Shown here one piece after another: positions 1-64,000 of a stretch of 64,000 nucleotides of DNA. Both the position numbers and the translations under genes were made by a program. The stretch covers positions 648,294 to 712,293 of the forward strand of contig CAMARW010000001.1 of assembly GCA_945860865.1 (NCBI GenBank), given 5' to 3'. The DNA comes from Chitinophaga pinensis. Lineage in GTDB: Bacteria > Bacteroidota > Bacteroidia > UKL13-3. The first letter of the stretch is position 1, and the number at the start of each line of letters is the position of its first letter. Under the pieces are notes generated by a model, which saw only the letters and a list, made by a program, of their open reading frames with translations, was not told the origin of the DNA and ran no database searches.

Positions 1-641
1 AGCAGCTTATTGAATTTAGTGGTGGTGTAAAAGTGATAGAAATTAACCAACACCATGCGCCCTATTTTAATGCCCTTCAATCAAGTTATAATTTCCAAAC
101 TGAGTTTAACGGAATTAGCTACCATTTTGAAGGACCATTAAATCAGAGTTTAATTGCCTATTACCGAGATTTACCTAGTATTGCGTTTGGCGAAATTTAT
201 CTCAATTACCAATTGTCGGGTACAGCTTATAAACAGCTTATCGGTGATTTGAAAAATGCTGTGAAGAAAATGTCTACCCGCACGCAACTCGATTTTTTAT
301 TGCATCTTGCCCAAGTTGTAATTCCGTACCAAACAGATAAAAAAAGAGTTGGGAGAGAAAAATTTGCCTTTCCCGAAGAAGTGCTGGGTAATCGTGCTGG
401 CGATTGCGAAGATAAATCTATCTTGTTTGCTTATTTAGTAAAAGAAGTTTTGCAATTGCCAAGTTTAGCCCTAGTTTATGTGCATCAAAATCACCTCAAT
501 GTGGCTGTGGCGGTAAGTGGTACGCAATATAACTTTATGTATAACAACCAAAAATATATTGTGTGCGAGCCATCTGGCGCAGGCTTAAATGTGGGCGAGA
601 ATAAATACGACTGGAAAAATGCCCACATTGTGGCTTGGTAG
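1..641 (+). CDS. Transglutaminase-like domain protein, 3' part
   Basis: The frame is open from the window edge, so this is the C-terminal part of a longer protein whose start lies outside; the GTG at 33 is only an internal codon candidate. About 212 residues are visible. The stretch NRAGDCEDKSILF resembles the nucleophile region of the transglutaminase-like (papain-fold) superfamily, with the Cys codon at 405-407; NHLNVAV downstream is a plausible catalytic-His region. Where such proteins usually carry Asp-Pro after the His, this one reads CEPSG, i.e. Glu-Pro, which may mean altered or lost catalysis. It ends (TAG) just before the convergent SDR gene, with the decamer GGTTCAGACC directly after the stop. 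Likely an envelope or secreted protein, but the N-terminus that would show this is missing. The domain assignment rests on motif recognition only. Confidence 0.6.
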   Translation, partial: QLIEFSGGVKVIEINQHHAPYFNALQSSYNFQTEFNGISYHFEGPLNQSLIAYYRDLPSIAFGEIYLNYQLSGTAYKQLIGDLKNAVKKMSTRTQLDFLLHLAQVVIPYQTDKKRVGREKFAFPEEVLGNRAGDCEDKSILFAYLVKEVLQLPSLALVYVHQNHLNVAVAVSGTQYNFMYNNQKYIVCEPSGAGLNVGENKYDWKNAHIVAW

Positions 642-649
642 GTTCAGAC

Positions 650-1357
650 CTAAATTTTTGTTTTTGGGCCTTTAGGTTGCAATGGCCTAATCTCTAAATT
701 TACGGTGTGAAAATTATCTGGCATTTCTAGGGCTTGTACCATCATTAAGGCTACATCTTCGGGCATTAACATGTAATCGTGTGGTTTTATGCCCGGACTA
801 TTTCTAAAGAAATCTGTTTTAGTTGAACCGGGGTAAACGCAGGTTACCTTAATTTGAAAGTCTCTTACTTCCCTAAATAAAGATTCGCTTAATCCTTTTA
901 CAGCCCATTTGGTTGCACAATAGGCACTTACCATTGGCATGCCTTCTAGGGCAGCGGTAGAAGCAATGTTGATGATATGCCCGTAATGCGATTTTTTCAT
1001 TTGTGGCAATACCTGCTTTAAACAATAAAACATTCCATGAATGTTGGTATTAAACATCTCATGCCATTCATGCTCTGGTACGTCTTCTAAATACCCAAAA
1101 TAACCTAATCCAGCATTATTCACCAATACATGAATTTCATCCACTTCCTTGTAAATAGCTTCAAATGCCAATTTCACAGATTCGCTACTTTGTACATCGC
1201 ATGATATAAAATGAAAGTTTTCATCTACTATACCAGGAGCATTGGTTCGGCCTAAGCCAAAAACCTGCATACCTTTGGCCAATAATTGCCTGCAAAGCGC
1301 ATGGCCAATACCCTTACTAACCCCGGTAATTACCGCTACTTTATTATTTAATTCCAT
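650..1357 (-). CDS. Short-chain dehydrogenase/reductase (SDR family)
   Basis: A classical SDR of 235 residues: NAD(P)-binding TGVSKGIG at 11-18, NNAG at 80-83, and the catalytic set Ser133, Tyr146, Lys150 (YCATK). Members of this family oxidise or reduce small alcohols and ketones in the cytoplasm; the substrate cannot be told from sequence. I start the gene at the ATG ending at 1357 (MELNNKVAVITG), because the reading frame upstream of it runs through a word-repeat island (1379-1486) and would add a 28-residue tail that SDRs do not have. Gene ends eight bases from the convergent transglutaminase-like gene. The M16 peptidase gene upstream is on the same strand, separated by the repeat island. 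Confidence 0.85.
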   Translation of the reverse strand: MELNNKVAVITGVSKGIGHALCRQLLAKGMQVFGLGRTNAPGIVDENFHFISCDVQSSESVKLAFEAIYKEVDEIHVLVNNAGLGYFGYLEDVPEHEWHEMFNTNIHGMFYCLKQVLPQMKKSHYGHIINIASTAALEGMPMVSAYCATKWAVKGLSESLFREVRDFQIKVTCVYPGSTKTDFFRNSPGIKPHDYMLMPEDVALMMVQALEMPDNFHTVNLEIRPLQPKGPKTKI

Positions 1358-1378
1358 GATTTGTGAATTGTGAATTAG

Positions 1379-1486
1379 GAACGAGAAGCGAGAGTCGAGA
1401 CATGAATTTTGTGCGCTGCGCCCTCGCTTCTCGACTCTCACTTCTCGACTCTAAAAATCTACTGTCTTGACTCTTGACTCTAGACT
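1379..1486. repeat. Word-repeat island, family B (first copy)
   Basis: Left array contains CGAGAAGCGAGAGTCGAGA (1382-1400); after about 23 unrelated bases the right array reads its reverse complement more than once (CTCGCTTCTCGACTCTC, then CTTCTCGACTCT), decaying into TGACTCTTGACTCTAGAC. The two halves can pair into a long hairpin. It fills the junction between two minus-strand genes. The same words recur at 47.5, 51.0, 53.1, 54.15 and 54.84 kb. Confidence 0.75.
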
Positions 1487-1491
1487 GTTCT

Positions 1492-4431
1492 TTAGTATCC
1501 AAAAATTTCTTCTAAACTTAACTCTTGCACCTTGCCTAATTTTTGTAAATCTTCTGTTTTTAATTTTTCTTTAGAAGCCATTATGCAATAGGTAAAAGGC
1601 TTATTGGTATAAGTTGTTTTTTGAAACGAGGCTAGGTCTTCGTATGTTAACTTATTTACACTTTCATAAACGGCCTTGCGGGCATCATAATCAATACCTA
1701 GTTTTTGTGCTGCTGCATAAGAAAAAATAATGTTTATGTCATTAATACGCTCGGTTTCTATGGAGTTTATAATACTTACTTTGGCCGATTCAAAGGCGTT
1801 ATCCGATTTAGGCATTTGGTTTAATAATTCATTCATGGCAGGCACAGCATCGTTAAATTTATCGGCCTGCGTGCCTACATACGAAATAATATAATAAGGG
1901 TCGTTTTGCTTAGTTGGTGTATTAAACCTAGAGTATGTAGAGTAAGCCAATGCCTTAGATTCGCGTATGGTTTGGAAAACAATAGACGACATGCCACCAC
2001 CAAAATATTCGTTAAACAAGGTTACTACAGGAGATAGGCTTGGGTTAAAACCATTCATGGCTTTGTGGATCCACATAACCTCTGCTTGAACCATTTTATA
2101 ATCTACAAAATACACCTTGTTTTCATTGGTTTCTTTTCTAGTGAAAACTACCGGAGTAGGGTATAATAATGCCTCTTTAGCCAACTTGTGTTCTTTGTTT
2201 AAAACCTTAGTTAATTGGGCTAAAGTTTGCGGACCAAAATACCAAATTTTGTGTTGGTAAGCATTTAATTTTTTGAGGTAGCCTGTAAGTTCCGATGCTT
2301 GTAAAGCCTTTAAATCGGCTTCTTTTAGCTCATGTTTAAACGGGTTATTACTACCATACATGGCATAATTTTGCAGCGCAGCTCTGAAGATAGCATTCTT
2401 ATTTTTCTTGGCATCTGTTCTGCTTTTTAAAGTACGGTCTATTAATTTATCTAAAGCAGCTTGATCTGCCTTGGCATTAGCTAATAAGTGCTCAAATAAC
2501 TTTACCGCTGCTTCAAAGTTTTGGTTCAAACCTTTTAAAGAAACATACACTTGCTCATTGCCAACATTTACAGAAAAATCGCAGGCTAGTTTAAAGAATT
2601 CTTGGCTAATTTGATCTGGAGTATATTTGTCTGTTCCTAAGTATGGTAATAGGTTTACGGCCATAGGTAATTTTAAATCATGAAACTTACCCATGTCTAA
2701 AACGTAGTACAATTCAAACAATTCATTGTCGGTATTTTGTATGTATTGGATTGGTGCATAGCCTGTTTTGCCCAAGGCAATATCTTTTTTGAAATCTAAA
2801 AATTTAGGGGCAATTTTTTCTGCTTGGGTCTCTAAAATTTGTTTTACAAACGGCGACATATCGTCTCTGTTTACTGATACTGGCGTTATTTCTGGTTTTT
2901 CTATTTTTTCAATACTTTTATCTTCGCCTACTCTTTTATAAACAATAACGGCGTTGGTGGTATAGTATTTCTTGGCAAAAGCCACCAATTCTTCTTTGGT
3001 AATTTTTTCCATTTGGTCTAGTTCTGCCGCTACATCTTCCCACCTACGCTCAGAGGTAAACGCATCTAGCATGGCACCCGCTCTGCCTGCATTACTCTCG
3101 CGCTCATTTATTTTATATACTTTTAAGTTGGCAATAATGGCTTGTAAGGTTTGTGCATCAAATTCTCCAGCCTTTACTTTTTCAATTTGCGCCATTAACA
3201 AATCTTTCACTTCTTCTAAAGTTTGACCGTTTTTAGGTTTACCTACCAAGAAAGCAATGCTGTAATCTTTATTAATCCAAGAAGACGAACTTGCGCTTAA
3301 TACCGCTTGTTTTTTGGTGAGGTTTAAATCAATTAATCCAGCTTTAGCATTAGATAAAATCATGTCTACAATAGTCATCATTTGCGCCTCTTTAGTACTA
3401 GCGCCTGGAAGTCTGAAACCAATCATTAAATTTTCTGCATCTGGTCCGGTAAGATTTACCACCTCTGGCTGAACCAAAGCAGGCTCTTGTCCGAAGTTAA
3501 AAGCAGGAATAGGCTTTGCTTGCATGTATCCAAATGCCTTATCAATAAGTGCAATGGTTGCATCTGGGTTTATATCGCCAGATAAAATAATGGCCATATT
3601 ATTGGGTACATAATAAGTATTGTAATAGTTTCTTATTTTAACCAAAGAAGGATTTTTTAAATGCTCAACTGTTCCAATAGTGGTTTGCGTGCCATAAGTA
3701 TGGTTTTTAAATAAAGCAGTCATCATGGCTTCAAATACCTTTCTGCCATCATTATCCATCGAGATGTTTTTTTCTTCGTAAACAGCCTCTAGTTCGGTAT
3801 GAAATAAACGTAAAATAGGGTTTCTAAAACGCTCAGCTTCTATGGTAATCCATTTGGCTAAGTTGTTTTGTGGAATATCGTTTACATAAACAGTTTGCTC
3901 TAAAGAGGTAAAGGCATTGGTGCCTTGCGCGCCTATTCCTTGTAGTAATTTATCATATTCATTGGCAATGGCGTATTTACTAGCAATGCCACTTACCGAA
4001 TCTATTTGGCGGTATATTTTTTTACGTTGCGCTTCGTCTTTTGTTTTGTTGTAAAGCTCATACAAAGCATCAATTTTATCTAATTGCACTTTTTCTTTTT
4101 CCCAATCTTTAGTGCCATATTTATCTGTACCTTTAAACAGCATGTGCTCTAGGTAATGAGCCAAGCCAGTATTATCTGCAGGGTCATTTTTGCTACCTGC
4201 TTTGGTGGCAATGTAGGTTTGTATGCGCGGCTCCTTTTTGTTTACAGCCAACATTACGGTTAGGCCATTTTTAAGTACGTAGGTGCGTACTTTCATCGGG
4301 TCGTTTTTAACGATGGTATAGGTATACAAGCCATCAGCAGAGGTAATTGCTTCTTTGCTAAAGTCTTTGTTTTGCGCATTGGCAAATAATAAAAAGCCAA
4401 ATATGGCTAATAAAGTAAAAATCTTTTTCAT
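1492..4431 (-). CDS. M16 family zinc metallopeptidase, two-domain, secreted
   Basis: A 979-residue protein of the pitrilysin/insulinase family (M16). The signal peptide MKKIFTLLAIFGFLLFANAQ ends near residue 20, so it acts in the periplasm or outside the cell. The inverted zinc motif HYLEH is at 92-96, with the distal Glu ligand expected in ELEAVYEE around 213-220; GTNAFTS (about 170-176) is also typical. A second, inactive M16-like half follows, giving the usual full length of about 950 residues for bacterial two-domain members. I chose the ATG at 4431 because it begins a clean signal peptide; a TAATTTTG promoter box lies upstream at 4483-4490. These enzymes degrade peptides; the physiological substrate is unknown. 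Confidence 0.9.
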   Translation of the reverse strand: MKKIFTLLAIFGFLLFANAQNKDFSKEAITSADGLYTYTIVKNDPMKVRTYVLKNGLTVMLAVNKKEPRIQTYIATKAGSKNDPADNTGLAHYLEHMLFKGTDKYGTKDWEKEKVQLDKIDALYELYNKTKDEAQRKKIYRQIDSVSGIASKYAIANEYDKLLQGIGAQGTNAFTSLEQTVYVNDIPQNNLAKWITIEAERFRNPILRLFHTELEAVYEEKNISMDNDGRKVFEAMMTALFKNHTYGTQTTIGTVEHLKNPSLVKIRNYYNTYYVPNNMAIILSGDINPDATIALIDKAFGYMQAKPIPAFNFGQEPALVQPEVVNLTGPDAENLMIGFRLPGASTKEAQMMTIVDMILSNAKAGLIDLNLTKKQAVLSASSSSWINKDYSIAFLVGKPKNGQTLEEVKDLLMAQIEKVKAGEFDAQTLQAIIANLKVYKINERESNAGRAGAMLDAFTSERRWEDVAAELDQMEKITKEELVAFAKKYYTTNAVIVYKRVGEDKSIEKIEKPEITPVSVNRDDMSPFVKQILETQAEKIAPKFLDFKKDIALGKTGYAPIQYIQNTDNELFELYYVLDMGKFHDLKLPMAVNLLPYLGTDKYTPDQISQEFFKLACDFSVNVGNEQVYVSLKGLNQNFEAAVKLFEHLLANAKADQAALDKLIDRTLKSRTDAKKNKNAIFRAALQNYAMYGSNNPFKHELKEADLKALQASELTGYLKKLNAYQHKIWYFGPQTLAQLTKVLNKEHKLAKEALLYPTPVVFTRKETNENKVYFVDYKMVQAEVMWIHKAMNGFNPSLSPVVTLFNEYFGGGMSSIVFQTIRESKALAYSTYSRFNTPTKQNDPYYIISYVGTQADKFNDAVPAMNELLNQMPKSDNAFESAKVSIINSIETERINDINIIFSYAAAQKLGIDYDARKAVYESVNKLTYEDLASFQKTTYTNKPFTYCIMASKEKLKTEDLQKLGKVQELSLEEIFGY

Positions 4432-4482
4432 GATTAATTTTAAAAGTTGGCAATTTATACTTTTAATGCATAAAATTTTACG

Positions 4483-4490
4483 CAAAATTA
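4483..4490 (-). promoter_or_regulatory. Candidate -7 box of the M16 gene
   Basis: Reading the minus strand, TAATTTTG matches the Bacteroidota -7 consensus TAnnTTTG and lies about 50 bases before the ATG at 4431. No clear TTTG -33 element is visible. It supports the shorter start chosen for the peptidase. Confidence 0.4.
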
Positions 4491-4517
4491 AACGCTATTT
4501 TTTTGTTTATTTGCTAA

Positions 4518-4625
4518 ATGACTTGCGGATATGTTTGTGTGGTATGCGAAGGCAAAACCATTTTAGAAGATGGCAGCGATTGTGATTATTGCACGCAGCC
4601 AGTAGCAGAAAAAGACCAAGAATAA
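4518..4625 (+). CDS. Tiny cysteine-rich ORF, possible zinc ribbon (35 aa)
   Basis: An ATG directly after an in-frame TAA (4515-4517) opens a 35-codon frame ending in TAA at 4623-4625. The product begins MTCGYVCVVCEG and contains five cysteines: Cys3, Cys7, Cys10 and then Cys22, Cys25 in DCDYC, an arrangement of two knuckles like that of small zinc-ribbon proteins; the C-terminus is acidic/charged. It lies in the divergent-free gap between the M16 gene start and the 3' end of prmC, five bases from the latter. No strong ribosome binding site is visible, though such sites are weak across this window. I do not recognise a named family. Chance ORFs of this length are common; the paired cysteines are the argument for coding. 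Confidence 0.4.
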   Translation: MTCGYVCVVCEGKTILEDGSDCDYCTQPVAEKDQE

Positions 4626-4629
4626 TTGG

Positions 4630-5487
4630 CTATTTCTTTAAAACAAGGATGCGCCATTTTTCTTGTAAATCTTTTTTAAAGCTAGCTTTAAGTTGCAAGT
4701 CTTTTGCCATTTGGGTAAGTAACTCCACCTGAAATTCGCTTATTTCAAAATACAGTTCTTGTGCTTTTGGGTTTAGACAAAAAGCTTGGGATATTTTTCT
4801 ATAAAACAGAATGATATCTTGTGATTCAACAAATAGCGCCAAGTGTGGTTCGTGTTGCAAAACATTTATATGCATCTGTGCTTTTTCGGCTTCGCTAATA
4901 TAAGGTGGATTGCTAACCCAAATGGCAGCCTCTGTTTGTTGCAAGTAGTTTATGCCCGTTTCATCTAGCACAGATAACTGTTTAAAAAATATGGGTAGTT
5001 TTAATTGCGTTGCATTGTACTGGGCTGTTTCAATAGCCTCTTCCGAAATGTCTAAAGCAAAAAGGCTTGGTTCGGCCAAAGCTTTTTTAAGTGCTAAAGC
5101 AATGCAGCCGCTGCCAGTGCAAATATCTAAAATCGCTACAGGTTTAGGTTCAGCCCAATTTTTGTAGGCTGTTATTACGGCCTGAACCAACTCCTCCGTT
5201 TCTGGGCGCGGAATAAGCACAGTTGGATTTACGTGAAAAATTAAATCCATGAAATAAGCATAGCCCAACACATACTGAATAGGTTCTCCGGTTAAGAGAC
5301 GATTTTTGAGTGTATTGAGTTGCAGCTCTTCCGTAAAACTAAGTTCTTTGCTAAAGAGATGGAGATGGGCTTTTTTAATTAAAAGAATATCCTCGTATAG
5401 CCAATACATGAGCTCTTTGGCCTCGTTTTCTGGGTACAGAGCTTGCAGTTGTAATACAGATTCATCAAAGTATTTTACGATATCCAT
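4630..5487 (-). CDS. prmC: Peptide chain release factor N5-glutamine methyltransferase
   Basis: PrmC (HemK) methylates the glutamine of the GGQ motif in release factors RF1/RF2, using S-adenosylmethionine. The 285-residue length is typical. An N-terminal helical domain (about 1-90) recognises the release factor; the Rossmann methyltransferase domain shows motif I DICTGSGCIA at 121-130 and the diagnostic NPPY at 193-196, whose Asn binds the target glutamine amide. The region LIPRPETEEL (about 91-100) is also characteristic. The gene stands alone on the minus strand, ending a few bases from the tiny cysteine-rich ORF. The decamer GGTTCAGGCC occurs inside it (5179-5188, minus strand). Confidence 0.95.
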   Translation of the reverse strand: MDIVKYFDESVLQLQALYPENEAKELMYWLYEDILLIKKAHLHLFSKELSFTEELQLNTLKNRLLTGEPIQYVLGYAYFMDLIFHVNPTVLIPRPETEELVQAVITAYKNWAEPKPVAILDICTGSGCIALALKKALAEPSLFALDISEEAIETAQYNATQLKLPIFFKQLSVLDETGINYLQQTEAAIWVSNPPYISEAEKAQMHINVLQHEPHLALFVESQDIILFYRKISQAFCLNPKAQELYFEISEFQVELLTQMAKDLQLKASFKKDLQEKWRILVLKK

Positions 5488-5544
5488 TTAGCAGCAATAG
5501 TAGGGAAGTTTTCTCGGAAATTGGATTAATCTCCTCCACTTCTT

Positions 5545-5552
5545 TATATTCG
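5545..5552 (+). promoter_or_regulatory. Candidate -7 box (TATATTCG)
   Basis: TATATTCG differs by one base from TAnnTTTG and sits 19 bases before the ATG of the DUF5329 gene. The same octamer with the same flanks (TTATATTCGC) occurs upstream of actA at 7415-7422, which suggests it is a recurrent promoter form in this genome. Confidence 0.35.
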
Positions 5553-5571
5553 CACTTATATCAATTGTTTT

Positions 5572-5991
5572 ATGGCAAGTATGTTTAAATTAAGTTTTGT
5601 TTTTAGTTGTTTGTTTGTTTTTAGTTTGGGTATAATCAGTGCCCAAAACAAAAATGTGCCCACTAAACAAATTGAAAGTGCAATTGAACTAACAGAAGCA
5701 CAAAAAATAGATAAACTTATTGCTTACATAGCAGATACAGAGGCTAAATTTATACGCAATGGAAACGAGTATAGCGGCGCAGATGCCGCCAAACACCTGC
5801 GCATGAAGCGCGAAAAAGCAGGTAAAAAAATTATTACTGCCAGGCAGTTTATAGATTATTTAGCCAGTAAATCGAGTATGAGTGGCGAGCCTTACCTGAT
5901 GAAGTTTAAGAATGGCACTACCTTACCCGTAAGAGATATTTTGTACCACCAACTTAAAAAACTAGAAACAAATCAAACCTCAGTTAATTAA
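5572..5991 (+). CDS. DUF5329-type small secreted protein
   Basis: A 139-residue protein with an N-terminal hydrophobic signal segment (about 5-25, ending ISAQ), so probably periplasmic. The remainder carries the pattern I associate with DUF5329: FIRNGNEYSGADAAKHLRMK, then a lysine-rich helix, ARQFIDYLASKSSMSGEPY and a C-terminal helix. The function of this family is not known to me. The 3' end overlaps the convergent neighbour by 12 bases. A TATATTCG box precedes it. Confidence 0.7.
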   Translation: MASMFKLSFVFSCLFVFSLGIISAQNKNVPTKQIESAIELTEAQKIDKLIAYIADTEAKFIRNGNEYSGADAAKHLRMKREKAGKKIITARQFIDYLASKSSMSGEPYLMKFKNGTTLPVRDILYHQLKKLETNQTSVN

Positions 5992-6384
5992 AATACCCAA
6001 CTGATTAACTAGGCTTACTGTTTCTAAATTTTCTATGGCAATTTGATTGGGTTTAAAAACAAATTTTTGCTCGTAAAGCTTCGCCTTGGCATAATAACTC
6101 ATCCAGTATTCATTATTTATGCCAAACAAACTTTCTTCAATGGGTTCAATTTTAATATAACTTAGCGGGGGCATTTGGTCTAGAAAGTGGCGCAGTAAGC
6201 TAGTTTTTATCTCCTCACCTTGATGCGTTCCATAACCTTTGCTGCTCACTAAAACGCCTGTTAAATGCTCTTGTGTGCTATTAATGGCATACACATTCCA
6301 TTCCCAATTTTTTGTATCATTTAATTCATAAACAACCGCAACAATAACGCCCGGTAAACTTTCTTCAAGGATATCTTTTAACAT
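5980..6384 (-). CDS. Conserved hypothetical protein (134 aa)
   Basis: I do not recognise a characterised family. The protein has no signal peptide or membrane segment and looks cytoplasmic. It contains VLVSSKGYGTHQGEEIKTS, a stretch EEIKTSLLRHFLD and then IKIEPIEESLFGINNEYW, a mixed alpha/beta pattern that I remember from uncharacterised Bacteroidota proteins. It ends inside the 3' end of the convergent DUF5329 gene (12-base overlap). Start is the ATG at 6384; no alternative is better supported. Confidence 0.6.
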   Translation of the reverse strand: MLKDILEESLPGVIVAVVYELNDTKNWEWNVYAINSTQEHLTGVLVSSKGYGTHQGEEIKTSLLRHFLDQMPPLSYIKIEPIEESLFGINNEYWMSYYAKAKLYEQKFVFKPNQIAIENLETVSLVNQLGILIN

Positions 6385-6427
6385 GCTACAAAGGTAAAAT
6401 ATTCTGCTAAAAAGCTATCAAATGCGC

Positions 6428-7174
6428 TTATCTATTTTGTCTGATATAATCTTGGTAGCAATTTTTTATAGCCAATACTAGGTCGTAATCTGTGGCATTT
6501 AATATAAAATAATGCGGCATGTTGCAGTATTTTTTAAAAGCCATAACCTTGTCTTCGGTTAGGCCCGTTGTACGTTTTATAATATTGTTAGTATACCTCG
6601 CATCCACCATTTCTTGCTCGTGATATAACTCTATTAAGCGTTGTAGTTTATTGTATTCTTGAAGCTTTTTATTTTCACTGGCAAACAAATCGGTTACTAT
6701 AGAGCCGCTGCTGCCGCTAACCCACGATTGGTAGTGGTTGTAATTATTTAAGAGCGGACTCCTTTTCAAAATCCCCGCCGCTTGTCGGGCCAAACTGTCT
6801 CTTTTTTTCTGGTGGTAATTAATCTCCGCTTCTTTTAATCTGTAGCTTGTTGGTTTTAACCTAACCCGTATGGGGTCTGTATAATTATTAAGCACATATT
6901 TGGCCACAGGTAAAACCAAATTTTGGTAGCCAATTACACTAAAAATGAGGGTGTCTATTTCGCTTACCTGTATGCCAAATGCACCATATCTATTACTTAT
7001 AAACCTTTCGCCGTTCGGCTTTTTTAAAATATTTGCTAGCGGAATGGTATTATTAGTATCACTTCCTAAAACATATCCTTTTAAAAGCAATGTTTTGGGT
7101 TCGGTTTGACCCAAAGCAGCCAAGCTTATAAAAAGCAATCCCAAACACAAAATGGTTTTCAAAAGTTTTTTCAC
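6428..7174 (-). CDS. Secreted protein with carboxypeptidase-like regulatory domain
   Basis: A GTG at 7174 begins a signal peptide (KKLLKTILCLGLLFISLAAL then GQ), giving 248 residues; an ATG at 7213 would add 13 polar residues in front and is less likely. After the signal comes a beta-sandwich of the carboxypeptidase-regulatory-like type: LLLKGYVLGSDTNNTIPLAN, then RYGAFGIQV and DTLIFSVIGYQNL, which is the pattern of CarboxypepD_reg-like domains common in Bacteroidota surface and periplasmic proteins. The C-terminal half (about 110-248) is charged and helical and not recognised. It probably sits in the periplasm; the role is unknown. Confidence 0.65.
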   Translation of the reverse strand: MKKLLKTILCLGLLFISLAALGQTEPKTLLLKGYVLGSDTNNTIPLANILKKPNGERFISNRYGAFGIQVSEIDTLIFSVIGYQNLVLPVAKYVLNNYTDPIRVRLKPTSYRLKEAEINYHQKKRDSLARQAAGILKRSPLLNNYNHYQSWVSGSSGSIVTDLFASENKKLQEYNKLQRLIELYHEQEMVDARYTNNIIKRTTGLTEDKVMAFKKYCNMPHYFILNATDYDLVLAIKNCYQDYIRQNR

Positions 7175-7511
7175 GTCTTGCAAAGAAATAGGTTCAAACC
7201 GAACAAAACACATAAAACATCAAATTTTAGCACTTTATTTTGTAAACTTTTTAAGCGTGTAAGGGTCTAAAAAAAAATCTGTTTGAACCAATATTCACGC
7301 GTTTTTTGAATAATGTTTTGGTTTTCAATATTTTTCATTTTGCAATAGTCCTATTTAGATAAAATCTAAATAATATTTTTTTTTAACATGCTTAGTCCAA
7401 ATATGAAATGTGCTTATATTCGCGGCTGAATTGAGAAAAGTGTTCCTCTCAAATTTAATTTGACAAGTCCTTTACAATTCACCAATTTATTGAAATAATT
7501 ATTCCAAATAA
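7175..7511. other. Intergenic region between divergent genes, upstream of actA
   Basis: About 340 bases between two divergent genes. It is very AT-rich with poly-A/T runs near 7270 and 7376. It holds GGTTCAAACC at 7191-7200 and the TATATTCG box described separately. I see no RNA gene, hairpin with T-run, or coding frame in it. Confidence 0.5.
7415..7422 (+). promoter_or_regulatory. Candidate -7 box of the act operon
   Basis: TATATTCG, one mismatch from TAnnTTTG, in the same TTATATTCGC context as the box at 5545. It would give a leader of roughly 85 bases before the actA ATG. No good TTTG element is present at the expected distance. Confidence 0.35.
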
Positions 7512-8813
7512 ATGAAGCTATCTAAACTATTAACATTAGCTGTTTCGATTCTTTTCTCCATGCAGTTGGCCTTTGCCGACGCAGCTGAAGGAGAAAAACT
7601 TTATCAAGCCAACTGTACGGCTTGTCATGCCCTCAACGAAAAAGTGGTGGGTCCAGCCCTTAAAGACGTGCACAAAAAGTACGACACGAAGTGGTTGCTC
7701 AAATGGATTAAAAACTCCCAAGCCCTGGTTAAGGCAGGTGATCCTCAAGCTGTAAAGGTTTACAAAGAAAACAATGAAGCTATGATGACATCATTTGAGC
7801 AATTGAGCGATGCAGAAATTACCTCAATTGTAGATTACATAAAGCGTGAAAGCGAAGCCCCAGCACCAGTTGCTGTAGCTGCTGCTGCTGGAACAACTGC
7901 TGGCACAGACGCTTCTAGCGCTGTAAGTAGCGGTGGTTCTGGTTTTTACACAACCACTACTTTTTATGGTTTGGTGTTTATGGCTTTGGTTTTAATCATT
8001 ATCTTATTTGTGTTGTATCGCATTAAGAAGGTGGTTGAAGAATTATATATTCAGAAACACCCAGAAGTTTATGCTGAAGAAATGGGCGAACCAAGCATTA
8101 GCTGGAAAGAGAATCCATTAGATTTCAGATATAAATTGTTTAAGAAACATCCAGTTGTGGGTACCATTGTGGTATCTATCGGATTTACTTTGATTTTTGG
8201 ACTATACGGTTTCGATTATGGTAACAAAAAAGTGGGTGTTCAAAAAGGATATGCCCCTGCTCAACCAATAAACTATTCGCATGAATTGCATGCAGGTACA
8301 TACAAAATCAACTGTTTGTATTGCCATACTGGAGCCGCTGAAGGCAAACAAGCCTCTATTCCATCGGCTAGTACTTGTATGAATTGCCATGCTCATGTGC
8401 AAGCTAAAGAAAAATACGATGGCAAAGTTTCTCCTGAAATTGCCAAAATATACGATGCAGTTGGTTGGGATCCAGAAAAGCGTGCTTACGATCCATCTAA
8501 ACCACAAACCCCAATTAAATGGGTTCGTATTCATAACTTACCAGATCATGCCTACTTTAACCACGCTCAACACGTGAAAATTGGTAAGGTAGAATGCCAG
8601 GCTTGTCATGGACCAATAGAAACAATGGCGGTAGTAGCTCAGCAAAAAAGTTTGCAAATGGGCTGGTGTATCAATTGTCATCGCGAGGCGAAAGTTGACG
8701 TAGCCAACAATGATTATTACGAAAAATTGCATGCTGATTTGAAATTAGACGGTAAAGACTTTGTAACCGTTGCTCAAAATGGCGGACTAGAATGTGGTAA
8801 GTGTCACTACTAG
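7512..8813 (+). CDS. actA: Alternative complex III subunit A, multihaem cytochrome c
   Basis: First gene of the alternative complex III (quinol:electron-acceptor oxidoreductase) set. A signal peptide (about 1-22) precedes a single-haem cytochrome c domain with CTACH at 35-39; an Ala-rich linker and a membrane helix (about 150-172) follow, then a second hydrophobic segment (about 215-235) and a five-haem domain with CLYCH, CMNCH, CQACH, CINCH and the terminal CGKCH. That makes six CXXCH sites in total, one more than the pentahaem core described for the family, because of the fused N-terminal domain. Electrons from the complex would leave through these haems in the periplasm. actB follows after 45 bases. 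Confidence 0.93.
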   Translation: MKLSKLLTLAVSILFSMQLAFADAAEGEKLYQANCTACHALNEKVVGPALKDVHKKYDTKWLLKWIKNSQALVKAGDPQAVKVYKENNEAMMTSFEQLSDAEITSIVDYIKRESEAPAPVAVAAAAGTTAGTDASSAVSSGGSGFYTTTTFYGLVFMALVLIIILFVLYRIKKVVEELYIQKHPEVYAEEMGEPSISWKENPLDFRYKLFKKHPVVGTIVVSIGFTLIFGLYGFDYGNKKVGVQKGYAPAQPINYSHELHAGTYKINCLYCHTGAAEGKQASIPSASTCMNCHAHVQAKEKYDGKVSPEIAKIYDAVGWDPEKRAYDPSKPQTPIKWVRIHNLPDHAYFNHAQHVKIGKVECQACHGPIETMAVVAQQKSLQMGWCINCHREAKVDVANNDYYEKLHADLKLDGKDFVTVAQNGGLECGKCHY

Positions 8814-8858
8814 TTTTTAAAGTAAAAGTATTTACAGTTTAACAGGAAAAAATTATCA

Positions 8859-11800
8859 ATGGAAAATAAAAATCAATACTGGAGAGGTTTAGAGGAATTA
8901 AATAATGACCCTAAATTCTTAGCATCCAAAAAGCATGAATTTGCTGAAGGTATTCCTTTAGAGGAGGTTTTTACGGAAGAAGATGGTGGCTTAAACGCTA
9001 ATCGTCGCGACTTCCTCAAGTATTTTGGATTTAGCATTTCGGCAGTTGCCTTGGCAGCTTGTAACAAAACGCCCGTAAAAAATGCTATTCCTTACATAGT
9101 AAAACCAGAAAACATTACACCGGGTATTCCAAACTGGTACGCCTCTACGTGTAATGCTTGTTCTGCCAATTGCAGTATTTTAGTAAAAACCCGTGAAGGC
9201 AGACCGGTTAAAATAGAAGGTAACAGTGATTCACCTATTTTTAAAGGTGGAGCTTGTGCTACTGGTCAGGCTAGTTTATTAGGTTTGTACGATAATGAGC
9301 GTTTACGTGGACCAAAATCTAAGGGTTCTGATGCCACTTGGGCTGCTGTAGATAAAGATATCAAAGCCGGTTTAGCTGCTTCAAAAAGCATTCGTTTGGT
9401 AACAGGAACTGTTAACAGTCCGTCTACCAAAAAAGCCATTGCTGCTTTTATAGCAAAATACCCGCAAGCGCAGCATATCCAGTACGAAGGCAATTCTATG
9501 GGCGCTATTGCTGAAGCAAGCAAGCGTGCCTTTGGAAAAAACATCGTTCCGGGTTACCGTTTCGATTTAGCTAAAGTTATTGTGAGCTTTGGTGCCGATT
9601 TCTTAGGTACATGGATTTCTCCTGTTGAGTTTACCAAGCAGTGGACAGCCAACAGAAAGGCAGAAAACAAAAACATGAGTCGCCACATTCAATTAGAATC
9701 TCACTTATCATTAAGTGGTTCTAATGCGGATGTTCGCTACCCAATTAAGCCATCTGCTGAAGGTGCTTATTTGGTTAGTTTATACAATAAAATTGCAGCC
9801 CTTGCCGGTGCGCCAGCTTTGGGTACAATGCCTACCGTTGAATTGCCTTTAGATGGAATTTCAAATACCGCTAAAGAATTATGGGGTGCTAAAGGTAGCT
9901 CTTTGGTTGTTTGTGGTTCAAACAATGTAGACCACCAATTATTGGTTCATGCCATTAATACTATGTTGGGTAATAACGGTACTACCGTAGATTTTACTAA
10001 CAGTAGCAACCAACATTTGAGCGATGATGTGGCTTTTGAAGCTTTTGTAAAAGAACTAAATGCTGGTACTGTTGATACGGCTATTTTCTATAATGTAAAC
10101 CCAGTTTACAGCTATACCCAAGGTGCTCAATTAGCAGAAAGCATTAAGAAATTAAAGCTATCTATTGCTTCAAATAGCAATTTAGATGAAACAGCTAGTG
10201 TATGTAATTATAATACACCTGATAATCATTTCTTAGAATCTTGGAATGATAATGAACCAAAAGCAGGTTATTTTACTTTCACTCAACCAACTATTTCTAA
10301 TGTTTTTGACACCCGTCAAATGCAAGAAAGCATTCTAACTTGGGCCGATGCGCCTGCTAGTTTCTACGATTACATGAAAGCCAATTGGGCAAGTAGTTTA
10401 GCCGGAGATGCTTGGATAAAGGCTGTACATGATGGTTTCCATCAGGTAGCGCCAGCTGCGGTTAATGTTTCTTTTGCTGCAGATTTAAGTGGTGTTGTTG
10501 CGCCTGCCTACAATACTTATACCAATACAAAAACTAAATTAGAATTACTATTATATAGCAAAGTTGCTATCAACGATGGTGCACATGCACATAATCCTTG
10601 GTTGCAAGAAATGCCTGATCCAATTAGTAAAGTATGTTGGGATAATTATGCCAACATTAGCTCTGCTACTGCTAAAGAACTAGGTGTAAAAGATGGTGAT
10701 GTAATCAATATTACTGCTAAGTCTGGTAAATTAGAAGCAGTTCCTGTTTTGGTTCAGCCAGGCCAACCGAATAATGTAATTGCTTTAGCCATTGGTTATG
10801 GAAGAACAGCGGGCGGTAAAACCGGTTTAAATGTAGGTAAAAATGCATTTATTTTAAGTGAAAGCAAATCGGGTGCGATAGAAATTACGGTTGAAAAAGC
10901 ATCGGGTTCTTATGAGTTGGCTCAAACCCAAACTCACCATACCATTGAAGGAAGAGCTTTGATAAAAGAAGCTTCTTTAAACGAATATAATAAAGATGCA
11001 AAAGCCGGTAATCATGATCACCATAAAGCATTAAAAGAAAATGGCAATTTACTAACCTTGTGGGCTGAACGCGATAGCAAAGGTCACCGTTGGGCAATGG
11101 CCGTAGACATGAATAAATGTACAGGTTGTGGTTCTTGTGTGGTAGCTTGTAATGCAGAAAATAACGTTCCTGTTGTAGGTCGCCAAGAGGTTATAAACCG
11201 TCGCGAAATGCATTGGATACGCATCGATCGTTACTATCGTTTCCGTAACAAGGAAAATAACAATATTACCAGAGAGAATGAATACAATAACGAAGCTACA
11301 GGAGTAGATTTTGAAAATGTAAGTGTTACTTTCCAACCTTTAATGTGTCAACAATGTGGTCACGCACCTTGCGAAACTGTTTGTCCGGTATTAGCTACTG
11401 TGCATAGCAGCGAGGGCTTAAACCACATGGCTTATAACCGTTGTGTAGGAACCCGTTATTGCGCAAATAACTGTCCGTATAAAGTACGTCGTTTCAACTG
11501 GTTTAAATACAGAGATAATTCTCAATTCGATTTTAACTTCAACAACGATTTAGGACGTATGGTAATTAATCCAGATGTTACGGTTCGTTCTAGAGGTGTA
11601 ATGGAAAAATGTTCATTCTGCGTGCAACGTATCCAAGCGGGTAAGTTAAAGGCAAAATTAGAGAACAGAATCATTGTAGACGGCGATATCAAAACGGCCT
11701 GTCAACAAAGTTGTCCAGCTGATGCAATTATCTTTGGCGACATCAACGATGATAAGAGCGAGGTTAGAAAGTATTTTGAAAACGACCGTGCTTTCTTCTT

Positions 11801-11948
11801 ATTAGAGGAGTATAATGTACAACCGTCTGTAGCATACATGACCAAAGTAAGAAACGTAAATGAAGATTTAGCCGGTGGCGGTCATCACGTTGCTGCTGCG
11901 CCACATGATGCTTCGCATACAGCAAAAGAAGTTGAATCACATTCATAA
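8859..11948 (+). CDS. actB: Alternative complex III subunit B, iron-sulfur protein
   Basis: A 1029-residue periplasmic subunit. RRDFLK at 49-54 followed by a hydrophobic stretch resembles a Tat signal, and LAAC at 65-68 looks like a lipobox, in line with lipid anchoring known for ActB. The N-terminal two thirds is molybdopterin-oxidoreductase-like in fold but belongs to a family without the cofactor. The C-terminal part binds iron-sulfur clusters: CTGCGSCVVAC (about 754-764), CQQCGHAPCETVCPV, CVGTRYCANNCPY and CSFCVQRI with CQQSCPADAI. These clusters relay electrons from the quinol-oxidising membrane subunit to the ActA haems. The tail is His-rich. Family length is normal. Confidence 0.94.
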   Translation: MENKNQYWRGLEELNNDPKFLASKKHEFAEGIPLEEVFTEEDGGLNANRRDFLKYFGFSISAVALAACNKTPVKNAIPYIVKPENITPGIPNWYASTCNACSANCSILVKTREGRPVKIEGNSDSPIFKGGACATGQASLLGLYDNERLRGPKSKGSDATWAAVDKDIKAGLAASKSIRLVTGTVNSPSTKKAIAAFIAKYPQAQHIQYEGNSMGAIAEASKRAFGKNIVPGYRFDLAKVIVSFGADFLGTWISPVEFTKQWTANRKAENKNMSRHIQLESHLSLSGSNADVRYPIKPSAEGAYLVSLYNKIAALAGAPALGTMPTVELPLDGISNTAKELWGAKGSSLVVCGSNNVDHQLLVHAINTMLGNNGTTVDFTNSSNQHLSDDVAFEAFVKELNAGTVDTAIFYNVNPVYSYTQGAQLAESIKKLKLSIASNSNLDETASVCNYNTPDNHFLESWNDNEPKAGYFTFTQPTISNVFDTRQMQESILTWADAPASFYDYMKANWASSLAGDAWIKAVHDGFHQVAPAAVNVSFAADLSGVVAPAYNTYTNTKTKLELLLYSKVAINDGAHAHNPWLQEMPDPISKVCWDNYANISSATAKELGVKDGDVINITAKSGKLEAVPVLVQPGQPNNVIALAIGYGRTAGGKTGLNVGKNAFILSESKSGAIEITVEKASGSYELAQTQTHHTIEGRALIKEASLNEYNKDAKAGNHDHHKALKENGNLLTLWAERDSKGHRWAMAVDMNKCTGCGSCVVACNAENNVPVVGRQEVINRREMHWIRIDRYYRFRNKENNNITRENEYNNEATGVDFENVSVTFQPLMCQQCGHAPCETVCPVLATVHSSEGLNHMAYNRCVGTRYCANNCPYKVRRFNWFKYRDNSQFDFNFNNDLGRMVINPDVTVRSRGVMEKCSFCVQRIQAGKLKAKLENRIIVDGDIKTACQQSCPADAIIFGDINDDKSEVRKYFENDRAFFLLEEYNVQPSVAYMTKVRNVNEDLAGGGHHVAAAPHDASHTAKEVESHS

Positions 11949-11970
11949 AATTGTAAACAAGTAGTAACAC

Positions 11971-13398
11971 ATGTCATACGAATCACCAATTAGAGATCAA
12001 TTAGTAACCGGTGGAAAAACTTACCGTGATGTCACCAGAGACATTACGCGTCCATTGGAAAATGCGCCCACCAAAGGCTGGTGGATTGGGTTTATCCTCG
12101 CAACTTTGGCTTTAGCCCTTTGGCTTGGATCAACCACTTATACTGTAGCAGTTGGTTTAGGCTCCTGGGGATTAAACAAAACTGTAGGCTGGGCTTTTGA
12201 TATTACCAACTTTGTATTCTGGGTAGGTATTGGTCATGCCGGTACCCTTATCTCAGCAGTATTATTATTGTTTCGCCAAAAGTGGAGAATGTCTATCAAC
12301 CGCTCTGCGGAGGCTATGACCATCTTCGCTGTTGTTTGTGCGGCTTCATTCATTTTATCTCACATGGGTAGACCATGGGTGGCTTACTGGCCAATTCCAT
12401 TACCAAATGCTTTTGGTACATTGTGGGTAAATTTTAACTCACCTTTGGTGTGGGATGTATTTGCAATTTCAACTTACTTCTCAGTATCTTTAGTATTCTG
12501 GTATGTAGGATTAATTCCAGATATTGCTACAGTTAGAGATAGAGCAACCACCGCCGGAAGGAAATTTTGGTATGGTTTGTTTGCTATGGGTTGGACAGGT
12601 TCAACGCGCACTTGGCATAGGTATGAAGTAATCAGTTTAATTTTGGCTGGTATTTCTACACCACTTGTACTTTCGGTGCACTCAATTGTATCTATGGACT
12701 TTGCAACGTCTTTAGTACCGGGATGGCATACAACAATTTTCCCACCATACTTTGTGGCTGGAGCTATCTTCTCGGGATTTGGCATGGTACTTACCCTGTT
12801 AATTATTGCCCGTGAAGTAATGAACTATAAAAACTACATCACCGAAGAGCACTTGGATGCTATGGCTAAAATTATTTTAGTAACTGGTACCATGGTGGGT
12901 ATGGCATACATCACAGAGTTTTTTGTGGCAGCCTATTCTGGTGTAGAATACGAGCAATATGCATTCTTAAACAGAGCATTTGGTCCGTATTGGTGGGCAT
13001 ATTGGACGATGATGACTTGTAACTTAATTGCGCCACAAGTATTTTGGTTCAGAAAGTTAAGAACTAATCCAGCCTTCTTGTTTGTAATGTCTATCATTGT
13101 AAATATTGGAATGTGGTTTGAGCGTTTTGTAATTATTGTAACTTCATTACACCGCGATTTCTTGCCTTCATCTTGGGCAATGTATACGCCTTCAATTGTT
13201 GAGGTTGCTATTTTAATTGGTTCATTTGGACTATTCTTTTTCTTATTTTTCTTATTTATCAAGTTTTTACCTTCTATCAACATGGCTGAGGTAAAAAGTA
13301 TTATTCCTACCCATGCACATGCACATGATGCGCATGCACACAGCGGTAGTCACAGTCACGATGTTGTAGTAGAGAAAGGAGCCATTCATGGAAACTAG
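11971..13398 (+). CDS. actC: Alternative complex III subunit C, NrfD-like membrane protein
   Basis: A 475-residue integral membrane protein of the NrfD/PsrC type with about ten hydrophobic helices from residue 30 to 435. In the complex ActC holds the quinol-binding site close to the ActB clusters. Typical features are WVGIGHAGTLISAVLLLF near 86-105 and the long conserved core through WHTTIFPPYFVAGAI. The C-terminus is strongly His-rich (HAHAHDAHAHSGSHSHD), which could bind metal but is common in this subunit among Bacteroidota. It overlaps actD by 11 bases, indicating translational coupling. Confidence 0.94.
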   Translation: MSYESPIRDQLVTGGKTYRDVTRDITRPLENAPTKGWWIGFILATLALALWLGSTTYTVAVGLGSWGLNKTVGWAFDITNFVFWVGIGHAGTLISAVLLLFRQKWRMSINRSAEAMTIFAVVCAASFILSHMGRPWVAYWPIPLPNAFGTLWVNFNSPLVWDVFAISTYFSVSLVFWYVGLIPDIATVRDRATTAGRKFWYGLFAMGWTGSTRTWHRYEVISLILAGISTPLVLSVHSIVSMDFATSLVPGWHTTIFPPYFVAGAIFSGFGMVLTLLIIAREVMNYKNYITEEHLDAMAKIILVTGTMVGMAYITEFFVAAYSGVEYEQYAFLNRAFGPYWWAYWTMMTCNLIAPQVFWFRKLRTNPAFLFVMSIIVNIGMWFERFVIIVTSLHRDFLPSSWAMYTPSIVEVAILIGSFGLFFFLFFLFIKFLPSINMAEVKSIIPTHAHAHDAHAHSGSHSHDVVVEKGAIHGN

Positions 13399-13918
13399 TA
13401 AAAAACTTATTTTGGGTGTATACGATAGCCCAGATAAAACGTACGCAGCAACCAAAAAGTTAATTAGCAATGGTTACAACGTATATGATGTGTATTCACC
13501 ATTTGCCATTCACGGTTTAGACCGCGTAATGGGAATTAAAAGATCGCGTTTAACCATTGTAGCCTTTTGTTGCGCTATGATTGGATTAAGCTTAGCGGTA
13601 ACCTTCCAAGTTTATGTAAGTTATTTTGATTGGCAAATGAATATTGGCGGAAAGCCTTCATTGCATATTCCAACATACATTCCAATTACTTTTGAATTGA
13701 GTATTTTGTTCACAGCTTTCGGAATGGTAACGGCCTTTTTTATTGTAAACAAAATGTTTTGGGGTAAAAATGCTGATATTATGGATTTGCGCGTAACAGA
13801 CGATTTGTTTGTAATTGCAGTAGATGTTAAAAAGAGCAAAGCCGACATAGGTTTGTTAAACCAATTATTAATGGATGGCGGCGCTATTGAAGTGAGAGAA
13901 AGGACCAAAGAGTTATGA
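13388..13918 (+). CDS. actD: Alternative complex III subunit D (DUF3341)
   Basis: A 176-residue protein with two membrane helices (about 56-78 and 100-122) between soluble N- and C-terminal segments, as expected for ActD/DUF3341. The opening LILGVYDSPDKTYAATKKLI is the family's ferredoxin-like N-terminal fold, and HGLDRVMGIKRSRLT precedes the first helix. ActD is a structural subunit at the cytoplasmic side without cofactors. It overlaps actC by 11 bases and actE by 4 (ATGA). Confidence 0.92.
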   Translation: METSKKLILGVYDSPDKTYAATKKLISNGYNVYDVYSPFAIHGLDRVMGIKRSRLTIVAFCCAMIGLSLAVTFQVYVSYFDWQMNIGGKPSLHIPTYIPITFELSILFTAFGMVTAFFIVNKMFWGKNADIMDLRVTDDLFVIAVDVKKSKADIGLLNQLLMDGGAIEVRERTKEL

Positions 13919-14532
13919 GATTAAAATCATTATATACCGCTATTTTAATCGGTTCAACCGCGGCTTTATTAGGAAGTTGCAGTGCCGGCGGCGAAAGTAC
14001 AGGAATTGAATATGCACCAAATATGTATCATTCTTTTGCCTATGAGCCTTTATCGCAAGAGGCAGATAAGCCTAATACCATTAATCCAAATGGTATGAAC
14101 ATGCGTTTGCCAGCTAAAAATACAGTGGCACGCGGACAAATGGATTATGCAAAATATGAATATACTGTTAGCAATGCTTCGTATGTAGCTTCTGCTAGCC
14201 TTAATAATCCGATTGCAGCTTCTCCAGAAGTAATTGCTGAGGGTCAAACTTTGTATAATATTCATTGTACGCCTTGTCATGGAGATAAAGGTTTGGGAGA
14301 TGGTAGCATTGTTGCTGCTGGAAAATTCCCACCACCCCCTTCATACGAATCGGATAGGATTAAGTCTACACCTGATGGACAAATGTTTTACTCTATTCGT
14401 TACGGAAAAAATTTGATGGGCGCTTACGGTACTGCCTTAAAGCCTGCTCAAATTTGGAAAGTAGTACATTATATCCGCACAGTAAGTGGTCCGTATAAGG
14501 CGGCAGCTACTGCTAATAACGCTTCTAATTAA
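13915..14532 (+). CDS. actE: Alternative complex III subunit E, monohaem lipoprotein cytochrome c
   Basis: A 205-residue lipoprotein: the signal ends in the lipobox LLGSC with Cys22 as lipidation site. One haem site, CTPCHGDKGLGDG (about 119-131), with the distal Met probably in GKNLMGAYG. ActE is the single-haem cytochrome that passes electrons on to the terminal acceptor. The ATGA overlap with actD and the 25-base gap to actF fit one operon. Confidence 0.93.
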   Translation: MRLKSLYTAILIGSTAALLGSCSAGGESTGIEYAPNMYHSFAYEPLSQEADKPNTINPNGMNMRLPAKNTVARGQMDYAKYEYTVSNASYVASASLNNPIAASPEVIAEGQTLYNIHCTPCHGDKGLGDGSIVAAGKFPPPPSYESDRIKSTPDGQMFYSIRYGKNLMGAYGTALKPAQIWKVVHYIRTVSGPYKAAATANNASN

Positions 14533-14557
14533 TCATTAACCGGAGAACATATTTACA

Positions 14558-15868
14558 ATGGAACACGCAGAAGTTCATATCAAAGAAGAAAAATATCAAA
14601 TAACCGAAGGCAACAAAAAATGGGCATTCGGATTAATGATTGTAGGTTTGATTTTAGCAGCTATTGGCTACTTCACCTACCACCCGCACATCGAAGGATT
14701 ATCAGAAACAGATTTACATCACTTATCTCAGAAGCGTTTGTTAAGTAACCTATTGGTAAATGGTTATTTCTTTTTCATAGTTTCTATTTGTGCCGCTACT
14801 TTTATCGCTATTAGTCAGGTTGCTAATGCAGGTTGGTACGTAGCCATTAGAAGAATTCCTGAGGCTTTAAGCGAATACTCTCTTATTGGAGGTCCTATTT
14901 TAGTTATCATTAGTTTATTAGGCGTATCTACTTTATACCATTGGGCTCATGAAGGTATTATGACCGAAGGTGCTAGCAATTTTGATGCTTTGTTGGCAAG
15001 CAAAAGCTGGTACTTAAACAAGCCATTCTTCTTTATTAGAATGATATTGTTTATGGCTTTTTGGATTTTTTGCGCTCACATGTTTCGCAAAAATTCTCGC
15101 AATGAAGATGTAATCGGTGGCTTAACAATGTTCCAGAAGAACTACAATCTTTCTACTGCATACATGGTTATCTTCGCCTTTACTTTCTCTATGTTTAGCT
15201 GGGATGTGATGATGAGTATTGATGCACATTGGTATTCAACCATTTTTTCTATCTATAACTTTGCTACGGGCTGGGTAAGTGCTTTAACTATTACCTATTT
15301 GTTAGTGCACTATTTAAGAAAGAACGGTTATTTGCAAGGTGTTGTTTCAGATGAACACCAGCACGATTTGGGTAAATTTATGTTTGCCTTCTCTGTGTTC
15401 TGGACGTACATGTGGACAGCGCAATTCTTGCTTATTTGGTATGCTAATATTCCAGAAGAAGTTGTTTACTACAGAGACCGTATGTTTGGTTCATACCAAT
15501 TCTACTTTTACTTTATTGTGTTTTTAAACTTTGTTATTCCTTTCTTCTTCTTTATGGGTAGGAATGCAAAGCGTAGCAGAAAAGTAGGTCATTTTGTAGG
15601 TGGTGCCTTGTTAATTGGCCATTGGTTAGATGTATATTTAATGGTTATGCCGGGTGCTATGAATTTGGCTACAGACCCAAGTGATGCACATCCAGCTGGT
15701 ATTATTAAAGTGGCTGCACAAGGTATTGGCTTTATGGAAATTGGTTTCTTGTGTTTGTTTGCTGGCTTATTCTTGTGGATGACACTAAAAGCCTTAACCA
15801 AAGCCAACTTATACCCAACTAAGCACCCATATATTATGGAATCTGCCCTACATGATGTAGGCGTTTAA
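14558..15868 (+). CDS. actF: Alternative complex III subunit F, NrfD-like membrane protein
   Basis: A 436-residue polytopic membrane protein related to ActC (NrfD-like), with about ten helices. It lies against ActC in the membrane domain and is thought to take part in proton movement rather than quinol binding. Conserved acid and His residues are seen in helices (for example SWDVMMSIDAHWYSTIF and LLIGHWLDVYLMVMPG). In many Bacteroidota the act genes run on into cytochrome c oxidase genes; here the cluster stops, and a hairpin-forming repeat follows six bases after the stop. Confidence 0.93.
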   Translation: MEHAEVHIKEEKYQITEGNKKWAFGLMIVGLILAAIGYFTYHPHIEGLSETDLHHLSQKRLLSNLLVNGYFFFIVSICAATFIAISQVANAGWYVAIRRIPEALSEYSLIGGPILVIISLLGVSTLYHWAHEGIMTEGASNFDALLASKSWYLNKPFFFIRMILFMAFWIFCAHMFRKNSRNEDVIGGLTMFQKNYNLSTAYMVIFAFTFSMFSWDVMMSIDAHWYSTIFSIYNFATGWVSALTITYLLVHYLRKNGYLQGVVSDEHQHDLGKFMFAFSVFWTYMWTAQFLLIWYANIPEEVVYYRDRMFGSYQFYFYFIVFLNFVIPFFFFMGRNAKRSRKVGHFVGGALLIGHWLDVYLMVMPGAMNLATDPSDAHPAGIIKVAAQGIGFMEIGFLCLFAGLFLWMTLKALTKANLYPTKHPYIMESALHDVGV

Positions 15869-15873
15869 TATTC

Positions 15874-15954
15874 AATTACGAATTAAAAATTACGAATTAC
15901 GAATAGGCTGAGTTGTTATATCAACTCGTAATTCGTAATTCGTAATTTTTAATT
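15874..15954. repeat. Word-repeat island, family A; bidirectional hairpin between actF and folB
   Basis: The left arm (15881-15904, built of ATTACGAATT words) is the exact reverse complement of the right arm (15931-15954). Between them GAGTTG...CAACTC (about 15910-15927) forms an inner stem. The island separates two convergent genes and could terminate both. The folB stop codon (15949-15951, minus strand) lies inside the right arm, so the repeat supplies the end of that reading frame. Confidence 0.8.
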
Positions 15955-16308
15955 TATCTCCAAAGAAACACTCGCTGCCCCCGAACCAAACAAGCCCCCA
16001 GGATTAGGTTTTATTATTTTAACCTTTAATGCTACATCTCTATTAGCCAGCAGTCCTTTGATACGCATTATTATTGTTTTAGCAATATCTTCAATTAAAT
16101 CGCGGCGTATCTCCATTTCTTCCTTTACAATTGTAAAAATTTCCTCATAATTAATTACTTGATTAATTTCATTGAGCGGGTTAGTTTCTTCAACTTCCTC
16201 AGTAATGATGACGTCTACCAAGAATTCTGCACCTTTTTCTTTTTCAAATGCATATAAACCATGGTAAGCGTAAAACGCTAATCCCTCTAATGCTGTTTGT
16301 AATTTCAT
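15949..16308 (-). CDS. folB: Dihydroneopterin aldolase
   Basis: A 119-residue cytoplasmic enzyme of folate biosynthesis that cleaves 7,8-dihydroneopterin to 6-hydroxymethyl-dihydropterin and glycolaldehyde. Family marks are LEGLAFYAYHGLYAFEKEKG at the N-terminus with the substrate Glu, INQVINYEEIF, LIEDIAKTII, and KIIKPNPGG near residue 100 with the catalytic Lys. Length is normal. The last residues (EIN) and stop are contributed by a family A repeat. It is divergent from the acyl-CoA dehydrogenase gene, sharing a 67-base promoter region. No other folate genes are near. Confidence 0.92.
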   Translation of the reverse strand: MKLQTALEGLAFYAYHGLYAFEKEKGAEFLVDVIITEEVEETNPLNEINQVINYEEIFTIVKEEMEIRRDLIEDIAKTIIMRIKGLLANRDVALKVKIIKPNPGGLFGSGAASVSLEIN

Positions 16309-16339
16309 GAGTATAATTTTTAACTCCCGCCAAAATAAC

Positions 16340-16347
16340 TAATTTTG
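16340..16347 (+). promoter_or_regulatory. Candidate -7 box of the gcdH-like gene
   Basis: TAATTTTG fits TAnnTTTG and lies 28 bases before the ATG at 16376. The -33 position shows only a T-run, so the call is tentative. Confidence 0.4.
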
Positions 16348-16375
16348 TCAAAGTTTAATAATGCAAACCTAATAC

Positions 16376-17590
16376 ATGAACAACGCAAACGATTTTCACC
16401 GCGCTAGTAAGCAAGATTTATTTCAGAATCACGATTATTATTTAATGGATGAACTGCTTACCGAGGAGCATAAACTTATTCGTGCCACGGTGCGCGATTT
16501 TGTAAAAAAAGAAATTTCACCAATTATAGAAGATGCTGCCCAAAAAGCGGCTTTCCCTCATTATCTTATTAAAGGAATGGCCGAAGTAGGCTGTTTTGGT
16601 GCTCAATTGCCAGCAGAGTATGGCTGTAGTGGTTTAGATTATATTAGCTATGGTATTATTATGCAAGAACTAGAGCGTTGCGATTCTGGTATTCGCTCTA
16701 CCGCTTCGGTTCAAGGTAGCTTGGTAATGTACCCTATTTATAAATTTGGTTCTGAAGAACAAAAAAGAAAATACCTGCCTAAATTAGCCTCTGGCGAAAT
16801 GATGGGTTGCTTTGGTTTAACAGAGCCAGATCATGGCTCTAACCCAGCCGGCATGACTACCCACTACAAAGATGCTGGTGATGGTAAAAATGTGATTTTA
16901 AACGGTGCTAAAATGTGGATTAGTAACTCACCTTTTGCAGATGTAGCTGTTGTTTGGGCCAAAGATGATACAGATGTTATTCGTGGAATTATTGTAGAAC
17001 GTGGCATGCCAGGCTTTACTACTCCAGAAACACACGGTAAATGGAGCTTACGTGCCAGCGCAACAGGCGAATTGGTGTTCACAGATGTGCTAGTACCAAA
17101 AGAAAATATATTGCCAGGTGTATCTGGTCTTAAAGGCCCTTTGACTTGTCTAAACTCTGCCCGTTATGGCATTAGTTGGGGAGCTATTGGTGCAGCTTTA
17201 GATTGTTATGATACAGCCTTGCGTTATGCTAAAGAGCGTCATCAATTTGGTAAACCTATTGCAGGTTTCCAATTACAGCAAAAGAAATTAGCCGAAATGA
17301 TTACCGAAATTACTAAAGCACAATTGTTAACTTGGCGTTTAGGCGTTTTAATGAATGAAGGTAGAGCCACTCCGGCACAAATATCTATGGCCAAACGTAA
17401 CAACGTTGCCATGGCTTGTACCATTGCCAGAGATGCTCGCCAAATGTTGGGCGGTATGGGTATAACAGGCGAATATTCTATTATGCGCCACATGATGAAC
17501 CTAGAATCTGTGGTAACTTACGAAGGAACACATGATATTCATTTACTAATTACTGGTATGGATATTACCGGAGAAAACGCTTTTAATTAA
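16376..17590 (+). CDS. gcdH: Acyl-CoA dehydrogenase, glutaryl-CoA dehydrogenase type
   Basis: A 404-residue flavoenzyme with the three acyl-CoA dehydrogenase domains. The catalytic Glu is Glu383 in TYEGTHDIHLLI, the placement typical of glutaryl-CoA dehydrogenases, and RSTASVQGSLVMYPIYKFG (around 105-123) closely resembles that enzyme's substrate region. Glutaryl-CoA dehydrogenase oxidises and decarboxylates glutaryl-CoA to crotonyl-CoA in lysine and tryptophan breakdown, giving electrons to ETF. FAD-binding stretches CFGLTEPDHGSNPAG and KMWISNS are present. It is monocistronic except for a membrane-protein remnant starting directly after its stop. A related acyl-CoA dehydrogenase substrate cannot be excluded. 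Confidence 0.85.
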   Translation: MNNANDFHRASKQDLFQNHDYYLMDELLTEEHKLIRATVRDFVKKEISPIIEDAAQKAAFPHYLIKGMAEVGCFGAQLPAEYGCSGLDYISYGIIMQELERCDSGIRSTASVQGSLVMYPIYKFGSEEQKRKYLPKLASGEMMGCFGLTEPDHGSNPAGMTTHYKDAGDGKNVILNGAKMWISNSPFADVAVVWAKDDTDVIRGIIVERGMPGFTTPETHGKWSLRASATGELVFTDVLVPKENILPGVSGLKGPLTCLNSARYGISWGAIGAALDCYDTALRYAKERHQFGKPIAGFQLQQKKLAEMITEITKAQLLTWRLGVLMNEGRATPAQISMAKRNNVAMACTIARDARQMLGGMGITGEYSIMRHMMNLESVVTYEGTHDIHLLITGMDITGENAFN

Positions 17591-18638
17591 TTGGTTCAAC
17601 CCGTGAAATGGGCTTCCATTTTTATAACAATTTTACTGGCAAGTGCAGCAATGCTCTTGCCAGCTTTTTTTAATGGCTTCCCGTTATTATACTCAGATAC
17701 CGGAGCTTATATTGCCAGTGGCTTCGAAGGTAAAGTGCCGCTTGATAGACCAATAACCTACGGATTATTCCTTCGTCACGCCAGTTTAGCCCACAGTTTA
17801 TGGTTTGTTGTTTTGGCGCAATCTATTATTGTGAGTAGCTTACTATGGGCACTTTTTGCGCACTTCTTGGGGCCTATAAAACACGCTGCAATTTGGTTTT
17901 TAGCAATTGTTTTCGGCTTGAACCTAATTAGCAGCTTACCATGGATTAGCGGCATGCTGATGGCGGATATTTTTACACCCATTAGTTTTTTGCTGTTATA
18001 TATTTTAATGTTTCAAACGCCCACAAAAAAATGGCTGTTTGTATTTGTTGCTGTGGCTTATCTTTTTACTACCGCCACTCATTTAACCCATGCGCCTGCG
18101 CACCTTGCATTGCTCGTTGGGATTGTCTTCTTTAAATTAATAATTCCGCAATTTTTACAGGCAATTTCTTGGCTCAAATGGTTATTGGCCTTTGCCCTTG
18201 TTTTGCTAAATTTTATATTTTTACCAGCACTTCACTATTCCCATAATGCGGGTTGGGTAAGTTCTCGCAGCGGACATTTATTTTTAACGGCGCGCTTCAT
18301 AGAAAGTGGGGCTGTAAAGGCTTATTTAGATGAAAATTGTGTAGATGAAACCGCCTTTTTATGCCAATTATTGGCAAGGTAAATTAAACGGACACAACCA
18401 ACTCATCTTTGTTGTTTGGGTAATAGCCATTCTTATTTGTTTTTACTTTTTGTTTTCCAAGCAATTATCCAATCCCCTTAGGATATTCATTTTTTGCGGG
18501 TTTTTGGTATACGTTGGAAATTTTGTTGTTGTATGCATTGCCTCCAGCGGAAGCCGCTACAACGCTAGACTAGATTGGCTGTTTGTGTTCATGGCCGCGC
18601 TATCTATATATAGTTTCATACAATCTAAAACCCGGTAA
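17591..18638 (+). pseudogene. Broken polytopic membrane protein gene (frameshift, probable internal deletion)
   Basis: Two frames together look like one membrane protein. The first (17591-18382, TTG start, or GTG at 17603) gives seven or so hydrophobic helices and the loop LYSDTGAYIASG, ending after DENCVDETAFLCQ. The second (18345-18638, another frame, beginning right after an in-frame TAG) gives three more helices and SGSRYNARLDWLFVFMA, which reads like the C-terminal end of the same family. From memory, such proteins are around 430-450 residues with a long soluble loop after the Cys pair; here that loop is nearly absent, so a deletion plus frame change near 18340-18380 is likely. If instead both frames are translated, they would be two truncated proteins. 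The function of the intact family is unknown to me. Confidence 0.55.
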
Positions 18639-18647
18639 TACACAATT

Positions 18648-18669
18648 GCAACAAGTTGCGACTTGTTGC
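18648..18669. terminator. Perfect 9-bp hairpin after the broken membrane gene
   Basis: GCAACAAGT, loop TGCG, ACTTGTTGC. It lies ten bases after the last stop and is followed by an AT-rich stretch but no clean T-run. It may be a terminator or a REP-like palindrome; similar GCAACAAG palindromes are dispersed in Bacteroidota genomes as far as I recall. Confidence 0.45.
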
Positions 18670-18785
18670 TATAAAATTGTTGTTTTGAATTGGTTCCCCT
18701 CTGATTTTATAGAATTAAATTTTTAAACGTAACCCTTAAATCTTAAAACTATTTCCGTAATTTGCACCCAAAATACCCATTAAAA

Positions 18786-20189
18786 ATGTACGTAATAAAA
18801 TTTGGAACCGACGGCTGGAGAGGCATTATAGCAGATGAATTTAATGTTGAAAATGTTCGCCGCGTGGCACAAGGGACTGCTGATTATATTAAGAAAAATT
18901 TCCCAAATAACTTAAATGTTGTGCTGGGACATGATTGTAGGTTTGCCGGTGAATTATTTGCAGAAAATACAGCACGTGTTTTTAATGCTAATGGCATTAA
19001 AGTTAAAATGGCCAAAAACTTTGTTTCTACACCAATGATTAGTTTGGGTGCAGTAAAATTAGGTTCTGCAATAGGGGTAATTATTACAGCTTCTCATAAC
19101 CCGCCTGCTTACAATGGTTTTAAATTAAAAGCCCATTACGGCGGCCCAAGCAGTCCGGCTGTGATTGATGCGGTTGAACAAGCTATTCCTGATTCGTTGG
19201 TAAGTGGATTAAGAACCCATGCAGAAAATTGCGCAGCTGGGATGGTAGAATACGTAGATTTAGAAACCATGTATGTAGAAGAAGTGGAGTCTAAATTTAA
19301 TATTCCTTTGATTAAAGAAAGCAAAATGGAGTTTGCTTATGATGCTATGTATGGCGCAGGACAAAATGTAATGCGCAGAATTTTTCCTGATATTACCTTA
19401 TTGCATTGTGATTATAACCCCAGTTTTGATGGCCAGGCTCCTGAGCCAATAGATAAAAATTTAGCCGAGTTTAGAGAAATGATTGCTGTATGTGGCGATA
19501 TTGATTGCGGTTTGGTAACAGACGGAGATGCAGATAGAATTGGCTTATACAACAAGTCCGGTAAGTTTGTAGACTCACACCATATTATTTTATTATTGGT
19601 GCATTACCTGCACAAATACAAAGGCATGGATGGCAAAGTTATTACCACCTTTAGCGCTACTTCTAAAATTACCGAATTGGCCAAAGCATACGGTTTAGAA
19701 ATAGAAATAACCAAAATTGGTTTCAAATATATTTGCGAAAAAATGGTTACTGAGAACGTGCTGGTTGGAGGCGAAGAAAGCGGTGGTATTGCTATCAAAG
19801 GTTTTATTCCAGAACGCGATGGTATTTGGATTGGATTAACCCTTTGGGAGTTTATGGCTTCAACTGGAAAAAGCTTAGACGATTTAATTGAAGAGGTTTA
19901 TGCGGTAGTAGGTTGCTTTGCTATGGGCAGAATAGATTTACACATAACCGAAGAAATTAAACAAAAAGTTTTGGCCAATTGCGAAGCAGGATTTTACAAA
20001 GCTTTTGGTTCATACAAAATAGAAAAAATTGAAACCATAGACGGCTTTAAGTTTCATTTGGGTAATGGCGAGTGGGTAATGATACGTGCAAGTGGCACAG
20101 AGCCCGTTTTACGTGTTTACAGCGAAAGCAATACCGATGAAAATGCCGCCAAAATTTTAGCGGCAACAAAAGCGGTTTTATTGGCTTAA
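18786..20189 (+). CDS. Phosphohexomutase (phosphoglucomutase/phosphomannomutase family)
   Basis: A 467-residue enzyme of the alpha-D-phosphohexomutase superfamily, interconverting hexose 1- and 6-phosphates. The phosphoserine loop TASHNP is at 101-106 (Ser103), the magnesium site DGDADR at 246-251, the sugar-binding GEESGG at 329-334, and the phosphate-binding RASGTEP near the C-terminus. I start at the ATG 18786 rather than the TTG at 18762 because KFGTDGWRG then falls at its normal distance from the N-terminus. Whether glucose, mannose or glucosamine phosphates are preferred is not clear; a supply role for nucleotide sugars of the polysaccharide locus is possible. Ends with a 12-base overlap with the convergent gene. 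Confidence 0.9.
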   Translation: MYVIKFGTDGWRGIIADEFNVENVRRVAQGTADYIKKNFPNNLNVVLGHDCRFAGELFAENTARVFNANGIKVKMAKNFVSTPMISLGAVKLGSAIGVIITASHNPPAYNGFKLKAHYGGPSSPAVIDAVEQAIPDSLVSGLRTHAENCAAGMVEYVDLETMYVEEVESKFNIPLIKESKMEFAYDAMYGAGQNVMRRIFPDITLLHCDYNPSFDGQAPEPIDKNLAEFREMIAVCGDIDCGLVTDGDADRIGLYNKSGKFVDSHHIILLLVHYLHKYKGMDGKVITTFSATSKITELAKAYGLEIEITKIGFKYICEKMVTENVLVGGEESGGIAIKGFIPERDGIWIGLTLWEFMASTGKSLDDLIEEVYAVVGCFAMGRIDLHITEEIKQKVLANCEAGFYKAFGSYKIEKIETIDGFKFHLGNGEWVMIRASGTEPVLRVYSESNTDENAAKILAATKAVLLA

Positions 20190-21251
20190 AACACCAATTG
20201 CTCCGCGTGGCCCGCCCAAAACCACCAAGTTGCCTTTTCGTGCCTTGCGCACCACATGAAAGGCCTTGGTGGTAAGGTACGTTTTAGCATTTAGAGTGGT
20301 GTTTGTTTGCTCTGTATGGTTTAGGTAAACTCCTTGTGTGCCGCAACCTATTATTTCTCCATTATTTAAAAGGGCCAAACAAGAGCTGTAATAAGTATAA
20401 AAAGGCTTCATGTTTAGCAATTGCAAACCATCTTTATTATGGGTGTAGCGGTATATGGCTTGGTTTACTTTAGTAGTATCTGAGGCGTAATCTCCACCTA
20501 CAATTGCGATGTATTTTTTATTGAAATCAAAAGAGAATGCCCCTTCGCTAGCCTTACCTTGTAACATAGATTTTAATTCGTAACGCTGATATTTTTCTCC
20601 AATTTGCAACCAATGAAAAGCAGATTTTTTGCCGCCAGTTACAAATCCAATACTATTTTTAGGCAGGCACCTAAAGCTTGTGCCAGAAGCAGCAAATACA
20701 GATTCTCCTGCATTTGCTAAAGGGCGCAAAGCGCTATCTAGTTCATGCCAGGTGTTTCCTGCGTCTAAGGTTCTTATTAACACAAATCGCTCATCTATTG
20801 GGTCGCCCAATACAATGCCTTGGTTTGGATTCCAAAAATCAATTGCGTCTAGGAAAATCTCTTTGTGCTTGTTCTCGTATACTTTTTTCCAGTTTAGGCC
20901 TCCATCCATTGTTTTTAAAATATAGGCAGGATAACCACTGCTCACTACAATGGCTTGCCGGGCATCAAAGGCATAAATGCTTCTAAAATCAATTAAATCA
21001 AAATCTGGAATTTTTATTAGCTCAAAAGTTTTGCCCCCATCTATTGAGCGCATAACACTTCCTTTGCTGCCGCTAAGCCAAGCAGTTTGGTTGTTTGGAA
21101 CCGAAGCACCTCGAAAAGAAATACAAGAAATACAGGCTTTGCTTGGATTAATAATGAAAGTAGAATCTATGAATTGGATTTGGTTTTGAGCCAAAACCGA
21201 CTGATTTAAACAGATTACTCCAATATATATCCAAAATTTTATTTGATTCAT
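20178..21251 (-). CDS. Secreted YCF48/BNR-like beta-propeller protein
   Basis: A 357-residue protein with an N-terminal signal segment ending near VLAQ (residue 22). The body shows repeated Asp-box style units: AWLSGSKGSVMRSIDGGKTF, SGYPAYILKTMDGGLNWKK, FVLIRTLDAGNTWHELD, with IVLGDP and GFVTGGKKSAFHW strands, as in YCF48 photosystem-II-stability/sialidase-like propellers annotated in many Bacteroidota as oxidoreductases. No enzymatic residues can be assigned. Probably a periplasmic or outer-surface binding protein. Convergent overlap with the phosphohexomutase gene. Confidence 0.75.
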   Translation of the reverse strand: MNQIKFWIYIGVICLNQSVLAQNQIQFIDSTFIINPSKACISCISFRGASVPNNQTAWLSGSKGSVMRSIDGGKTFELIKIPDFDLIDFRSIYAFDARQAIVVSSGYPAYILKTMDGGLNWKKVYENKHKEIFLDAIDFWNPNQGIVLGDPIDERFVLIRTLDAGNTWHELDSALRPLANAGESVFAASGTSFRCLPKNSIGFVTGGKKSAFHWLQIGEKYQRYELKSMLQGKASEGAFSFDFNKKYIAIVGGDYASDTTKVNQAIYRYTHNKDGLQLLNMKPFYTYYSSCLALLNNGEIIGCGTQGVYLNHTEQTNTTLNAKTYLTTKAFHVVRKARKGNLVVLGGPRGAIGVLSQ

Positions 21252-21307
21252 GAAGGCAATTTACATTTTATAAAGAAATAAAGTCAACCAGAATTAAATT
21301 AGCTGTA

Positions 21308-21337
21308 TTGTTCTTATTGATGTTTGATTTAATTTTG
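21308..21337 (+). promoter_or_regulatory. Candidate promoter of the thioesterase gene
   Basis: TTG at 21308-21310, 19-base spacer, TAATTTTG at 21330-21337, in good agreement with the TTTG / TAnnTTTG promoter of Bacteroidota. The ATG follows at 21360, giving a leader of about 15 bases. Confidence 0.5.
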
Positions 21338-21359
21338 CTTGTCTAATTCCAAACTATAA

Positions 21360-21779
21360 ATGGCGCGTATTAAATTGCAAATTCCAGAAAATATCAGTTT
21401 TAGTACCCACATTGCGGTGCGTGTTTCAGATTTAAATTATGGCAACCACATGGCTAACCATGTTTACCTAGAAATGATGCAAGAAGCACGTATGCAGTTT
21501 TTGGCTCAATATGGCTACTCAGAAAAAAACCTTGCAGGCGTAAGTTTAATTATGGGCGATACAGCTATCGTTTACAAGCAAGAATGTTTTTATGGCGATG
21601 TGCTGCAAATTGAGGTTTGTGCCACTGATTTTGGTGTGCGCAGTTTCGATTTATTATATCGTTTTACCAAGCAAGATGGTAGCCTTGTTTGCGAATCTAA
21701 AACAGGCATGGTTTGCTTTGATTATGAAGCCAGAAAAACAGTAGCAGTGCCTCAAGAATTTATGGTAAAATGCCAATAA
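21360..21779 (+). CDS. Hotdog-fold acyl-CoA thioesterase
   Basis: A 139-residue protein of the 4-hydroxybenzoyl-CoA thioesterase-like hotdog superfamily. The N-terminal strand HIAVRVSDLNYGNHMANHVYLEMMQEARM matches the family pattern in which Asp and the following Gly-Asn-His-x-N take part in catalysis; FGVRSFDLLYRFTKQDG and the final strands complete the fold. It probably hydrolyses acyl-CoAs in the cytoplasm; the natural substrate is unknown. The stop is followed by GGCCTGAACC (21783-21792), one of the recurrent decamers. Confidence 0.8.
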   Translation: MARIKLQIPENISFSTHIAVRVSDLNYGNHMANHVYLEMMQEARMQFLAQYGYSEKNLAGVSLIMGDTAIVYKQECFYGDVLQIEVCATDFGVRSFDLLYRFTKQDGSLVCESKTGMVCFDYEARKTVAVPQEFMVKCQ

Positions 21780-21863
21780 TTTGGCCTGAACCAAACCTGC
21801 GCAAAAATACCCTTAGCATTGTAATAGCTTTTTGGTAAATTGCAACATTAGAACGATAGCGAA

Positions 21864-24110
21864 ATGGCTAAGAAAGCAAACGATACATTAAAGAAACAAG
21901 TTCAACGTGTTTTTACCGAAGCAGGTAGAAAAATATTGAATTATAAACAGGTTGCCAATCGGTTAGATATTGATAGTACCGAGGGTAAAAATGAAGTGCT
22001 TCTAGCCATGAAACAATTGGCCAAGGAAAACTTAATTGAGGAAATAGATGCTGGCAGATATGTTACGCTATTTATTCATCAATTTATTTTAGGTAAAGTA
22101 GATATTACCCAACAAGGTTCTGCCTATGTGAAGCCCGAGGAAGGTGGCGATGATATCTTTATTGGCGCCAATTTTAAAAATACTGCCCTAAATGGAGATA
22201 CGGTAAAAGTAAGCTTGTTTGCCCACGAAGTAAATGGCAAAGCAACGGGCGAAATTGTAGAGGTTGTAGCCCGCGCCAAAGCGCTTTTTGTAGGAACCGT
22301 TCAGGTGCATTACAACTACGCATTGTTGGTGCCAGACGATAAAAAAACGCATATTAATATCTTCATACCAAAGGAAAAAATTGGTTCAGCCAAACAAGGA
22401 GATAAAGCCATTGCACGCATTACAGAATGGCCCCTTGAGGAGGAAAATCCTTTTGGCGAAATTGTAGAAGTGCTGGGCCGACCAGGAGATCACGAGACCG
22501 AAATGAACGCCATTGTGGTGGAGTATGGTTTTGCTAATCGTTTTCCGGATGAGGTAGAAAAAGAAGCGGATAAAATTTCTTTGAAAATACCCGCCGCCGA
22601 AATCAAGAAAAGAAAGGATTTTAGAGACACTTTAACCTTTACCATAGACCCTGATGATGCCAAAGATTTTGATGATGCCTTGTCGTTTAAGTTGCTGCCC
22701 AATGGTAATTTTGAAATTGGTATCCACATTGCCGATGTAAGCTATTACATCCCAGAAAATAGCAAGTTAGATGAAGAGGCTTTGCGCCGTGCAACTTCGG
22801 TATATTTGGTAGATAGAACCATTCCCATGCTGCCAGAAAAACTGAGCAATGGAGTGTGTTCGCTGCGGCCCAATGAGGATAAACTTACTTTTGCAGTTGT
22901 GGTAGAAATGAATGCCAAAGCAGATGTTTTAGATACTTGGTTTGGTAAAACCATCATTCACTCTAAGCGTAGGTTTTCTTATGAGGAAGCCCAAGAGCGC
23001 CTAGAAAGTAAGCAGGGAGATTTAGCCGATGAGCTAAATATACTAAACGATTTGGCCAAAATTTTAAAGGAAAAACGTTTTAAAAAGGGTGCCATTAGTT
23101 TTGAAACACAGGAGGTAAAGTTTAGGCTAGATGAACATTTTAAGCCCATAGATTTGTATGTAAAAATTAGAAAAGATGCACACAAATTAATTGAGGAATT
23201 TATGCTTTTAGCCAACAGAAAAGTGGCCGAATTTGCCAGCAGCTTAGGCAAGGGCGAAAAGAAAAAAACTTTTGTTTACCGAATTCATGAAGAACCTAAC
23301 GAGGATAAAATTAGAATGTTTAATGTTTTTGCCGCCCGGTGGGGACATAAAATTTTAACGCAAAGTCAGCAAAGTATTTCCCAATCTTTTAATCATTTAT
23401 TAGAAGAAGTGGAGGGCAAGCCCGAGCAAAATTTAATCCAAAGTCAGGCCATACGCACCATGAGTAAAGCCTATTATGGCTGCAAAAAATCTATGCATTA
23501 TGGTTTGGCCTTTGATCATTATACGCATTTTACTTCTCCTATTAGGCGCTACCCAGATTTAATGGTGCACCGTTTATTAATGAATTATTTAAATAATGGT
23601 GTAAGTGCTAACGAGGCGCATTATGAGGGTATGTGCAAGCAATCTTCTGCCATGGAGGTAAAAGCTGCAGATGCAGAGCGGGCCTCGGTAAAATACAAAC
23701 AGGTAGAATACATTAAGGAATTTATTGGCGAAGAGTTTGATGGCATTATTAGTGGTGTTACCGAGTGGGGTATCTATGTAGAAATTAGCATTTACCGCGC
23801 CGAGGGCCTCTTGCGTTTAAATAATATGGGCGATGATTACTACGATTATGATCAGCAAAATCAGTGGATTATTGGCAGAAAAAGTCGTGTAAAATACCAA
23901 TTAGGCGATCCAATTAAAGTGGTAGTTGCCGCCGCCGATATCTTTAAAAGACAAATAGATTTATCTTTATCTGGTGTGGTTAGCACCAGAGATTTTGGAC
24001 GAAGAGGTAGCAGCAGTAGTAGGGGAGGCGATCGCGGAAAAGCCAATAGCAGCAGAGGCAAAAGCAGCGCTAAAATTGCCAAAGGAAAGAAAAAAAGTCG
24101 CCGCAGGTAA
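21864..24110 (+). CDS. rnr: Ribonuclease R
   Basis: A 748-residue 3'-5' exoribonuclease of the RNB family that degrades structured RNA. Order of parts: a winged-helix-like N-terminus (about 1-70), two cold-shock domains (about 70-230), the RNB catalytic domain with the metal-binding run TIDPDDAKDFDDALSF (about 257-272), GIHIADVSYYI, HYTHFTSPIRRYPDLMVHR, a C-terminal S1 domain (EEFDGIISGVTEWGIYVE) and a very basic Ser/Lys/Arg tail. The tail and length are typical of RNase R rather than RNase II. It stands alone with no obvious regulatory partner. Confidence 0.95.
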   Translation: MAKKANDTLKKQVQRVFTEAGRKILNYKQVANRLDIDSTEGKNEVLLAMKQLAKENLIEEIDAGRYVTLFIHQFILGKVDITQQGSAYVKPEEGGDDIFIGANFKNTALNGDTVKVSLFAHEVNGKATGEIVEVVARAKALFVGTVQVHYNYALLVPDDKKTHINIFIPKEKIGSAKQGDKAIARITEWPLEEENPFGEIVEVLGRPGDHETEMNAIVVEYGFANRFPDEVEKEADKISLKIPAAEIKKRKDFRDTLTFTIDPDDAKDFDDALSFKLLPNGNFEIGIHIADVSYYIPENSKLDEEALRRATSVYLVDRTIPMLPEKLSNGVCSLRPNEDKLTFAVVVEMNAKADVLDTWFGKTIIHSKRRFSYEEAQERLESKQGDLADELNILNDLAKILKEKRFKKGAISFETQEVKFRLDEHFKPIDLYVKIRKDAHKLIEEFMLLANRKVAEFASSLGKGEKKKTFVYRIHEEPNEDKIRMFNVFAARWGHKILTQSQQSISQSFNHLLEEVEGKPEQNLIQSQAIRTMSKAYYGCKKSMHYGLAFDHYTHFTSPIRRYPDLMVHRLLMNYLNNGVSANEAHYEGMCKQSSAMEVKAADAERASVKYKQVEYIKEFIGEEFDGIISGVTEWGIYVEISIYRAEGLLRLNNMGDDYYDYDQQNQWIIGRKSRVKYQLGDPIKVVVAAADIFKRQIDLSLSGVVSTRDFGRRGSSSSRGGDRGKANSSRGKSSAKIAKGKKKSRRR

Positions 24111-24201
24111 TGGGTTCAAACTAATTAAAAACAAACACACTAATTAATTGTACTTAACTTAGGTTTAAAAAATATTAACTTTATTTTCGTTCACTTTTAT
24201 T

Positions 24202-25170
24202 ATGCATACTTATCCAGCACTCCTTCAATTAGTCAACAAAAAAATTACCGAAACTTCTTTTGGTTCAAACCCCAAAGAGTTGTACGATCCTATCACTTAT
24301 ATGATGGGTTTAGGTGGCAAGCGTTTAAGGCCAGTGCTAACCTTAATGGCCTGCGATCTTTTTAAGGTTGATGTAAACAAGGCGCTTGATGCCGCGTTAG
24401 CCATAGAGGTTTTTCATAACTTTACGCTGGTGCATGATGATATAATGGATAATGCGCCGCTGCGCCGCGGACAAGAAACGGTGTTTCAAAAGTGGAGTAT
24501 GCCGGTGGCTATTTTAAGTGGCGATTTAATGCTTATTCGTTCCATAGATTTGTTGGCCAAAACAGAAACCAATCAGTTTTCTAAACTGCTTTCGGTTTTT
24601 AATGATACGGCGGCTAAGGTTTGTGAAGGGCAGCAAATAGACATGAATTTTGAAACCTCCAACAAGGTTTCGCAGGCAGATTATATTGAAATGATTACGC
24701 TTAAAACAGCGGTGCTATTGGGCGCTTCGCTAGAAATTGGCGCACGTATAGCCAACGCCTCCCATGCCGATGCAGCAAACTTGTACGAGTTTGGAAAATG
24801 TATTGGCATCGCCTTTCAAATTCAAGATGATATTTTAGATAGTTTTGGTGAAACAGCTGCCGTGGGCAAGCGCATTGGTGGAGATATTGCCAGCAATAAA
24901 AAAACTTTATTACTCATAGAATTATTAGATTCTGTGCACAAAGATGATCTAAAATTACTCCAAAATCTCTTGGCTGAACCTAATGAAGAAACGAAAATAG
25001 CTGGCGTTTTAAGCCTGTACCAAAAATACCAAATACAAGCCTTTGCCGAAGCCCAAAAACAACAATACTTAGATACTGCGTTTCATCACTTGCAAGCTGT
25101 ATCAGTTGATGCCGAAAACAAACAAGTGCTTATTGATACCGCTCGTGAGTTGATGAGTAGGGAGAATTAA
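24202..25170 (+). CDS. Trans-polyprenyl diphosphate synthase
   Basis: A 322-residue isoprenoid chain-elongation enzyme. The first Asp-rich motif is DDIMD in FTLVHDDIMDNAPLRRGQ (about 77-94) and the second is DDILD in FQIQDDILDSFG; GGKRLRPVL supplies the diphosphate-binding Lys/Arg. Such enzymes join isopentenyl units to farnesyl-type primers to make the side chain of menaquinone, the quinol that would feed alternative complex III, though chain length cannot be read from sequence. The stop codon abuts that of convergent recG. A TATTTTCG promoter-like box occurs at 24182-24189, close to the ATG. Confidence 0.9.
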   Translation: MHTYPALLQLVNKKITETSFGSNPKELYDPITYMMGLGGKRLRPVLTLMACDLFKVDVNKALDAALAIEVFHNFTLVHDDIMDNAPLRRGQETVFQKWSMPVAILSGDLMLIRSIDLLAKTETNQFSKLLSVFNDTAAKVCEGQQIDMNFETSNKVSQADYIEMITLKTAVLLGASLEIGARIANASHADAANLYEFGKCIGIAFQIQDDILDSFGETAAVGKRIGGDIASNKKTLLLIELLDSVHKDDLKLLQNLLAEPNEETKIAGVLSLYQKYQIQAFAEAQKQQYLDTAFHHLQAVSVDAENKQVLIDTARELMSREN

Positions 25171-27270
25171 TTAAGAAATACGTCCCCATTTAGCCGTTTT
25201 TTGATAAATGCGTTGGTAGTTTAAAATGGCGGCATTTTCTGGCGATTTCAATTCAGGGTCGATATCTAATAAGCCTTGGGCGGCACTTCTGGCCTGAGCC
25301 AAAATCTCGGTGTCTTGAGCCAAATCTGCAATCTTTAAATCTAATACCCCACTCTGGGCCGTGCCTTCTAATTGTCCGGGTCCACGCAGTTTTAAATCGG
25401 CTTCCGCAATTTTAAATCCATCGTTGGTTTCAACCATGGTCTTTAACCGCTGCTTGGCTTCTGCACTTTGTTTAAAATCGCTCATTAAGATACAATAAGA
25501 TTGCTCTGCTCCTCTACCCACGCGGCCACGCAGCTGATGCAATTGGGATAAGCCAAACTTTTGGGCACTTTCTATTACCATTACACTGGCATTGGGCACA
25601 TTTACCCCCACCTCAATAACCGTGGTAGCCACTAAAATTTGTGTTTCGCCTCTAATAAAACGCTGCATCTCAAAATCTTTCTCTGTTGCCTTTAGTTTGC
25701 CATGTAAAATGCCTACTTGGTATTTTGGTTCAGGAAACTCTTTGCAAATGCTTTCATAGCCTTCTACCAAGTTTTTGTAATCCATTTTTTCACTCTCCTC
25801 AATAAGTGGATATACCAAGTAAATTTGCCTGCCTTTGCTAATCTCGTTTTTTAAAAAACCAAATACGGCTAACCTACTACTATCAAATCTTAAAATGGTT
25901 TGAATAGGCTTTCTACCTGCCGGTAATTCATCAATAATAGAAGTATCTAAATCGCCGTAGAGTGTCATGGCCAAGGTGCGCGGAATAGGAGTGGCTGTCA
26001 TCACCAAAACATGCGGCGGTTTGCTGTTCTTTTGCCATAAACGAGCCCTTTGCTCTACGCCAAACCGGTGCTGCTCATCTACAATGGCCATGCCTAAATT
26101 TTTAAAATTTACCTTACTTTCAATAAGGGCATGGGTGCCTACTAAAATATCTATTTCGCCCGCTTCTAATGCGGCATAAATGAGTCTTTTTTCTTTGGCT
26201 GGTGTGCTGCCCGTTAGCAGTTTTACTTGCACGTTCATGTCTTTAACTAAACTGCTTATGGTGCTATAATGTTGGTTGGCTAAAATCTCTGTGGGAGCCA
26301 TCATGCAAGCTTGGTAGCCATTGTCTATGGTCATAAGCATACTCATTAAAGCTACCACTGTTTTCCCGCTACCTACATCGCCTTGCACCAACCTATTCAT
26401 CTGAAATCCGGCCTTTACATCTAGCCTAATTTCTTTCAAAACTCGCTTTTGCGCGTTGGTTAATTCAAAAGGTAAATACTGGTGGAAAAAGCTATTAAAA
26501 TGGGCTCCAATTTGCTCTAATTTGATGCCGTTAAAGAGCTGTTGCCGTTTTACTTTATAGCGTAATAATTTTAACTGAATATAAAAAAACTCCTCAAACT
26601 TTAACCTAAAATTAGCCCGATTCAAAACCGCCAAATTATCTGGGAAATGCACCTGGTGTAATGCTTGCAAGCGTCCCAATAAGTTATGCTCTTCTATAAT
26701 ATTGCGACTCAAAGTTTCTTCCATTTGCAGCCTTGGATCAAGCAAAAGTGTGTTAATCCATTTCATAATGGTTTTAGCATCTATGCCGCGCGTTTTCATT
26801 CGTTCGGTGCAATTGTAAAGTGGCATTATGTGCAGATACTTCTTATTGGCCGCATCTTCGGGGTCGTCTAGGTTGGGGTGCACAATGCTTATCTGGTTAT
26901 TAAATGCATTGGGTTTGCCAAAAGCCAAATAAACTTGGTTGGCTTTTAAACTGTCTTTTATCCATTTGTGGCCCTGAAACCAAACCAATTCTACCATACC
27001 GGTTTCGTCTCTTAGCTCTGCCACCACACGCTCTGCACCTTTGCTCCCAAGCGTTCTTAAATTGCTCAACATCCCTTTTACTTGTATGTAGGGCATATCG
27101 GCGTGTAGTTCTTTAATCTTGTATACTTTGCTGCGATCTATATGGCGGTATGGAAAATGAAAAAGCAAATCGTGAAAGGTAAACAAGCTCAACTCTTTTT
27201 GCAGCAGCTCAGCCTTGGCCGGACCAATGCCTTTAAGGTATGCAAGTGGAGTGGAGAGAAAATCGTTCAA
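25171..27270 (-). CDS. recG: ATP-dependent DNA helicase RecG
   Basis: A 699-residue superfamily 2 helicase that remodels stalled forks and Holliday junctions. An N-terminal wedge domain with an OB fold (about 60-150) precedes the helicase core: Walker A GDVGSGKT (near 290), MAPTEILANQHY, the motif II variant DEQHRFGVEQR, MTATPIPRTLAMT, and the late motifs VIEVGVNVPNASVMVIE and QLRGRVGRG. These identify RecG rather than Mfd. Full length is slightly above 690 residues as usual. It stands alone, convergent with the prenyl synthase gene. Confidence 0.96.
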   Translation of the reverse strand: MNDFLSTPLAYLKGIGPAKAELLQKELSLFTFHDLLFHFPYRHIDRSKVYKIKELHADMPYIQVKGMLSNLRTLGSKGAERVVAELRDETGMVELVWFQGHKWIKDSLKANQVYLAFGKPNAFNNQISIVHPNLDDPEDAANKKYLHIMPLYNCTERMKTRGIDAKTIMKWINTLLLDPRLQMEETLSRNIIEEHNLLGRLQALHQVHFPDNLAVLNRANFRLKFEEFFYIQLKLLRYKVKRQQLFNGIKLEQIGAHFNSFFHQYLPFELTNAQKRVLKEIRLDVKAGFQMNRLVQGDVGSGKTVVALMSMLMTIDNGYQACMMAPTEILANQHYSTISSLVKDMNVQVKLLTGSTPAKEKRLIYAALEAGEIDILVGTHALIESKVNFKNLGMAIVDEQHRFGVEQRARLWQKNSKPPHVLVMTATPIPRTLAMTLYGDLDTSIIDELPAGRKPIQTILRFDSSRLAVFGFLKNEISKGRQIYLVYPLIEESEKMDYKNLVEGYESICKEFPEPKYQVGILHGKLKATEKDFEMQRFIRGETQILVATTVIEVGVNVPNASVMVIESAQKFGLSQLHQLRGRVGRGAEQSYCILMSDFKQSAEAKQRLKTMVETNDGFKIAEADLKLRGPGQLEGTAQSGVLDLKIADLAQDTEILAQARSAAQGLLDIDPELKSPENAAILNYQRIYQKTAKWGRIS

Positions 27271-27310
27271 GGTTATTTTTGCTTTTTAAAAGAGTGAACA
27301 AAGTATGTTT

Positions 27311-28423
27311 TTACTTGGGTAAAATCTCGCCGCGGCGATTTACATATAGGTTTATGCTTTTATAAATTACCTCGGCAATGCCATCTTCAAATACACCTAT
27401 GCTCTGAAACTCAAAAGGCACCAATACCTTTCCTTCTTTATCTATGGCGCCCCATTTGCCTTTTACTTTTACCGCACAAATGCCTTCGTTAAAATAGCTG
27501 ATATCTTCAAAATAGGGTTGGTAAATGTAAGTGCCTTTAGCGTCTATGATAGCCCATTTGCCTTGAAAAAAGACAGCAGCCCTGCCTTCTGCAAAAGGCC
27601 TAATATCATCATAAATAGCGTTAATTACCAGTGTATTAGAGGCGTCAATAAAACCATATTTGCCATTTATTTCTACGGCAGCTAATCCCTCATTAAAAGA
27701 TTTGGCATAGGTATAAGTGGCCGGAATAATTAATGTTCCTTTCTCGTCTATAAACCCAAATTTGCCCATTACATTTACTGCAGCCCTACCTTCGTTAAAA
27801 TTGCTGATAAACTGATATTCTGCCGGTATAATAATTTCGGCTTTATCGTTTAATAAACCAAACTTGGTGCCTTGTAAAAAACGGGCAATGGGTTGTTCAA
27901 AATCATCTCCATCATCAAAGATAAAATCAGTAGCAAAACTCCCGTCTTTGCGCATATAGGCAAACTTATAACCCAAATTACTTATGTCGAACCCAAACTT
28001 ATTTTCTACCAAATCTACCTTCTTGGCAACCTTAGCCAAGCCCCGGTAAAAACTCCGCGAATCATAAATTTCTTTGGCTAATGTTATCGCCACTTTGCCC
28101 TGGTTGTTTAAATAATAACGCTTAAATTTATAATCCATTACAGGCACTAATCCTTCAGAGAAAGTGCCAATAAATTGGTAAATGCCGGTATCTATAATGC
28201 GTTTTTCGTTTTTGTCTATCAAGCAAGGCATATTGCCAAGTGCTACAGAGGCAAAGCCTTCATTAAAGTTTTGTGCTAAATCATATTTAAAATCAATCAC
28301 AACTTTGCCTTCTGCATTCATGTATCCCCATTTGTTTTTTTTGAGAATAGGATACAAGTTTTGGGCGTTTAGGTTCAGACAGAGAAAGCCTACTAAAATT
28401 ATAAATACACCTGATTTTTTCAT
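27311..28423 (-). CDS. Secreted WG-repeat protein
   Basis: A 370-residue protein with a signal peptide (about 1-20, ending LNAQ) and about eight WG-type beta repeats, each of the form KWGYMNAEGKVVI or KFGFIDEKGTLIIP followed by YDYAxxFNEGLAxV. These repeats are abundant in Bacteroidota and some parasites and form beta-rich binding surfaces; no molecular function is established. Probably periplasmic or surface-exposed. A single-gene unit transcribed away from nfu. Confidence 0.85.
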   Translation of the reverse strand: MKKSGVFIILVGFLCLNLNAQNLYPILKKNKWGYMNAEGKVVIDFKYDLAQNFNEGFASVALGNMPCLIDKNEKRIIDTGIYQFIGTFSEGLVPVMDYKFKRYYLNNQGKVAITLAKEIYDSRSFYRGLAKVAKKVDLVENKFGFDISNLGYKFAYMRKDGSFATDFIFDDGDDFEQPIARFLQGTKFGLLNDKAEIIIPAEYQFISNFNEGRAAVNVMGKFGFIDEKGTLIIPATYTYAKSFNEGLAAVEINGKYGFIDASNTLVINAIYDDIRPFAEGRAAVFFQGKWAIIDAKGTYIYQPYFEDISYFNEGICAVKVKGKWGAIDKEGKVLVPFEFQSIGVFEDGIAEVIYKSINLYVNRRGEILPK

Positions 28424-28498
28424 GCAGCTAAATTAATCTCTCAGATTGTTGTGACAAATAAACATATCTACAAATGAACTTTATTAAACAAATCATGT

Positions 28499-28506
28499 TA
28501 GATTTG
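28499..28506 (+). promoter_or_regulatory. Candidate -7 box of nfu-recX
   Basis: TAGATTTG matches TAnnTTTG and lies 17 bases before the nfu ATG. No convincing -33 TTTG is present at the usual distance. Confidence 0.4.
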
Positions 28507-28523
28507 TAGACAATTTTATAATT

Positions 28524-29096
28524 ATGAATACAGAAAAACAGTTTTTAAATATATACGCAGAGGAAACGCCTAATCCAGAAACCATGAAGTTTGTTTTTAA
28601 CAGCATGATTTTGCCAGATGATGCAGTTGATTTTCCAACGCGTGAGCAGGCGCAAGCCTCTCCACTAGCTAAAAGTTTATACGAATTTAGTTTTGTAAAC
28701 GGGGTGTTTATTATGAACAACTTTGTAACCATAACCCGCACGCCGGGTACCGAATGGCACGAGGTTATTCCTATTGTAAAGGAGTTCTTAAAAGCATACG
28801 TGGAGGCAGGCGAGCTTATTGTTTACCCGCGCACAGAGCCTTTAAAATACGAAGGTGCCGAAAACCAAGTGGTGGCGCAAATCCTCGAAATTTTAGATAC
28901 TTACATTAAGCCAGCTGTAGAAACTGATGGCGGTATGATTTCTTTTAAATCATTTAATGATGGTATTGTTACGGTAGAGCTAAAAGGCTCTTGCAGTGGC
29001 TGTCCTAGTTCTACTGTTACGCTTAAGCGTGGCATAGAAGGTTTGCTTACCAAAATGGTGCCCGAGGTTAAAGAAGTGGTAGCAGAATCGCTCTAA
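28524..29096 (+). CDS. Nfu-type iron-sulfur cluster scaffold/carrier
   Basis: A 190-residue protein with the Nfu N-terminal domain (IYAEETPNPETMKFVFN, about 10-95) and the NifU-like C-terminal domain holding the cluster-binding CSGCPSS pair (about 160-166). It receives and delivers [4Fe-4S] clusters to cytoplasmic apoproteins. Length and domain order match the Nfu proteins with an N-terminal domain, as in mitochondria and many bacteria. recX follows three bases after its stop, so the two are probably cotranscribed, though no functional link is known. Confidence 0.92.
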   Translation: MNTEKQFLNIYAEETPNPETMKFVFNSMILPDDAVDFPTREQAQASPLAKSLYEFSFVNGVFIMNNFVTITRTPGTEWHEVIPIVKEFLKAYVEAGELIVYPRTEPLKYEGAENQVVAQILEILDTYIKPAVETDGGMISFKSFNDGIVTVELKGSCSGCPSSTVTLKRGIEGLLTKMVPEVKEVVAESL

Positions 29097-29099
29097 ATT

Positions 29100-29576
29100 T
29101 TGCCAACTGCCAAAAAATACCATACCCAAAGTGAGGCCATTTTAAAAGCCGCAAACTACTGTGCCTACCAAGAAAGATGTCACAACGAAGTGCTAACTAA
29201 ACTCCAAGAATGGGGCATATATGGCGAAGAAGCCAACCAAGTTGTGCTCTTCCTCATAGAAAATAATTACCTCAACGAAGAGCGTTTTGCCCAAGCTTTT
29301 GCAGGCGGTAAATTCAGGGTAAAAAAATGGGGTCGAACCAAAATAAAACGCGAGCTAAAATTGAGGCAAGTATCTGATTTTTGCATCAACTTAGCCCTCA
29401 AAGAAATAGACCCCAACGATTACACCAATACGCTGCAAGAAGTTATACAAAAACAATTGGAAAAAGCCCAAACTAAACATCCAATATTGGCCAAGCAAAA
29501 AGCTTTTCAATATGCCATGCAGCGTGGTTACGAGTCAGATATCATTCAAGATGTACTTAAATCTCTCGGATACTAA
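29100..29576 (+). CDS. recX: RecX family regulator of RecA
   Basis: A 158-residue protein made of tandem three-helix repeats as in RecX: AANYCAYQERCHNEVLTKL, LIENNYLNEERFAQAFAGGK and WGRTKIKRELKLRQV are hallmark stretches. RecX binds RecA filaments and limits their activity. The start is a TTG at 29100, directly after the nfu stop; no ATG or GTG lies near the N-terminus, so the TTG is well supported. recA is not in the window. Confidence 0.88.
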   Translation: MPTAKKYHTQSEAILKAANYCAYQERCHNEVLTKLQEWGIYGEEANQVVLFLIENNYLNEERFAQAFAGGKFRVKKWGRTKIKRELKLRQVSDFCINLALKEIDPNDYTNTLQEVIQKQLEKAQTKHPILAKQKAFQYAMQRGYESDIIQDVLKSLGY

Positions 29577-29584
29577 ACTATTTC

Positions 29585-30850
29585 ATGGCCAATCAATCTA
29601 ATGCGCGCGCCTTGTTTTTGCTGTTTACGGCCAATGCCGTTTCGGGTTTCTCGCAAGGCTTAACCATGCTGGCCATTCCGTGGTATTTTGCCAAACAAAA
29701 CCAAAGTAGCACCTTCACCATCGCCTATGGTTTTATTACTTTATTGGTGCTATTTTTTGGCTTATACGCCGGCACTTTGGTTGATAAATACAGTCGCAAA
29801 AAGAACTTCTTAGCCATTAACCTAATTTGTGGAACGCTTATTTTTGCCATTGCCAGCGCGGGTTATTATTTTCAATCTTTGCCTCCTTTTTTTGTGATTG
29901 CCGTTTTTGGTATTACCCTACTCAATTATAATATTCATTATCCCACGCTCTATGCTTTTGCCCACGAAATTACTGCCCCAGAGCAATATCAAAAAGTAAA
30001 TTCATGGATAGAGGTGGTTGGACAATCAACGTCTATTCTTTCTGGGGCTTTGGCGGCTTTGTTAATAGATGGAGTAGATACCAGCACGGGTAAATTAGCG
30101 GGTTTTGCTATTGATGCCAACTGGCACATTCCTCAATGGGATATCTGGGAAATATTTATGTTAGATGCCGTAACTTACTTTTTGGCTACCCTCCTTATTG
30201 CTGGCATTAGATACAAATCTGTTCATGTTTTTAATCCAGAATTGGGCTCAGTTTTAAAACGCGTTAAAACCGGCTTTACCTACCTAAAAGCCAATAAACC
30301 TTTGCTTATTTTTGGCTTATTTTCTTATGCGGTATTTGCTGCTCTATTGGTTTGCATACATTCTTTATTGCCCATTTATGTAGAAAAGCACCTGCACGAA
30401 GATGGTTCTGTTTTTGCTACCGCCGATCTTATTTACGCCCTTGGCGCCTTAGGTGCGGGCATGTTTGTAGGTAAGGTGTTTGGTTCAAACCAAACTGTGC
30501 AGGCTATAGTTTTTCTTACCGCTTTGGCAGCAGTACTTTTTTTCTGGGCATTTTTATCCCAACAGGTTTGGGTAATTTATGTGTTTTGCCTGCTACTTGG
30601 GTTTAGCAATGCGGGTATTAGGGTGCTACGTTTAACCTACTTTTTTCAGCATATTCCCAACGAAATTATGGGTAGGGTAAACAGTATTTTTAATATGAGT
30701 AATGTGTTTGTTAGGGCATTGTTTATCTTTTTATTCTCGCTTGCTTTTTTTACAGATAGTCACCAAATTGTTTGGGCATTTTTTATACTCTCAGTATTTT
30801 TAGCGCTATCTGCCGCTGTTTTGTACCAGCAATTTTTGCATAAAAAATAA
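29585..30850 (+). CDS. Major facilitator superfamily transporter
   Basis: A 421-residue membrane protein with about twelve hydrophobic helices. The loop between helices 2 and 3 reads GTLVDKYSRKKNF, the MFS signature; the family resembles the MFS_3 efflux carriers (macrolide/enterobactin-export type) common in Bacteroidota. The N-terminus NARALFLLFTANAVSGFSQG leads into helix 1. A long polar loop with DGVDTSTGK lies between helices 5 and 6. The substrate cannot be assigned. It follows recX by eight bases and precedes murF-alr by 17, so the four genes may form one transcription unit. Confidence 0.82.
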   Translation: MANQSNARALFLLFTANAVSGFSQGLTMLAIPWYFAKQNQSSTFTIAYGFITLLVLFFGLYAGTLVDKYSRKKNFLAINLICGTLIFAIASAGYYFQSLPPFFVIAVFGITLLNYNIHYPTLYAFAHEITAPEQYQKVNSWIEVVGQSTSILSGALAALLIDGVDTSTGKLAGFAIDANWHIPQWDIWEIFMLDAVTYFLATLLIAGIRYKSVHVFNPELGSVLKRVKTGFTYLKANKPLLIFGLFSYAVFAALLVCIHSLLPIYVEKHLHEDGSVFATADLIYALGALGAGMFVGKVFGSNQTVQAIVFLTALAAVLFFWAFLSQQVWVIYVFCLLLGFSNAGIRVLRLTYFFQHIPNEIMGRVNSIFNMSNVFVRALFIFLFSLAFFTDSHQIVWAFFILSVFLALSAAVLYQQFLHKK

Positions 30851-30867
30851 GTATATTTACGCCCACC

Positions 30868-33333
30868 ATGAACAGTATTGCTAACTTACTTGGGGCCACT
30901 ATTTGGCAGGAGCGCAACGGCGCCTTTTCGTTTGATGTAGTTTTAATAGACAGCAGAAAACTACGCTTTACAGAACAAGCTGTTTTTATTGCCATGAAAG
31001 GCGCTAGGCAAGATAGTCATGCCTATCTTAAGGCTGTTTATCAAGCTGGCGTTAGGCAATTTATTATAGAAGCACAGGCTCAAAATCAACTGAATATTGA
31101 AGATTTTCCAGATGCCCGCATTTGGGTTGTTCAAAAAGGCTTGCAAGCTTTGCAAACACTGGCTGCTTTGCACAGAAATCAGTTTCATTATCCGCTGGTA
31201 GCCATTACCGGTAGCAACGGAAAAACCATTGTAAAAGAATGGCTTTCACATCTGCTAAAAGATAGTTTTGTAGTGGTTAAAAATCCCAAAAGCTATAACT
31301 CGCAAGTAGGAGTGCCGCTTGCTGTTTTGCAAATGCAAGCACAGCATAATTTTGCGCTTTTTGAAGCGGGTATTTCAGAGCCCAACGAGATGCAAAATTT
31401 GGCCAATATTTTACAACCCAATATCGGTATTTTTACGCTTTTAGGCGAAGCACATAGCGAAGGATTTCAATCAGACTTGCACAAAATACAAGAGAAAAAT
31501 TTACTTTTTCAATCCTGCCAAAAAGTACTGTTTGGGTCAGACCAACCGCTAGCAAAAGATTTTTTCTATGGCCTGAACCAAAACTTGGAGCAACAACAAT
31601 TGCCCAAAAAATACTGGGATTGGTCGAACCAAAACCCAAACGCAGATTTTTATATAGCTACAGAAACGAAAGGCCACCAAACCTTTTTACGTTATAATGA
31701 TCAAACATTTTGCATTCCGTTTACAGATGCGGCTGCCATTTGGAATGCGAGTACCTGCCTGGCATTTTTGGCCATGCAAGGCTTGGATTTGGCTTCATTT
31801 GCACTCCATTTTTTAGACTTGCCAGTGCTAGATATGCGCTTGCAATTGAAAGAAGCGCAGCAAAATTGTTTGCTTATAAACGATAGTTATAGTGCAGATT
31901 TAGGCTCTTTGCGCATTGCGTTAGAGTTTTTAGATGAACATGCTGGCACTTTATCAAAAACGGTAATTCTGAGCGATTTTCTAGAAAGTGGCCTACCCGA
32001 AAAAGAGCTTTATACTGCCATTGCCCAACTGTTAAAATCACATCAAGTACATACTTTTATTGGCATAGGTTTAGCCATTAGGCGTAACCAAGATTTGTTT
32101 ACACAGGCGCAACTTTTTTGCTTTGAAAATACCACTGAGTTTATACAATCTTTTTCGCTTACATATTTTAATCAGCAAGCCATTTTATTAAAAGGGGCAC
32201 GCAGTTTTGCCTTTGAGCGCATTGGCAAGTTAGTAGAGAAAAAAGCACACCAAACCGTATTCGAAATTAACCTTAATGCCTTGTTGCATAACCTCAATGT
32301 ATATCGTTCTTTGTTGCAGCCCAAGGTAAAAGTTATGGCCATGGTAAAGGCGTTTAGTTATGGCGCAGGTAGTTATGAAATTGCCCGTTTGTTGCATGCC
32401 AACCGCGTAGATTATTTAACAGTTGCCTACGCAGATGAGGGCGTGGTGCTAAGAAAAGCAGGCATACAAACGCCCATTATGGTGATGAATCCGGAGCCGC
32501 AAAGTTTTGATTTATTGGGTACATTCAACTTAGAACCAGAAATGTATCAATTCGAGATTTTGCAAGCATTTCTGCAATCGCTTAATGGCGAAGAGGCCAG
32601 TATACACCTAGAACTCGATTCGGGTATGAAGCGTTTGGGTTTTGATACGGCCGAAATACCGGCACTGATTACTCTTTTAAAAGCGTATCCAAACATTCAA
32701 ATAAAATCTATTTTTACGCATTTGGCTGCCAGCGAAGATCCGCAACACGATGCCTTTACGCTAAACCAAATCAATACCTTTGAAAACAATAGCAATCAAA
32801 TTTTGCAGGCCTTTGCTTATCCTATTTTACGACATTGCTTAAACTCGGGAGGTATTGCACGTTTCCCGCAAGCACAAATGGATATGGTGCGCTTGGGTAT
32901 TGGCTTGTACGGCGTAAATCCAGCACCCAATAACTTGCCGTTGCAAACCATTGGCACCCTTAAAACAGTAATCTCGCAAGTAAGAAGTATTACCGCCGCC
33001 GAAAGTATTGGCTATGGCAGAAAAGGGCAGTTGGCCCAAGATGGAAAAATTGCCATTGTGGCCATTGGTTACGCCGATGGTTTAGATAGAAAACTGAGCA
33101 ATGGCGTGGGTGCTATGCTCGTAAACGGACAATTAGCACCTATTGTGGGCAACATCTGTATGGATATGACCTTGCTCGATGTTTCTAACATCAATTGTAA
33201 GCCCGGAGATACTGTTATTGTGTTTGGAGAAACCCCAGATATACGAACGCTTAGTGCGCAAATTGGCACCATTCCCTACGAAATTTTAACCGGTGTTTCG
33301 CAGCGCGTAAAGCGGGTTTACTTTTATGAATAA
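30868..33333 (+). CDS. murF-alr: Bifunctional MurF ligase / alanine racemase
   Basis: An 821-residue fusion known from Bacteroidota. The N-terminal half is the MurF ligase, which adds D-Ala-D-Ala to UDP-MurNAc-tripeptide, with ATP loop AITGSNGKTIVKEW (near 111-124). The C-terminal half (from about 460) is a fold-type III PLP racemase making D-alanine: the PLP lysine is Lys494 in MVKAFSYGAGSYEIA, and the opposing catalytic Tyr is in ESIGYGRKG. One odd point is that the MurF half reads SNGKT-I where most have SNGKT-T. The fusion pairs production of D-Ala with its use in peptidoglycan. The next gene overlaps by eight bases. Confidence 0.95.
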   Translation: MNSIANLLGATIWQERNGAFSFDVVLIDSRKLRFTEQAVFIAMKGARQDSHAYLKAVYQAGVRQFIIEAQAQNQLNIEDFPDARIWVVQKGLQALQTLAALHRNQFHYPLVAITGSNGKTIVKEWLSHLLKDSFVVVKNPKSYNSQVGVPLAVLQMQAQHNFALFEAGISEPNEMQNLANILQPNIGIFTLLGEAHSEGFQSDLHKIQEKNLLFQSCQKVLFGSDQPLAKDFFYGLNQNLEQQQLPKKYWDWSNQNPNADFYIATETKGHQTFLRYNDQTFCIPFTDAAAIWNASTCLAFLAMQGLDLASFALHFLDLPVLDMRLQLKEAQQNCLLINDSYSADLGSLRIALEFLDEHAGTLSKTVILSDFLESGLPEKELYTAIAQLLKSHQVHTFIGIGLAIRRNQDLFTQAQLFCFENTTEFIQSFSLTYFNQQAILLKGARSFAFERIGKLVEKKAHQTVFEINLNALLHNLNVYRSLLQPKVKVMAMVKAFSYGAGSYEIARLLHANRVDYLTVAYADEGVVLRKAGIQTPIMVMNPEPQSFDLLGTFNLEPEMYQFEILQAFLQSLNGEEASIHLELDSGMKRLGFDTAEIPALITLLKAYPNIQIKSIFTHLAASEDPQHDAFTLNQINTFENNSNQILQAFAYPILRHCLNSGGIARFPQAQMDMVRLGIGLYGVNPAPNNLPLQTIGTLKTVISQVRSITAAESIGYGRKGQLAQDGKIAIVAIGYADGLDRKLSNGVGAMLVNGQLAPIVGNICMDMTLLDVSNINCKPGDTVIVFGETPDIRTLSAQIGTIPYEILTGVSQRVKRVYFYE

Positions 33334-33913
33334 ATGCCTACTTATACTCTTCTGCTTTTTCGGGTTTAGTTGTGCAAAACAGCAATTATATCTTACCCAA
33401 AACTTGTCATTACCCGCCGCACCTGCTGCTGCTCCTGGCACCCTCATTTTGGTTCAAAGTACAGATATCATTGCCAGTAGGGTAGCCCAAGATCAATTTA
33501 TTAGGCTATGGAAATATCCGGCTTTGCAAGGATATAATTTTCTAAAAGAAAATTACCTAAGTCACCATACCTTGCCTGCCTGGAAACAAAAAATGGAGCA
33601 ACAAAACTTTTCCTATTTACTCCTCATTCACCTCACAGATTCTATTGCCGCTAACCCCAAACAATCGCTGGTAGAGGCCTATTTGCAGCATTTTGTTAAG
33701 CTCATGTACGATCCTATTTATGCCCTCAAGAGCCCTGCAGCACGCTGGCAAATATCACTTTACCATGTGGCCAATGAAGAACTTATTTGGCAGGCCACAA
33801 CAAGTTCCATTCCCAAAGAAAAGCTCGCACAGCATTTCCAAGAATTAGTGCCTCAAATACAAAAGGCATGTGAGAAAAATAATTACTTTACTATTAAAAA
33901 ATCAAATCGGTAA
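33326..33913 (+). CDS. Putative lipoprotein, function unknown
   Basis: A 195-residue protein with a lipoprotein signal: hydrophobic MNKCLLILFCFFGFSC with Cys16 as likely lipidation site. After a Pro/Ala-rich linker come LILVQSTDIIA and a helical region with YLLLIHLTDSIAANPKQSL and YDPIYALKSPAARWQISLYH. I do not recognise a family. It overlaps murF-alr by eight bases and so may be translated from the same message, which suggests a cell-envelope role. Its 3' end overlaps the convergent methyltransferase gene by 31 bases. Confidence 0.65.
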   Translation: MNKCLLILFCFFGFSCAKQQLYLTQNLSLPAAPAAAPGTLILVQSTDIIASRVAQDQFIRLWKYPALQGYNFLKENYLSHHTLPAWKQKMEQQNFSYLLLIHLTDSIAANPKQSLVEAYLQHFVKLMYDPIYALKSPAARWQISLYHVANEELIWQATTSSIPKEKLAQHFQELVPQIQKACEKNNYFTIKKSNR

Positions 33914-34554
33914 TGGGCATAAGGTTGCCATACGGCTTGCTCCAAAACTTCACCTTTTACCCCTAATGCTGCACACATTTGCAAAAGCTCTCTAGGGTGC
34001 CAAAATTTACCCATATCATTCTTTTGTTTTATACTTTGCTTTAGCCAATTCCACCACTTTTTGGGCGAATTATAATAGCGCCAAATTTTACGTTTATCGC
34101 AAATATCACCTATTAAAATTAAAGCTCCGGGCGCAGCATGTTTTAGTAAATTGGCTAAAACTTTTTTGCCGCTTTCATAATCTTCAAAATATTGAAACGA
34201 GAAATACAGTACTACTTTATCAAAACTTTGGTTCAGACCAAATTCTTTTGCATCTGCTGCATAAAAAATCATTTTGTTTGAACCTATTTTGTTGGCTTGG
34301 GCAATTAATTTTTCAGAAAAATCTACGCCTACAATGCTTTGGCAATAGGGAAGGAGCATTTGCGATAAATAGCCATTTCCGCAACAAACATCTAAGAGAT
34401 TGTCTGTTTCTGTTAACTGCAACTGTTCACTAATATGTTTGGCAATAGCAAGCATTAATTGAGGCTCCAACTCCTTACCCGCCATAATTCTCCCCACTTG
34501 TTTAGCTCCCTTTGATGCCAAAGCCTGTCTGTCCCAAAAGTGTTTCCAGTTCAT
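33883..34554 (-). CDS. Class I SAM-dependent methyltransferase
   Basis: A 223-residue Rossmann-fold methyltransferase: motif I LLDVCCGNGYLSQML (about 57-71), the acidic loop IVGVDFSEKLI, motif with FYAADAKEFGL, and VVLYFSFQYFEDYESG as post-II/III region. This pattern fits the Methyltransf_11/25 group acting on small molecules or lipids; there is no specific substrate motif. The 3' end overlaps the preceding lipoprotein gene. The decamer GGTTCAGACC lies inside (34230-34239). Confidence 0.8.
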   Translation of the reverse strand: MNWKHFWDRQALASKGAKQVGRIMAGKELEPQLMLAIAKHISEQLQLTETDNLLDVCCGNGYLSQMLLPYCQSIVGVDFSEKLIAQANKIGSNKMIFYAADAKEFGLNQSFDKVVLYFSFQYFEDYESGKKVLANLLKHAAPGALILIGDICDKRKIWRYYNSPKKWWNWLKQSIKQKNDMGKFWHPRELLQMCAALGVKGEVLEQAVWQPYAHYRFDFLIVK

Positions 34555-34675
34555 TTAAAAATAATTAACAAGAAACAAAGAAACAAAGAAAGATTTGAAT
34601 AAGGGAATATTCCTTTCATTCAAATTTATGCTTGGAGGGTTAGCCATAATTCCGCGCCCTATTGATCTAATTTTT

Positions 34676-34756
34676 GTTTATTGTAATAAACGTTTTCGCT
34701 GTAAATTGTTGTTTGTAATAAACATTTATTTGCATTATTAGTTGTTTGTAATAAAC
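34676..34756. promoter_or_regulatory. Triple palindromic repeat upstream of the AAA/DUF4143 ATPase (operator-like)
   Basis: Three copies of a TGTAATAAAC box: GTTTATTGTAATAAAC (34676-34691, a perfect 7+7 inverted repeat with GT centre), GTTTGTAATAAAC (34711-34723) and GTTTGTAATAAAC (34744-34756). The boxes start 32 and 33 bases apart, close to three helical turns, so they lie on one face of the DNA. The last copy sits just before the TACCTTTG promoter box, in the -33 region. Confidence 0.65.
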
Positions 34757-34764
34757 AATTTTGA

Positions 34765-34772
34765 TACCTTTG
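34765..34772 (+). promoter_or_regulatory. Candidate -7 box of the AAA/DUF4143 gene
   Basis: TACCTTTG is a full match to TAnnTTTG, 20 bases before the ATG at 34793. The third operator-like repeat occupies the region immediately upstream, where a repressor would block polymerase. Confidence 0.5.
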
Positions 34773-34792
34773 TTGACTAATATGCAAGAAAA

Positions 34793-35983
34793 ATGGATCA
34801 TATTTATATTGAACACAAAGAAATATTATCAGCTTTAAAGCCTAAGTTCAGGCGCGATTTTTTGGATGAAATAGATTGGAATGAGCCATTATTATTTATA
34901 TTGGGTTCTAGGGGTGTAGGGAAAACAACTCTGATACTGCAACATATAAAGGAAAGATTTGGGAACAATGCTGCTGCTCTTTACATCAGCATGGATGATC
35001 TTGCTTTATCTAACTATACTTTGCTTAGCATGGCTAAGCATCATGCTCAAAACGGCGGTACACATTTGTTCGTAGATGAAATTCATAAATATCAAAATTG
35101 GAGTCAGGAGTTAAAAAACATCCGTGATAAAATAAAAGAATTAAAAGTAGTTGTTTCTGGTTCTTCTATTTTAGATATATATAAAGGCAATGCAGATTTA
35201 AGCAGAAGAAGCGTGGTTTATAACTTGCAAGGATTGTCGTTTAGGGAGTATTTAAATATTGAGTTAAAACTCAATTTGCCTAAATTTTCGCTAGCAGAAA
35301 TTCTTACGCAGCATGAAAACTTAACGCCCCAGCTACTAGATAAATTTAAACCCTTACAACATTTTCCTGTGTATTTAAAGTATGGGTATTTTCCTTTTTA
35401 TTTGGAGGGAATAAAAAACTACCACCATAAATTGGGCAATGTGGTTAATGTTGTTTTAGAGCAAGATATGGCATTACTGGAAAGTGTGGATTTAATAAAA
35501 ATACCTAAAATTAGAAAGTTAATTTACCTATTATCTACACAAGTTCCTTATCAACCCAATATTACCAAATTGGCCGAGACGCTAGAAATAGACAGAATTA
35601 CCTTGCTCTATTATTTAAACTCCTTACAAAAAGCGTCTGTGCTAAATTTAGTGCGTTTAAACGGTAAATTATATACTCAACTTACTAAGCCAGATAAGAT
35701 TTATCTACAAAACACTAATTTACTTTATCTCAGTCAGTCTGTAGTAAATATAGGCACACTGCGAGAAACGTTTTTTGCCAATCAAGTAGGAATAAATCAC
35801 CAATTAACCCTGGCTCAACAAGGCGATTTTATCATAGATAATACCCACACTATTGAAGTAGGTGGTGCCCAAAAAAACTTTAATCAAATAGCCAATATTC
35901 CAAACAGTTATTTGGCCATAGATGATTTACCTCAGGGCATTAAAAATAAAATCCCCCTCTGGCTCTTCGGCTTTATGTATTGA
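34793..35983 (+). CDS. AAA-family ATPase with DUF4143 C-terminal domain
   Basis: A 396-residue protein of a P-loop ATPase group frequent in Bacteroidota. The N-terminal AAA_14-type domain has Walker A GSRGVGKTT at 38-46, Walker B THLFVDEIHKY (about 88-98), and sensor VVVSGSSILDI. The C-terminal DUF4143 part has a winged-helix-like segment (NITKLAETLEIDRITLLYYL) and a nuclease-like end containing DKIYLQNTNLLYL and TIEVGG. The biological role of this family is not established. The gene is isolated, preceded by a triple operator-like repeat and followed by word repeats, and such genes vary among strains, so it may have been acquired horizontally. Confidence 0.85.
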   Translation: MDHIYIEHKEILSALKPKFRRDFLDEIDWNEPLLFILGSRGVGKTTLILQHIKERFGNNAAALYISMDDLALSNYTLLSMAKHHAQNGGTHLFVDEIHKYQNWSQELKNIRDKIKELKVVVSGSSILDIYKGNADLSRRSVVYNLQGLSFREYLNIELKLNLPKFSLAEILTQHENLTPQLLDKFKPLQHFPVYLKYGYFPFYLEGIKNYHHKLGNVVNVVLEQDMALLESVDLIKIPKIRKLIYLLSTQVPYQPNITKLAETLEIDRITLLYYLNSLQKASVLNLVRLNGKLYTQLTKPDKIYLQNTNLLYLSQSVVNIGTLRETFFANQVGINHQLTLAQQGDFIIDNTHTIEVGGAQKNFNQIANIPNSYLAIDDLPQGIKNKIPLWLFGFMY

Positions 35984-35985
35984 TT

Positions 35986-36046
35986 CTTTGGCTGTTGGCT
36001 TTTAGCTATTGTTTATTCGTAATTCGTAATTTTTAATTCGTAATTT
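35986..36046. repeat. Word repeats, families C and A, between convergent genes
   Basis: TTGGCTGTTGGCTTTTAGC (about 35988-36006) belongs to the family C words also seen at 39.57, 41.28 and 46.42 kb; it runs directly into family A words (ATTCGTAATTCGTAATTTTT, about 36014-36033, and one more TTCGTAATTT). The two families are joined head to tail in the gap between the ATPase gene and rlmH. Confidence 0.7.
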
Positions 36047-36051
36047 CCCCC

Positions 36052-36516
36052 TCACCCATGATGGTATTTTTCGCCTTTGATGATGGTATAGGCCCTATAC
36101 AATTGCTCGCCAAAAATGAGGGGAACTAATTGGTGCGAAAACGTAAAAGCAGATAAAGATAATTTGGCATTGGCACGGGCGTAAACGCTTGCATCAAAGC
36201 CATACGCGCCTCCTATTACAAAAACTACGTGGGCATATTTCATTTGTAGTTCTTCTATGTATTGAGCAAATTTCTCACTGCTAAATGATTTGCCTTTATC
36301 ATCTAATAAAATTACAAAATCATTGGGTGAAATCTTCTTTAAAATAGCTTCTGCCTCCGCCTTCTTCATGGCAGTTTCTTCTTTGTTTTTGCTATTTACC
36401 ACCAATAACTCGTCGCTAAATTTGGTATAATGTTGCAGGCGTTTGGCGTATTCAGCAAATCCACTCTGTGCAAAGTCTAAGTGCAGTTTTCCAATTCGGA
36501 TTAAACTTATCTTCAT
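36052..36516 (-). CDS. rlmH: 23S rRNA pseudouridine-1915 N3-methyltransferase
   Basis: A 154-residue SPOUT-family enzyme that methylates pseudouridine 1915 in helix 69 of 23S rRNA on the assembled ribosome. The knotted SAM site is recognisable in FVILLDDKGKSFSSEKFA, FVIGGAYGF and the C-terminal signature SHQLVPLIFGEQLYRAY ending in GEKYHHG. I start at the ATG 36516 (MKISLIRIGK) rather than the TTG two codons earlier. Family A repeats flank the gene on both sides. Confidence 0.95.
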   Translation of the reverse strand: MKISLIRIGKLHLDFAQSGFAEYAKRLQHYTKFSDELLVVNSKNKEETAMKKAEAEAILKKISPNDFVILLDDKGKSFSSEKFAQYIEELQMKYAHVVFVIGGAYGFDASVYARANAKLSLSAFTFSHQLVPLIFGEQLYRAYTIIKGEKYHHG

Positions 36517-36528
36517 ACGCAATTCTTT

Positions 36529-36590
36529 AAATTACGAATTACGAATTAAAAATTACGAATCCGTAATCCGTAATTTTTAATTCGTAATTT
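36529..36590. repeat. Word-repeat island, family A, between rlmH and clpC
   Basis: Left half with ATTACGAATTACGAATTAAA words (36531-36550) and right half with their reverse complement (CCGTAATCCGTAATTTTTAA, 36561-36580) meet almost without spacer, forming an inverted repeat of about 30 bases per arm with a few mismatches. Both neighbours are on the minus strand, so it could end clpC transcription. Confidence 0.75.
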
Positions 36591-36595
36591 CTAAC

Positions 36596-39124
36596 TTACA
36601 ACTCCTTCTTCTTCTTCGAAGCTTTTTTACCCCCACTACTAATTTTTAACTCTCCTGTGTTGGCTTCTTTGTCGTAGTCTATTTCAATGGTATCGCCTTC
36701 ATTCATCTCCATTTTTAATAGCTCTTCGGCAATTGGGTCTTCAACAAATTTCTGTATCGTTCGAGATAATGGTCTGGCACCCAAGTCTGGATCAAAGCCT
36801 TTATCAGCCAAGAATTCCTTGGCAGCATCGCTAAATTTAATTTTGAAACCTAACTCTTCAATTTTGCTTAATAACTTGGTTAGGTTCAGGTCTAATATGC
36901 TTCTGATAGAATCGCGTTCCAAAGATGAAAATACAATTACATCGTCTATGCGGTTTAAAAACTCTGGCGAAAAGAAACGCTTCAAAGCATTCTCTATCAC
37001 AATTTTATTGTTCTTGTCTGCATCAGCCGATTTGCTTGGCGTTGAGAACCCAACTCCACCACCAAAATCTTTCAATTGTCTTGATCCTAGGTTAGATGTC
37101 ATGATAATAATGGTATTCCTAAAATCTACCTTCCTCCCCATGCTATCGGTAATAAAACCTTCATCTAAAACCTGCAAAAGAATGTTAAATACATCTGGAT
37201 GGGCTTTTTCAATTTCGTCTAATAATAATACCGCATAGGGCTTACGGCGAATTTTTTCGGTAAGCTGTCCGCCTTCTTCATATCCAATATAGCCTGGAGG
37301 CGCTCCCACTAATCTGCTCACCGCAAATTTCTCCATGTACTCGCTCATGTCTATGCGAATCATGGCTTCTTCGGTATCAAATAAATACTTGGCCAATACT
37401 TTGGCCATCTCTGTTTTTCCTACGCCGGTTGGACCTAAAAACACAAATGAGCCGATGGGTTTATTCGGATTTTTTAATCCCGCGCGGGTGCGTTGTATGG
37501 CCTTGGTGAGTTTTTTAATGGCCTCATCTTGCCCAATAACTTTTCCGGCTAGTTCTGAACCCATGTTTAAGAGACGCTGACCTTCACTTTGGGCAATGCG
37601 TTTCACTGGAACGCCAGTCATCATGGCAATTACCTCGGCTACACTTTCTTCGGTAACACTGTACCGCTGCGATTTGGTGTCTTCTTCCCACTTGGCTTTC
37701 TCTGTTTCCAACTGCTCTAACAAGTGCTTTTCACGGTCGCGCAACTTGGCTGCTTCTTCGTATTTCTGACTCTTTACAACCTTATTTTTCTCAATCTTAA
37801 TATCTTCAATTTGCTTCTCCAATTCAAGGATATTGGCAGGCACATGAATATTGCTTAAATGCACACGAGCGCCTGCTTCATCCATTACATCTATGGCCTT
37901 ATCTGGTAAATGCCTATCGGTTAAATAACGGCTACTCATTTTTACACAGGCAATAATGGCGGCAGGTTCGTAGTTTACACTGTGATGCGCTTCGTATTTA
38001 TCTTTAATATTATTTAAAATTTCTATGCTTTCATCTGGGGTGGCAGGTTCTACCATTACCATTTGAAACCTGCGCTCAAGGGCGCCATCTTTTTCTATGT
38101 ATTGGCGATATTCGTTTAAAGTGGTGGCACCAATGCATTGTATTTCGCCGCGCGCTAAAGCTGGCTTAAACATATTAGAGGCATCTAATGAACCACTTGC
38201 TCCACCTGCACCTACCAAGGTATGAATTTCGTCTATAAACAAAATCACATCTGGCGATTTTTCAAGCTCGTTCATAACGGCTTTCATGCGCTCTTCAAAC
38301 TGTCCGCGGTATTTGGTGCCTGCTACTAAACTGGCCAAATCTAACATCACAATGCGCTTATTAAACAACACACGCGATACTTTTCTTTGTATAATGCGCA
38401 AGGCTAATCCCTCGGCAATGGCGGTTTTGCCCACACCAGGCTCGCCAATTAAAATCGGATTATTCTTTTTCCTGCGCGATAAAATTTGTGATACGCGTTC
38501 AATCTCTTTTTCTCTACCTACAATGGGGTCTAACTTACCTTCTTCACCCGCTTTGGTTAGGTCTCTACCGAAATTATCTAATACAGGTGTCTTAGATTTA
38601 GAATCGGGCTTGCGCGCCTCTGGCTTGCGTTCTTCGGGTTTGTTGCCAAAAAAATCTTCTTCCTCTGCGGGCATTTCGTTTCTTGTTTCGCTGAGGTTTC
38701 CTTCTACAGCGGCTTTAAAAATTTCGTAACTAATTCCAAACTGACCCAATATCTGAGAAGCTAAATTATCCTCATCGCGCAATATAGAAAGCAATAAATG
38801 CTCTGTACCAATAATATCGGTTTTAAATATTTTTGCCTCCAAATAGGTTATTTTCAAAACCTTTTCGGCTTGTTTAGTCAAGGGTATATTTACAAAATTG
38901 GTGTTGTTGGTAGCCGATCCCCTTATATTTTCTTCGATGGTTTTCTTTACCCTCAACTGATCAACATCTAGTGCCTTCAAAGTTTTAAGTGCTTTGCCAT
39001 CACCCTCTCTAATAAGGCCTAATAAGAGGTGCTCAGTGCCAATATAATCGTGCCCTAAGCGTATGGCTTCTTCTCTGCTGTAAGAAATTACGTCTTTAAC
39101 GCGTGGTGAAAATTTTGCTTCCAT
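36596..39124 (-). CDS. clpC: ATP-dependent Clp protease ATP-binding subunit ClpC
   Basis: An 842-residue AAA+ unfoldase that feeds substrates to ClpP and works with adaptor proteins. Order: two Clp N-terminal repeats (about 1-145), a charged linker, first ATPase with [13 protein letters not shown] and [15 protein letters not shown], a UVR-like middle segment ([22 protein letters not shown] region, about 420-445), second ATPase with [12 protein letters not shown] and [15 protein letters not shown], and a Lys-rich C-terminus. The short UVR middle segment distinguishes ClpC from ClpB. No ctsR/mcsB-type partner genes are near. Confidence 0.93.
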
Positions 39125-39607
39125 ATCTACTATAACAGAACTTTTTAAATTTGGTTCCGCAACAATGGCAATTTATGTAAATAATTACGAATTACGTATA
39201 AAATAATTACGAATTACGAATTCCGAATTAAAAATTACGAAAGATCGTTTCGGTTTGTTTGCAGAGGCAATTGCGTTTTAGACCATAGACCATAGGCCAT
39301 AGTTTTTTAGGAAATTTCTTGTTTTGTAGGAATTAAAAGAGGCGCTAGATCTTAAATCTAACTGTCTGATTTGTAAATAAAAAGATGGCAGGGCTGAGGG
39401 CCTTTTTGAATAGTTGAGATTGAAAATCAGTTGGTAACCCCATCAGCTTGGTGGAATTATTGTAACACCATTTGCAACTAGAAGCGCAAAAAACCGAAGC
39501 GGAGTGCGGCCGATTAAAAGGAAAAAATGTCGAACACCGAATGCTAAATTTCGAATGTCGTATGAACCCTGCCAGCAGCCAGAAGCCAGCAGCCAATAGC
39601 CAATAGC
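39125..39607. repeat. Repeat-rich gap upstream of clpC (families A, D, F, C)
   Basis: A 480-base gap with no credible gene. Family A words lie at about 39178-39241 (ATTACGAATTACG, ATTACGAATTACGAATTCCG). Family D follows at about 39278-39303 (GACCATAGACCATAGGCCAT). A stretch at 39528-39563 (GTCGAACACCGAATGC then TTTCGAATGTCG) is a degenerate further word family (F). At 39570-39607 family C words CAGCCAGAAGCCAGCAGCC and AATAGCCAATAGCC reach the stop codon of the transporter gene. The middle (39310-39520) is unrelated sequence. An 83-codon minus-strand frame across it is probably not a gene, since repeats make up much of it. Confidence 0.65.
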
Positions 39608-41239
39608 CTACAAATGCTCCTTTAAAATCTTATTCAACCACTTTAGCATGAACAATGTCATTAAAGCGGCGATGCCCAATAAAATCATATTTACCAGAAA
39701 GAAATTGGCTTTGTTCTCATATCCATCCCACAAAGTGGCCAATATGCCCGATAACTTATTGCCCAATGATGTGCTTAAAAACCAGCCACCCATCATCACA
39801 GCGGTAATGCGTTTCGGACTTAATTTAGACACTAACGAGAGTCCCATCGGACTTAAAAATAATTCGCCAATGGTTATTATTCCGTAACACGATACCAGCC
39901 ACATAGGCGATACTTTTACGGTACCATTGCTGCCTACATAAACAGCGGCCACCATTACCAATGTAGATACGGCCGAAATTAATAGTCCAAGCGCTATTTT
40001 AGTAGCCGTGCTGGGTTCCCTTCCGCGTCGGTTCAGCCAGGCAAAAAAGCCTACTACCACGGGCGTTAGCACAATAACCCAAAACGGATTTACCGATTGA
40101 AATAACTCTGTATTATACAAATAAGATGTGCCTCCTTCTTGGGGCAAACGTGCCGGATCAAGGTTCTTGAAATAAGCTGGTTTGTCCCACACTTTAATTG
40201 GCTTTCCGCCTTCTTTCATTACCTGAAAATTCTCATTAAATAAGGGTACAGTATCATTGGCATAGTTTACCTTTTCGGCTAGGTATAAACTGCTTGCCGC
40301 AGGCTGTATTACAGCAGGTAATTCCCTATCTGTATAAAATTGCGCCCAGGTAGTAAGCGCAGTACCATTTTGCTTAAACACCGCCCAAAACATCACCGAA
40401 ACCGCCATAATACTCAACAATGCCGCTAGCGGACGTTTATCTTCCACAGACGCTTTAATATATAAGCCCACATAAAAAATGATCACCGGTATGGTGGCAA
40501 AAATAAAGGCATCGGTACTGTCTGACCCAAAGATGTTTCCAGGGAAAAACCACGCGCCCGTACCCACTACAATAGCTGGCAAAAACACCTGCGCAAAGAT
40601 GCGCCCCATAGGCATATCCTCAGGTTGCACCGCCTTCATTACATCTACATGGCGGTAATGTCTCATGCCAATTAAAAAAGTAGCAATACCAATAAACATA
40701 CCCACGCCCGCCGTAGCAAACGCATAGCCCCAACCATAACGGTTGCGCATATATGCCGCAAATAAATTACACACACAAGCGCCAATATTTATACCCATGT
40801 AAAATATATTATAGCCTGCATCTTTATTGGCTTTATACTGTGGTTCGTTATATAAATTACCCAAAAGGGTAGAAATATTAGGCTTAAAAAAGCCATTACC
40901 CATAATAATTAAAAACAATGAAATGTAAAAGGCCGTCATGCCCGGCAGCGCCAAACCCATATATCCCAAACCCATCAACACGCCACCAATCAAAATAGAG
41001 TTCTTATACCCCAGCACCCTATCTGCCAACAATCCGCCCAAAAACGGTGTTAAAAACACAAAGGCAATAAAGGTTCCATAAATATCCGCCGCCTCTTTGC
41101 GGTCCATACCCATACCACCTTTATCAATACTTTCGGTTAAATACAATTGGAAAATACCAATCATCAAATAATACCCAAATCGCTCCCAGAGCTCGGTAAA
41201 AAATAAGAAGTTTAATCCTTTAGGGTGTTTTGTTGCCAT
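39608..41239 (-). CDS. POT family proton-dependent oligopeptide transporter
   Basis: A 543-residue MFS-type carrier for di- and tripeptides driven by protons. The first helix contains the family signature ELWERFGYYLM (the ExxER motif for proton coupling, about 17-27); GGLLADRVLGY (loop 2-3) and NIFYMGINIGA (helix 5) are further POT hallmarks. About 14 hydrophobic segments and a long periplasmic loop (around 310-375) fit the bacterial members. Its 3' end is directly bordered by family C repeats, and family C repeats in opposite orientation lie just upstream of its start. Confidence 0.92.
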   Translation of the reverse strand: MATKHPKGLNFLFFTELWERFGYYLMIGIFQLYLTESIDKGGMGMDRKEAADIYGTFIAFVFLTPFLGGLLADRVLGYKNSILIGGVLMGLGYMGLALPGMTAFYISLFLIIMGNGFFKPNISTLLGNLYNEPQYKANKDAGYNIFYMGINIGACVCNLFAAYMRNRYGWGYAFATAGVGMFIGIATFLIGMRHYRHVDVMKAVQPEDMPMGRIFAQVFLPAIVVGTGAWFFPGNIFGSDSTDAFIFATIPVIIFYVGLYIKASVEDKRPLAALLSIMAVSVMFWAVFKQNGTALTTWAQFYTDRELPAVIQPAASSLYLAEKVNYANDTVPLFNENFQVMKEGGKPIKVWDKPAYFKNLDPARLPQEGGTSYLYNTELFQSVNPFWVIVLTPVVVGFFAWLNRRGREPSTATKIALGLLISAVSTLVMVAAVYVGSNGTVKVSPMWLVSCYGIITIGELFLSPMGLSLVSKLSPKRITAVMMGGWFLSTSLGNKLSGILATLWDGYENKANFFLVNMILLGIAALMTLFMLKWLNKILKEHL

Positions 41240-41280
41240 GTGGCAATTATACTATTTTTTTTTAATTGTATGTATGGCGT

Positions 41281-41420
41281 TTCTGGCAACTGGCAACTAG
41301 CAACTAGCTTCTGGCATCTGGCTTCTGGCAAGAATTACCATTAGATTCGTGGCAATATGCAAACCCGCCGGAGGTAAAATCATTCGTGCATTCGTGGCGA
41401 AACTATTCGTGTAATCCGTG
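41281..41420. repeat. Word repeats, families C and G, upstream of the peptide transporter
   Basis: Family C words CTGGCAACTGGCAACTAGC and CTTCTGGCATCTGGCTTCTG fill about 41281-41331, opposite in orientation to the copy at 39570. A different family (G) follows: ATTCGTGGC (41345), ATTCGTGCATTCGTGGCGA (41384-41402) and ATTCGTGTAATCCGTGGCG (41405-41423). There is nothing else in the gap before the beta-barrel gene's stop codon. Confidence 0.65.
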
Positions 41421-41423
41421 GCG

Positions 41424-41945
41424 CTATTTGAAAGAGAAGTTTTTGCCAAGGGAGATTCCTATCCAGTGAGATATGCTGCCTGCTTGCAGAAAGGGCATGT
41501 AATTGAGGCGAAAACAAATTTTATTACTCTCCATCACCCGCATACCTATTACCGCGTGTGGCACTATCTCATTCTCGCTAATGCCTTTGCTAAACAACGC
41601 AAATCCGCCGCCAATCTCCAGTTTTTCTTTACCTGCACCTTTCAAAATAGTGGTAGAAAAAGGGGCCATAATGGTGTTGCGTTCCACCAATACTGCGTTT
41701 AAAATATTAAAGTTTATCGGACTATATCCCAAGCCCACATGCGCTGTCCAGGTGTATTGCTCATCAAAGCTTCTGAATAAATATTTTTCGTAGTTTATAG
41801 AATAGAAAAAGGCTGGTCCACCCAATTCTACAAACCAATTATTTGTTCCTTGTGGCGCGCGGTAATCTGGTTCCTGCGCAGAAACATTATTGCAAAAAGC
41901 TAACAAAAGAATTAGCTTGCACACATATTTTTTTACCATACTCAT
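41424..41945 (-). CDS. Putative outer-membrane beta-barrel protein
   Basis: Starting at the ATG 41945 (or 41939) the protein has a clear signal peptide (KKYVCKLILLLAFCNNVSAQ), then about 150 residues of alternating strands with aromatic girdles: NWFVELGGPAFFYSINYEKYLF, YTWTAHVGLGYSPINF, LEIGGGFALFSK, VPHAVIGMRVM, ICFRLNYMPF and a terminal strand SHWIGISLGKNFSFK ending in Phe-Ser-Phe-Lys. This suits an 8-strand outer-membrane barrel. The longer frame back to 41999 adds 18 residues before the signal and overlaps the divergent gene, so I reject it. No function is known. Confidence 0.65.
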   Translation of the reverse strand: MSMVKKYVCKLILLLAFCNNVSAQEPDYRAPQGTNNWFVELGGPAFFYSINYEKYLFRSFDEQYTWTAHVGLGYSPINFNILNAVLVERNTIMAPFSTTILKGAGKEKLEIGGGFALFSKGISENEIVPHAVIGMRVMESNKICFRLNYMPFLQAGSISHWIGISLGKNFSFK

Positions 41946-41960
41946 TACTACAAAATAAAC

Positions 41961-42809
41961 TTGCCTAAACCACTCTACCAACTTTTCTTTTGGGTGCATC
42001 GTTTAAGCATAGATATTGCCTTTGGTGCCGCCGCCATACTCTTCGGTTTGAGCCAAGCCCTTGCGCTGCCCATTCCACTTTTTTTTTACCTCCTGCTCAT
42101 CAACGGAACCTTTATTGTTTATTGGATAGACCATATACAAGACAGTACACAAGCACTTTTGGTTCAACCAGGGGCACGACATGCCATTTTTAAAGAAAAA
42201 CGATCCGTTTTTGTAGGCTTAATTTTGTTGCTAACACTCGTTAATGCCGCTTTATCATGGCTATTTTTAAGCTTAAAAATAATATTGGCAGGCACCTTAT
42301 TGCTCCTCGCTCTGCTGGCTTACCTGCGTTACCACAGAAAATTAAAACGCGTATTTATACTCGAAAAAGAATTGCTCATTGCCCTGCTATATAGTTTAAG
42401 CACGGGGCTGCCGACATGGATTTATTTTCAATCTAATTTTGTTTTAGATTGGCTGGTGTTTGCCCTGTTATTGCTGAGCGTTTTTTTAACTGCACTCCAA
42501 AATCTTTTCTCCATTGCACGCATAGAAAAAGAACAAGATAGCCAGTTTAAAATCAGAAATATCTCGCAAATTTTTGGTTCAGCCCGATTACAATCTTTAC
42601 AAGCAATGATGTTGCTTTTGCACGGAGTTACACTTATATTTTTGCTGCTGCTTTTCCCGCAATTTGGCCTTTTGCGTTTTTTGGTTTTATTGCTTTTGGT
42701 AGCATTTATACAATACATTTTGCCTTATTTTTTTACCAGTGCACACAATCCCTATTACCGCTGGTTGGGCGATGGATCCTTTGTGTTATTGTTTCTTTGC
42801 GGTATATAA
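41961..42809 (+). CDS. Polytopic membrane protein, UbiA-like
   Basis: A 282-residue membrane protein with about eight or nine hydrophobic helices and a TTG start at 41961, since no other start codon lies near the N-terminus. FIVYWIDHIQDSTQ (about 51-64) resembles the Asp-rich first motif of UbiA-type prenyltransferases, and YLRYHRKLKRVFILEKELLI resembles the second conserved loop, but the classical NDxxDxxxD is incomplete, so enzymatic activity is uncertain. Divergent from the beta-barrel gene with only 15 bases between starts. Confidence 0.5.
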   Translation: MPKPLYQLFFWVHRLSIDIAFGAAAILFGLSQALALPIPLFFYLLLINGTFIVYWIDHIQDSTQALLVQPGARHAIFKEKRSVFVGLILLLTLVNAALSWLFLSLKIILAGTLLLLALLAYLRYHRKLKRVFILEKELLIALLYSLSTGLPTWIYFQSNFVLDWLVFALLLLSVFLTALQNLFSIARIEKEQDSQFKIRNISQIFGSARLQSLQAMMLLLHGVTLIFLLLLFPQFGLLRFLVLLLLVAFIQYILPYFFTSAHNPYYRWLGDGSFVLLFLCGI

Positions 42810-42825
42810 AGCATCTTTGCGCCAC

Positions 42826-44004
42826 ATGAATTATAAAAAATTGGTATTAAAAAGCGGTAGAGAGCGCTCTTTGTTGAATAGACATCCGTGGGTTTTTTCG
42901 GGTGCTGTAAAAACCTTGCCCGAAGCCGAAAACGGCGATATTATTGAGGTAAGAACCAACCACAACGAGCTCCTTGGTTTTGGTTTCTTTGCACCTAATA
43001 GTCAGATAGTTTGTAGGGTTTTCGAGTTTAGCGATACCTATGTTAAAATAGATGAAAATTTTTGGTTCAAGAAAATGCAAAATGCCTATTTGTTACGCAA
43101 GCGTTTGCTCAATTTTGAAACCACTAACTGCTTCCGTTTACTGCATGCCGAAGGCGATTTTATACCTGGCATTATTGTAGATGTTTACGGTAAAGTAGCC
43201 GTGGTACAACTGCTTATAAAAGGCATGGAGCGCCTATCTGAGCAGTTATTTGCCGGTTTAAACCAACTTGGGTTCGCGTATATTTACCTAAAAACCAAGC
43301 AAAGTACACAATTGCTAGAGCAGGTAGAGCAAGAAAGTAAGTGGGTAGGAGAGGCGCATCCTATGCCCATCCATGTGCTCGAAAATGGCGTGCCTTTTCA
43401 GGTGAATGTAGAAACCGGACAAAAAACGGGTTTTTTCCTAGATCAAAGAGAGAATAGGCGTATCGTGGGGGAGTGGGCTACTTCGCGTAAGGTTTTAAAT
43501 ACTTTTTCTTATAGCGGCGGCTTTAGTTTATATGCCTTGCAAGCGGGCGCACGTTTGGTTCATTCTGTCGATAGTTCTAAAGATGCCATTGCCCTCTGCG
43601 AAGCCAATGTGGCTTTGCTAGATAGCAAGGATAAGCACCAAAGTTTTACGCAAGATTGTTTTGAGTTTCTTATAGCATCCGAAACAGGTTTTTACGATAT
43701 CATTATCCTAGACCCACCTGCTTTTGCCAAAAATGCCCGCGCCGTTCCCAATGCCACGCGTGGCTACAAAAACCTGAACGCGCTGGGCTTTCAAAAAATA
43801 AAACCGGGTGGACTAATATTCACTTTCAGTTGCAGTCAGCATATAGACAAAGAGTTGTTCCGCAAAATTGTTTTCGGTGCCGCGGCAGAATCGCACCGCA
43901 ACGTGCGTATTCTCCAACAACTCTCCCAACCGCAAGATCATCCTATTAATATCTACCACCCAGAAGGGGAATACCTGAAGGGCTTTTTGTTGCAAGTGGA
44001 TTGA
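42826..44004 (+). CDS. RlmI-like SAM-dependent rRNA cytosine methyltransferase
   Basis: A 392-residue protein with an N-terminal PUA RNA-binding domain (LKSGRERSLLNRHPWVFSGA at the start, about 5-90), a middle EEHEA-like domain, and a Rossmann methyltransferase: QKTGFFLDQRENRR (near 198-211), VLNTFSYSGGFSLYAL (motif I), ILDPPAFAKNARAV (motif IV), and FTFSCSQHI with the second catalytic-type Cys region. E. coli RlmI methylates C1962 of 23S rRNA; the same target is likely but not proven. I use the ATG at 42826 because the frame upstream overlaps the UbiA-like gene and adds an unrelated stretch. Confidence 0.85.
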   Translation: MNYKKLVLKSGRERSLLNRHPWVFSGAVKTLPEAENGDIIEVRTNHNELLGFGFFAPNSQIVCRVFEFSDTYVKIDENFWFKKMQNAYLLRKRLLNFETTNCFRLLHAEGDFIPGIIVDVYGKVAVVQLLIKGMERLSEQLFAGLNQLGFAYIYLKTKQSTQLLEQVEQESKWVGEAHPMPIHVLENGVPFQVNVETGQKTGFFLDQRENRRIVGEWATSRKVLNTFSYSGGFSLYALQAGARLVHSVDSSKDAIALCEANVALLDSKDKHQSFTQDCFEFLIASETGFYDIIILDPPAFAKNARAVPNATRGYKNLNALGFQKIKPGGLIFTFSCSQHIDKELFRKIVFGAAAESHRNVRILQQLSQPQDHPINIYHPEGEYLKGFLLQVD

Positions 44005-44158
44005 TTAATTACGAATTACGAATTACGGGAAGTCAATTAAAAATTAGGAATTACGAATTACGGTTTCAATTACGAATTATTTTTAAAACCACACAAAAAA
44101 TGCGCAATTGAGACTTCCCGTAATTTTTAATTCGTAATTCGTAATTATTAATTATCAA
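44003..44158. repeat. Word-repeat island, family A, between convergent genes
   Basis: Left array GATTAATTACGAATTACG (about 44002-44019) and further ATTACGAATTACG words; right array CGTAATTTTTAATTCGTAAT (44119-44138) and ATTCGTAATTATTAATTA. Non-word segments are also inverted: CGGGAAGTC (about 44027-44035) pairs with GACTTCCCG (44112-44120). The island lies between the ends of the RlmI-like gene and the convergent dehydratase gene and could act as a two-way terminator. Confidence 0.75.
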
Positions 44159-44160
44159 CT

Positions 44161-46128
44161 CTACTTCATCAATAATTCTTGTAAATCTGAGCTATTAGGT
44201 AACTTTACGTTATTATCTAGGCTTTCGAAGATGGAGTTTTTGCTTAAGAATTCGGGTACAATGGCCTTCATTTTGGCTACTATCAGCAGGTTGTCTTGGG
44301 TGTTATACGAATCTATTAAAGCACTTAGGCTTTCGTTAACTTTTTCAAAATCATATTGCCTTACTTTGCCTATCATAATCTTTTCGTGGTGGGTAGGCAG
44401 CGTGTTTTCGTTGTCGTTTAAGAGCTCTTCAAATATCTTTTCTCCGGGTCTTAAGCCGGTATAAACTATTTGTATGTCTTTGCCCAAAGTTAGTCCCGAG
44501 AGTTTTACCATCTTGCGGGCTAGGTCTACTATCTTGGTAGATTTGCCCATGTTAAATATAAAAATCTCTCCACCTTGGCCCATGTTACCCGCTTCTAGCA
44601 CTAGCTGGCAGGCCTCTGGGATGGTCATAAAGTAACGGGTAATATCTGGGTGGGTAACGGTAATTGGTCCACCTTCTTCTATCTGTTTCCTAAACTTAGG
44701 TATCACACTTCCGCTCGATCCTAGTACATTGCCAAAACGAGTGGTGATAAACTTGGTGTTGTTATGGCCTAAGCGTTTTTGGTCTTCGTTTAAAGCTTGC
44801 ACATATATCTCGGCAATTCGCTTGCTGGCTCCCATTACATTGGTGGGGTTTACAGCCTTATCGGTGCTTACCATCACAAACTTTTCTACCTTAAACTGTA
44901 TAGATAAATCGGCCAATATTTTTGCTCCGCCTACATTTACACGCACCGCCTCGCTCGGATTATCTTCCATCAAAGGAACATGTTTGTATGCCGCGGCGTG
45001 GTATATTATCTGTGGCTTAAATGAATTAAATACATTAAACATGCGCGCTGCATTGGTAACATCTGCCACTACAATCTCGGCAAAAGTATCTGCCGCACTA
45101 GCGTGCAAATCGCGTATCTCCGCATCTAGTTCGTATAACTTAATTTCCGATGAGTCTACACAAATTAACTTACTCGGTTTAAAGTTTAATAATTGCCTTA
45201 TTATTTCTGAACCAATACTGCCGCCCGCACCGGTAATCATTACTACCTTGCCATTTACCTGCTTGCCAATGGCATTTTTGTTCAGTTGAATAATATCGCG
45301 CTCTATCAGGTCTTCAATGCGCACTTGCTTCATTTGCTTAAAACTTAGCTCTCCGTTTATCCACTTGTTTACGGGTGGTACGGTGCGCACAATTACATTT
45401 AGGTTTAAACAGCGCTCTATAATTTCTTGCTTCTTGGCAATGCTCAAATCTGGGTCGGCTATAACTAGTTGTTTTACCTCCATTTTAGTAAGTACCGATT
45501 CTAAATCAATACTATTAAATATTTTTACGCCCTCTAATAGCTTTGAATTTCCTCCATCTATATCGTCAAAAAAGGCTACAACTTTAATGCCCTCAGCGCT
45601 TTCTTGCTCTAGTTTACGTTTGGTGGTTAAACCTGCAGAGCCGGCGCCAAAAATCACATAAGGAGTTTTTTTGGAGTCGCTGCTGCTATTTAAACGTATA
45701 AAAACTAATTTAATAAATGCGCGGTACGAGCCTAATAAAAACATGGAGAAGAAAAAGTCTAAAAACAATACCCCAAATGGGAAAATATGTTCTTTGTGCG
45801 AAGGGAAATAACTATAAATACCATCAATAAAAATTAAGGTAATAAAGGCGGTAAACATAGAGGTAAATATGCGTAAACCATCTTGCACGCTGGTATGGCG
45901 CAATACAAAATTGTGTAGTTTATATCCATATATCGTAATTAACTTTATAGCTAAAACGATAGGCATAACTGATAGGGCTGCATAAAAAAAACTGTCGGGT
46001 ACACCCAAGCTGTATCGGGTAACTACCGCTGCCGCATAGGCAAATGCACACAATCCTAAATCAAATAATAAAATAAACCAACGTGGTATTTGGTTAGATT
46101 TTGAAAATAGGAGTGTAAGTAGCTTCAT
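44161..46128 (-). CDS. Membrane-bound nucleotide-sugar 4,6-dehydratase (PglF/CapD/WbpM type)
   Basis: A 655-residue protein with four N-terminal membrane helices (about 10-145), a first Rossmann-like CoA-binding domain (PYVIFGAGSAGLTTKRKL) and a C-terminal SDR dehydratase domain starting VVMITGAGGSIGSEII (near 293-308). FVMVSTDKAVNPTNVMGASKR carries the catalytic Thr-Asp-Lys set typical of the subgroup in which Tyr is replaced. Members convert UDP-GlcNAc to UDP-4-keto-6-deoxy sugars, the first step to many N-acetylated deoxy sugars of surface glycans. It is divergent from the UpxY-led array and probably belongs to the same locus. Confidence 0.9.
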   Translation of the reverse strand: MKLLTLLFSKSNQIPRWFILLFDLGLCAFAYAAAVVTRYSLGVPDSFFYAALSVMPIVLAIKLITIYGYKLHNFVLRHTSVQDGLRIFTSMFTAFITLIFIDGIYSYFPSHKEHIFPFGVLFLDFFFSMFLLGSYRAFIKLVFIRLNSSSDSKKTPYVIFGAGSAGLTTKRKLEQESAEGIKVVAFFDDIDGGNSKLLEGVKIFNSIDLESVLTKMEVKQLVIADPDLSIAKKQEIIERCLNLNVIVRTVPPVNKWINGELSFKQMKQVRIEDLIERDIIQLNKNAIGKQVNGKVVMITGAGGSIGSEIIRQLLNFKPSKLICVDSSEIKLYELDAEIRDLHASAADTFAEIVVADVTNAARMFNVFNSFKPQIIYHAAAYKHVPLMEDNPSEAVRVNVGGAKILADLSIQFKVEKFVMVSTDKAVNPTNVMGASKRIAEIYVQALNEDQKRLGHNNTKFITTRFGNVLGSSGSVIPKFRKQIEEGGPITVTHPDITRYFMTIPEACQLVLEAGNMGQGGEIFIFNMGKSTKIVDLARKMVKLSGLTLGKDIQIVYTGLRPGEKIFEELLNDNENTLPTHHEKIMIGKVRQYDFEKVNESLSALIDSYNTQDNLLIVAKMKAIVPEFLSKNSIFESLDNNVKLPNSSDLQELLMK

Positions 46129-46253
46129 AACTTCAAATATATATATATTATTTTAACATAAAAAAATATGTTTTTTACTTTTTCCTTGATGAATGGTGCG
46201 GTGCTTAATGTTTGTTTGGTGCTTTACCCGGATGATTTGTGCTGAAATGCATG

Positions 46254-46291
46254 TTTTGTTACTTTTTTGCGTGCCCAAAAAAGTAACAAAA
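46254..46291. terminator. Long perfect hairpin with T/A-rich arms
   Basis: TTTTGTTACTTTTTTG (46254-46269), loop CGTGCC, CAAAAAAGTAACAAAA (46276-46291). Sixteen perfect pairs. It could terminate in either direction, but it lies between gene starts, so it is perhaps a dispersed palindrome rather than a functional terminator of a flanking gene. Confidence 0.5.
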
Positions 46292-46537
46292 AAAGGGCAC
46301 CAACGGAGCCAACTTAAAAGATTTTCTCGCACAGGCCACCGCCACTCATGCCAAAATCTTATAAGTTCACACCTCCGTTGGATCCCCGCCGCACCCTTTC
46401 CATTAGAACTTCTGCTAGCTGCCAGAAGCCAGCTGCCAGTTGCCTTCTTCAACCCACCGCACGCCAATCCTTCTACATCTGCTGCGTTAAACAAATAGGT
46501 CGGGGTAAGAACGATAATTCATTTATTTGCAAAACCT

Positions 46538-46698
46538 ATCCCGTAGGGATTATATTTCGGTAGCATACAATGCCCACCACGGCATTTTATATCCCGTAGG
46601 GATTATATTTTTTTGCTACCGAAATGTAATCCCTACGGGATATTTGGATTTGCGTAGTTGGGGTGTTTTGCTACCGAAATATAATCCCTATGGGATAT
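46538..46698. repeat. Four copies of a CCCGTAGGGAT / CGGTAGC element, two in each orientation
   Basis: Each about 28-base copy starts with the palindrome ATCCCGTAGGGAT, then TATATTTCGGTAGC. Copies: plus at 46538-46565; plus at 46591-46610 (truncated before CGGTAGC); minus at about 46614-46643; minus at about 46669-46698 (with CCCTATGGGAT). Order plus-plus-minus-minus, the middle pair abutting, gives one large inverted repeat. This looks like a REP/BIME-type mosaic; no transposase is nearby. Confidence 0.75.
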
Positions 46699-46876
46699 TT
46701 GTATGTGATCTTTGTGTTGAAAAAAAACCGCGGAATCTGCTTTCATCTGCGGAATCTGCGCGAAAGTATACATGCGGGTTGGGCTTAAATCCAAAATGAA
46801 AAACCGCACCAAAAACTATGGACTATGGACCATCGACTATCGACTATGAACCTTCTTCATCCACTTAATAAGTTAA

Positions 46877-46908
46877 TTTGGTCAATAATGGCTGGTGTGT
46901 TACTTTTG
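46877..46908 (+). promoter_or_regulatory. Promoter of the polysaccharide array
   Basis: TTTG at 46877-46880, a 20-base spacer and TACTTTTG at 46901-46908 give the best match to the Bacteroidota TTTG / TAnnTTTG promoter in this window. The ATG of the UpxY-like gene is at 46923, so the predicted leader is only about ten bases. Confidence 0.6.
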
Positions 46909-46922
46909 CGGCGCTTAGGAAA

Positions 46923-47447
46923 ATGAATAAGATAAATAAAATAGTGACGGCTCAGTGGTATCTGCTTTATACCAAACCTCGCGCGGAGAAGAAAGTGGCT
47001 GCGGAGTTGGGATTGAAGGGATACGAATTGTTTTTGCCTTTACAAAGAACTTTAAAACAGTGGAGCGATAGAAAGAAATGGGTAGAGGAGCCATTATTTA
47101 AAGGTTATATTTTTATTAATATGCTGTTAGAAAAAAACTTTTATGACATTTTAAATACCAATGGAGTGGTAAAGTTTGTGAACTTTGAAAGGCAGCCAGC
47201 GGTGGTGGATTTGCGGGAAATGGAATTGGTGAAAAGGCTATTGGGAGAAGTAGATATTAGCTTTAGCACCATAGAACTGAATAGCCTGCAGCTGGGCGAT
47301 GAGGTGGAGATTATTGCTGGCCCGCTTATTGGGCACCGCGGCAGGTTGAGTAATATACAAGGCTCTAATAAGGTGATATTAACCCTGAGTTCTATTCAAC
47401 AAGGATTGGTAGTTACGCTGCCAGCAGAATTTATTAGAGGAGGCTAG
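46923..47447 (+). CDS. UpxY-like NusG-family transcription antiterminator
   Basis: A 174-residue NusG paralogue: NGN domain from QWYLLYTKPRAEKKVAAEL (about 9-27) to about 110, including PLFKGYIFINM, then a KOW domain (GDEVEIIAGPLIGHRGRLSN). In Bacteroides, UpxY proteins let RNA polymerase traverse their own long capsule operon; position as first gene of the array fits that job. I use the ATG at 46923 since the longer frame from 46878 would start inside the promoter. A 149-base gap follows before the next gene, where an antitermination target could lie. Confidence 0.88.
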   Translation: MNKINKIVTAQWYLLYTKPRAEKKVAAELGLKGYELFLPLQRTLKQWSDRKKWVEEPLFKGYIFINMLLEKNFYDILNTNGVVKFVNFERQPAVVDLREMELVKRLLGEVDISFSTIELNSLQLGDEVEIIAGPLIGHRGRLSNIQGSNKVILTLSSIQQGLVVTLPAEFIRGG

Positions 47448-47548
47448 CTATAATGCAAGCGTTGCTAATGTTGAAATTTCTCTCTGTATGTTTTTAAAAT
47501 AAAAGCCTATTATTGCAGATTAAAATATAACATAAAAGTGAATAACTT

Positions 47549-47583
47549 AACTCTCGTTTCTCGCTTCTCGCATCTCGTCTCTG
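47549..47583. repeat. Word repeat, family B, before the OPX gene
   Basis: AACTCTCGTTTCTCGCTTCT followed by CGCATCTCGTCTCTG. One orientation only; it ends 14 bases before the OPX start codon and would lie in its 5' untranslated region. Confidence 0.6.
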
Positions 47584-47596
47584 AAAAATAAAGATT

Positions 47597-48418
47597 ATGA
47601 TAAAAAAACAATATTTAACCATTTTACTCCCGCTGTTCTTGCTATTGTTTTTGGCAAGCTGTGTGTCTAATAAAAAATTCATTTACCTCCAAGATAAAGG
47701 CAATGTTAAAACAGATAGCAATGGTGTAATGCCTGTGGTGCCTTATGCCTACAAATTGCAAAAAGGGGATATTTTGTATATCTCATTAACAACTGATGAC
47801 GAAAGGTTAAACAAGATATTTGTGCCTAGTGGGGGTGCAGGAAATATGCAAATGATGCAGGGGCAGGGAGTTTCAGGAGGTATGCTATATTTTATTGGAT
47901 TTACTGTGGATGCAAACGGTGATATAGAGTTCCCCTATTTGGGCAAAATAAAGGTGGCCGATTTAGAGATCGGCAATGCTAAATTGGCCATTGAAACCCA
48001 ACTAAAGAAGTATTTTAAAACCTTCTTTATCCAAGTTAAAGTAGCAGAATTTAAATTTAGTGTTTTGGGTTTTGTAAACAGGCCCGGGCAATATTTCTTT
48101 CAACAAAATAAGGTTAGTATTTTCGAAGCGATCTCACAGGCTGGTGAATTGCAAGCAATGTCGAAAAAAATGGAGATACAATTATATAGACAGTATCCTG
48201 ATGGTATTAAATTGCACACAATTGATTTAACTGATAGAAGCATTATAAATTCTCCGCTTTATTATATACAACCCAACGATTTGGTTTATATAGTGCCTTT
48301 AAGGGCTAGGAACCTTGGTGATATGAGCAGTTTACAAACTTCTTTTGGTGTAGTTGCTCCTCTGCTAGGTACATTGTTATTGGTACTTAATACTTATATT
48401 TTAGTAAGAAATCTTTAA
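47597..48418 (+). CDS. Polysaccharide export outer-membrane lipoprotein (OPX, Wza/BexD-like)
   Basis: A 273-residue lipoprotein: signal with lipobox LASC, Cys22 lipidated. The export domain starts YAYKLQKGDILYISL (about 50-64), and SLBB-like segments follow (FVNRPGQYFFQQNKVSIFEAI), ending with a hydrophobic C-terminal helix (about 250-270). These proteins form the outer-membrane channel through which capsule or exopolysaccharide leaves. The kinase/co-polymerase gene follows after nine bases, the usual pairing. Confidence 0.92.
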   Translation: MIKKQYLTILLPLFLLLFLASCVSNKKFIYLQDKGNVKTDSNGVMPVVPYAYKLQKGDILYISLTTDDERLNKIFVPSGGAGNMQMMQGQGVSGGMLYFIGFTVDANGDIEFPYLGKIKVADLEIGNAKLAIETQLKKYFKTFFIQVKVAEFKFSVLGFVNRPGQYFFQQNKVSIFEAISQAGELQAMSKKMEIQLYRQYPDGIKLHTIDLTDRSIINSPLYYIQPNDLVYIVPLRARNLGDMSSLQTSFGVVAPLLGTLLLVLNTYILVRNL

Positions 48419-48427
48419 ATTATTTCC

Positions 48428-50956
48428 ATGAACGATCAAAGTCAGTCAAATACTGTAGATAAATCATTTTCAGGCGCCCAAACTCAAGAAGAGGGTTTAA
48501 ATATTAAAGTAATTATAGGCAAATTTTTGGCCTTTGTGCCTTACTTTGTTGTATCCGTTTTCATTAGTTTATTTATTGCTTTTTTGGTGAACCGATATTC
48601 TAACCCTCGCTACATGGTTAAAGCAACTATGCTCATTAAAGAGAAAAATGCCCGAGGGGGAATGGATGGTGCTGATGGTTTTTTGCAAGGTATGCAATTA
48701 CTCAATACCTCTAAAAACATTGAAAATGAATTGGGAATTATTAGGTCGAGAAGTTTGGTTCAAGAAACCATTAAGAACTTGGATTTTGGAATAACTTATT
48801 ATTCTATAGGTAGTATCAAAAAAACAGACTTATATGGATCGCTGCCCTTTACCATTTTGCTTGATAGCAATCATTTACAAGTAATTGGTGGAGAGCTGAT
48901 CCTTAAATTTCTAGGAAATGGAGAATTGGAGGTTTTTGCAGACGAGCCCCTCAATGTATTTGTGCCTAAAACAGGCGAGGTGGTGCAAACTGAAATTAAA
49001 TTGGCCAAACAAAAATTTAATTTACAGAACGATTTGATTTCTGAAAACTATAAATTTAAAATCCAATACAATGATCCCACCTTACTCAATGCAAAGGATA
49101 TTGTTTTTTCCTTTAAACTCAACGACCAGAACAGCTTAATTAAAGAGTATCTCAACAATTACAGTATAAAGCCAGTTAATAAACAAAGTTCAATAGTTGA
49201 ATTAACCAAGGAAGGCAATTGGCCCGAAAAAGATATTGCATTTATTAATAAGCTATGCTCAACCTATACCAATAAAGGTTTAGATGATAAAAACAAAACT
49301 ACCCTTAATACTATTGCCTTTATAGACGCCCAATTAGGTAACATCAGTGATTCTTTAAATTCTGTTGAAGACCAATTGCAAAATTATAGAAGTAGTAATA
49401 GGATTGTTGATTTGAGTTTTACAGGTGAAAACATTGTGGAGCAAATAGGGGCTTTGGAAAAGAGCAAAGCAGAGGAAGAATTAAAAGAAAAATACTATGA
49501 TTATTTGACTAACTATGTTAAAGCAAATAAGGGTTATGATGAAGTTGTAGCACCCGCAGCTATGGGTATACAAGACCCATTGCTCAATACTTTATTAGCC
49601 AAAATGGTAGAAACGTATGCTAAAAAGAAAACTTTAGAAATTTCATTAAAGGAATCAAATCCAATGATTCAAGAAACCAATAATACTCTTTTGGTTTTAA
49701 AACAAACATTAATTGAAAATTTAAAAAATATCAAACAAGCCCATAAATTGGTTTTCAATGACCTTAACCAAAGAATTGCTGTATTTGAATCGCAAATAAG
49801 TGGATTGCCACAGAAGGAGCAAAAGTTACTTAATATGACGCGTAAATACCAATTGAGCGATAAATTATATACCTATTTATTGGAAAAAAGGGCTGAGGCA
49901 GGCATTGCTGGTGCAGGAATAACGCCTGATAGTAAAATTATTGATGGCGCTATGGTTACTGGGAAAATTTATCCTAATGACTCAAATAATTATAGTATTG
50001 CATTGGCTATTGGTTTAGTAGTTCCTTTAATCATTATTTTGGGTCTTGAGTTTTTTAATACCACCATTAATAATCACAGCGATTTACAAAAAATTACCAA
50101 AATACCTCTTTTGGGGAGTATCGTTCACAACAATAAAAATACGGCTTTGGTTATTGCTAATCATCCAAAATCTCAAGTTTCTGAAGCGTTTAGAAACCTT
50201 CGTTCAAATATTTCATTTTTGGCTGGAACCAAAATCGATAAGAAGGTAATAATGGTAACATCCACAGTTTCGGGCGAGGGTAAAACTTTCATTAGTATGA
50301 ACCTAAGTTCGGTATTGGCCATTGGTGGGTACAAAACCCTTTTGATTGGAGTGGATTTGCGTAAGCCTAAAATTTTCCAAGATTTTAAACTCGATAATTC
50401 CTTTGGACTCACTAATTACCTCATTGGGAAAGCTGATAAGGATAAAATTATTCAAAAAACAGAACTGTCCAATTTAGATATCATTACTGCAGGGCCTACA
50501 CCACCTAATCCTTCAGAGTTAATTATGAGTGCCGCCTTTTATGATTTGATTGAAGATTATAAAAAACATTACGATTACATTATTTTAGATACACCTCCAA
50601 TTGGTCTTGTGGCAGATGGTCTAGATATCATGAAGCACAGCGATATAGTTTTCTATGTAGTGAGACAAGGCATATCAAAAAAGAACTATCTTAGCCTTAT
50701 AAATGAAATCTATCATGCCGAAAGGGAGAAAAACATTGGGCTAATTTTCAATGACATAAATTTTGCCGCTGTTTATGGCTATGGCTATGGATCTTATGGA
50801 TACGGATATGGCAATAGCTACGGTTCTAGTTATGGCTCAGCTTATGGCGGAGGATATGGCTACGGTGGAGGCTATGGTTATGGTTATGGTTATGGAAGTT
50901 ATGGAGATACTGAGGTAGAAACGAAGCCGCTTTGGAAGAGGGTATTGGGGAGGTAA
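48428..50956 (+). CDS. Polysaccharide co-polymerase with tyrosine-kinase domain (Wzc-like)
   Basis: An 842-residue inner-membrane protein. Wzz-type domain with a first helix (about 35-58), a long periplasmic coiled-coil region, a second helix (about 520-540), then a BY-kinase domain: Walker A VSGEGKT (near 614-620), Walker A' GVDLRKPK, and YIILDTPPIGLVADG (Walker B). It controls chain length and export by cycles of tyrosine autophosphorylation. The C-terminal tail is exceptional: about 45 residues of Tyr-Gly repeats with 16 tyrosines between AAV and GDTE, where such kinases usually have a handful. It is encoded by near-repetitive TATGG codons. Confidence 0.93.
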   Translation: MNDQSQSNTVDKSFSGAQTQEEGLNIKVIIGKFLAFVPYFVVSVFISLFIAFLVNRYSNPRYMVKATMLIKEKNARGGMDGADGFLQGMQLLNTSKNIENELGIIRSRSLVQETIKNLDFGITYYSIGSIKKTDLYGSLPFTILLDSNHLQVIGGELILKFLGNGELEVFADEPLNVFVPKTGEVVQTEIKLAKQKFNLQNDLISENYKFKIQYNDPTLLNAKDIVFSFKLNDQNSLIKEYLNNYSIKPVNKQSSIVELTKEGNWPEKDIAFINKLCSTYTNKGLDDKNKTTLNTIAFIDAQLGNISDSLNSVEDQLQNYRSSNRIVDLSFTGENIVEQIGALEKSKAEEELKEKYYDYLTNYVKANKGYDEVVAPAAMGIQDPLLNTLLAKMVETYAKKKTLEISLKESNPMIQETNNTLLVLKQTLIENLKNIKQAHKLVFNDLNQRIAVFESQISGLPQKEQKLLNMTRKYQLSDKLYTYLLEKRAEAGIAGAGITPDSKIIDGAMVTGKIYPNDSNNYSIALAIGLVVPLIIILGLEFFNTTINNHSDLQKITKIPLLGSIVHNNKNTALVIANHPKSQVSEAFRNLRSNISFLAGTKIDKKVIMVTSTVSGEGKTFISMNLSSVLAIGGYKTLLIGVDLRKPKIFQDFKLDNSFGLTNYLIGKADKDKIIQKTELSNLDIITAGPTPPNPSELIMSAAFYDLIEDYKKHYDYIILDTPPIGLVADGLDIMKHSDIVFYVVRQGISKKNYLSLINEIYHAEREKNIGLIFNDINFAAVYGYGYGSYGYGYGNSYGSSYGSAYGGGYGYGGGYGYGYGYGSYGDTEVETKPLWKRVLGR

Positions 50957-51295
50957 GTTGAGAGACGAGAATTAGCTTTCGCTTCTCGACTCTCGCTTCT
51001 TATACATGCCATTTATTTCTCCAAATCCACCATTTATTCATTAACATTAAAATTACTTGGAATTTTAGTCATTTGTAGCTAATATTGTGTACTTTTTTTG
51101 CTCAAACTCACTTTGCTTCCAAAAAATATGGGGCTCACCAAGCGAAGCTGTGTATGAGTTTTGGGTTTTTGGTTTTGAGTTTTAGGTGAGAGGTATTCAG
51201 TTTTGAGCTTCGTTTTAACCGTCTATTTTTATGTTTCTAATTCTAAACAAATCTTTTTTATATAACACCACCAACCCCCAAAACCCAAAACTCTT
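50957..51295. repeat. Gap with family B and family E word repeats
   Basis: Family B island at about 50958-51001: GAGAGACGAGAA then TTTCGCTTCTCGACTCTCGC, inverted halves. Family E: GAGTTTTGGGTTTTTGG and TTTTGAGTTTTAGG (51157-51187), and after about 85 bases the reverse complement CCCCCAAAACCCAAAACTC (51274-51292), which runs directly into the TTG start of the next gene. Between them is AT-rich sequence without a gene. Confidence 0.65.
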
Positions 51296-51826
51296 TTGCT
51301 CGACGCATTAATCACCTCAAAAACACGAATAAAACTATTACTCAAATTCTTCTTGAATTCCAGCAAGCAAGACTATTTGCGCAATTTAGAAAGTGAATTG
51401 GGCGACAATACAAATGCAATTCGTCTAGAGCTTAATAAACTTGAAGCAGCCGGACTATTAAAAAGTTTTATCCAAGGGAATAAAAAGATCTTCCAGAGCA
51501 ATACCGAACATCCATTGTTTGGTGATATCAATAGTATTTTCATGAAAATTACTGGTTTAGATCAGTTAATTAGTAGGGTTTTAAATAATGTAGGGGAATT
51601 AAATAGGGTTTATTTAACAGGTGATTTGGCTCAAGGTACCGACTCAGAAATGATAGATTTAATTTTAGTAGGAGATATCAATAGAGAATATTTTAGCGAC
51701 CTTGTAATTAAAGCAGAAAAATACATCAAGAAGAAAATTCGTTTTGTGGTTTTCCAACCGCAAGAATTTTTAGATAAAAAAGCAAAAATTCTGCAAGAGA
51801 ATGATTTGCTGTTGTGGGAAAAGTAA
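51296..51826 (+). CDS. Winged-helix regulator with nucleotidyltransferase-like domain
   Basis: A 176-residue protein. Residues about 1-75 form an ArsR/MarR-like winged helix (ALITSKTRIKLLLKFFLNS, YLRNLESELGDNTNAIRLEL, KLEAAGLLKSF). The C-terminal part (RVYLTGDLAQGTDSEMIDLI) resembles a degenerate nucleotidyltransferase fold with Gly-Asp in place of the usual Gly-Ser. I have seen such proteins next to UpxY genes in Bacteroidota glycan loci, so a role in controlling this locus is likely but unproven. The start is a TTG at the end of a family E repeat; no ATG exists near. Confidence 0.65.
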   Translation: MLDALITSKTRIKLLLKFFLNSSKQDYLRNLESELGDNTNAIRLELNKLEAAGLLKSFIQGNKKIFQSNTEHPLFGDINSIFMKITGLDQLISRVLNNVGELNRVYLTGDLAQGTDSEMIDLILVGDINREYFSDLVIKAEKYIKKKIRFVVFQPQEFLDKKAKILQENDLLLWEK

Positions 51827-51853
51827 TTCTATACTCTTTTTAGAATAAAAATT

Positions 51854-53113
51854 ATGACACAAAAGAAAATTGCAATTATTGGATTGGGCTATGTAGGATT
51901 GCCATTAGCAGTTGAGTTTGGAAAAACCAGACCTGTATTGGGATTCGATATACATCAGGCTAGAATTGATGAATTGGTTGAAGGGTATGATAGAACGCTT
52001 GAAACTTCGAATGATGAATTGAAATTGGCATCCCAATTGGAGTTTACAAGTTCTTTTGATAGATTAAAAGAAGCACATATTTTTATAGTTACCGTTCCTA
52101 CTCCTATTGACAAAAATAATAAGCCCGATTTAAGCCCATTGATAGGTGCTAGCAATATGTTGGGCAAAGTTTTAAAAAAGGGAGATATTGTAATTTATGA
52201 ATCTACTGTTTACCCTGGTTGCACCGAAGAAGATTGTGTGCCAGTTTTGGAAAACCAATCTGGGCTTAGCTATAATTTAGATTTCTTTTGCGGTTATTCG
52301 CCAGAGCGCATCGTACCGGGAGATAAGGAGAGAACTCTTACCAAAATACGTAAAATAACCTCGGGGTCAAACCCGGAAATTGCAGAAGAGGTTGACCAAT
52401 TATATAAAACCATCATTGTTGCTGGAACCTATAAGGCTCCTTCTATTAAAGTAGCAGAGGCAGCCAAGGTGATAGAAAATTGCCAACGTGATTTGAATAT
52501 CTCCTTCGTAAATGAGCTAGCACTTATTTTCGATAGAATGAATTTAGATACAACAGAAGTATTGGAAGCTGCAGGTACCAAGTTTAATTTCTTGCCTTTT
52601 AAACCAGGCCTGGTAGGTGGACATTGCATTAGTGTTGATCCATATTATTTGACTTCGAAGGCAGAAAGCCTCGGGTATTACCCCGAGGTAATACATAGTG
52701 GGCGCCGAATAAATGATAATATGGGCGCTTTTATTGCAAATAAGGTTGTGAAGCTAATGATTCAAAAAAATCACACCATTAAGGGTGCTAGGGTGTTGGT
52801 TTTAGGAATTACCTTTAAAGAAAATTGCCCTGATTTGCGCAATTCAAAGGTTATTGATGTAATAAATGAACTAAAAGAATTTGGAATTGAGGTAGCTTGT
52901 TTTGACCCGCAAGCGGATGCTGCCGAAGTGTACCATGAGTATAAGTTAAATATAGATCAGGAGATTTCCAACGAGCCTTTAGATGCCATCGTTTTAGCAG
53001 TATCGCATACTCAGTTCTTAAGTCTCGACTACAAATCACGTCTTAAACCCAATGGTGTTTTATTTGATGTAAAGGCTATTTTACCAAAAGACTTAGTAGA
53101 TGGAAGATTGTAA
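51854..53113 (+). CDS. Nucleotide-sugar 6-dehydrogenase (WbpA/TviB/WbpO type)
   Basis: A 419-residue NAD-dependent UDP-sugar dehydrogenase: N-terminal Rossmann fold IAIIGLGYVGLPLAVEFGK (about 6-24), central helical domain, catalytic Cys258 in GGHCISVDPYY and the C-terminal domain with VLGITFKENCPDLRNSKV. The form fits enzymes oxidising UDP-N-acetyl-hexosamines to uronic acids rather than UDP-glucose dehydrogenases. Product would be a 2-acetamido uronic acid for the polysaccharide. Family B words follow its stop (53114-53135). Confidence 0.9.
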   Translation: MTQKKIAIIGLGYVGLPLAVEFGKTRPVLGFDIHQARIDELVEGYDRTLETSNDELKLASQLEFTSSFDRLKEAHIFIVTVPTPIDKNNKPDLSPLIGASNMLGKVLKKGDIVIYESTVYPGCTEEDCVPVLENQSGLSYNLDFFCGYSPERIVPGDKERTLTKIRKITSGSNPEIAEEVDQLYKTIIVAGTYKAPSIKVAEAAKVIENCQRDLNISFVNELALIFDRMNLDTTEVLEAAGTKFNFLPFKPGLVGGHCISVDPYYLTSKAESLGYYPEVIHSGRRINDNMGAFIANKVVKLMIQKNHTIKGARVLVLGITFKENCPDLRNSKVIDVINELKEFGIEVACFDPQADAAEVYHEYKLNIDQEISNEPLDAIVLAVSHTQFLSLDYKSRLKPNGVLFDVKAILPKDLVDGRL

Positions 53114-53135
53114 GGAGATATGAGAGTCGAGATCC
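53114..53135. repeat. Short family B word repeat
   Basis: GGAGATATGAGAGTCGAGAT directly after the dehydrogenase stop codon. It shares GAGAGTCGAGA with the island at 1379 and has no inverted partner. Confidence 0.5.
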
Positions 53136-53174
53136 AAGAAGTATCTAAAATATCGACTTATCGCATTTTTTTTA

Positions 53175-54133
53175 ATGAATAAAGATTCAAAAATATATAT
53201 CGCTGGGCACCGGGGAATGGTGGGATCTGCTATTGAACGCCAATTAAAGCGTTTGGGCTATACCCTTATTATTGGCCGAAGTTCGAAAGAATTAGACTTG
53301 CGGAATGAACAATCGGTTCGTGAATTTTTTAAGGACGTGCGCCCTACCATTGTAATTGATGCTGCAGCAAAAGTGGGTGGTATTTTGGCGAATAATAACC
53401 ATCCCTATCCATTTTAATGGATAATTTAAAAATATAAAATAACCTTATTTCTGCCTCCTTAGAATATGAAATTTCAAAGTTTATATTTTTGGGTAGCTCC
53501 TGCATTTATCCAAAATTGGCTCCTCAACCCATGAAAGAGGAATTCCTTTTAACAGGTCCCTTAGAGCCAACAAATGAATGGTATGCGATTGCAAAAATTG
53601 CAGGAGTAATAGCAATAGAGTCCGTTCGCAATAGTTATGGTAAAGATTATGTTGCCCTAATACCTACCAATTTATATGGTCCTCATGATAATTTTGATTT
53701 AGAGACCTCTCATGTTTTACCTGCAATGATTAGGAAGTTTCATGAGGCCAAAGTTAGTGAGTCTGCCTGCAGTGAGCCTGTCGAACTATGGGGGTCTGGG
53801 ATACCATTGCGCGAATTTCTTCACGTAGACGATTTAGCAGCAGCAGTAGTATTCGCATTAGAAAATACTTTACCTGATCATCTTTATAATGTTGGAAGTG
53901 GAAGTGAATTAAAAATAAGCGAATTAGCCAGCCTTATTCAAACAGTAGTAGGCCATACTGGTTCCATAAGCTATGATAGCACTAAGCCTGATGGTACCCC
54001 AATAAAATTAATGGACAGCAGTAAATTAATGAACCTTGGCTGGAAATCAAAAATTACCCTAGAAGAGGGTCTCAAATCAACTTATGATTGGTTCCTTCAA
54101 AATCAAGAAAATTATAAACAAGTAAAAATGTAA
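53175..54133 (+). pseudogene. fcl: GDP-L-fucose synthase gene with two disabling lesions
   Basis: The first 80 codons (53175-53417) are the N-terminus of GDP-fucose synthase (IYIAGHRGMVGSAIERQL, AAAKVGGILANNNHPYPF) and run into TAA. Reading one base out, the protein continues LMDNLKI, a second stop, NNLISASLEYEISKFIFLG, and then the intact C-terminus from SSCIYPKLAPQPMKEE (53489 on) through EWYAIAKIAG and FLHVDDLAAA. So the gene has a one-base loss in a T-run near 53415 and a TAA where the family has a Gln codon (CAA to TAA). Two independent lesions make a sequencing error unlikely. The enzyme would have made GDP-fucose from the product of gmd. Confidence 0.85.
53753..53786. repeat. Dispersed-repeat fragment inside fcl
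   Basis: AGTGAGTCTGCCTGCAGTGA followed by GCCTGTCGAACT. The part GTGAGCCTGTCGAAC resembles a dispersed repeat seen in many bacterial genomes (CTTCGACAGGCTCA on the other strand, from memory). It is in frame and encodes SESACSEPVEL where related enzymes have a shorter stretch, a net gain of about three residues. Confidence 0.5.
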
Positions 54134-54142
54134 GTAGTAAAA

Positions 54143-54206
54143 TACGAGAGAACGAGATTGCGAGACAAAACTCCCAGGCCCTCATCCTCTCGAACTCTCA
54201 TCCTCT
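54143..54206. repeat. Word-repeat island, family B, before the amidotransferase gene
   Basis: CGAGAGAACGAGATTGCGAG on the left and CTCATCCTCTCGAACTCTCA then TCCTCT on the right, separated by about 20 bases. The halves are inverted. It ends about eight bases before the start codon of the asparagine synthase-like gene, covering its translation start region. Confidence 0.7.
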
Positions 54207-54213
54207 ATTACCC

Positions 54214-56121
54214 ATGTGTCGCGTAGCCGGAATATTTGATCCAAATAGTAACACTCTTCAAGAAGATATTTTGAAGATGCGAGATGCTATGCACCGTGGT
54301 GGACCAGATGACGCGGGATTATTTATTGATGGTGCTCTAGCCTTAGGACATCGTAGACTTTCACTAATTGATTTAAGCGCCGATGGCCACCAACCAATGC
54401 TAAGCAGCGATGAACGATTTGTGCTAGTGTATAATGGCGAGGTATATAATTTTGAAGAAATTAGAGAAGAGCTTTTAGCTTTAGGATACAGTTTCAAGAG
54501 TAAATCGGATACCGAAGTTATTCTTTATGGATTTAAGCAATGGGGAAATGCGCTTTTCGAAAAATTAAATGGAATGTTTTCGATCGCTATTTATGATACA
54601 CAAGAAAAGCAAATTACCTTGGCTAGAGATTATGCGGGCATTAAACCTTTATATTATTATTTAGAGGAAGGTAAACTTTATTTTGCTTCCGAAATACGAG
54701 CATTTAAATCCTTAAATCGTTTTGAAGAAAACCCCGATTGGCAAATCTATTTCCTAGCCTTTGGGCACTTGCCTGAACCTATTACTACTCTGAAAGACGT
54801 TAAACCGCTTCCGAAAGGAACCTGTCTTACTATCAAATTAGAGAACGAGAGAACGAGAGGACGAGAGAATGAGATAGCAAGTAATATTTCTCATCCTCCT
54901 GACTCTCGCTTCTCATCGCACGTTTCTTATAACAACTTTCAATTCACAAACAAAATAACCAATAAAGAGGAAGCATTAACTAAGGTTAAAGAAACCCTTA
55001 AGGCCGCGGTCGAAAGGCATTTAATCTCTGATGCTCCTATTGGTTTATTTTTAAGTGGCGGGATTGATAGTAGTTTGTTAACAATTCTGGCTGAACCAAT
55101 ATTAAAAGAAAAGTTACAAACGTTATCCATCGTTTTTGATGAAACCGAGTTTTCTGAAAAAGAATACCAAGATATTATCATAGCCCAAACGGGCACTAAC
55201 CATAGAACTTATACCGTTACAAAAGAGCAATTTCTAGAAGCCCTGCCCGATGTAATGGATGCCATGGACCAGCCTAGTACCGATGGGATTAACTCTTATT
55301 TTATTTGCAAATACGCCAAAGAAGCTGGGCTTACCGCCGTATTAAGCGGCCTTGGGGCCGATGAGTTATTTGGTGGATACAATTCCTTTGCAAATATGGC
55401 TAAGTACGAATTATTAAGTAAATGGGTGCCAGTAATCGCCTTTAAATCTGCAGAATTATTCAAAAAAGACAAATATCAAAAAGCCAGTTTCTTAGCCATC
55501 CCTAGCCCAATTGGCCAATACCTTTTCAACCGCGGCCTCCTTTGCCCTAAAGAAATTAATAAAATATTAAATGTTGATGAATCTAAAGTTTGGGGACTCC
55601 TTACAAACTTAAATCAGCATTACAAATATTTAGAGAATGGGAGTTCGATAGAAGGAGAGTTCAAGACTAATCTCTCGAAATCTTTACCTGACTTAAAACT
55701 TAAAACTCAAAACTTAAAACCCTTTTCCACTCTCGACCCTTTCAACAAAGCCACCTTCATAGAAAGTAACCTATACATGCAAAACCAATTGCTTAAAGAC
55801 AGTGATTACATGAGCATGTGGCATAGCATAGAAATTCGTGTGCCATTTTTGGATAAAGAATTAATGGAATTGGCCTACCAAATCAGCCCTGAAATTAAGT
55901 CAGTTGATGGGCAAAAGAAGTATTTACTTATTCATGCCTTTGAAGATAAGCTTCCAAAAGCTATTTGGGATAGGCCAAAAATGGGCTTTACCTTTCCTTT
56001 TCAAAATTGGTTAAAACATATAGCCTCTAATGAAAATGGTTATGCAGTTAGAAAATATAATATTGGGTACTACGCTTGGAGTAGATTTTGGGCTTTTTAC
56101 TTACAAAATAAATTAAATTAA
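54214..56121 (+). CDS. asnB: Glutamine-dependent asparagine synthase-like amidotransferase
   Basis: A 635-residue two-domain enzyme. The N-terminal glutaminase has the nucleophile Cys2 (MCRVAGIF), HRGGPDD and [10 protein letters not shown]; the synthetase domain has the ATP loop [12 protein letters not shown] (near 283-294) and [13 protein letters not shown]. In glycan loci such enzymes turn the carboxyl of uronic acids into amides; with two nucleotide-sugar dehydrogenases beside it, that role is more likely than asparagine synthesis, but this is inference. Two stretches do not fit the family: about 209-238 ([11 protein letters not shown]..., repeat family B) and about 476-507 (with [14 protein letters not shown], family E), both in-frame repeat insertions. 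The frame stays open throughout. Confidence 0.87.
54838..54930. repeat. Family B word repeat inside the amidotransferase gene
   Basis: AGAGAACGAGAGAACGAGAG and GACGAGAGAATGAGA on the left; TTTCTCATCCTCCTGACTCT and CGCTTCTCATCG on the right, inverted relative to each other around a short centre. It is translated as a polar insertion of roughly 28 residues at the start of the synthetase domain. Confidence 0.75.
55640..55735. repeat. Family E/B word repeat inside the amidotransferase gene
   Basis: GACTTAAAACTTAAAACTCA and AAACTTAAAACCC (about 55691-55722) are family E words, flanked by fragments similar to family B (AATCTCTCGAAATC; CACTCTCGACCC). Translated in frame as a Lys/Leu-rich stretch in the synthetase domain, before [14 protein letters not shown]. 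Confidence 0.6.
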
Positions 56122-56128
56122 TAAAAAT

Positions 56129-57265
56129 ATGAAAGTTGCGTTAATAACAGGAATTACAGGGCAAGATGGAGCCTACCTAGCAGAACTTCTTTTGAAAAAA
56201 GGATATTTTGTACATGGTATCAAAAGAAGAAGTTCATTGTTTAATACAGATAGAATAGATCATTTGTATCAAGATCCTCATCAAAAAAATGTGAATTTAA
56301 AACTTCATTATGGCGACCTTACCGACTCTACTAATTTAATCAGGATTATTCAAGAAACACAGCCGGATGAAATATACAATTTAGCAGCAATGAGCCATGT
56401 TCATGTGAGTTTTGAAACGCCTGAATATACCGCCAACGCAGATGGATTGGGTACCTTAAGGATATTGGAGGCTGTACGTATTTGTGGATTAACTCATAAA
56501 ACAAAAGTTTACCAAGCTTCAACGTCCGAATTATATGGTTTGGTGCAAGAAGTTCCTCAAAAAGAAACAACTCCATTCTACCCTAGATCCCCTTATGCGG
56601 TGGCCAAGTTATACGCCTATTGGATAACTGTGAATTACCGCGAAGCTTATGGGATGTATGCTTGCAATGGTATTTTATTTAATCACGAAAGCCCAATTCG
56701 CGGAGAAACATTTGTTACGCGTAAAATTACACGTGCTGCAGCTAAGATTGTATTGGGAATGCAAGACAAATTGTTTCTCGGCAATTTAAGTTCAATTCGT
56801 GATTGGGGGCATGCAAAAGATTTTGTGGAGGCTATGTATTTAATATTACAACAAGATAAGCCAGAAGATTTTGTGATAGCCACTGGCATTACAAAAACAG
56901 TTAGAGAATTTGTTCAGTTAACTTTTGCAGAATATGGAATTGGGATAGGGTTTACTGGTGCAGATGCAGAAGAAACAGGAAGTGTTATTTCAATTGATAC
57001 TGCAAAATTAAATGAATTAGGAATTGAGGATTGTAATTTGGTTATTGGGGATGTAGTTGTAGCCGTAGATTCAAGGTATTATAGGCCAACAGAGGTGGAA
57101 CTTTTACATGGCGATCCTACAAAAGCGAAAACAAAATTAGGATGGGAACCAAAGTACGATTTAGCAGGTTTGGTAAAAGATATGGCTCAATCTGATTTGA
57201 AATTGATGCAGCGTGAAAAATTTTTGGCATCTGCAGGTCATAAGATTTTGAGTCAACATGAATAA
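56129..57265 (+). CDS. gmd: GDP-mannose 4,6-dehydratase
   Basis: A 378-residue SDR-family enzyme converting GDP-mannose to GDP-4-keto-6-deoxymannose. Family marks: [19 protein letters not shown] (NADP site), [34 protein letters not shown] with catalytic Ser/Thr and Glu, [15 protein letters not shown] (Tyr and Lys), [17 protein letters not shown]. Length is normal and no lesion is seen. Its usual partner, GDP-fucose synthase, is broken 2 kb upstream, so the product must serve another enzyme or be wasted. Overlaps the next gene by eight bases. Confidence 0.95.
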
Positions 57266-58295
57266 AATGAATGCGATTTCTAGTAATATTAGAGTTGTTT
57301 TTTTTCAAAGAAAACAAAGGGCTTTGGGTAATTTCTCAGTTGAAATTTATTTTGACCAAGTTCGAAATAACCTGCCAAAGGATATAATGGTTGAAACCCA
57401 TATTATGCCTTACGAAAGTAGTGGTGTTTTTAAGAGAATTGCAAATGCAATATATTGTGCTTTTCATCAAGGAGATGTAAACCACATTACAGGTGATATT
57501 CATTATGTTGCTTCTTTTTTAAAGAAGAGTAAAACAATTTTAACCGTACTAGATTGTGGAATAGTGCTTGATTCTATTGGCCTTAAAAAGAAAGTTTTAG
57601 AATGGTTTTGGTTTAAAATTCCTGTCAAACGCTCACAAATAGTAACTGGAATTTCTAAAGCTACAAAGCAAGATACAATTCAAATTACTGGTTGTAATCC
57701 TAATATTATAAAGGTAATTTATTTTTTAAGTAATATAAAATTTAAAAAGTTTCCTGCCAAATTCAATAAACAAGAACCCAACCTGCTTCAAATTGGCACT
57801 GCCCCTAATAAAAATATCCCTCGTTTGATGGAGGCAATTAAAGGGATTTCTTGCACTTTAACTATTGTTGGTAAAGTGAATGAAGAGCTTAGAAAAATGC
57901 TTTCAGAAAATCAAATAAAACATACTATTTTCGATACCCGTTTAAGTGATGAAGAAATAGAGGAGCTTTATAGAAAGTGCGATATCGTGGCATTTGCATC
58001 AACACTTGAGGGATTTGGAATGCCCATTATTGAGGGTAACACCATTGGTAGAGCAGTCTTAACTAGCAATGTAACATCAATGCCGGAAGTTGCTTTAGAT
58101 TGTGCTGTATTAGTTGACCCATATAATGTTGAAGAAATAAGAAATGGAGTTCTTAAAATCATCAATGAGGATGATTTTAGAGACCAAATGATTGAAAGAG
58201 GGTATGCTAATGTAGATCGTTTTAAAGTTGAAACGATTGCTTCTGAGTATGCCCAATTGTATAGAGAGTTGTACGAATTTAATAATAATAGATAA
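57258..58295 (+). CDS. Glycosyltransferase family 4-like
   Basis: A 345-residue GT-B glycosyltransferase. The C-terminal half carries [20 protein letters not shown], the nucleotide-binding region, and the E-x7-E type motif [10 protein letters not shown] (about 250-259), followed by [20 protein letters not shown]. The N-terminal acceptor domain (1-160) is of the family 1/4 kind. It transfers one sugar in assembly of the repeat unit; donor and acceptor cannot be read from sequence. The initiation codon lies inside the end of gmd, so the two are translationally coupled. Confidence 0.85.
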
Positions 58296-59597
58296 ATGAA
58301 TATTGGAGTAATAGGCCTAGGTTATGTTGGACTTACCTTCTCTGTTGTGGCAGGGTTGAAAGGGATAAATGTAATTGCCCTCGAAAAAAGCGAGTTGATA
58401 AAAGAAAACTTAAAGAAATGTAAAGCACACTTTTTTGAGCCAGGTCTGGATGATTTGTTAAAGGTACTCATGAATCAACATTTATTTGTTAAAGATGCTT
58501 ATTCAAAGGAGGATAAAATTGATATATTTTTTATCACAGTTGGTACCCCATTATTAAATGGTTCTTCAACGCCTAATTATGCATACTTAGAATCTGCACT
58601 GGATTCGATAAAGAGTGTATATGATGGTTCGCAATTACTTATTTTAAGAAGCACAATTGCTGTGGGCACAACTCGGAAATTAGTTATTCCTTATCTAGCA
58701 AAAATTGCTGGAATACCTGAAACAGATGTTTTAGTTGCCTTTTGCCCTGAGCGCACCATTGAAGGTAAGGCAGTAAAAGAACTTCAGGAATTACCGCAGA
58801 TTATTGGTGCCAATAATAAAAAAGCCTTATTATTAGCCGAATCACTTTTCCGCGAAATAACTAATACGGTAGTTAAAGTAGATTCTTTGGAAGCTGCTGA
58901 GTTAATAAAGTTGTTTAACAATACATACCGTGATATTCATTTTGCGGTAGGTAATGTTTTTAATGAAATTGCCCAAGGATATAATATCAATGGAGTAGAA
59001 TTAATTCAAACAGCTAACCTAGGTTATGAACGTTCAAATATTGCTTTACCCGGCTTTGTTGGTGGTCCATGCTTGGAAAAAGATGCTTATATTTTAACAG
59101 AGAATATGCAAGATTCACCAGGTAAGCAGTTCGTTTTAAATTCTAGAAAATATAATGAGTCCCTTGAAGAGCAAGTTATTAAATGGGTTCAATCCCATCT
59201 AAAATCAACTGATAAAATTTGTATAACAGGTTTGCCTTTTAAAGGAAGGCCAGATACATCTGATTTAAGAGGGTCTAACAGTATTCAAATCGTAAACAAA
59301 TTAAATCAACTGGGGTTTCACCCCAATTTACACGATTTCGTAGCCTATAAAGATGAGGTTTTAGCAACAGTAAATGGTAATTGGTTTGATGATTTATACG
59401 ATGCTATTATTGATTGTCAAGCTTTATTGATCTTAAATAATCACCAAAAGTACAGCAATCTAGAACTTCATAAAATTACCTCCGCCATGAAGAATGAAAA
59501 TATTTATATTCTTGATTATTGGTCGGCAATGAATCAAATTCCTGTAAAACTATATCCAAATTTAACCTACATAACTGCCGGTAATATTTTAATATGA
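58296..59597 (+). CDS. Nucleotide-sugar dehydrogenase, second copy (UDP-glucose/GDP-mannose dehydrogenase family)
   Basis: A 433-residue enzyme with MNIGVIGLGYVGLTFSVVAG at the N-terminal NAD site, catalytic Cys259 in GFVGGPCLEKDAYIL and C-terminal GLPFKGRPDTSDLRGSN. It is only distantly similar to the enzyme at 51854 (Gly-Gly-Pro-Cys-Leu instead of Gly-Gly-His-Cys-Ile), so the two probably act on different sugars. The ATG directly follows the previous stop and the end overlaps the next gene by four bases (ATGA). Confidence 0.88.
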   Translation: MNIGVIGLGYVGLTFSVVAGLKGINVIALEKSELIKENLKKCKAHFFEPGLDDLLKVLMNQHLFVKDAYSKEDKIDIFFITVGTPLLNGSSTPNYAYLESALDSIKSVYDGSQLLILRSTIAVGTTRKLVIPYLAKIAGIPETDVLVAFCPERTIEGKAVKELQELPQIIGANNKKALLLAESLFREITNTVVKVDSLEAAELIKLFNNTYRDIHFAVGNVFNEIAQGYNINGVELIQTANLGYERSNIALPGFVGGPCLEKDAYILTENMQDSPGKQFVLNSRKYNESLEEQVIKWVQSHLKSTDKICITGLPFKGRPDTSDLRGSNSIQIVNKLNQLGFHPNLHDFVAYKDEVLATVNGNWFDDLYDAIIDCQALLILNNHQKYSNLELHKITSAMKNENIYILDYWSAMNQIPVKLYPNLTYITAGNILI

Positions 59598-60574
59598 ACC
59601 ACTCAAAAACTATCTTAATTACAGGGGGAGCCGGTTTTATTGGCTCGCATCTTGCCGAAAAATTTCATGCCGAAGGTTTTAAGGTTATCATCTTAGATAA
59701 TTTATTTAGAGGTAAGCTTGAGAATATCTCGCATTTATTGGATGAAGGAGTTTTATTTAAAAAACTTGATTTAATAAAACCTGAAGACCAAGAGGAAATA
59801 TTTCAATTGATTGCTCAAACTAAACCAGACTATATTGCCCATTATGCTGCCATTAACGGGACGCAGTATTTTTATGATTTTCCCCAACTTGTAGCCGAAA
59901 CCAATTCTATTGGAACCTATAATTTATTGTTGGCAATTAAAAAGGTAAAGGAAGAAAATAGCAGTTATCAACCACTCACCATTTTTGCCTCTACTTCCGA
60001 AACCTATGGCGAGCCTTTTGATATTCCATCAAAGGAAACCTCTGTAACTTATGTAAGGTTAGAAGAAACTAGGGACAGTTATGCAGCAGCAAAATTAATG
60101 AGTGAGTTTTTTGTGAAGTTATTCTCTGTTGGAATGCATACAGATTGGATGATTTTTAGGATATTTAATGTATATGGACCCCGTATGGTGGGAACGAAAT
60201 ATGGGCAAGTAATTCCAGAATTTATTACCCGTTTAAGACAAGGGGAATATCCATTACAAATATTTGGTAATGGAGAACATACAAGGTCTTTTATTTATGT
60301 AAATGACCATGTTGATTTAGCTTTTAAGGCGATAACTAATGCACAAAGGAATGAGGTATATAATTTGGGAAATCCAGAAGAAATTAGCATTAAAAATTTG
60401 GCTGAAATCATTATGCAACAAATGAAACTTGAACCTAAATTTCTTTTTGGAGAGGAAAGATCTGGAGACCATAAAAGAAGGCAACCATCTATAGAAAAAC
60501 TTTTGGCAAATATTGGGCCTCATCCTTTACTAAATATTAATGAAGGTGTGGCATTAATGCTTGATAAATACTAA
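59594..60574 (+). CDS. NAD-dependent nucleotide-sugar epimerase/dehydratase (SDR)
   Basis: A 326-residue extended SDR: TILITGGAGFIGSHLAEKF (about 6-24), the active-site STSETYGEP with catalytic Ser/Thr, and DSYAAAKLMSEFF with Tyr-x3-Lys. Later features IFGNGEHTRSFIYVNDHVDL are typical of UDP-glucuronate decarboxylases and epimerases. Together with the preceding dehydrogenase it may turn a UDP-uronic acid into a pentose or epimer. Which reaction is catalysed is not decidable. Overlaps both neighbours (ATGA upstream, TAATG downstream). Confidence 0.85.
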   Translation: MNHSKTILITGGAGFIGSHLAEKFHAEGFKVIILDNLFRGKLENISHLLDEGVLFKKLDLIKPEDQEEIFQLIAQTKPDYIAHYAAINGTQYFYDFPQLVAETNSIGTYNLLLAIKKVKEENSSYQPLTIFASTSETYGEPFDIPSKETSVTYVRLEETRDSYAAAKLMSEFFVKLFSVGMHTDWMIFRIFNVYGPRMVGTKYGQVIPEFITRLRQGEYPLQIFGNGEHTRSFIYVNDHVDLAFKAITNAQRNEVYNLGNPEEISIKNLAEIIMQQMKLEPKFLFGEERSGDHKRRQPSIEKLLANIGPHPLLNINEGVALMLDKY

Positions 60575-61401
60575 TGGAAGACAGCAAAGAATTAATAATT
60601 GAAGCTGGAAAAGCTGAAAAAAATTATTGGAGCGATATTTATCGTTTTAGAGAATTATTTTTTATATTAAGTTGGCGCGATTTAAAAGTGCGTTACAAAC
60701 AAACAGTAATTGGTGCATTGTGGAGTATCATAAGGCCATTGCTTACCATGGTAGTTTTTACCGTTGTGTTTAGCAAGGTGGCAAATTTGCCAAGTGAAGG
60801 CACTGCCCCTTACGCTATTTTAGTATATGCTGCCATGTTACCTTGGCAATTTTTTTCCAATGCTTTAACAGAAAGTAGCGGAAGTTTAATTGGTAATGCA
60901 AACCTTATTTCAAAAGTATATTTCCCCAGAATGATAATACCAGCAAGTGCCGTTATTACTAGTTTGGTAGATTTTGCTATTTCTTTTGTAATTCTTATTG
61001 CACTAATGATTGGATATCATTATACCCCTGATATAAAAATTTTATTGCTTCCTTTTTTCATTATACTGTGTTTCTTTTCAGCATTTGGTATTGGTTTATA
61101 CCTAACGGCTTTAAATGTTAAATATAGAGATTTTAGGTATATTATTCCGTTTATTGTTCAATTTGGCTTGTATATTTCACCTGTTGGTTTTAGTAGCAAT
61201 GTGGTACCAGAAAAGTGGAGATTATTGTATTGCTTAAATCCCATGGTTGGAGTAATAGATGGCTTTCGTTGGTGTATTTTGGGTGAAACAGATTTATATG
61301 TTCCTGGATTTATACTTTCAACAAGTATAACTTTTATATTTTTAGCCTTGGGCATTTGGTATTTTAGAAAAATGGAGAAATCCTTCGCAGATAATATTTA
61401 A
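60574..61401 (+). CDS. wzm: ABC-2 polysaccharide exporter permease (Wzm)
   Basis: A 275-residue membrane protein with an amphipathic N-terminus (FILSWRDLKVRYKQTVIGAL, the signature of ABC-2 polysaccharide permeases) and six membrane helices. LPWQFFSNALTESSGSLIGN and LNVKYRDFRYIIPFI are family stretches. It forms the membrane channel through which the finished lipid-linked glycan crosses the inner membrane. The stop of the previous gene overlaps its start by one base and the ATPase gene follows after six. Confidence 0.93.
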   Translation: MEDSKELIIEAGKAEKNYWSDIYRFRELFFILSWRDLKVRYKQTVIGALWSIIRPLLTMVVFTVVFSKVANLPSEGTAPYAILVYAAMLPWQFFSNALTESSGSLIGNANLISKVYFPRMIIPASAVITSLVDFAISFVILIALMIGYHYTPDIKILLLPFFIILCFFSAFGIGLYLTALNVKYRDFRYIIPFIVQFGLYISPVGFSSNVVPEKWRLLYCLNPMVGVIDGFRWCILGETDLYVPGFILSTSITFIFLALGIWYFRKMEKSFADNI

Positions 61402-61407
61402 AAGAAA

Positions 61408-62661
61408 ATGTCGGATTCAATAATTGAAGTTAAAGGGCTCAGCAAAAAATACATACTTTCCCATGAGGGGCAAGAAAAGTATACTGCTTTAAGGGATGTA
61501 ATAACCAATAAAGTGAAAAAGTTGGTTAATACCCAACAAAATTTAAAGGCACCTTCTCAAGAAGAGTTTTGGGCTTTAAAAGATGTTGAGTTTAGTATCA
61601 AGCAAGGAGATAGGGTTGGTATAATAGGTAGAAATGGCGCAGGTAAAAGCACCTTGTTAAAAATATTAAGTAGAATAACTGAACCTACAAGTGGCTCTAT
61701 TAAAATTAAAGGCAGAGTAGCTAGTTTATTAGAGGTAGGAACAGGTTTTCACCCAGAATTGACCGGAAGGGAGAATATTTTTCTAAATGGAGCAATTTTG
61801 GGAATGAGCCGTCATGAAATAAGGTCAAAGTTTGATGAAATAGTTGACTTTGCTGAAGTTGAAAGATTTTTAGATACCCCTGTTAAAAGATACAGCAGCG
61901 GTATGTACGTAAGGCTAGCATTTGCAATTGCAGCCCATTTAGAACCAGAAATTTTGATTGTTGACGAGGTGCTTGCAGTAGGCGATGCTCAATTTCAAAA
62001 GAAATGCTTAGGTAAGATGGAAGATGTTAGCAAGGTTGGGGGCAGAACTGTACTATTTGTTAGCCATAATATGGGAACAATACTCCAATTATGTAATACG
62101 AGTATTCTGTTGAATCAAGGTCAAATCGAGCAGATTGGAAAAACCTCAAGTATTGTAGAAACTTATTATCAATCCAATTCTTCAAAAACATTGTTTAAAG
62201 TCAATGATAAATCTGAAGTTTTTATTAAAAACATAATTACTTGTGATGAAAATGGTTTTCAAAAGGAATATTTTGCTTTCAAGGACAATATTGTTATTAG
62301 AATTAATATTGGCATAAACAAATTCTCGAGTATTCAACAAATCGCAATTTGTTTGCTAAAAAGAGACAAGAAAAGAGTATTTACAGTGGGCAAGTTGTTG
62401 TCAAATTTTTATAAATCTGACCAGAGTGAGATTACTTTGGATTTTATGATTGATGGAGGGCTAATAGCACCCTCAGAATATTCATTTTTAATTGCGTTAA
62501 ATAATAAATCGGGGTCAATTACCTTTGATTGGCATGAAGATATTTGCCCAATTAAGATCTATGATGATGGAACTGACCGCGCATTTGAAGAAGGTTATGA
62601 TTATGGATGCATAATTATTAAAGAAAATTGGAATAAAATAAAATATGAAAAAATATACTGA
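61408..62661 (+). CDS. wzt: ABC polysaccharide exporter ATPase with glycan-binding C-terminus (Wzt)
   Basis: A 417-residue ABC ATPase. Walker A GRNGAGKST at 74-82, signature YSSGMYVRLAFAIA, Walker B EILIVDEVLAVGD and SHNMGTI. Beyond the ATPase (about 1-250) is a roughly 160-residue beta-rich extension, the Wzt C-terminal type that binds the non-reducing end of the glycan and couples end modification to export. The methyltransferase gene starting inside its 3' end (17-base overlap) fits that model, in which export selects a capped chain. Confidence 0.9.
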   Translation: MSDSIIEVKGLSKKYILSHEGQEKYTALRDVITNKVKKLVNTQQNLKAPSQEEFWALKDVEFSIKQGDRVGIIGRNGAGKSTLLKILSRITEPTSGSIKIKGRVASLLEVGTGFHPELTGRENIFLNGAILGMSRHEIRSKFDEIVDFAEVERFLDTPVKRYSSGMYVRLAFAIAAHLEPEILIVDEVLAVGDAQFQKKCLGKMEDVSKVGGRTVLFVSHNMGTILQLCNTSILLNQGQIEQIGKTSSIVETYYQSNSSKTLFKVNDKSEVFIKNIITCDENGFQKEYFAFKDNIVIRINIGINKFSSIQQIAICLLKRDKKRVFTVGKLLSNFYKSDQSEITLDFMIDGGLIAPSEYSFLIALNNKSGSITFDWHEDICPIKIYDDGTDRAFEEGYDYGCIIIKENWNKIKYEKIY

Positions 62662-63880
62662 AATAACCCAATGTAGAATTGGGAAAAGCACCAATCTAAT
62701 TACTGTATTGTCTCTTGGAGAACAATATTTAACTGGAGTTTTTCCTAAAAATATGAATGAAGAAATAACTAAAGGACCGTTGGATTTGGTTTGGTGTCCC
62801 GATAGTGGATTACTACAAATGAAACATTCCTATAGCTTAGATGAAATGTATGGAGATAATTATGGGTACAGATCTGGCCTAAATGCTTCAATGGTCAACC
62901 ATTTGCAACAAAAAATTAGGACATTAGAAAAACTTGCAAAACCAGTTGATACAGATTTGGTAATTGATATCGGTAGTAATGATGCTACCTCTTTAAAAGC
63001 TTACAATGGTAAATTTAGAAAAGTAGGTATAGATCCAACAGGTAAAAAATTTATTGACTTTTACACCAATGAACTTTCCCTAATTCCTGATTTTTTTACT
63101 AAGGAAATTTTTGACTCTGTATTTCCAGGAGAAAGGGCTAAAATTATTACATCAATAGCCATGTTTTATGATCTTGAGGATCCAGGAAAATTTGTAAAAG
63201 ACATTGAAGGGGTTTTGGCTGAAGATGGAATTTGGCATTTTGAACAAAGTTATATGCCAAGTATGCTAAGGACAAATAGTTATGACACTATATGTCACGA
63301 ACATTTAGAATTTTACTCATTTAAAGTAGTCAAAAACTTATTAGAGGATAATGGTATGAAAGTTATAGATGTTCAGATGAATGCAATTAATGGAGGTAGT
63401 TTTGCAATTACGGCTTCTAAAGAAAATTCAAATTATAATCCTAATCATGCGGTTATTAATTGGATGTTAAAGCAAGAAGACGATATGGGATTAGATACAC
63501 CAAAACCATACCGTGAATTTGAAGAAAGAGTTTTCAAACACAGGAAAAATTTAAAAGATCTAATTGAAGCTTTAGTAGCAGACGGTAAAACAGTATTTGG
63601 GTATGGAGCGAGTACAAAAGGAAATGTTTTATTGCAATTTTGTGGCTTTACAAGTGCTCAAATACCTTACATTGCTGAGGTAAATCCTGATAAATTTGGG
63701 TCATTTACGCCAGGAACTAATATTCCAATTATTTCAGAAACTGAGGCTAAAGCATTAAAGCCAGATTATTTTTTAGTTTTGCCTTGGCATTTCAAAAATT
63801 CAATATTAGAAAGAGAGAAAGATTATTTGGCGGATGGAGGAAAATTTATTTTACCACTGCCAGAAATTGAAATTGTATAG
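62645..63880 (+). CDS. Sugar C-methyltransferase (TylCIII/NovU-like)
   Basis: A 411-residue protein with the three parts of sugar C-methyltransferases: an N-terminal region that normally binds zinc (about 1-65), a SAM-binding Rossmann domain (LVIDIGSNDATSLKAY, about 108-123), and the C-terminal domain with FGYGASTKGNVLLQF and IAEVNPDKFGSFTPGTNIPI. Family members methylate C3 or C5 of nucleotide-linked 4-keto-6-deoxysugars, matching the 4-keto products expected from this locus. The zinc knuckles look degenerate: CRIG instead of CRxC, and CPDSGLLQ instead of CxxCGLxQ. Catalytic His residues appear in ICHEHLEFYS. Confidence 0.85.
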   Translation: MKKYTEITQCRIGKSTNLITVLSLGEQYLTGVFPKNMNEEITKGPLDLVWCPDSGLLQMKHSYSLDEMYGDNYGYRSGLNASMVNHLQQKIRTLEKLAKPVDTDLVIDIGSNDATSLKAYNGKFRKVGIDPTGKKFIDFYTNELSLIPDFFTKEIFDSVFPGERAKIITSIAMFYDLEDPGKFVKDIEGVLAEDGIWHFEQSYMPSMLRTNSYDTICHEHLEFYSFKVVKNLLEDNGMKVIDVQMNAINGGSFAITASKENSNYNPNHAVINWMLKQEDDMGLDTPKPYREFEERVFKHRKNLKDLIEALVADGKTVFGYGASTKGNVLLQFCGFTSAQIPYIAEVNPDKFGSFTPGTNIPIISETEAKALKPDYFLVLPWHFKNSILEREKDYLADGGKFILPLPEIEIV

Positions 63881-63968
63881 GAAGCATCTGATTAATTAGA
63901 TAGTATTTATTTTATCTTTTAGATGATGCGAAAAATTTAGATTATTTATTATTTTTTATAGTACAATT

Positions 63969-64000
63969 ATGAAAGCAATTATATTTGGATCAAATGGTCA
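63969..64000 (+). CDS. Start of a Rossmann-fold gene, cut by the window end
   Basis: The ATG at 63969 opens MKAIIFGSNGQ before the window ends. The opening strand and Gly-Ser-Asn-Gly-Gln glycine loop look like the NAD(P)-binding start of an extended SDR such as a nucleotide-sugar epimerase or dehydratase, which would suit the locus. It lies 88 bases after the methyltransferase stop. With ten codons visible the family call is tentative. Confidence 0.45.
   Translation, partial: MKAIIFGSNG

Follow-up and report, generated by a model that had tools for sequence, protein, structure and literature searches.

In-frame tracts of 7-8 bp repeat words in an AsnB-like amidotransferase gene and their probable origin from short palindromic elements

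The stretch of DNA analysed here (64,000 nucleotides of genome G000, called the window below) carries a locus with a NusG-like factor, a polysaccharide export gene, a Wzc-like gene (a name inferred from its domains), sugar-nucleotide enzymes, a glycosyltransferase and an ABC transporter. Within it lies a gene, called asnB below, whose predicted product is an AsnB-like glutamine-dependent amidotransferase (Table 1). The product has both Pfam domains of such enzymes as well as the Cys after the first Met, the glutaminase residues and the SGGxDSS loop, which we take to have the roles of these motif residues in AsnB, and its best PDB matches are the same two entries by sequence (1ct9, 7ylz) and by fold (7ylz, 1ct9; Foldseek). 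The encoded protein is a probable sugar-coat (polysaccharide locus) enzyme. The gene immediately 5' of asnB, fcl (GDP-fucose synthase, 53175-54133), has a frameshift and an in-frame stop in the assembly, and the fcl of G017, another member of the genus, is a single ORF (contig L030, 2935-3903). Both fcl copies (window 53773-53785, L030 3534-3546) carry the reverse complement of TTCGACAGGCTCA, translated as ..SEPVEL and ..NEPVESVEL; such a TTCGACAGGCTCA-like word is infrequent (one occurrence in the 664 kb sampled from G000, five over the four samples together) and is at most a candidate repeat. A repeat of 42-45 nt (TTTTGCTACCGAAATGTAATCCC...) is present in direct and inverted copies 5' of the NusG-like gene (46611-46707 and 46537-46581).

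Table 1. Features of the window that are discussed in the text (coordinates are those of the window)
Feature	Coordinates	Strand	Details
Intergenic B-word heptad array	47552..47577	+	period scan
Intergenic B words, both orientations	50957..51003	+	
Intergenic E-type words, both orientations (51156-51183, 51280-51293)	51156..51293	+	
Candidate IVP-element remnant 5' of fcl	53134..53151	+	18-nt exact match to 3' part of the G017 IVP gene; blastn E 0.001 in window, next best 0.21; CGAGA at 53128 adjoins
Intergenic B-word inverted pair, immediately 5' of asnB start codon	54143..54210	+	hairpin weak, z -1.64, 11/200 shuffles as good
AsnB-like glutamine-dependent amidotransferase gene (asnB), 635 aa	54214..56121	+	Pfam GATase_7 1.1e-44, GATase_6 1.8e-43, Asn_synthase 3e-75
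Site 1, B-word tract in frame (8-bp units 54840-54874, then worn right arm)	54838..54932	+	~20 aa extra vs empty homologues; pLDDT <50 at residues 212-232
Site 2, in-frame tract (E-word array 55691-55720, B-like words on both sides)	55636..55740	+	~32 aa extra vs empty homologues; pLDDT <50 at residues 475-493

Two tracts of short repeat words lie inside asnB. Tandem Repeats Finder reports 4.4 copies of the unit AGAGAACG in the array of site 1 and 4.3 copies of ACTTAAA in that of site 2, where the B-like words CGAGA/TCTCG flank the array at 55673 and 55731, and the reading frame of asnB is uninterrupted across both arrays. The initial annotation had proposed from the letters alone that words of two intergenic repeat families, B and E, stand in frame in this amidotransferase (at residues ~209-238 and 476-507, respectively) and leave its frame open, and the reading of the ORF and Tandem Repeats Finder bear this out. 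The first segment is not all insert: 43 residues lie between the anchors of site 1 versus 23 in the empty homologues, so part of 209-238 replaces an ordinary loop. At site 2 the corresponding numbers are 43 and 11. The words of site 1 are B words, as proposed, but the array unit is 8 bp and not the 7 bp assumed earlier; site 2 has the proposed E array and, in addition, the B-like words on either side of it. Tandem 7-bp units are found at site 2 and genome-wide, and the units of site 1 are of 8 bp. Of the 493 ORFs of 150 aa or more that were scored in 664 kb of G000, asnB has the top lag-7/8/14 score (18); the runner-up (13) owes its score to arrays near the start of its ORF.

The sample of G000 consisted of the window and 30 further stretches, 664 kb (26%) of 2.59 Mb. 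Its first 464 kb contain 29 segments of period 7 versus 1.5 in a Markov-3 control, with 0-4 segments for each of the periods 4, 5, 6, 8, 9, 10, 11 and 13, and 5, 20 and 3 segments for periods 12, 14 and 15, respectively; period 7 is the repeat period of this genome. When periods 7, 8 and 14 are merged, the arrays are crowded in the window (18, against 31 in the remaining 600 kb). Outside asnB the genome keeps its 7-8 bp words mainly between genes, and the family is thus dispersed and also intergenic, as is characteristic of protein-coding palindromes. Arrays within ORFs of at least 100 aa number 6 in G000 (2 of them in asnB), 8 in G012 (7 in asnB), 2 in G017 (both in asnB) and 0 in G008, the last three being other members of the genus. 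The B pattern CGAGANNCGAGANNCGAGANNCGAG is present in 11 of 19 genus members, with 36 matches in G012 and two in G000, and its reversed control in 1 of 19; G008 and G017 have no exact match to the B pattern. In a class-wide draw it was found in 3 of 198 genomes, one of which is G000 and another of which (G037) is rich in matches to the control as well.

Do related genes have the same extra segments? A search of 60 genomes (G000 included) together with a contig scan gave close orthologues of asnB in G012, G017 and G008, and these four genus genes were aligned with 46 of 54 complete homologous ORFs to give 50 rows (L013, L017, L020, L024, L041, L134, the window gene itself, L131, and a duplicate fetch of L011, L141, were left out, and none of 3 incomplete homologous ORFs was taken). 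Site 1 is 43, 77 and 44 residues long in G000, G012 and G017, respectively, and 21-23 residues long in 46 of the other 47 rows (29 in one); site 2 is 43 residues long in G000 and 65 in G012 versus 5-14 in the same 47 rows. The G017 row is an N-terminal fragment and its site 2, on a separate contig, is also filled, with a different kind of word. Three species are thus filled at both sites with partly different words, and G008 and the 46 further homologues have no tract at either. The G012 ORF, of 809 aa, has a third tract near its C-terminus (L027 4510-4760), which also includes a tandem duplication of 84 nt and 24-nt repeats of the GACGTCATGGTGAGC type, all of them in frame. At none of the three sites does G008 have extra sequence, and its 5 heptad arrays in 124 kb lie elsewhere, 0 of them within an ORF.

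In this alignment, a step that the initial annotation had suggested, extra sequence and repeat-like DNA are found in the same rows, and the set therefore contains no homologue with the same segments and no resemblance to the repeats at the DNA level. The 47 empty rows and the three filled species support the earlier idea that intergenic repeats entered a coding sequence and were kept; that they did so twice agrees with the two sites and, given the third filled site of G012, is possibly too low a number for the genus. The tree built from 21 rows joins G000 with G012 (99/99) and places G008 next (97/93), and a tree of 23 rows built from the N-terminal part joins G000 with G017 (99/98) and leaves the position of G012 unresolved. 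At site 1 the left arm and spacer are common to G000 and G017, and at site 2 the words and the right-arm layout are common to G012 and G017, from which we infer that insertion preceded the split of the species and that the words then turned over. The relatives are metagenome assemblies and the G017 gene is split over two contigs, one of which (L031) may be chimeric because its AsnB part runs upstream into unrelated sequence in one 409-aa ORF.

The tracts that were folded from the relatives are strongly palindromic, and those of the window are worn. Hairpin z scores are -6.2 for site 1 of G017, -5.4 for site 2 of G012 and -3.8 for site 2 of G017, the three relative tracts that were folded; of the window tracts, site 1 forms a weak hairpin (z -1.95, equalled by 9 of 200 shuffles) and site 2 forms none (z +1.25). 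Inverted ends like those by which MITEs are recognised are present in the G012 and G017 arms and indistinct in the window. Contig L027 of G012 contains a 46-nt repeat family with 9 copies at 60% identity or more, two of which are the right arms of asnB sites 1 and 2 (67% and 65% identical to the reference copy) and the rest of which lie outside listed ORFs. These two right arms are 89% alike over 73 nt.

We consider it very probable that the asnB segments are the remains of short palindromic elements that were inserted in frame into a working enzyme in the common ancestor of three species, were tolerated there and are read as disordered loops. Such elements, with arms that are arrays of 7- or 8-bp words, would have been placed in two surface turns of the AsnB-like enzyme by some mobile or copying process, most likely after the common ancestor of the three species had split from G008, and their words would since have turned over quickly. 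Could the arrays instead have grown in place within two permissive loops, through slippage during replication or copying templated by hairpins, with nothing inserted from elsewhere? The species do differ in their words at one site, as such growth would allow, but the right arms of G012 sites 1 and 2 match each other and also intergenic copies (D2 and D7), slippage alone is not expected to give inverted arms with spacers, and arrays within ORFs are otherwise rare in the sample; growth on the spot therefore seems to us rather unlikely.

Insertion into a working enzyme raises the question of selection on the gene and on the tracts themselves. Between G000 and G017, dN/dS outside the tracts is 0.061 (238 codons) and 0.113 (189 codons), and inside site 1 it is 0.73 (32 codons); dS is saturated inside site 2 and in the comparisons with G012 and G008. 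The catalytic residues C2, N74, G75, E76 and D99 and the SGGIDSS loop are kept. Structure modelling with AlphaFold2, also suggested by the initial annotation, gave a confident fold (mean pLDDT 90.3, pTM 0.90) in which pLDDT falls below 50 only at the two tracts, and it places site 1 in the turn between strands 203-208 and 234-238 and site 2 between helices 456-473 and 509-536, so that both sites are probably at the surface. Because of the selection outside the tracts, the kept residues and the confident fold, the predicted enzyme is most likely intact with two disordered loops. It would share its domains, catalytic residues and fold with the AsnB enzymes 1ct9 and 7ylz and differ from them by these two loops, which are absent from the 47 aligned homologues. 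The tracts are thus in frame in a conserved gene under selection, selection having been measured for asnB alone.

The loops might themselves be selected, the heptad arrays serving as a linker that changes fast and thereby tunes the enzyme or the partners of the enzyme. The same sites are filled in three species, and tandem repeats that make disordered regions in Borg proteins are reported to be under very strong selection (PMC9879509). Moreover, dS inside site 1 (0.39) is lower than outside (1.02), which plain neutral drift would not predict and which counts against our main reading; the sequence there may be constrained, albeit on a comparison of only 32 codons. The dN/dS inside site 1 and the differences in words between species are nevertheless closer to neutral expectation; the tracts are probably nearly neutral, and selection for the loops is in our judgement improbable. 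The initial annotation had offered early decay of the gene as its alternative, in which case the tracts would be harmless because the enzyme no longer works. The broken fcl next door suggests that part of the locus may be losing function, and early decay would fit that neighbour, but for asnB the low dN/dS outside the tracts, the kept catalytic residues and the confident fold led us to reject it as extremely unlikely. There is likewise very little likelihood that the tracts are cut out of the RNA and so go untranslated, as in the Coxiella 23S intervening sequence, which RNase III excises and which has similar hairpin arms and, just 5' of its S23p ORF, two or three tandem heptamers that vary between strains (PMC4990558), because excision would not require frames that are open through the tracts in three species and an RNase III cut without ligation would sever the mRNA. 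In our preferred reading the tracts would be translated.

How can such inserts leave a frame open? Since 7 = 1 mod 3 (and 8 = 2 mod 3), a pure array cycles through all phases, so that on a given strand either all frames are open or none is, and an array of heptads or 8-mers would return to frame after a change by one or two units. The words CTCGCTT, CTCGCCT, CTCGAAT, GTTTTGG, GGCAACT and GCGACAA and the 8-mers AGAACGAG, TCTCGAAC and AAAGTCGC are stop-free in all six frames; AATTACG, GTTTTGA, GACCATA, GGACTAT and GGTTGTA are stop-free on one strand only, and GTTTTAA, CTTAACA and GACTAAA on neither. B words have no stops on either strand, but the E array in the window, which is of the same kind as GTTTTAA, is open in one frame only, by virtue of a variant unit, so the rule helps the B words and not the E words. 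The number of open frames is three for 7 of the 11 asnB arrays, two for 3 of them and one for the last. An enrichment of all-frame-open words in asnB arrays is not clear once an open frame is required, since 10 of the 11 asnB arrays are open in two or more frames compared with 59 of the 85 non-ORF strands that are open in at least one. The frame arithmetic is an explanation of tolerance and no proof of selection.

The B pattern lies inside an ORF of at least 150 aa at 5 of 58 fetched loci, several of which overlap the same array. Three conserved genes have in-frame B arrays, namely those of a DegT/DnrJ/EryC1/StrS aminotransferase (L283, G001), a DUF2779 protein (L259, G003) and a pseudouridine synthase (L237, G037; in its N-terminal part); the remaining two ORFs with the pattern have no Pfam match. 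The tract of the DegT gene (gene at L283 998-2344, in the genus member G001) has two inverted word families in frame and folds at -47 kcal/mol, and the DUF2779 tract barely folds (-4.5 kcal/mol), both values being without shuffles.

Heptanucleotide repeat arrays (STRRs) are known from Cyanobacteria, Beggiatoaceae and Bacteroidetes. For the TAACTGA heptamers, translation of the word is described as limiting where it is tolerated (PMC4679880). As presented there, those arrays resemble the ones studied here in being tandem heptamers, chiefly intergenic and from the same phylum; the arrays of asnB and its genus differ in that they have other words, are often inverted pairs and lie inside a conserved enzyme at loops common to three species. 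Borg tandem repeats are, from their description, also fast-evolving DNA repeats that make disordered protein regions, but their units in ORFs are divisible by three (PMC9879509), whereas the asnB units are of 8 and 7 bp and only the whole insert fits the frame. The Rickettsia palindromic elements (RPE) are described as dispersed, mostly intergenic palindromes that are also found in frame in conserved protein genes, one of which encodes an RPE-bearing Gmk that is active (PMC2229807). The asnB tracts share this distribution and may work in the same way, a likeness of description and not of sequence: an RPE is an element of 105-146 bp with its own sequence, and the arms of the asnB tracts are tandem 7-8 bp words of many families that differ between species. 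Repeat elements inside protein genes are thus a known kind, and what is new is the heptad build, which is frame-neutral for some words. The case, in which filled relatives can be set beside empty ones, is one of intergenic repeats taken up into an enzyme under selection at loops that several species have in common, and the 7-bp unit gives a simple rule for the survival of some words in any frame, unlike units divisible by three.

The asnB elements are possibly members of a repeat system whose inverted heptad arrays enclose IVP genes as well (PF05635, S23p, Avd-like). PF05635 genes are present in 7 of 7 genus members, in 95 of 119 genomes of a class draw and in 116 of 148 of a phylum draw. Of 54 IVP loci (L149-L202), which are the best-scoring matches listed and not a random draw, 52 have both flanks of at least 80 nt. 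None of the 52 passed a first flank threshold (the 99th percentile of mismatched pairs), which we ascribe to near-identical loci among the mismatched pairs, and the test was repeated with 9 redundant loci removed and with fixed thresholds. At 27 of the 43 non-redundant loci the two flanks are inverted copies of each other (score of 15 or more), compared with 10 of 771 control genes and 1.4% of 1806 mismatched pairs of flanks. The controls were drawn from no more than three members of the genus, and at least one of them, which is among the 10, is itself an IVP gene (L055 11046-11399). An array is present in a flank at 26 of the 43 IVP loci and 61 of the 771 controls. By group, again among the best-scoring matches listed and with redundancy kept, inverted flanks are found at 18 of 22 genus loci, 17 of 30 class loci and 9 of 26 new phylum loci (mismatched pairs 7.4%, 2.8% and 3.4%, respectively; neighbouring ORFs 4 of 73). 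The link is strongest near G000 and weaker further off, and about one third to two thirds of the distant loci are without it. Among loci L149-L228, PF05635 genes of Bacteroidota (for example L153, L156, L157, L161 and L168) lie between inverted, often heptad, arrays more often than controls do.

Traces of IVP genes are also present around asnB. Besides the candidate remnant of Table 1, G017 has an intact IVP gene in its glycan locus (L030), and G012 has a 30-residue IVP remnant between heptad arrays directly 5' of asnB (L027; E 0.002 against the six-frame pieces from four loci); elsewhere in the genus, too, IVP genes are found between arrays. A match on the minus strand of L027 (score 8.9, E 0.27) was weak and was set aside, and a profile search of the asnB tracts found no IVP remnant or ORF inside them. 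A likeness has been drawn between the PF05635 family and Avd, a protein of diversity-generating retroelements (PMC10053308). These flank data and traces, together with the Coxiella heptamers and the Avd likeness, lead us to propose that the short palindromes are IVP-less versions of IVP elements. The 23S elements, as described for Coxiella (PMC4990558), are similar in being hairpins that in relatives have an IVP gene between their arms, with heptamers before the gene; the asnB elements differ in that they have no IVP gene and their host is a protein gene. More broadly, and here we are tentative and would not be surprised to be wrong, inverted heptad arrays around an IVP gene might form a distinct, phylum-wide class of small mobile element in Bacteroidota, in which the IVP protein helps to copy or place the hairpins, the 23S intervening sequence is only the best-known form, and gene-less versions colonise enzyme loops because arrays of 7-bp words are frame-neutral.

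The titles and abstract openings of the literature compared, which includes PMC5524665 and PMC8700078 and few subscription journals, give no account of inverted heptad arrays around free-standing IVP genes or of heptad palindromes in an AsnB-like enzyme. The possible IVP link deserves a separate test; if it holds, it would provide a context for a protein family that has mainly been met in the intervening sequences of 23S rRNA, and might supply a mechanism for those heptamer arrays that have been described without one. Elsewhere in the window, a SPOUT methyltransferase gene (36052-36522) is enclosed, like many IVP genes, by inverted AATTACG arrays (36000-36595; flank score 24).
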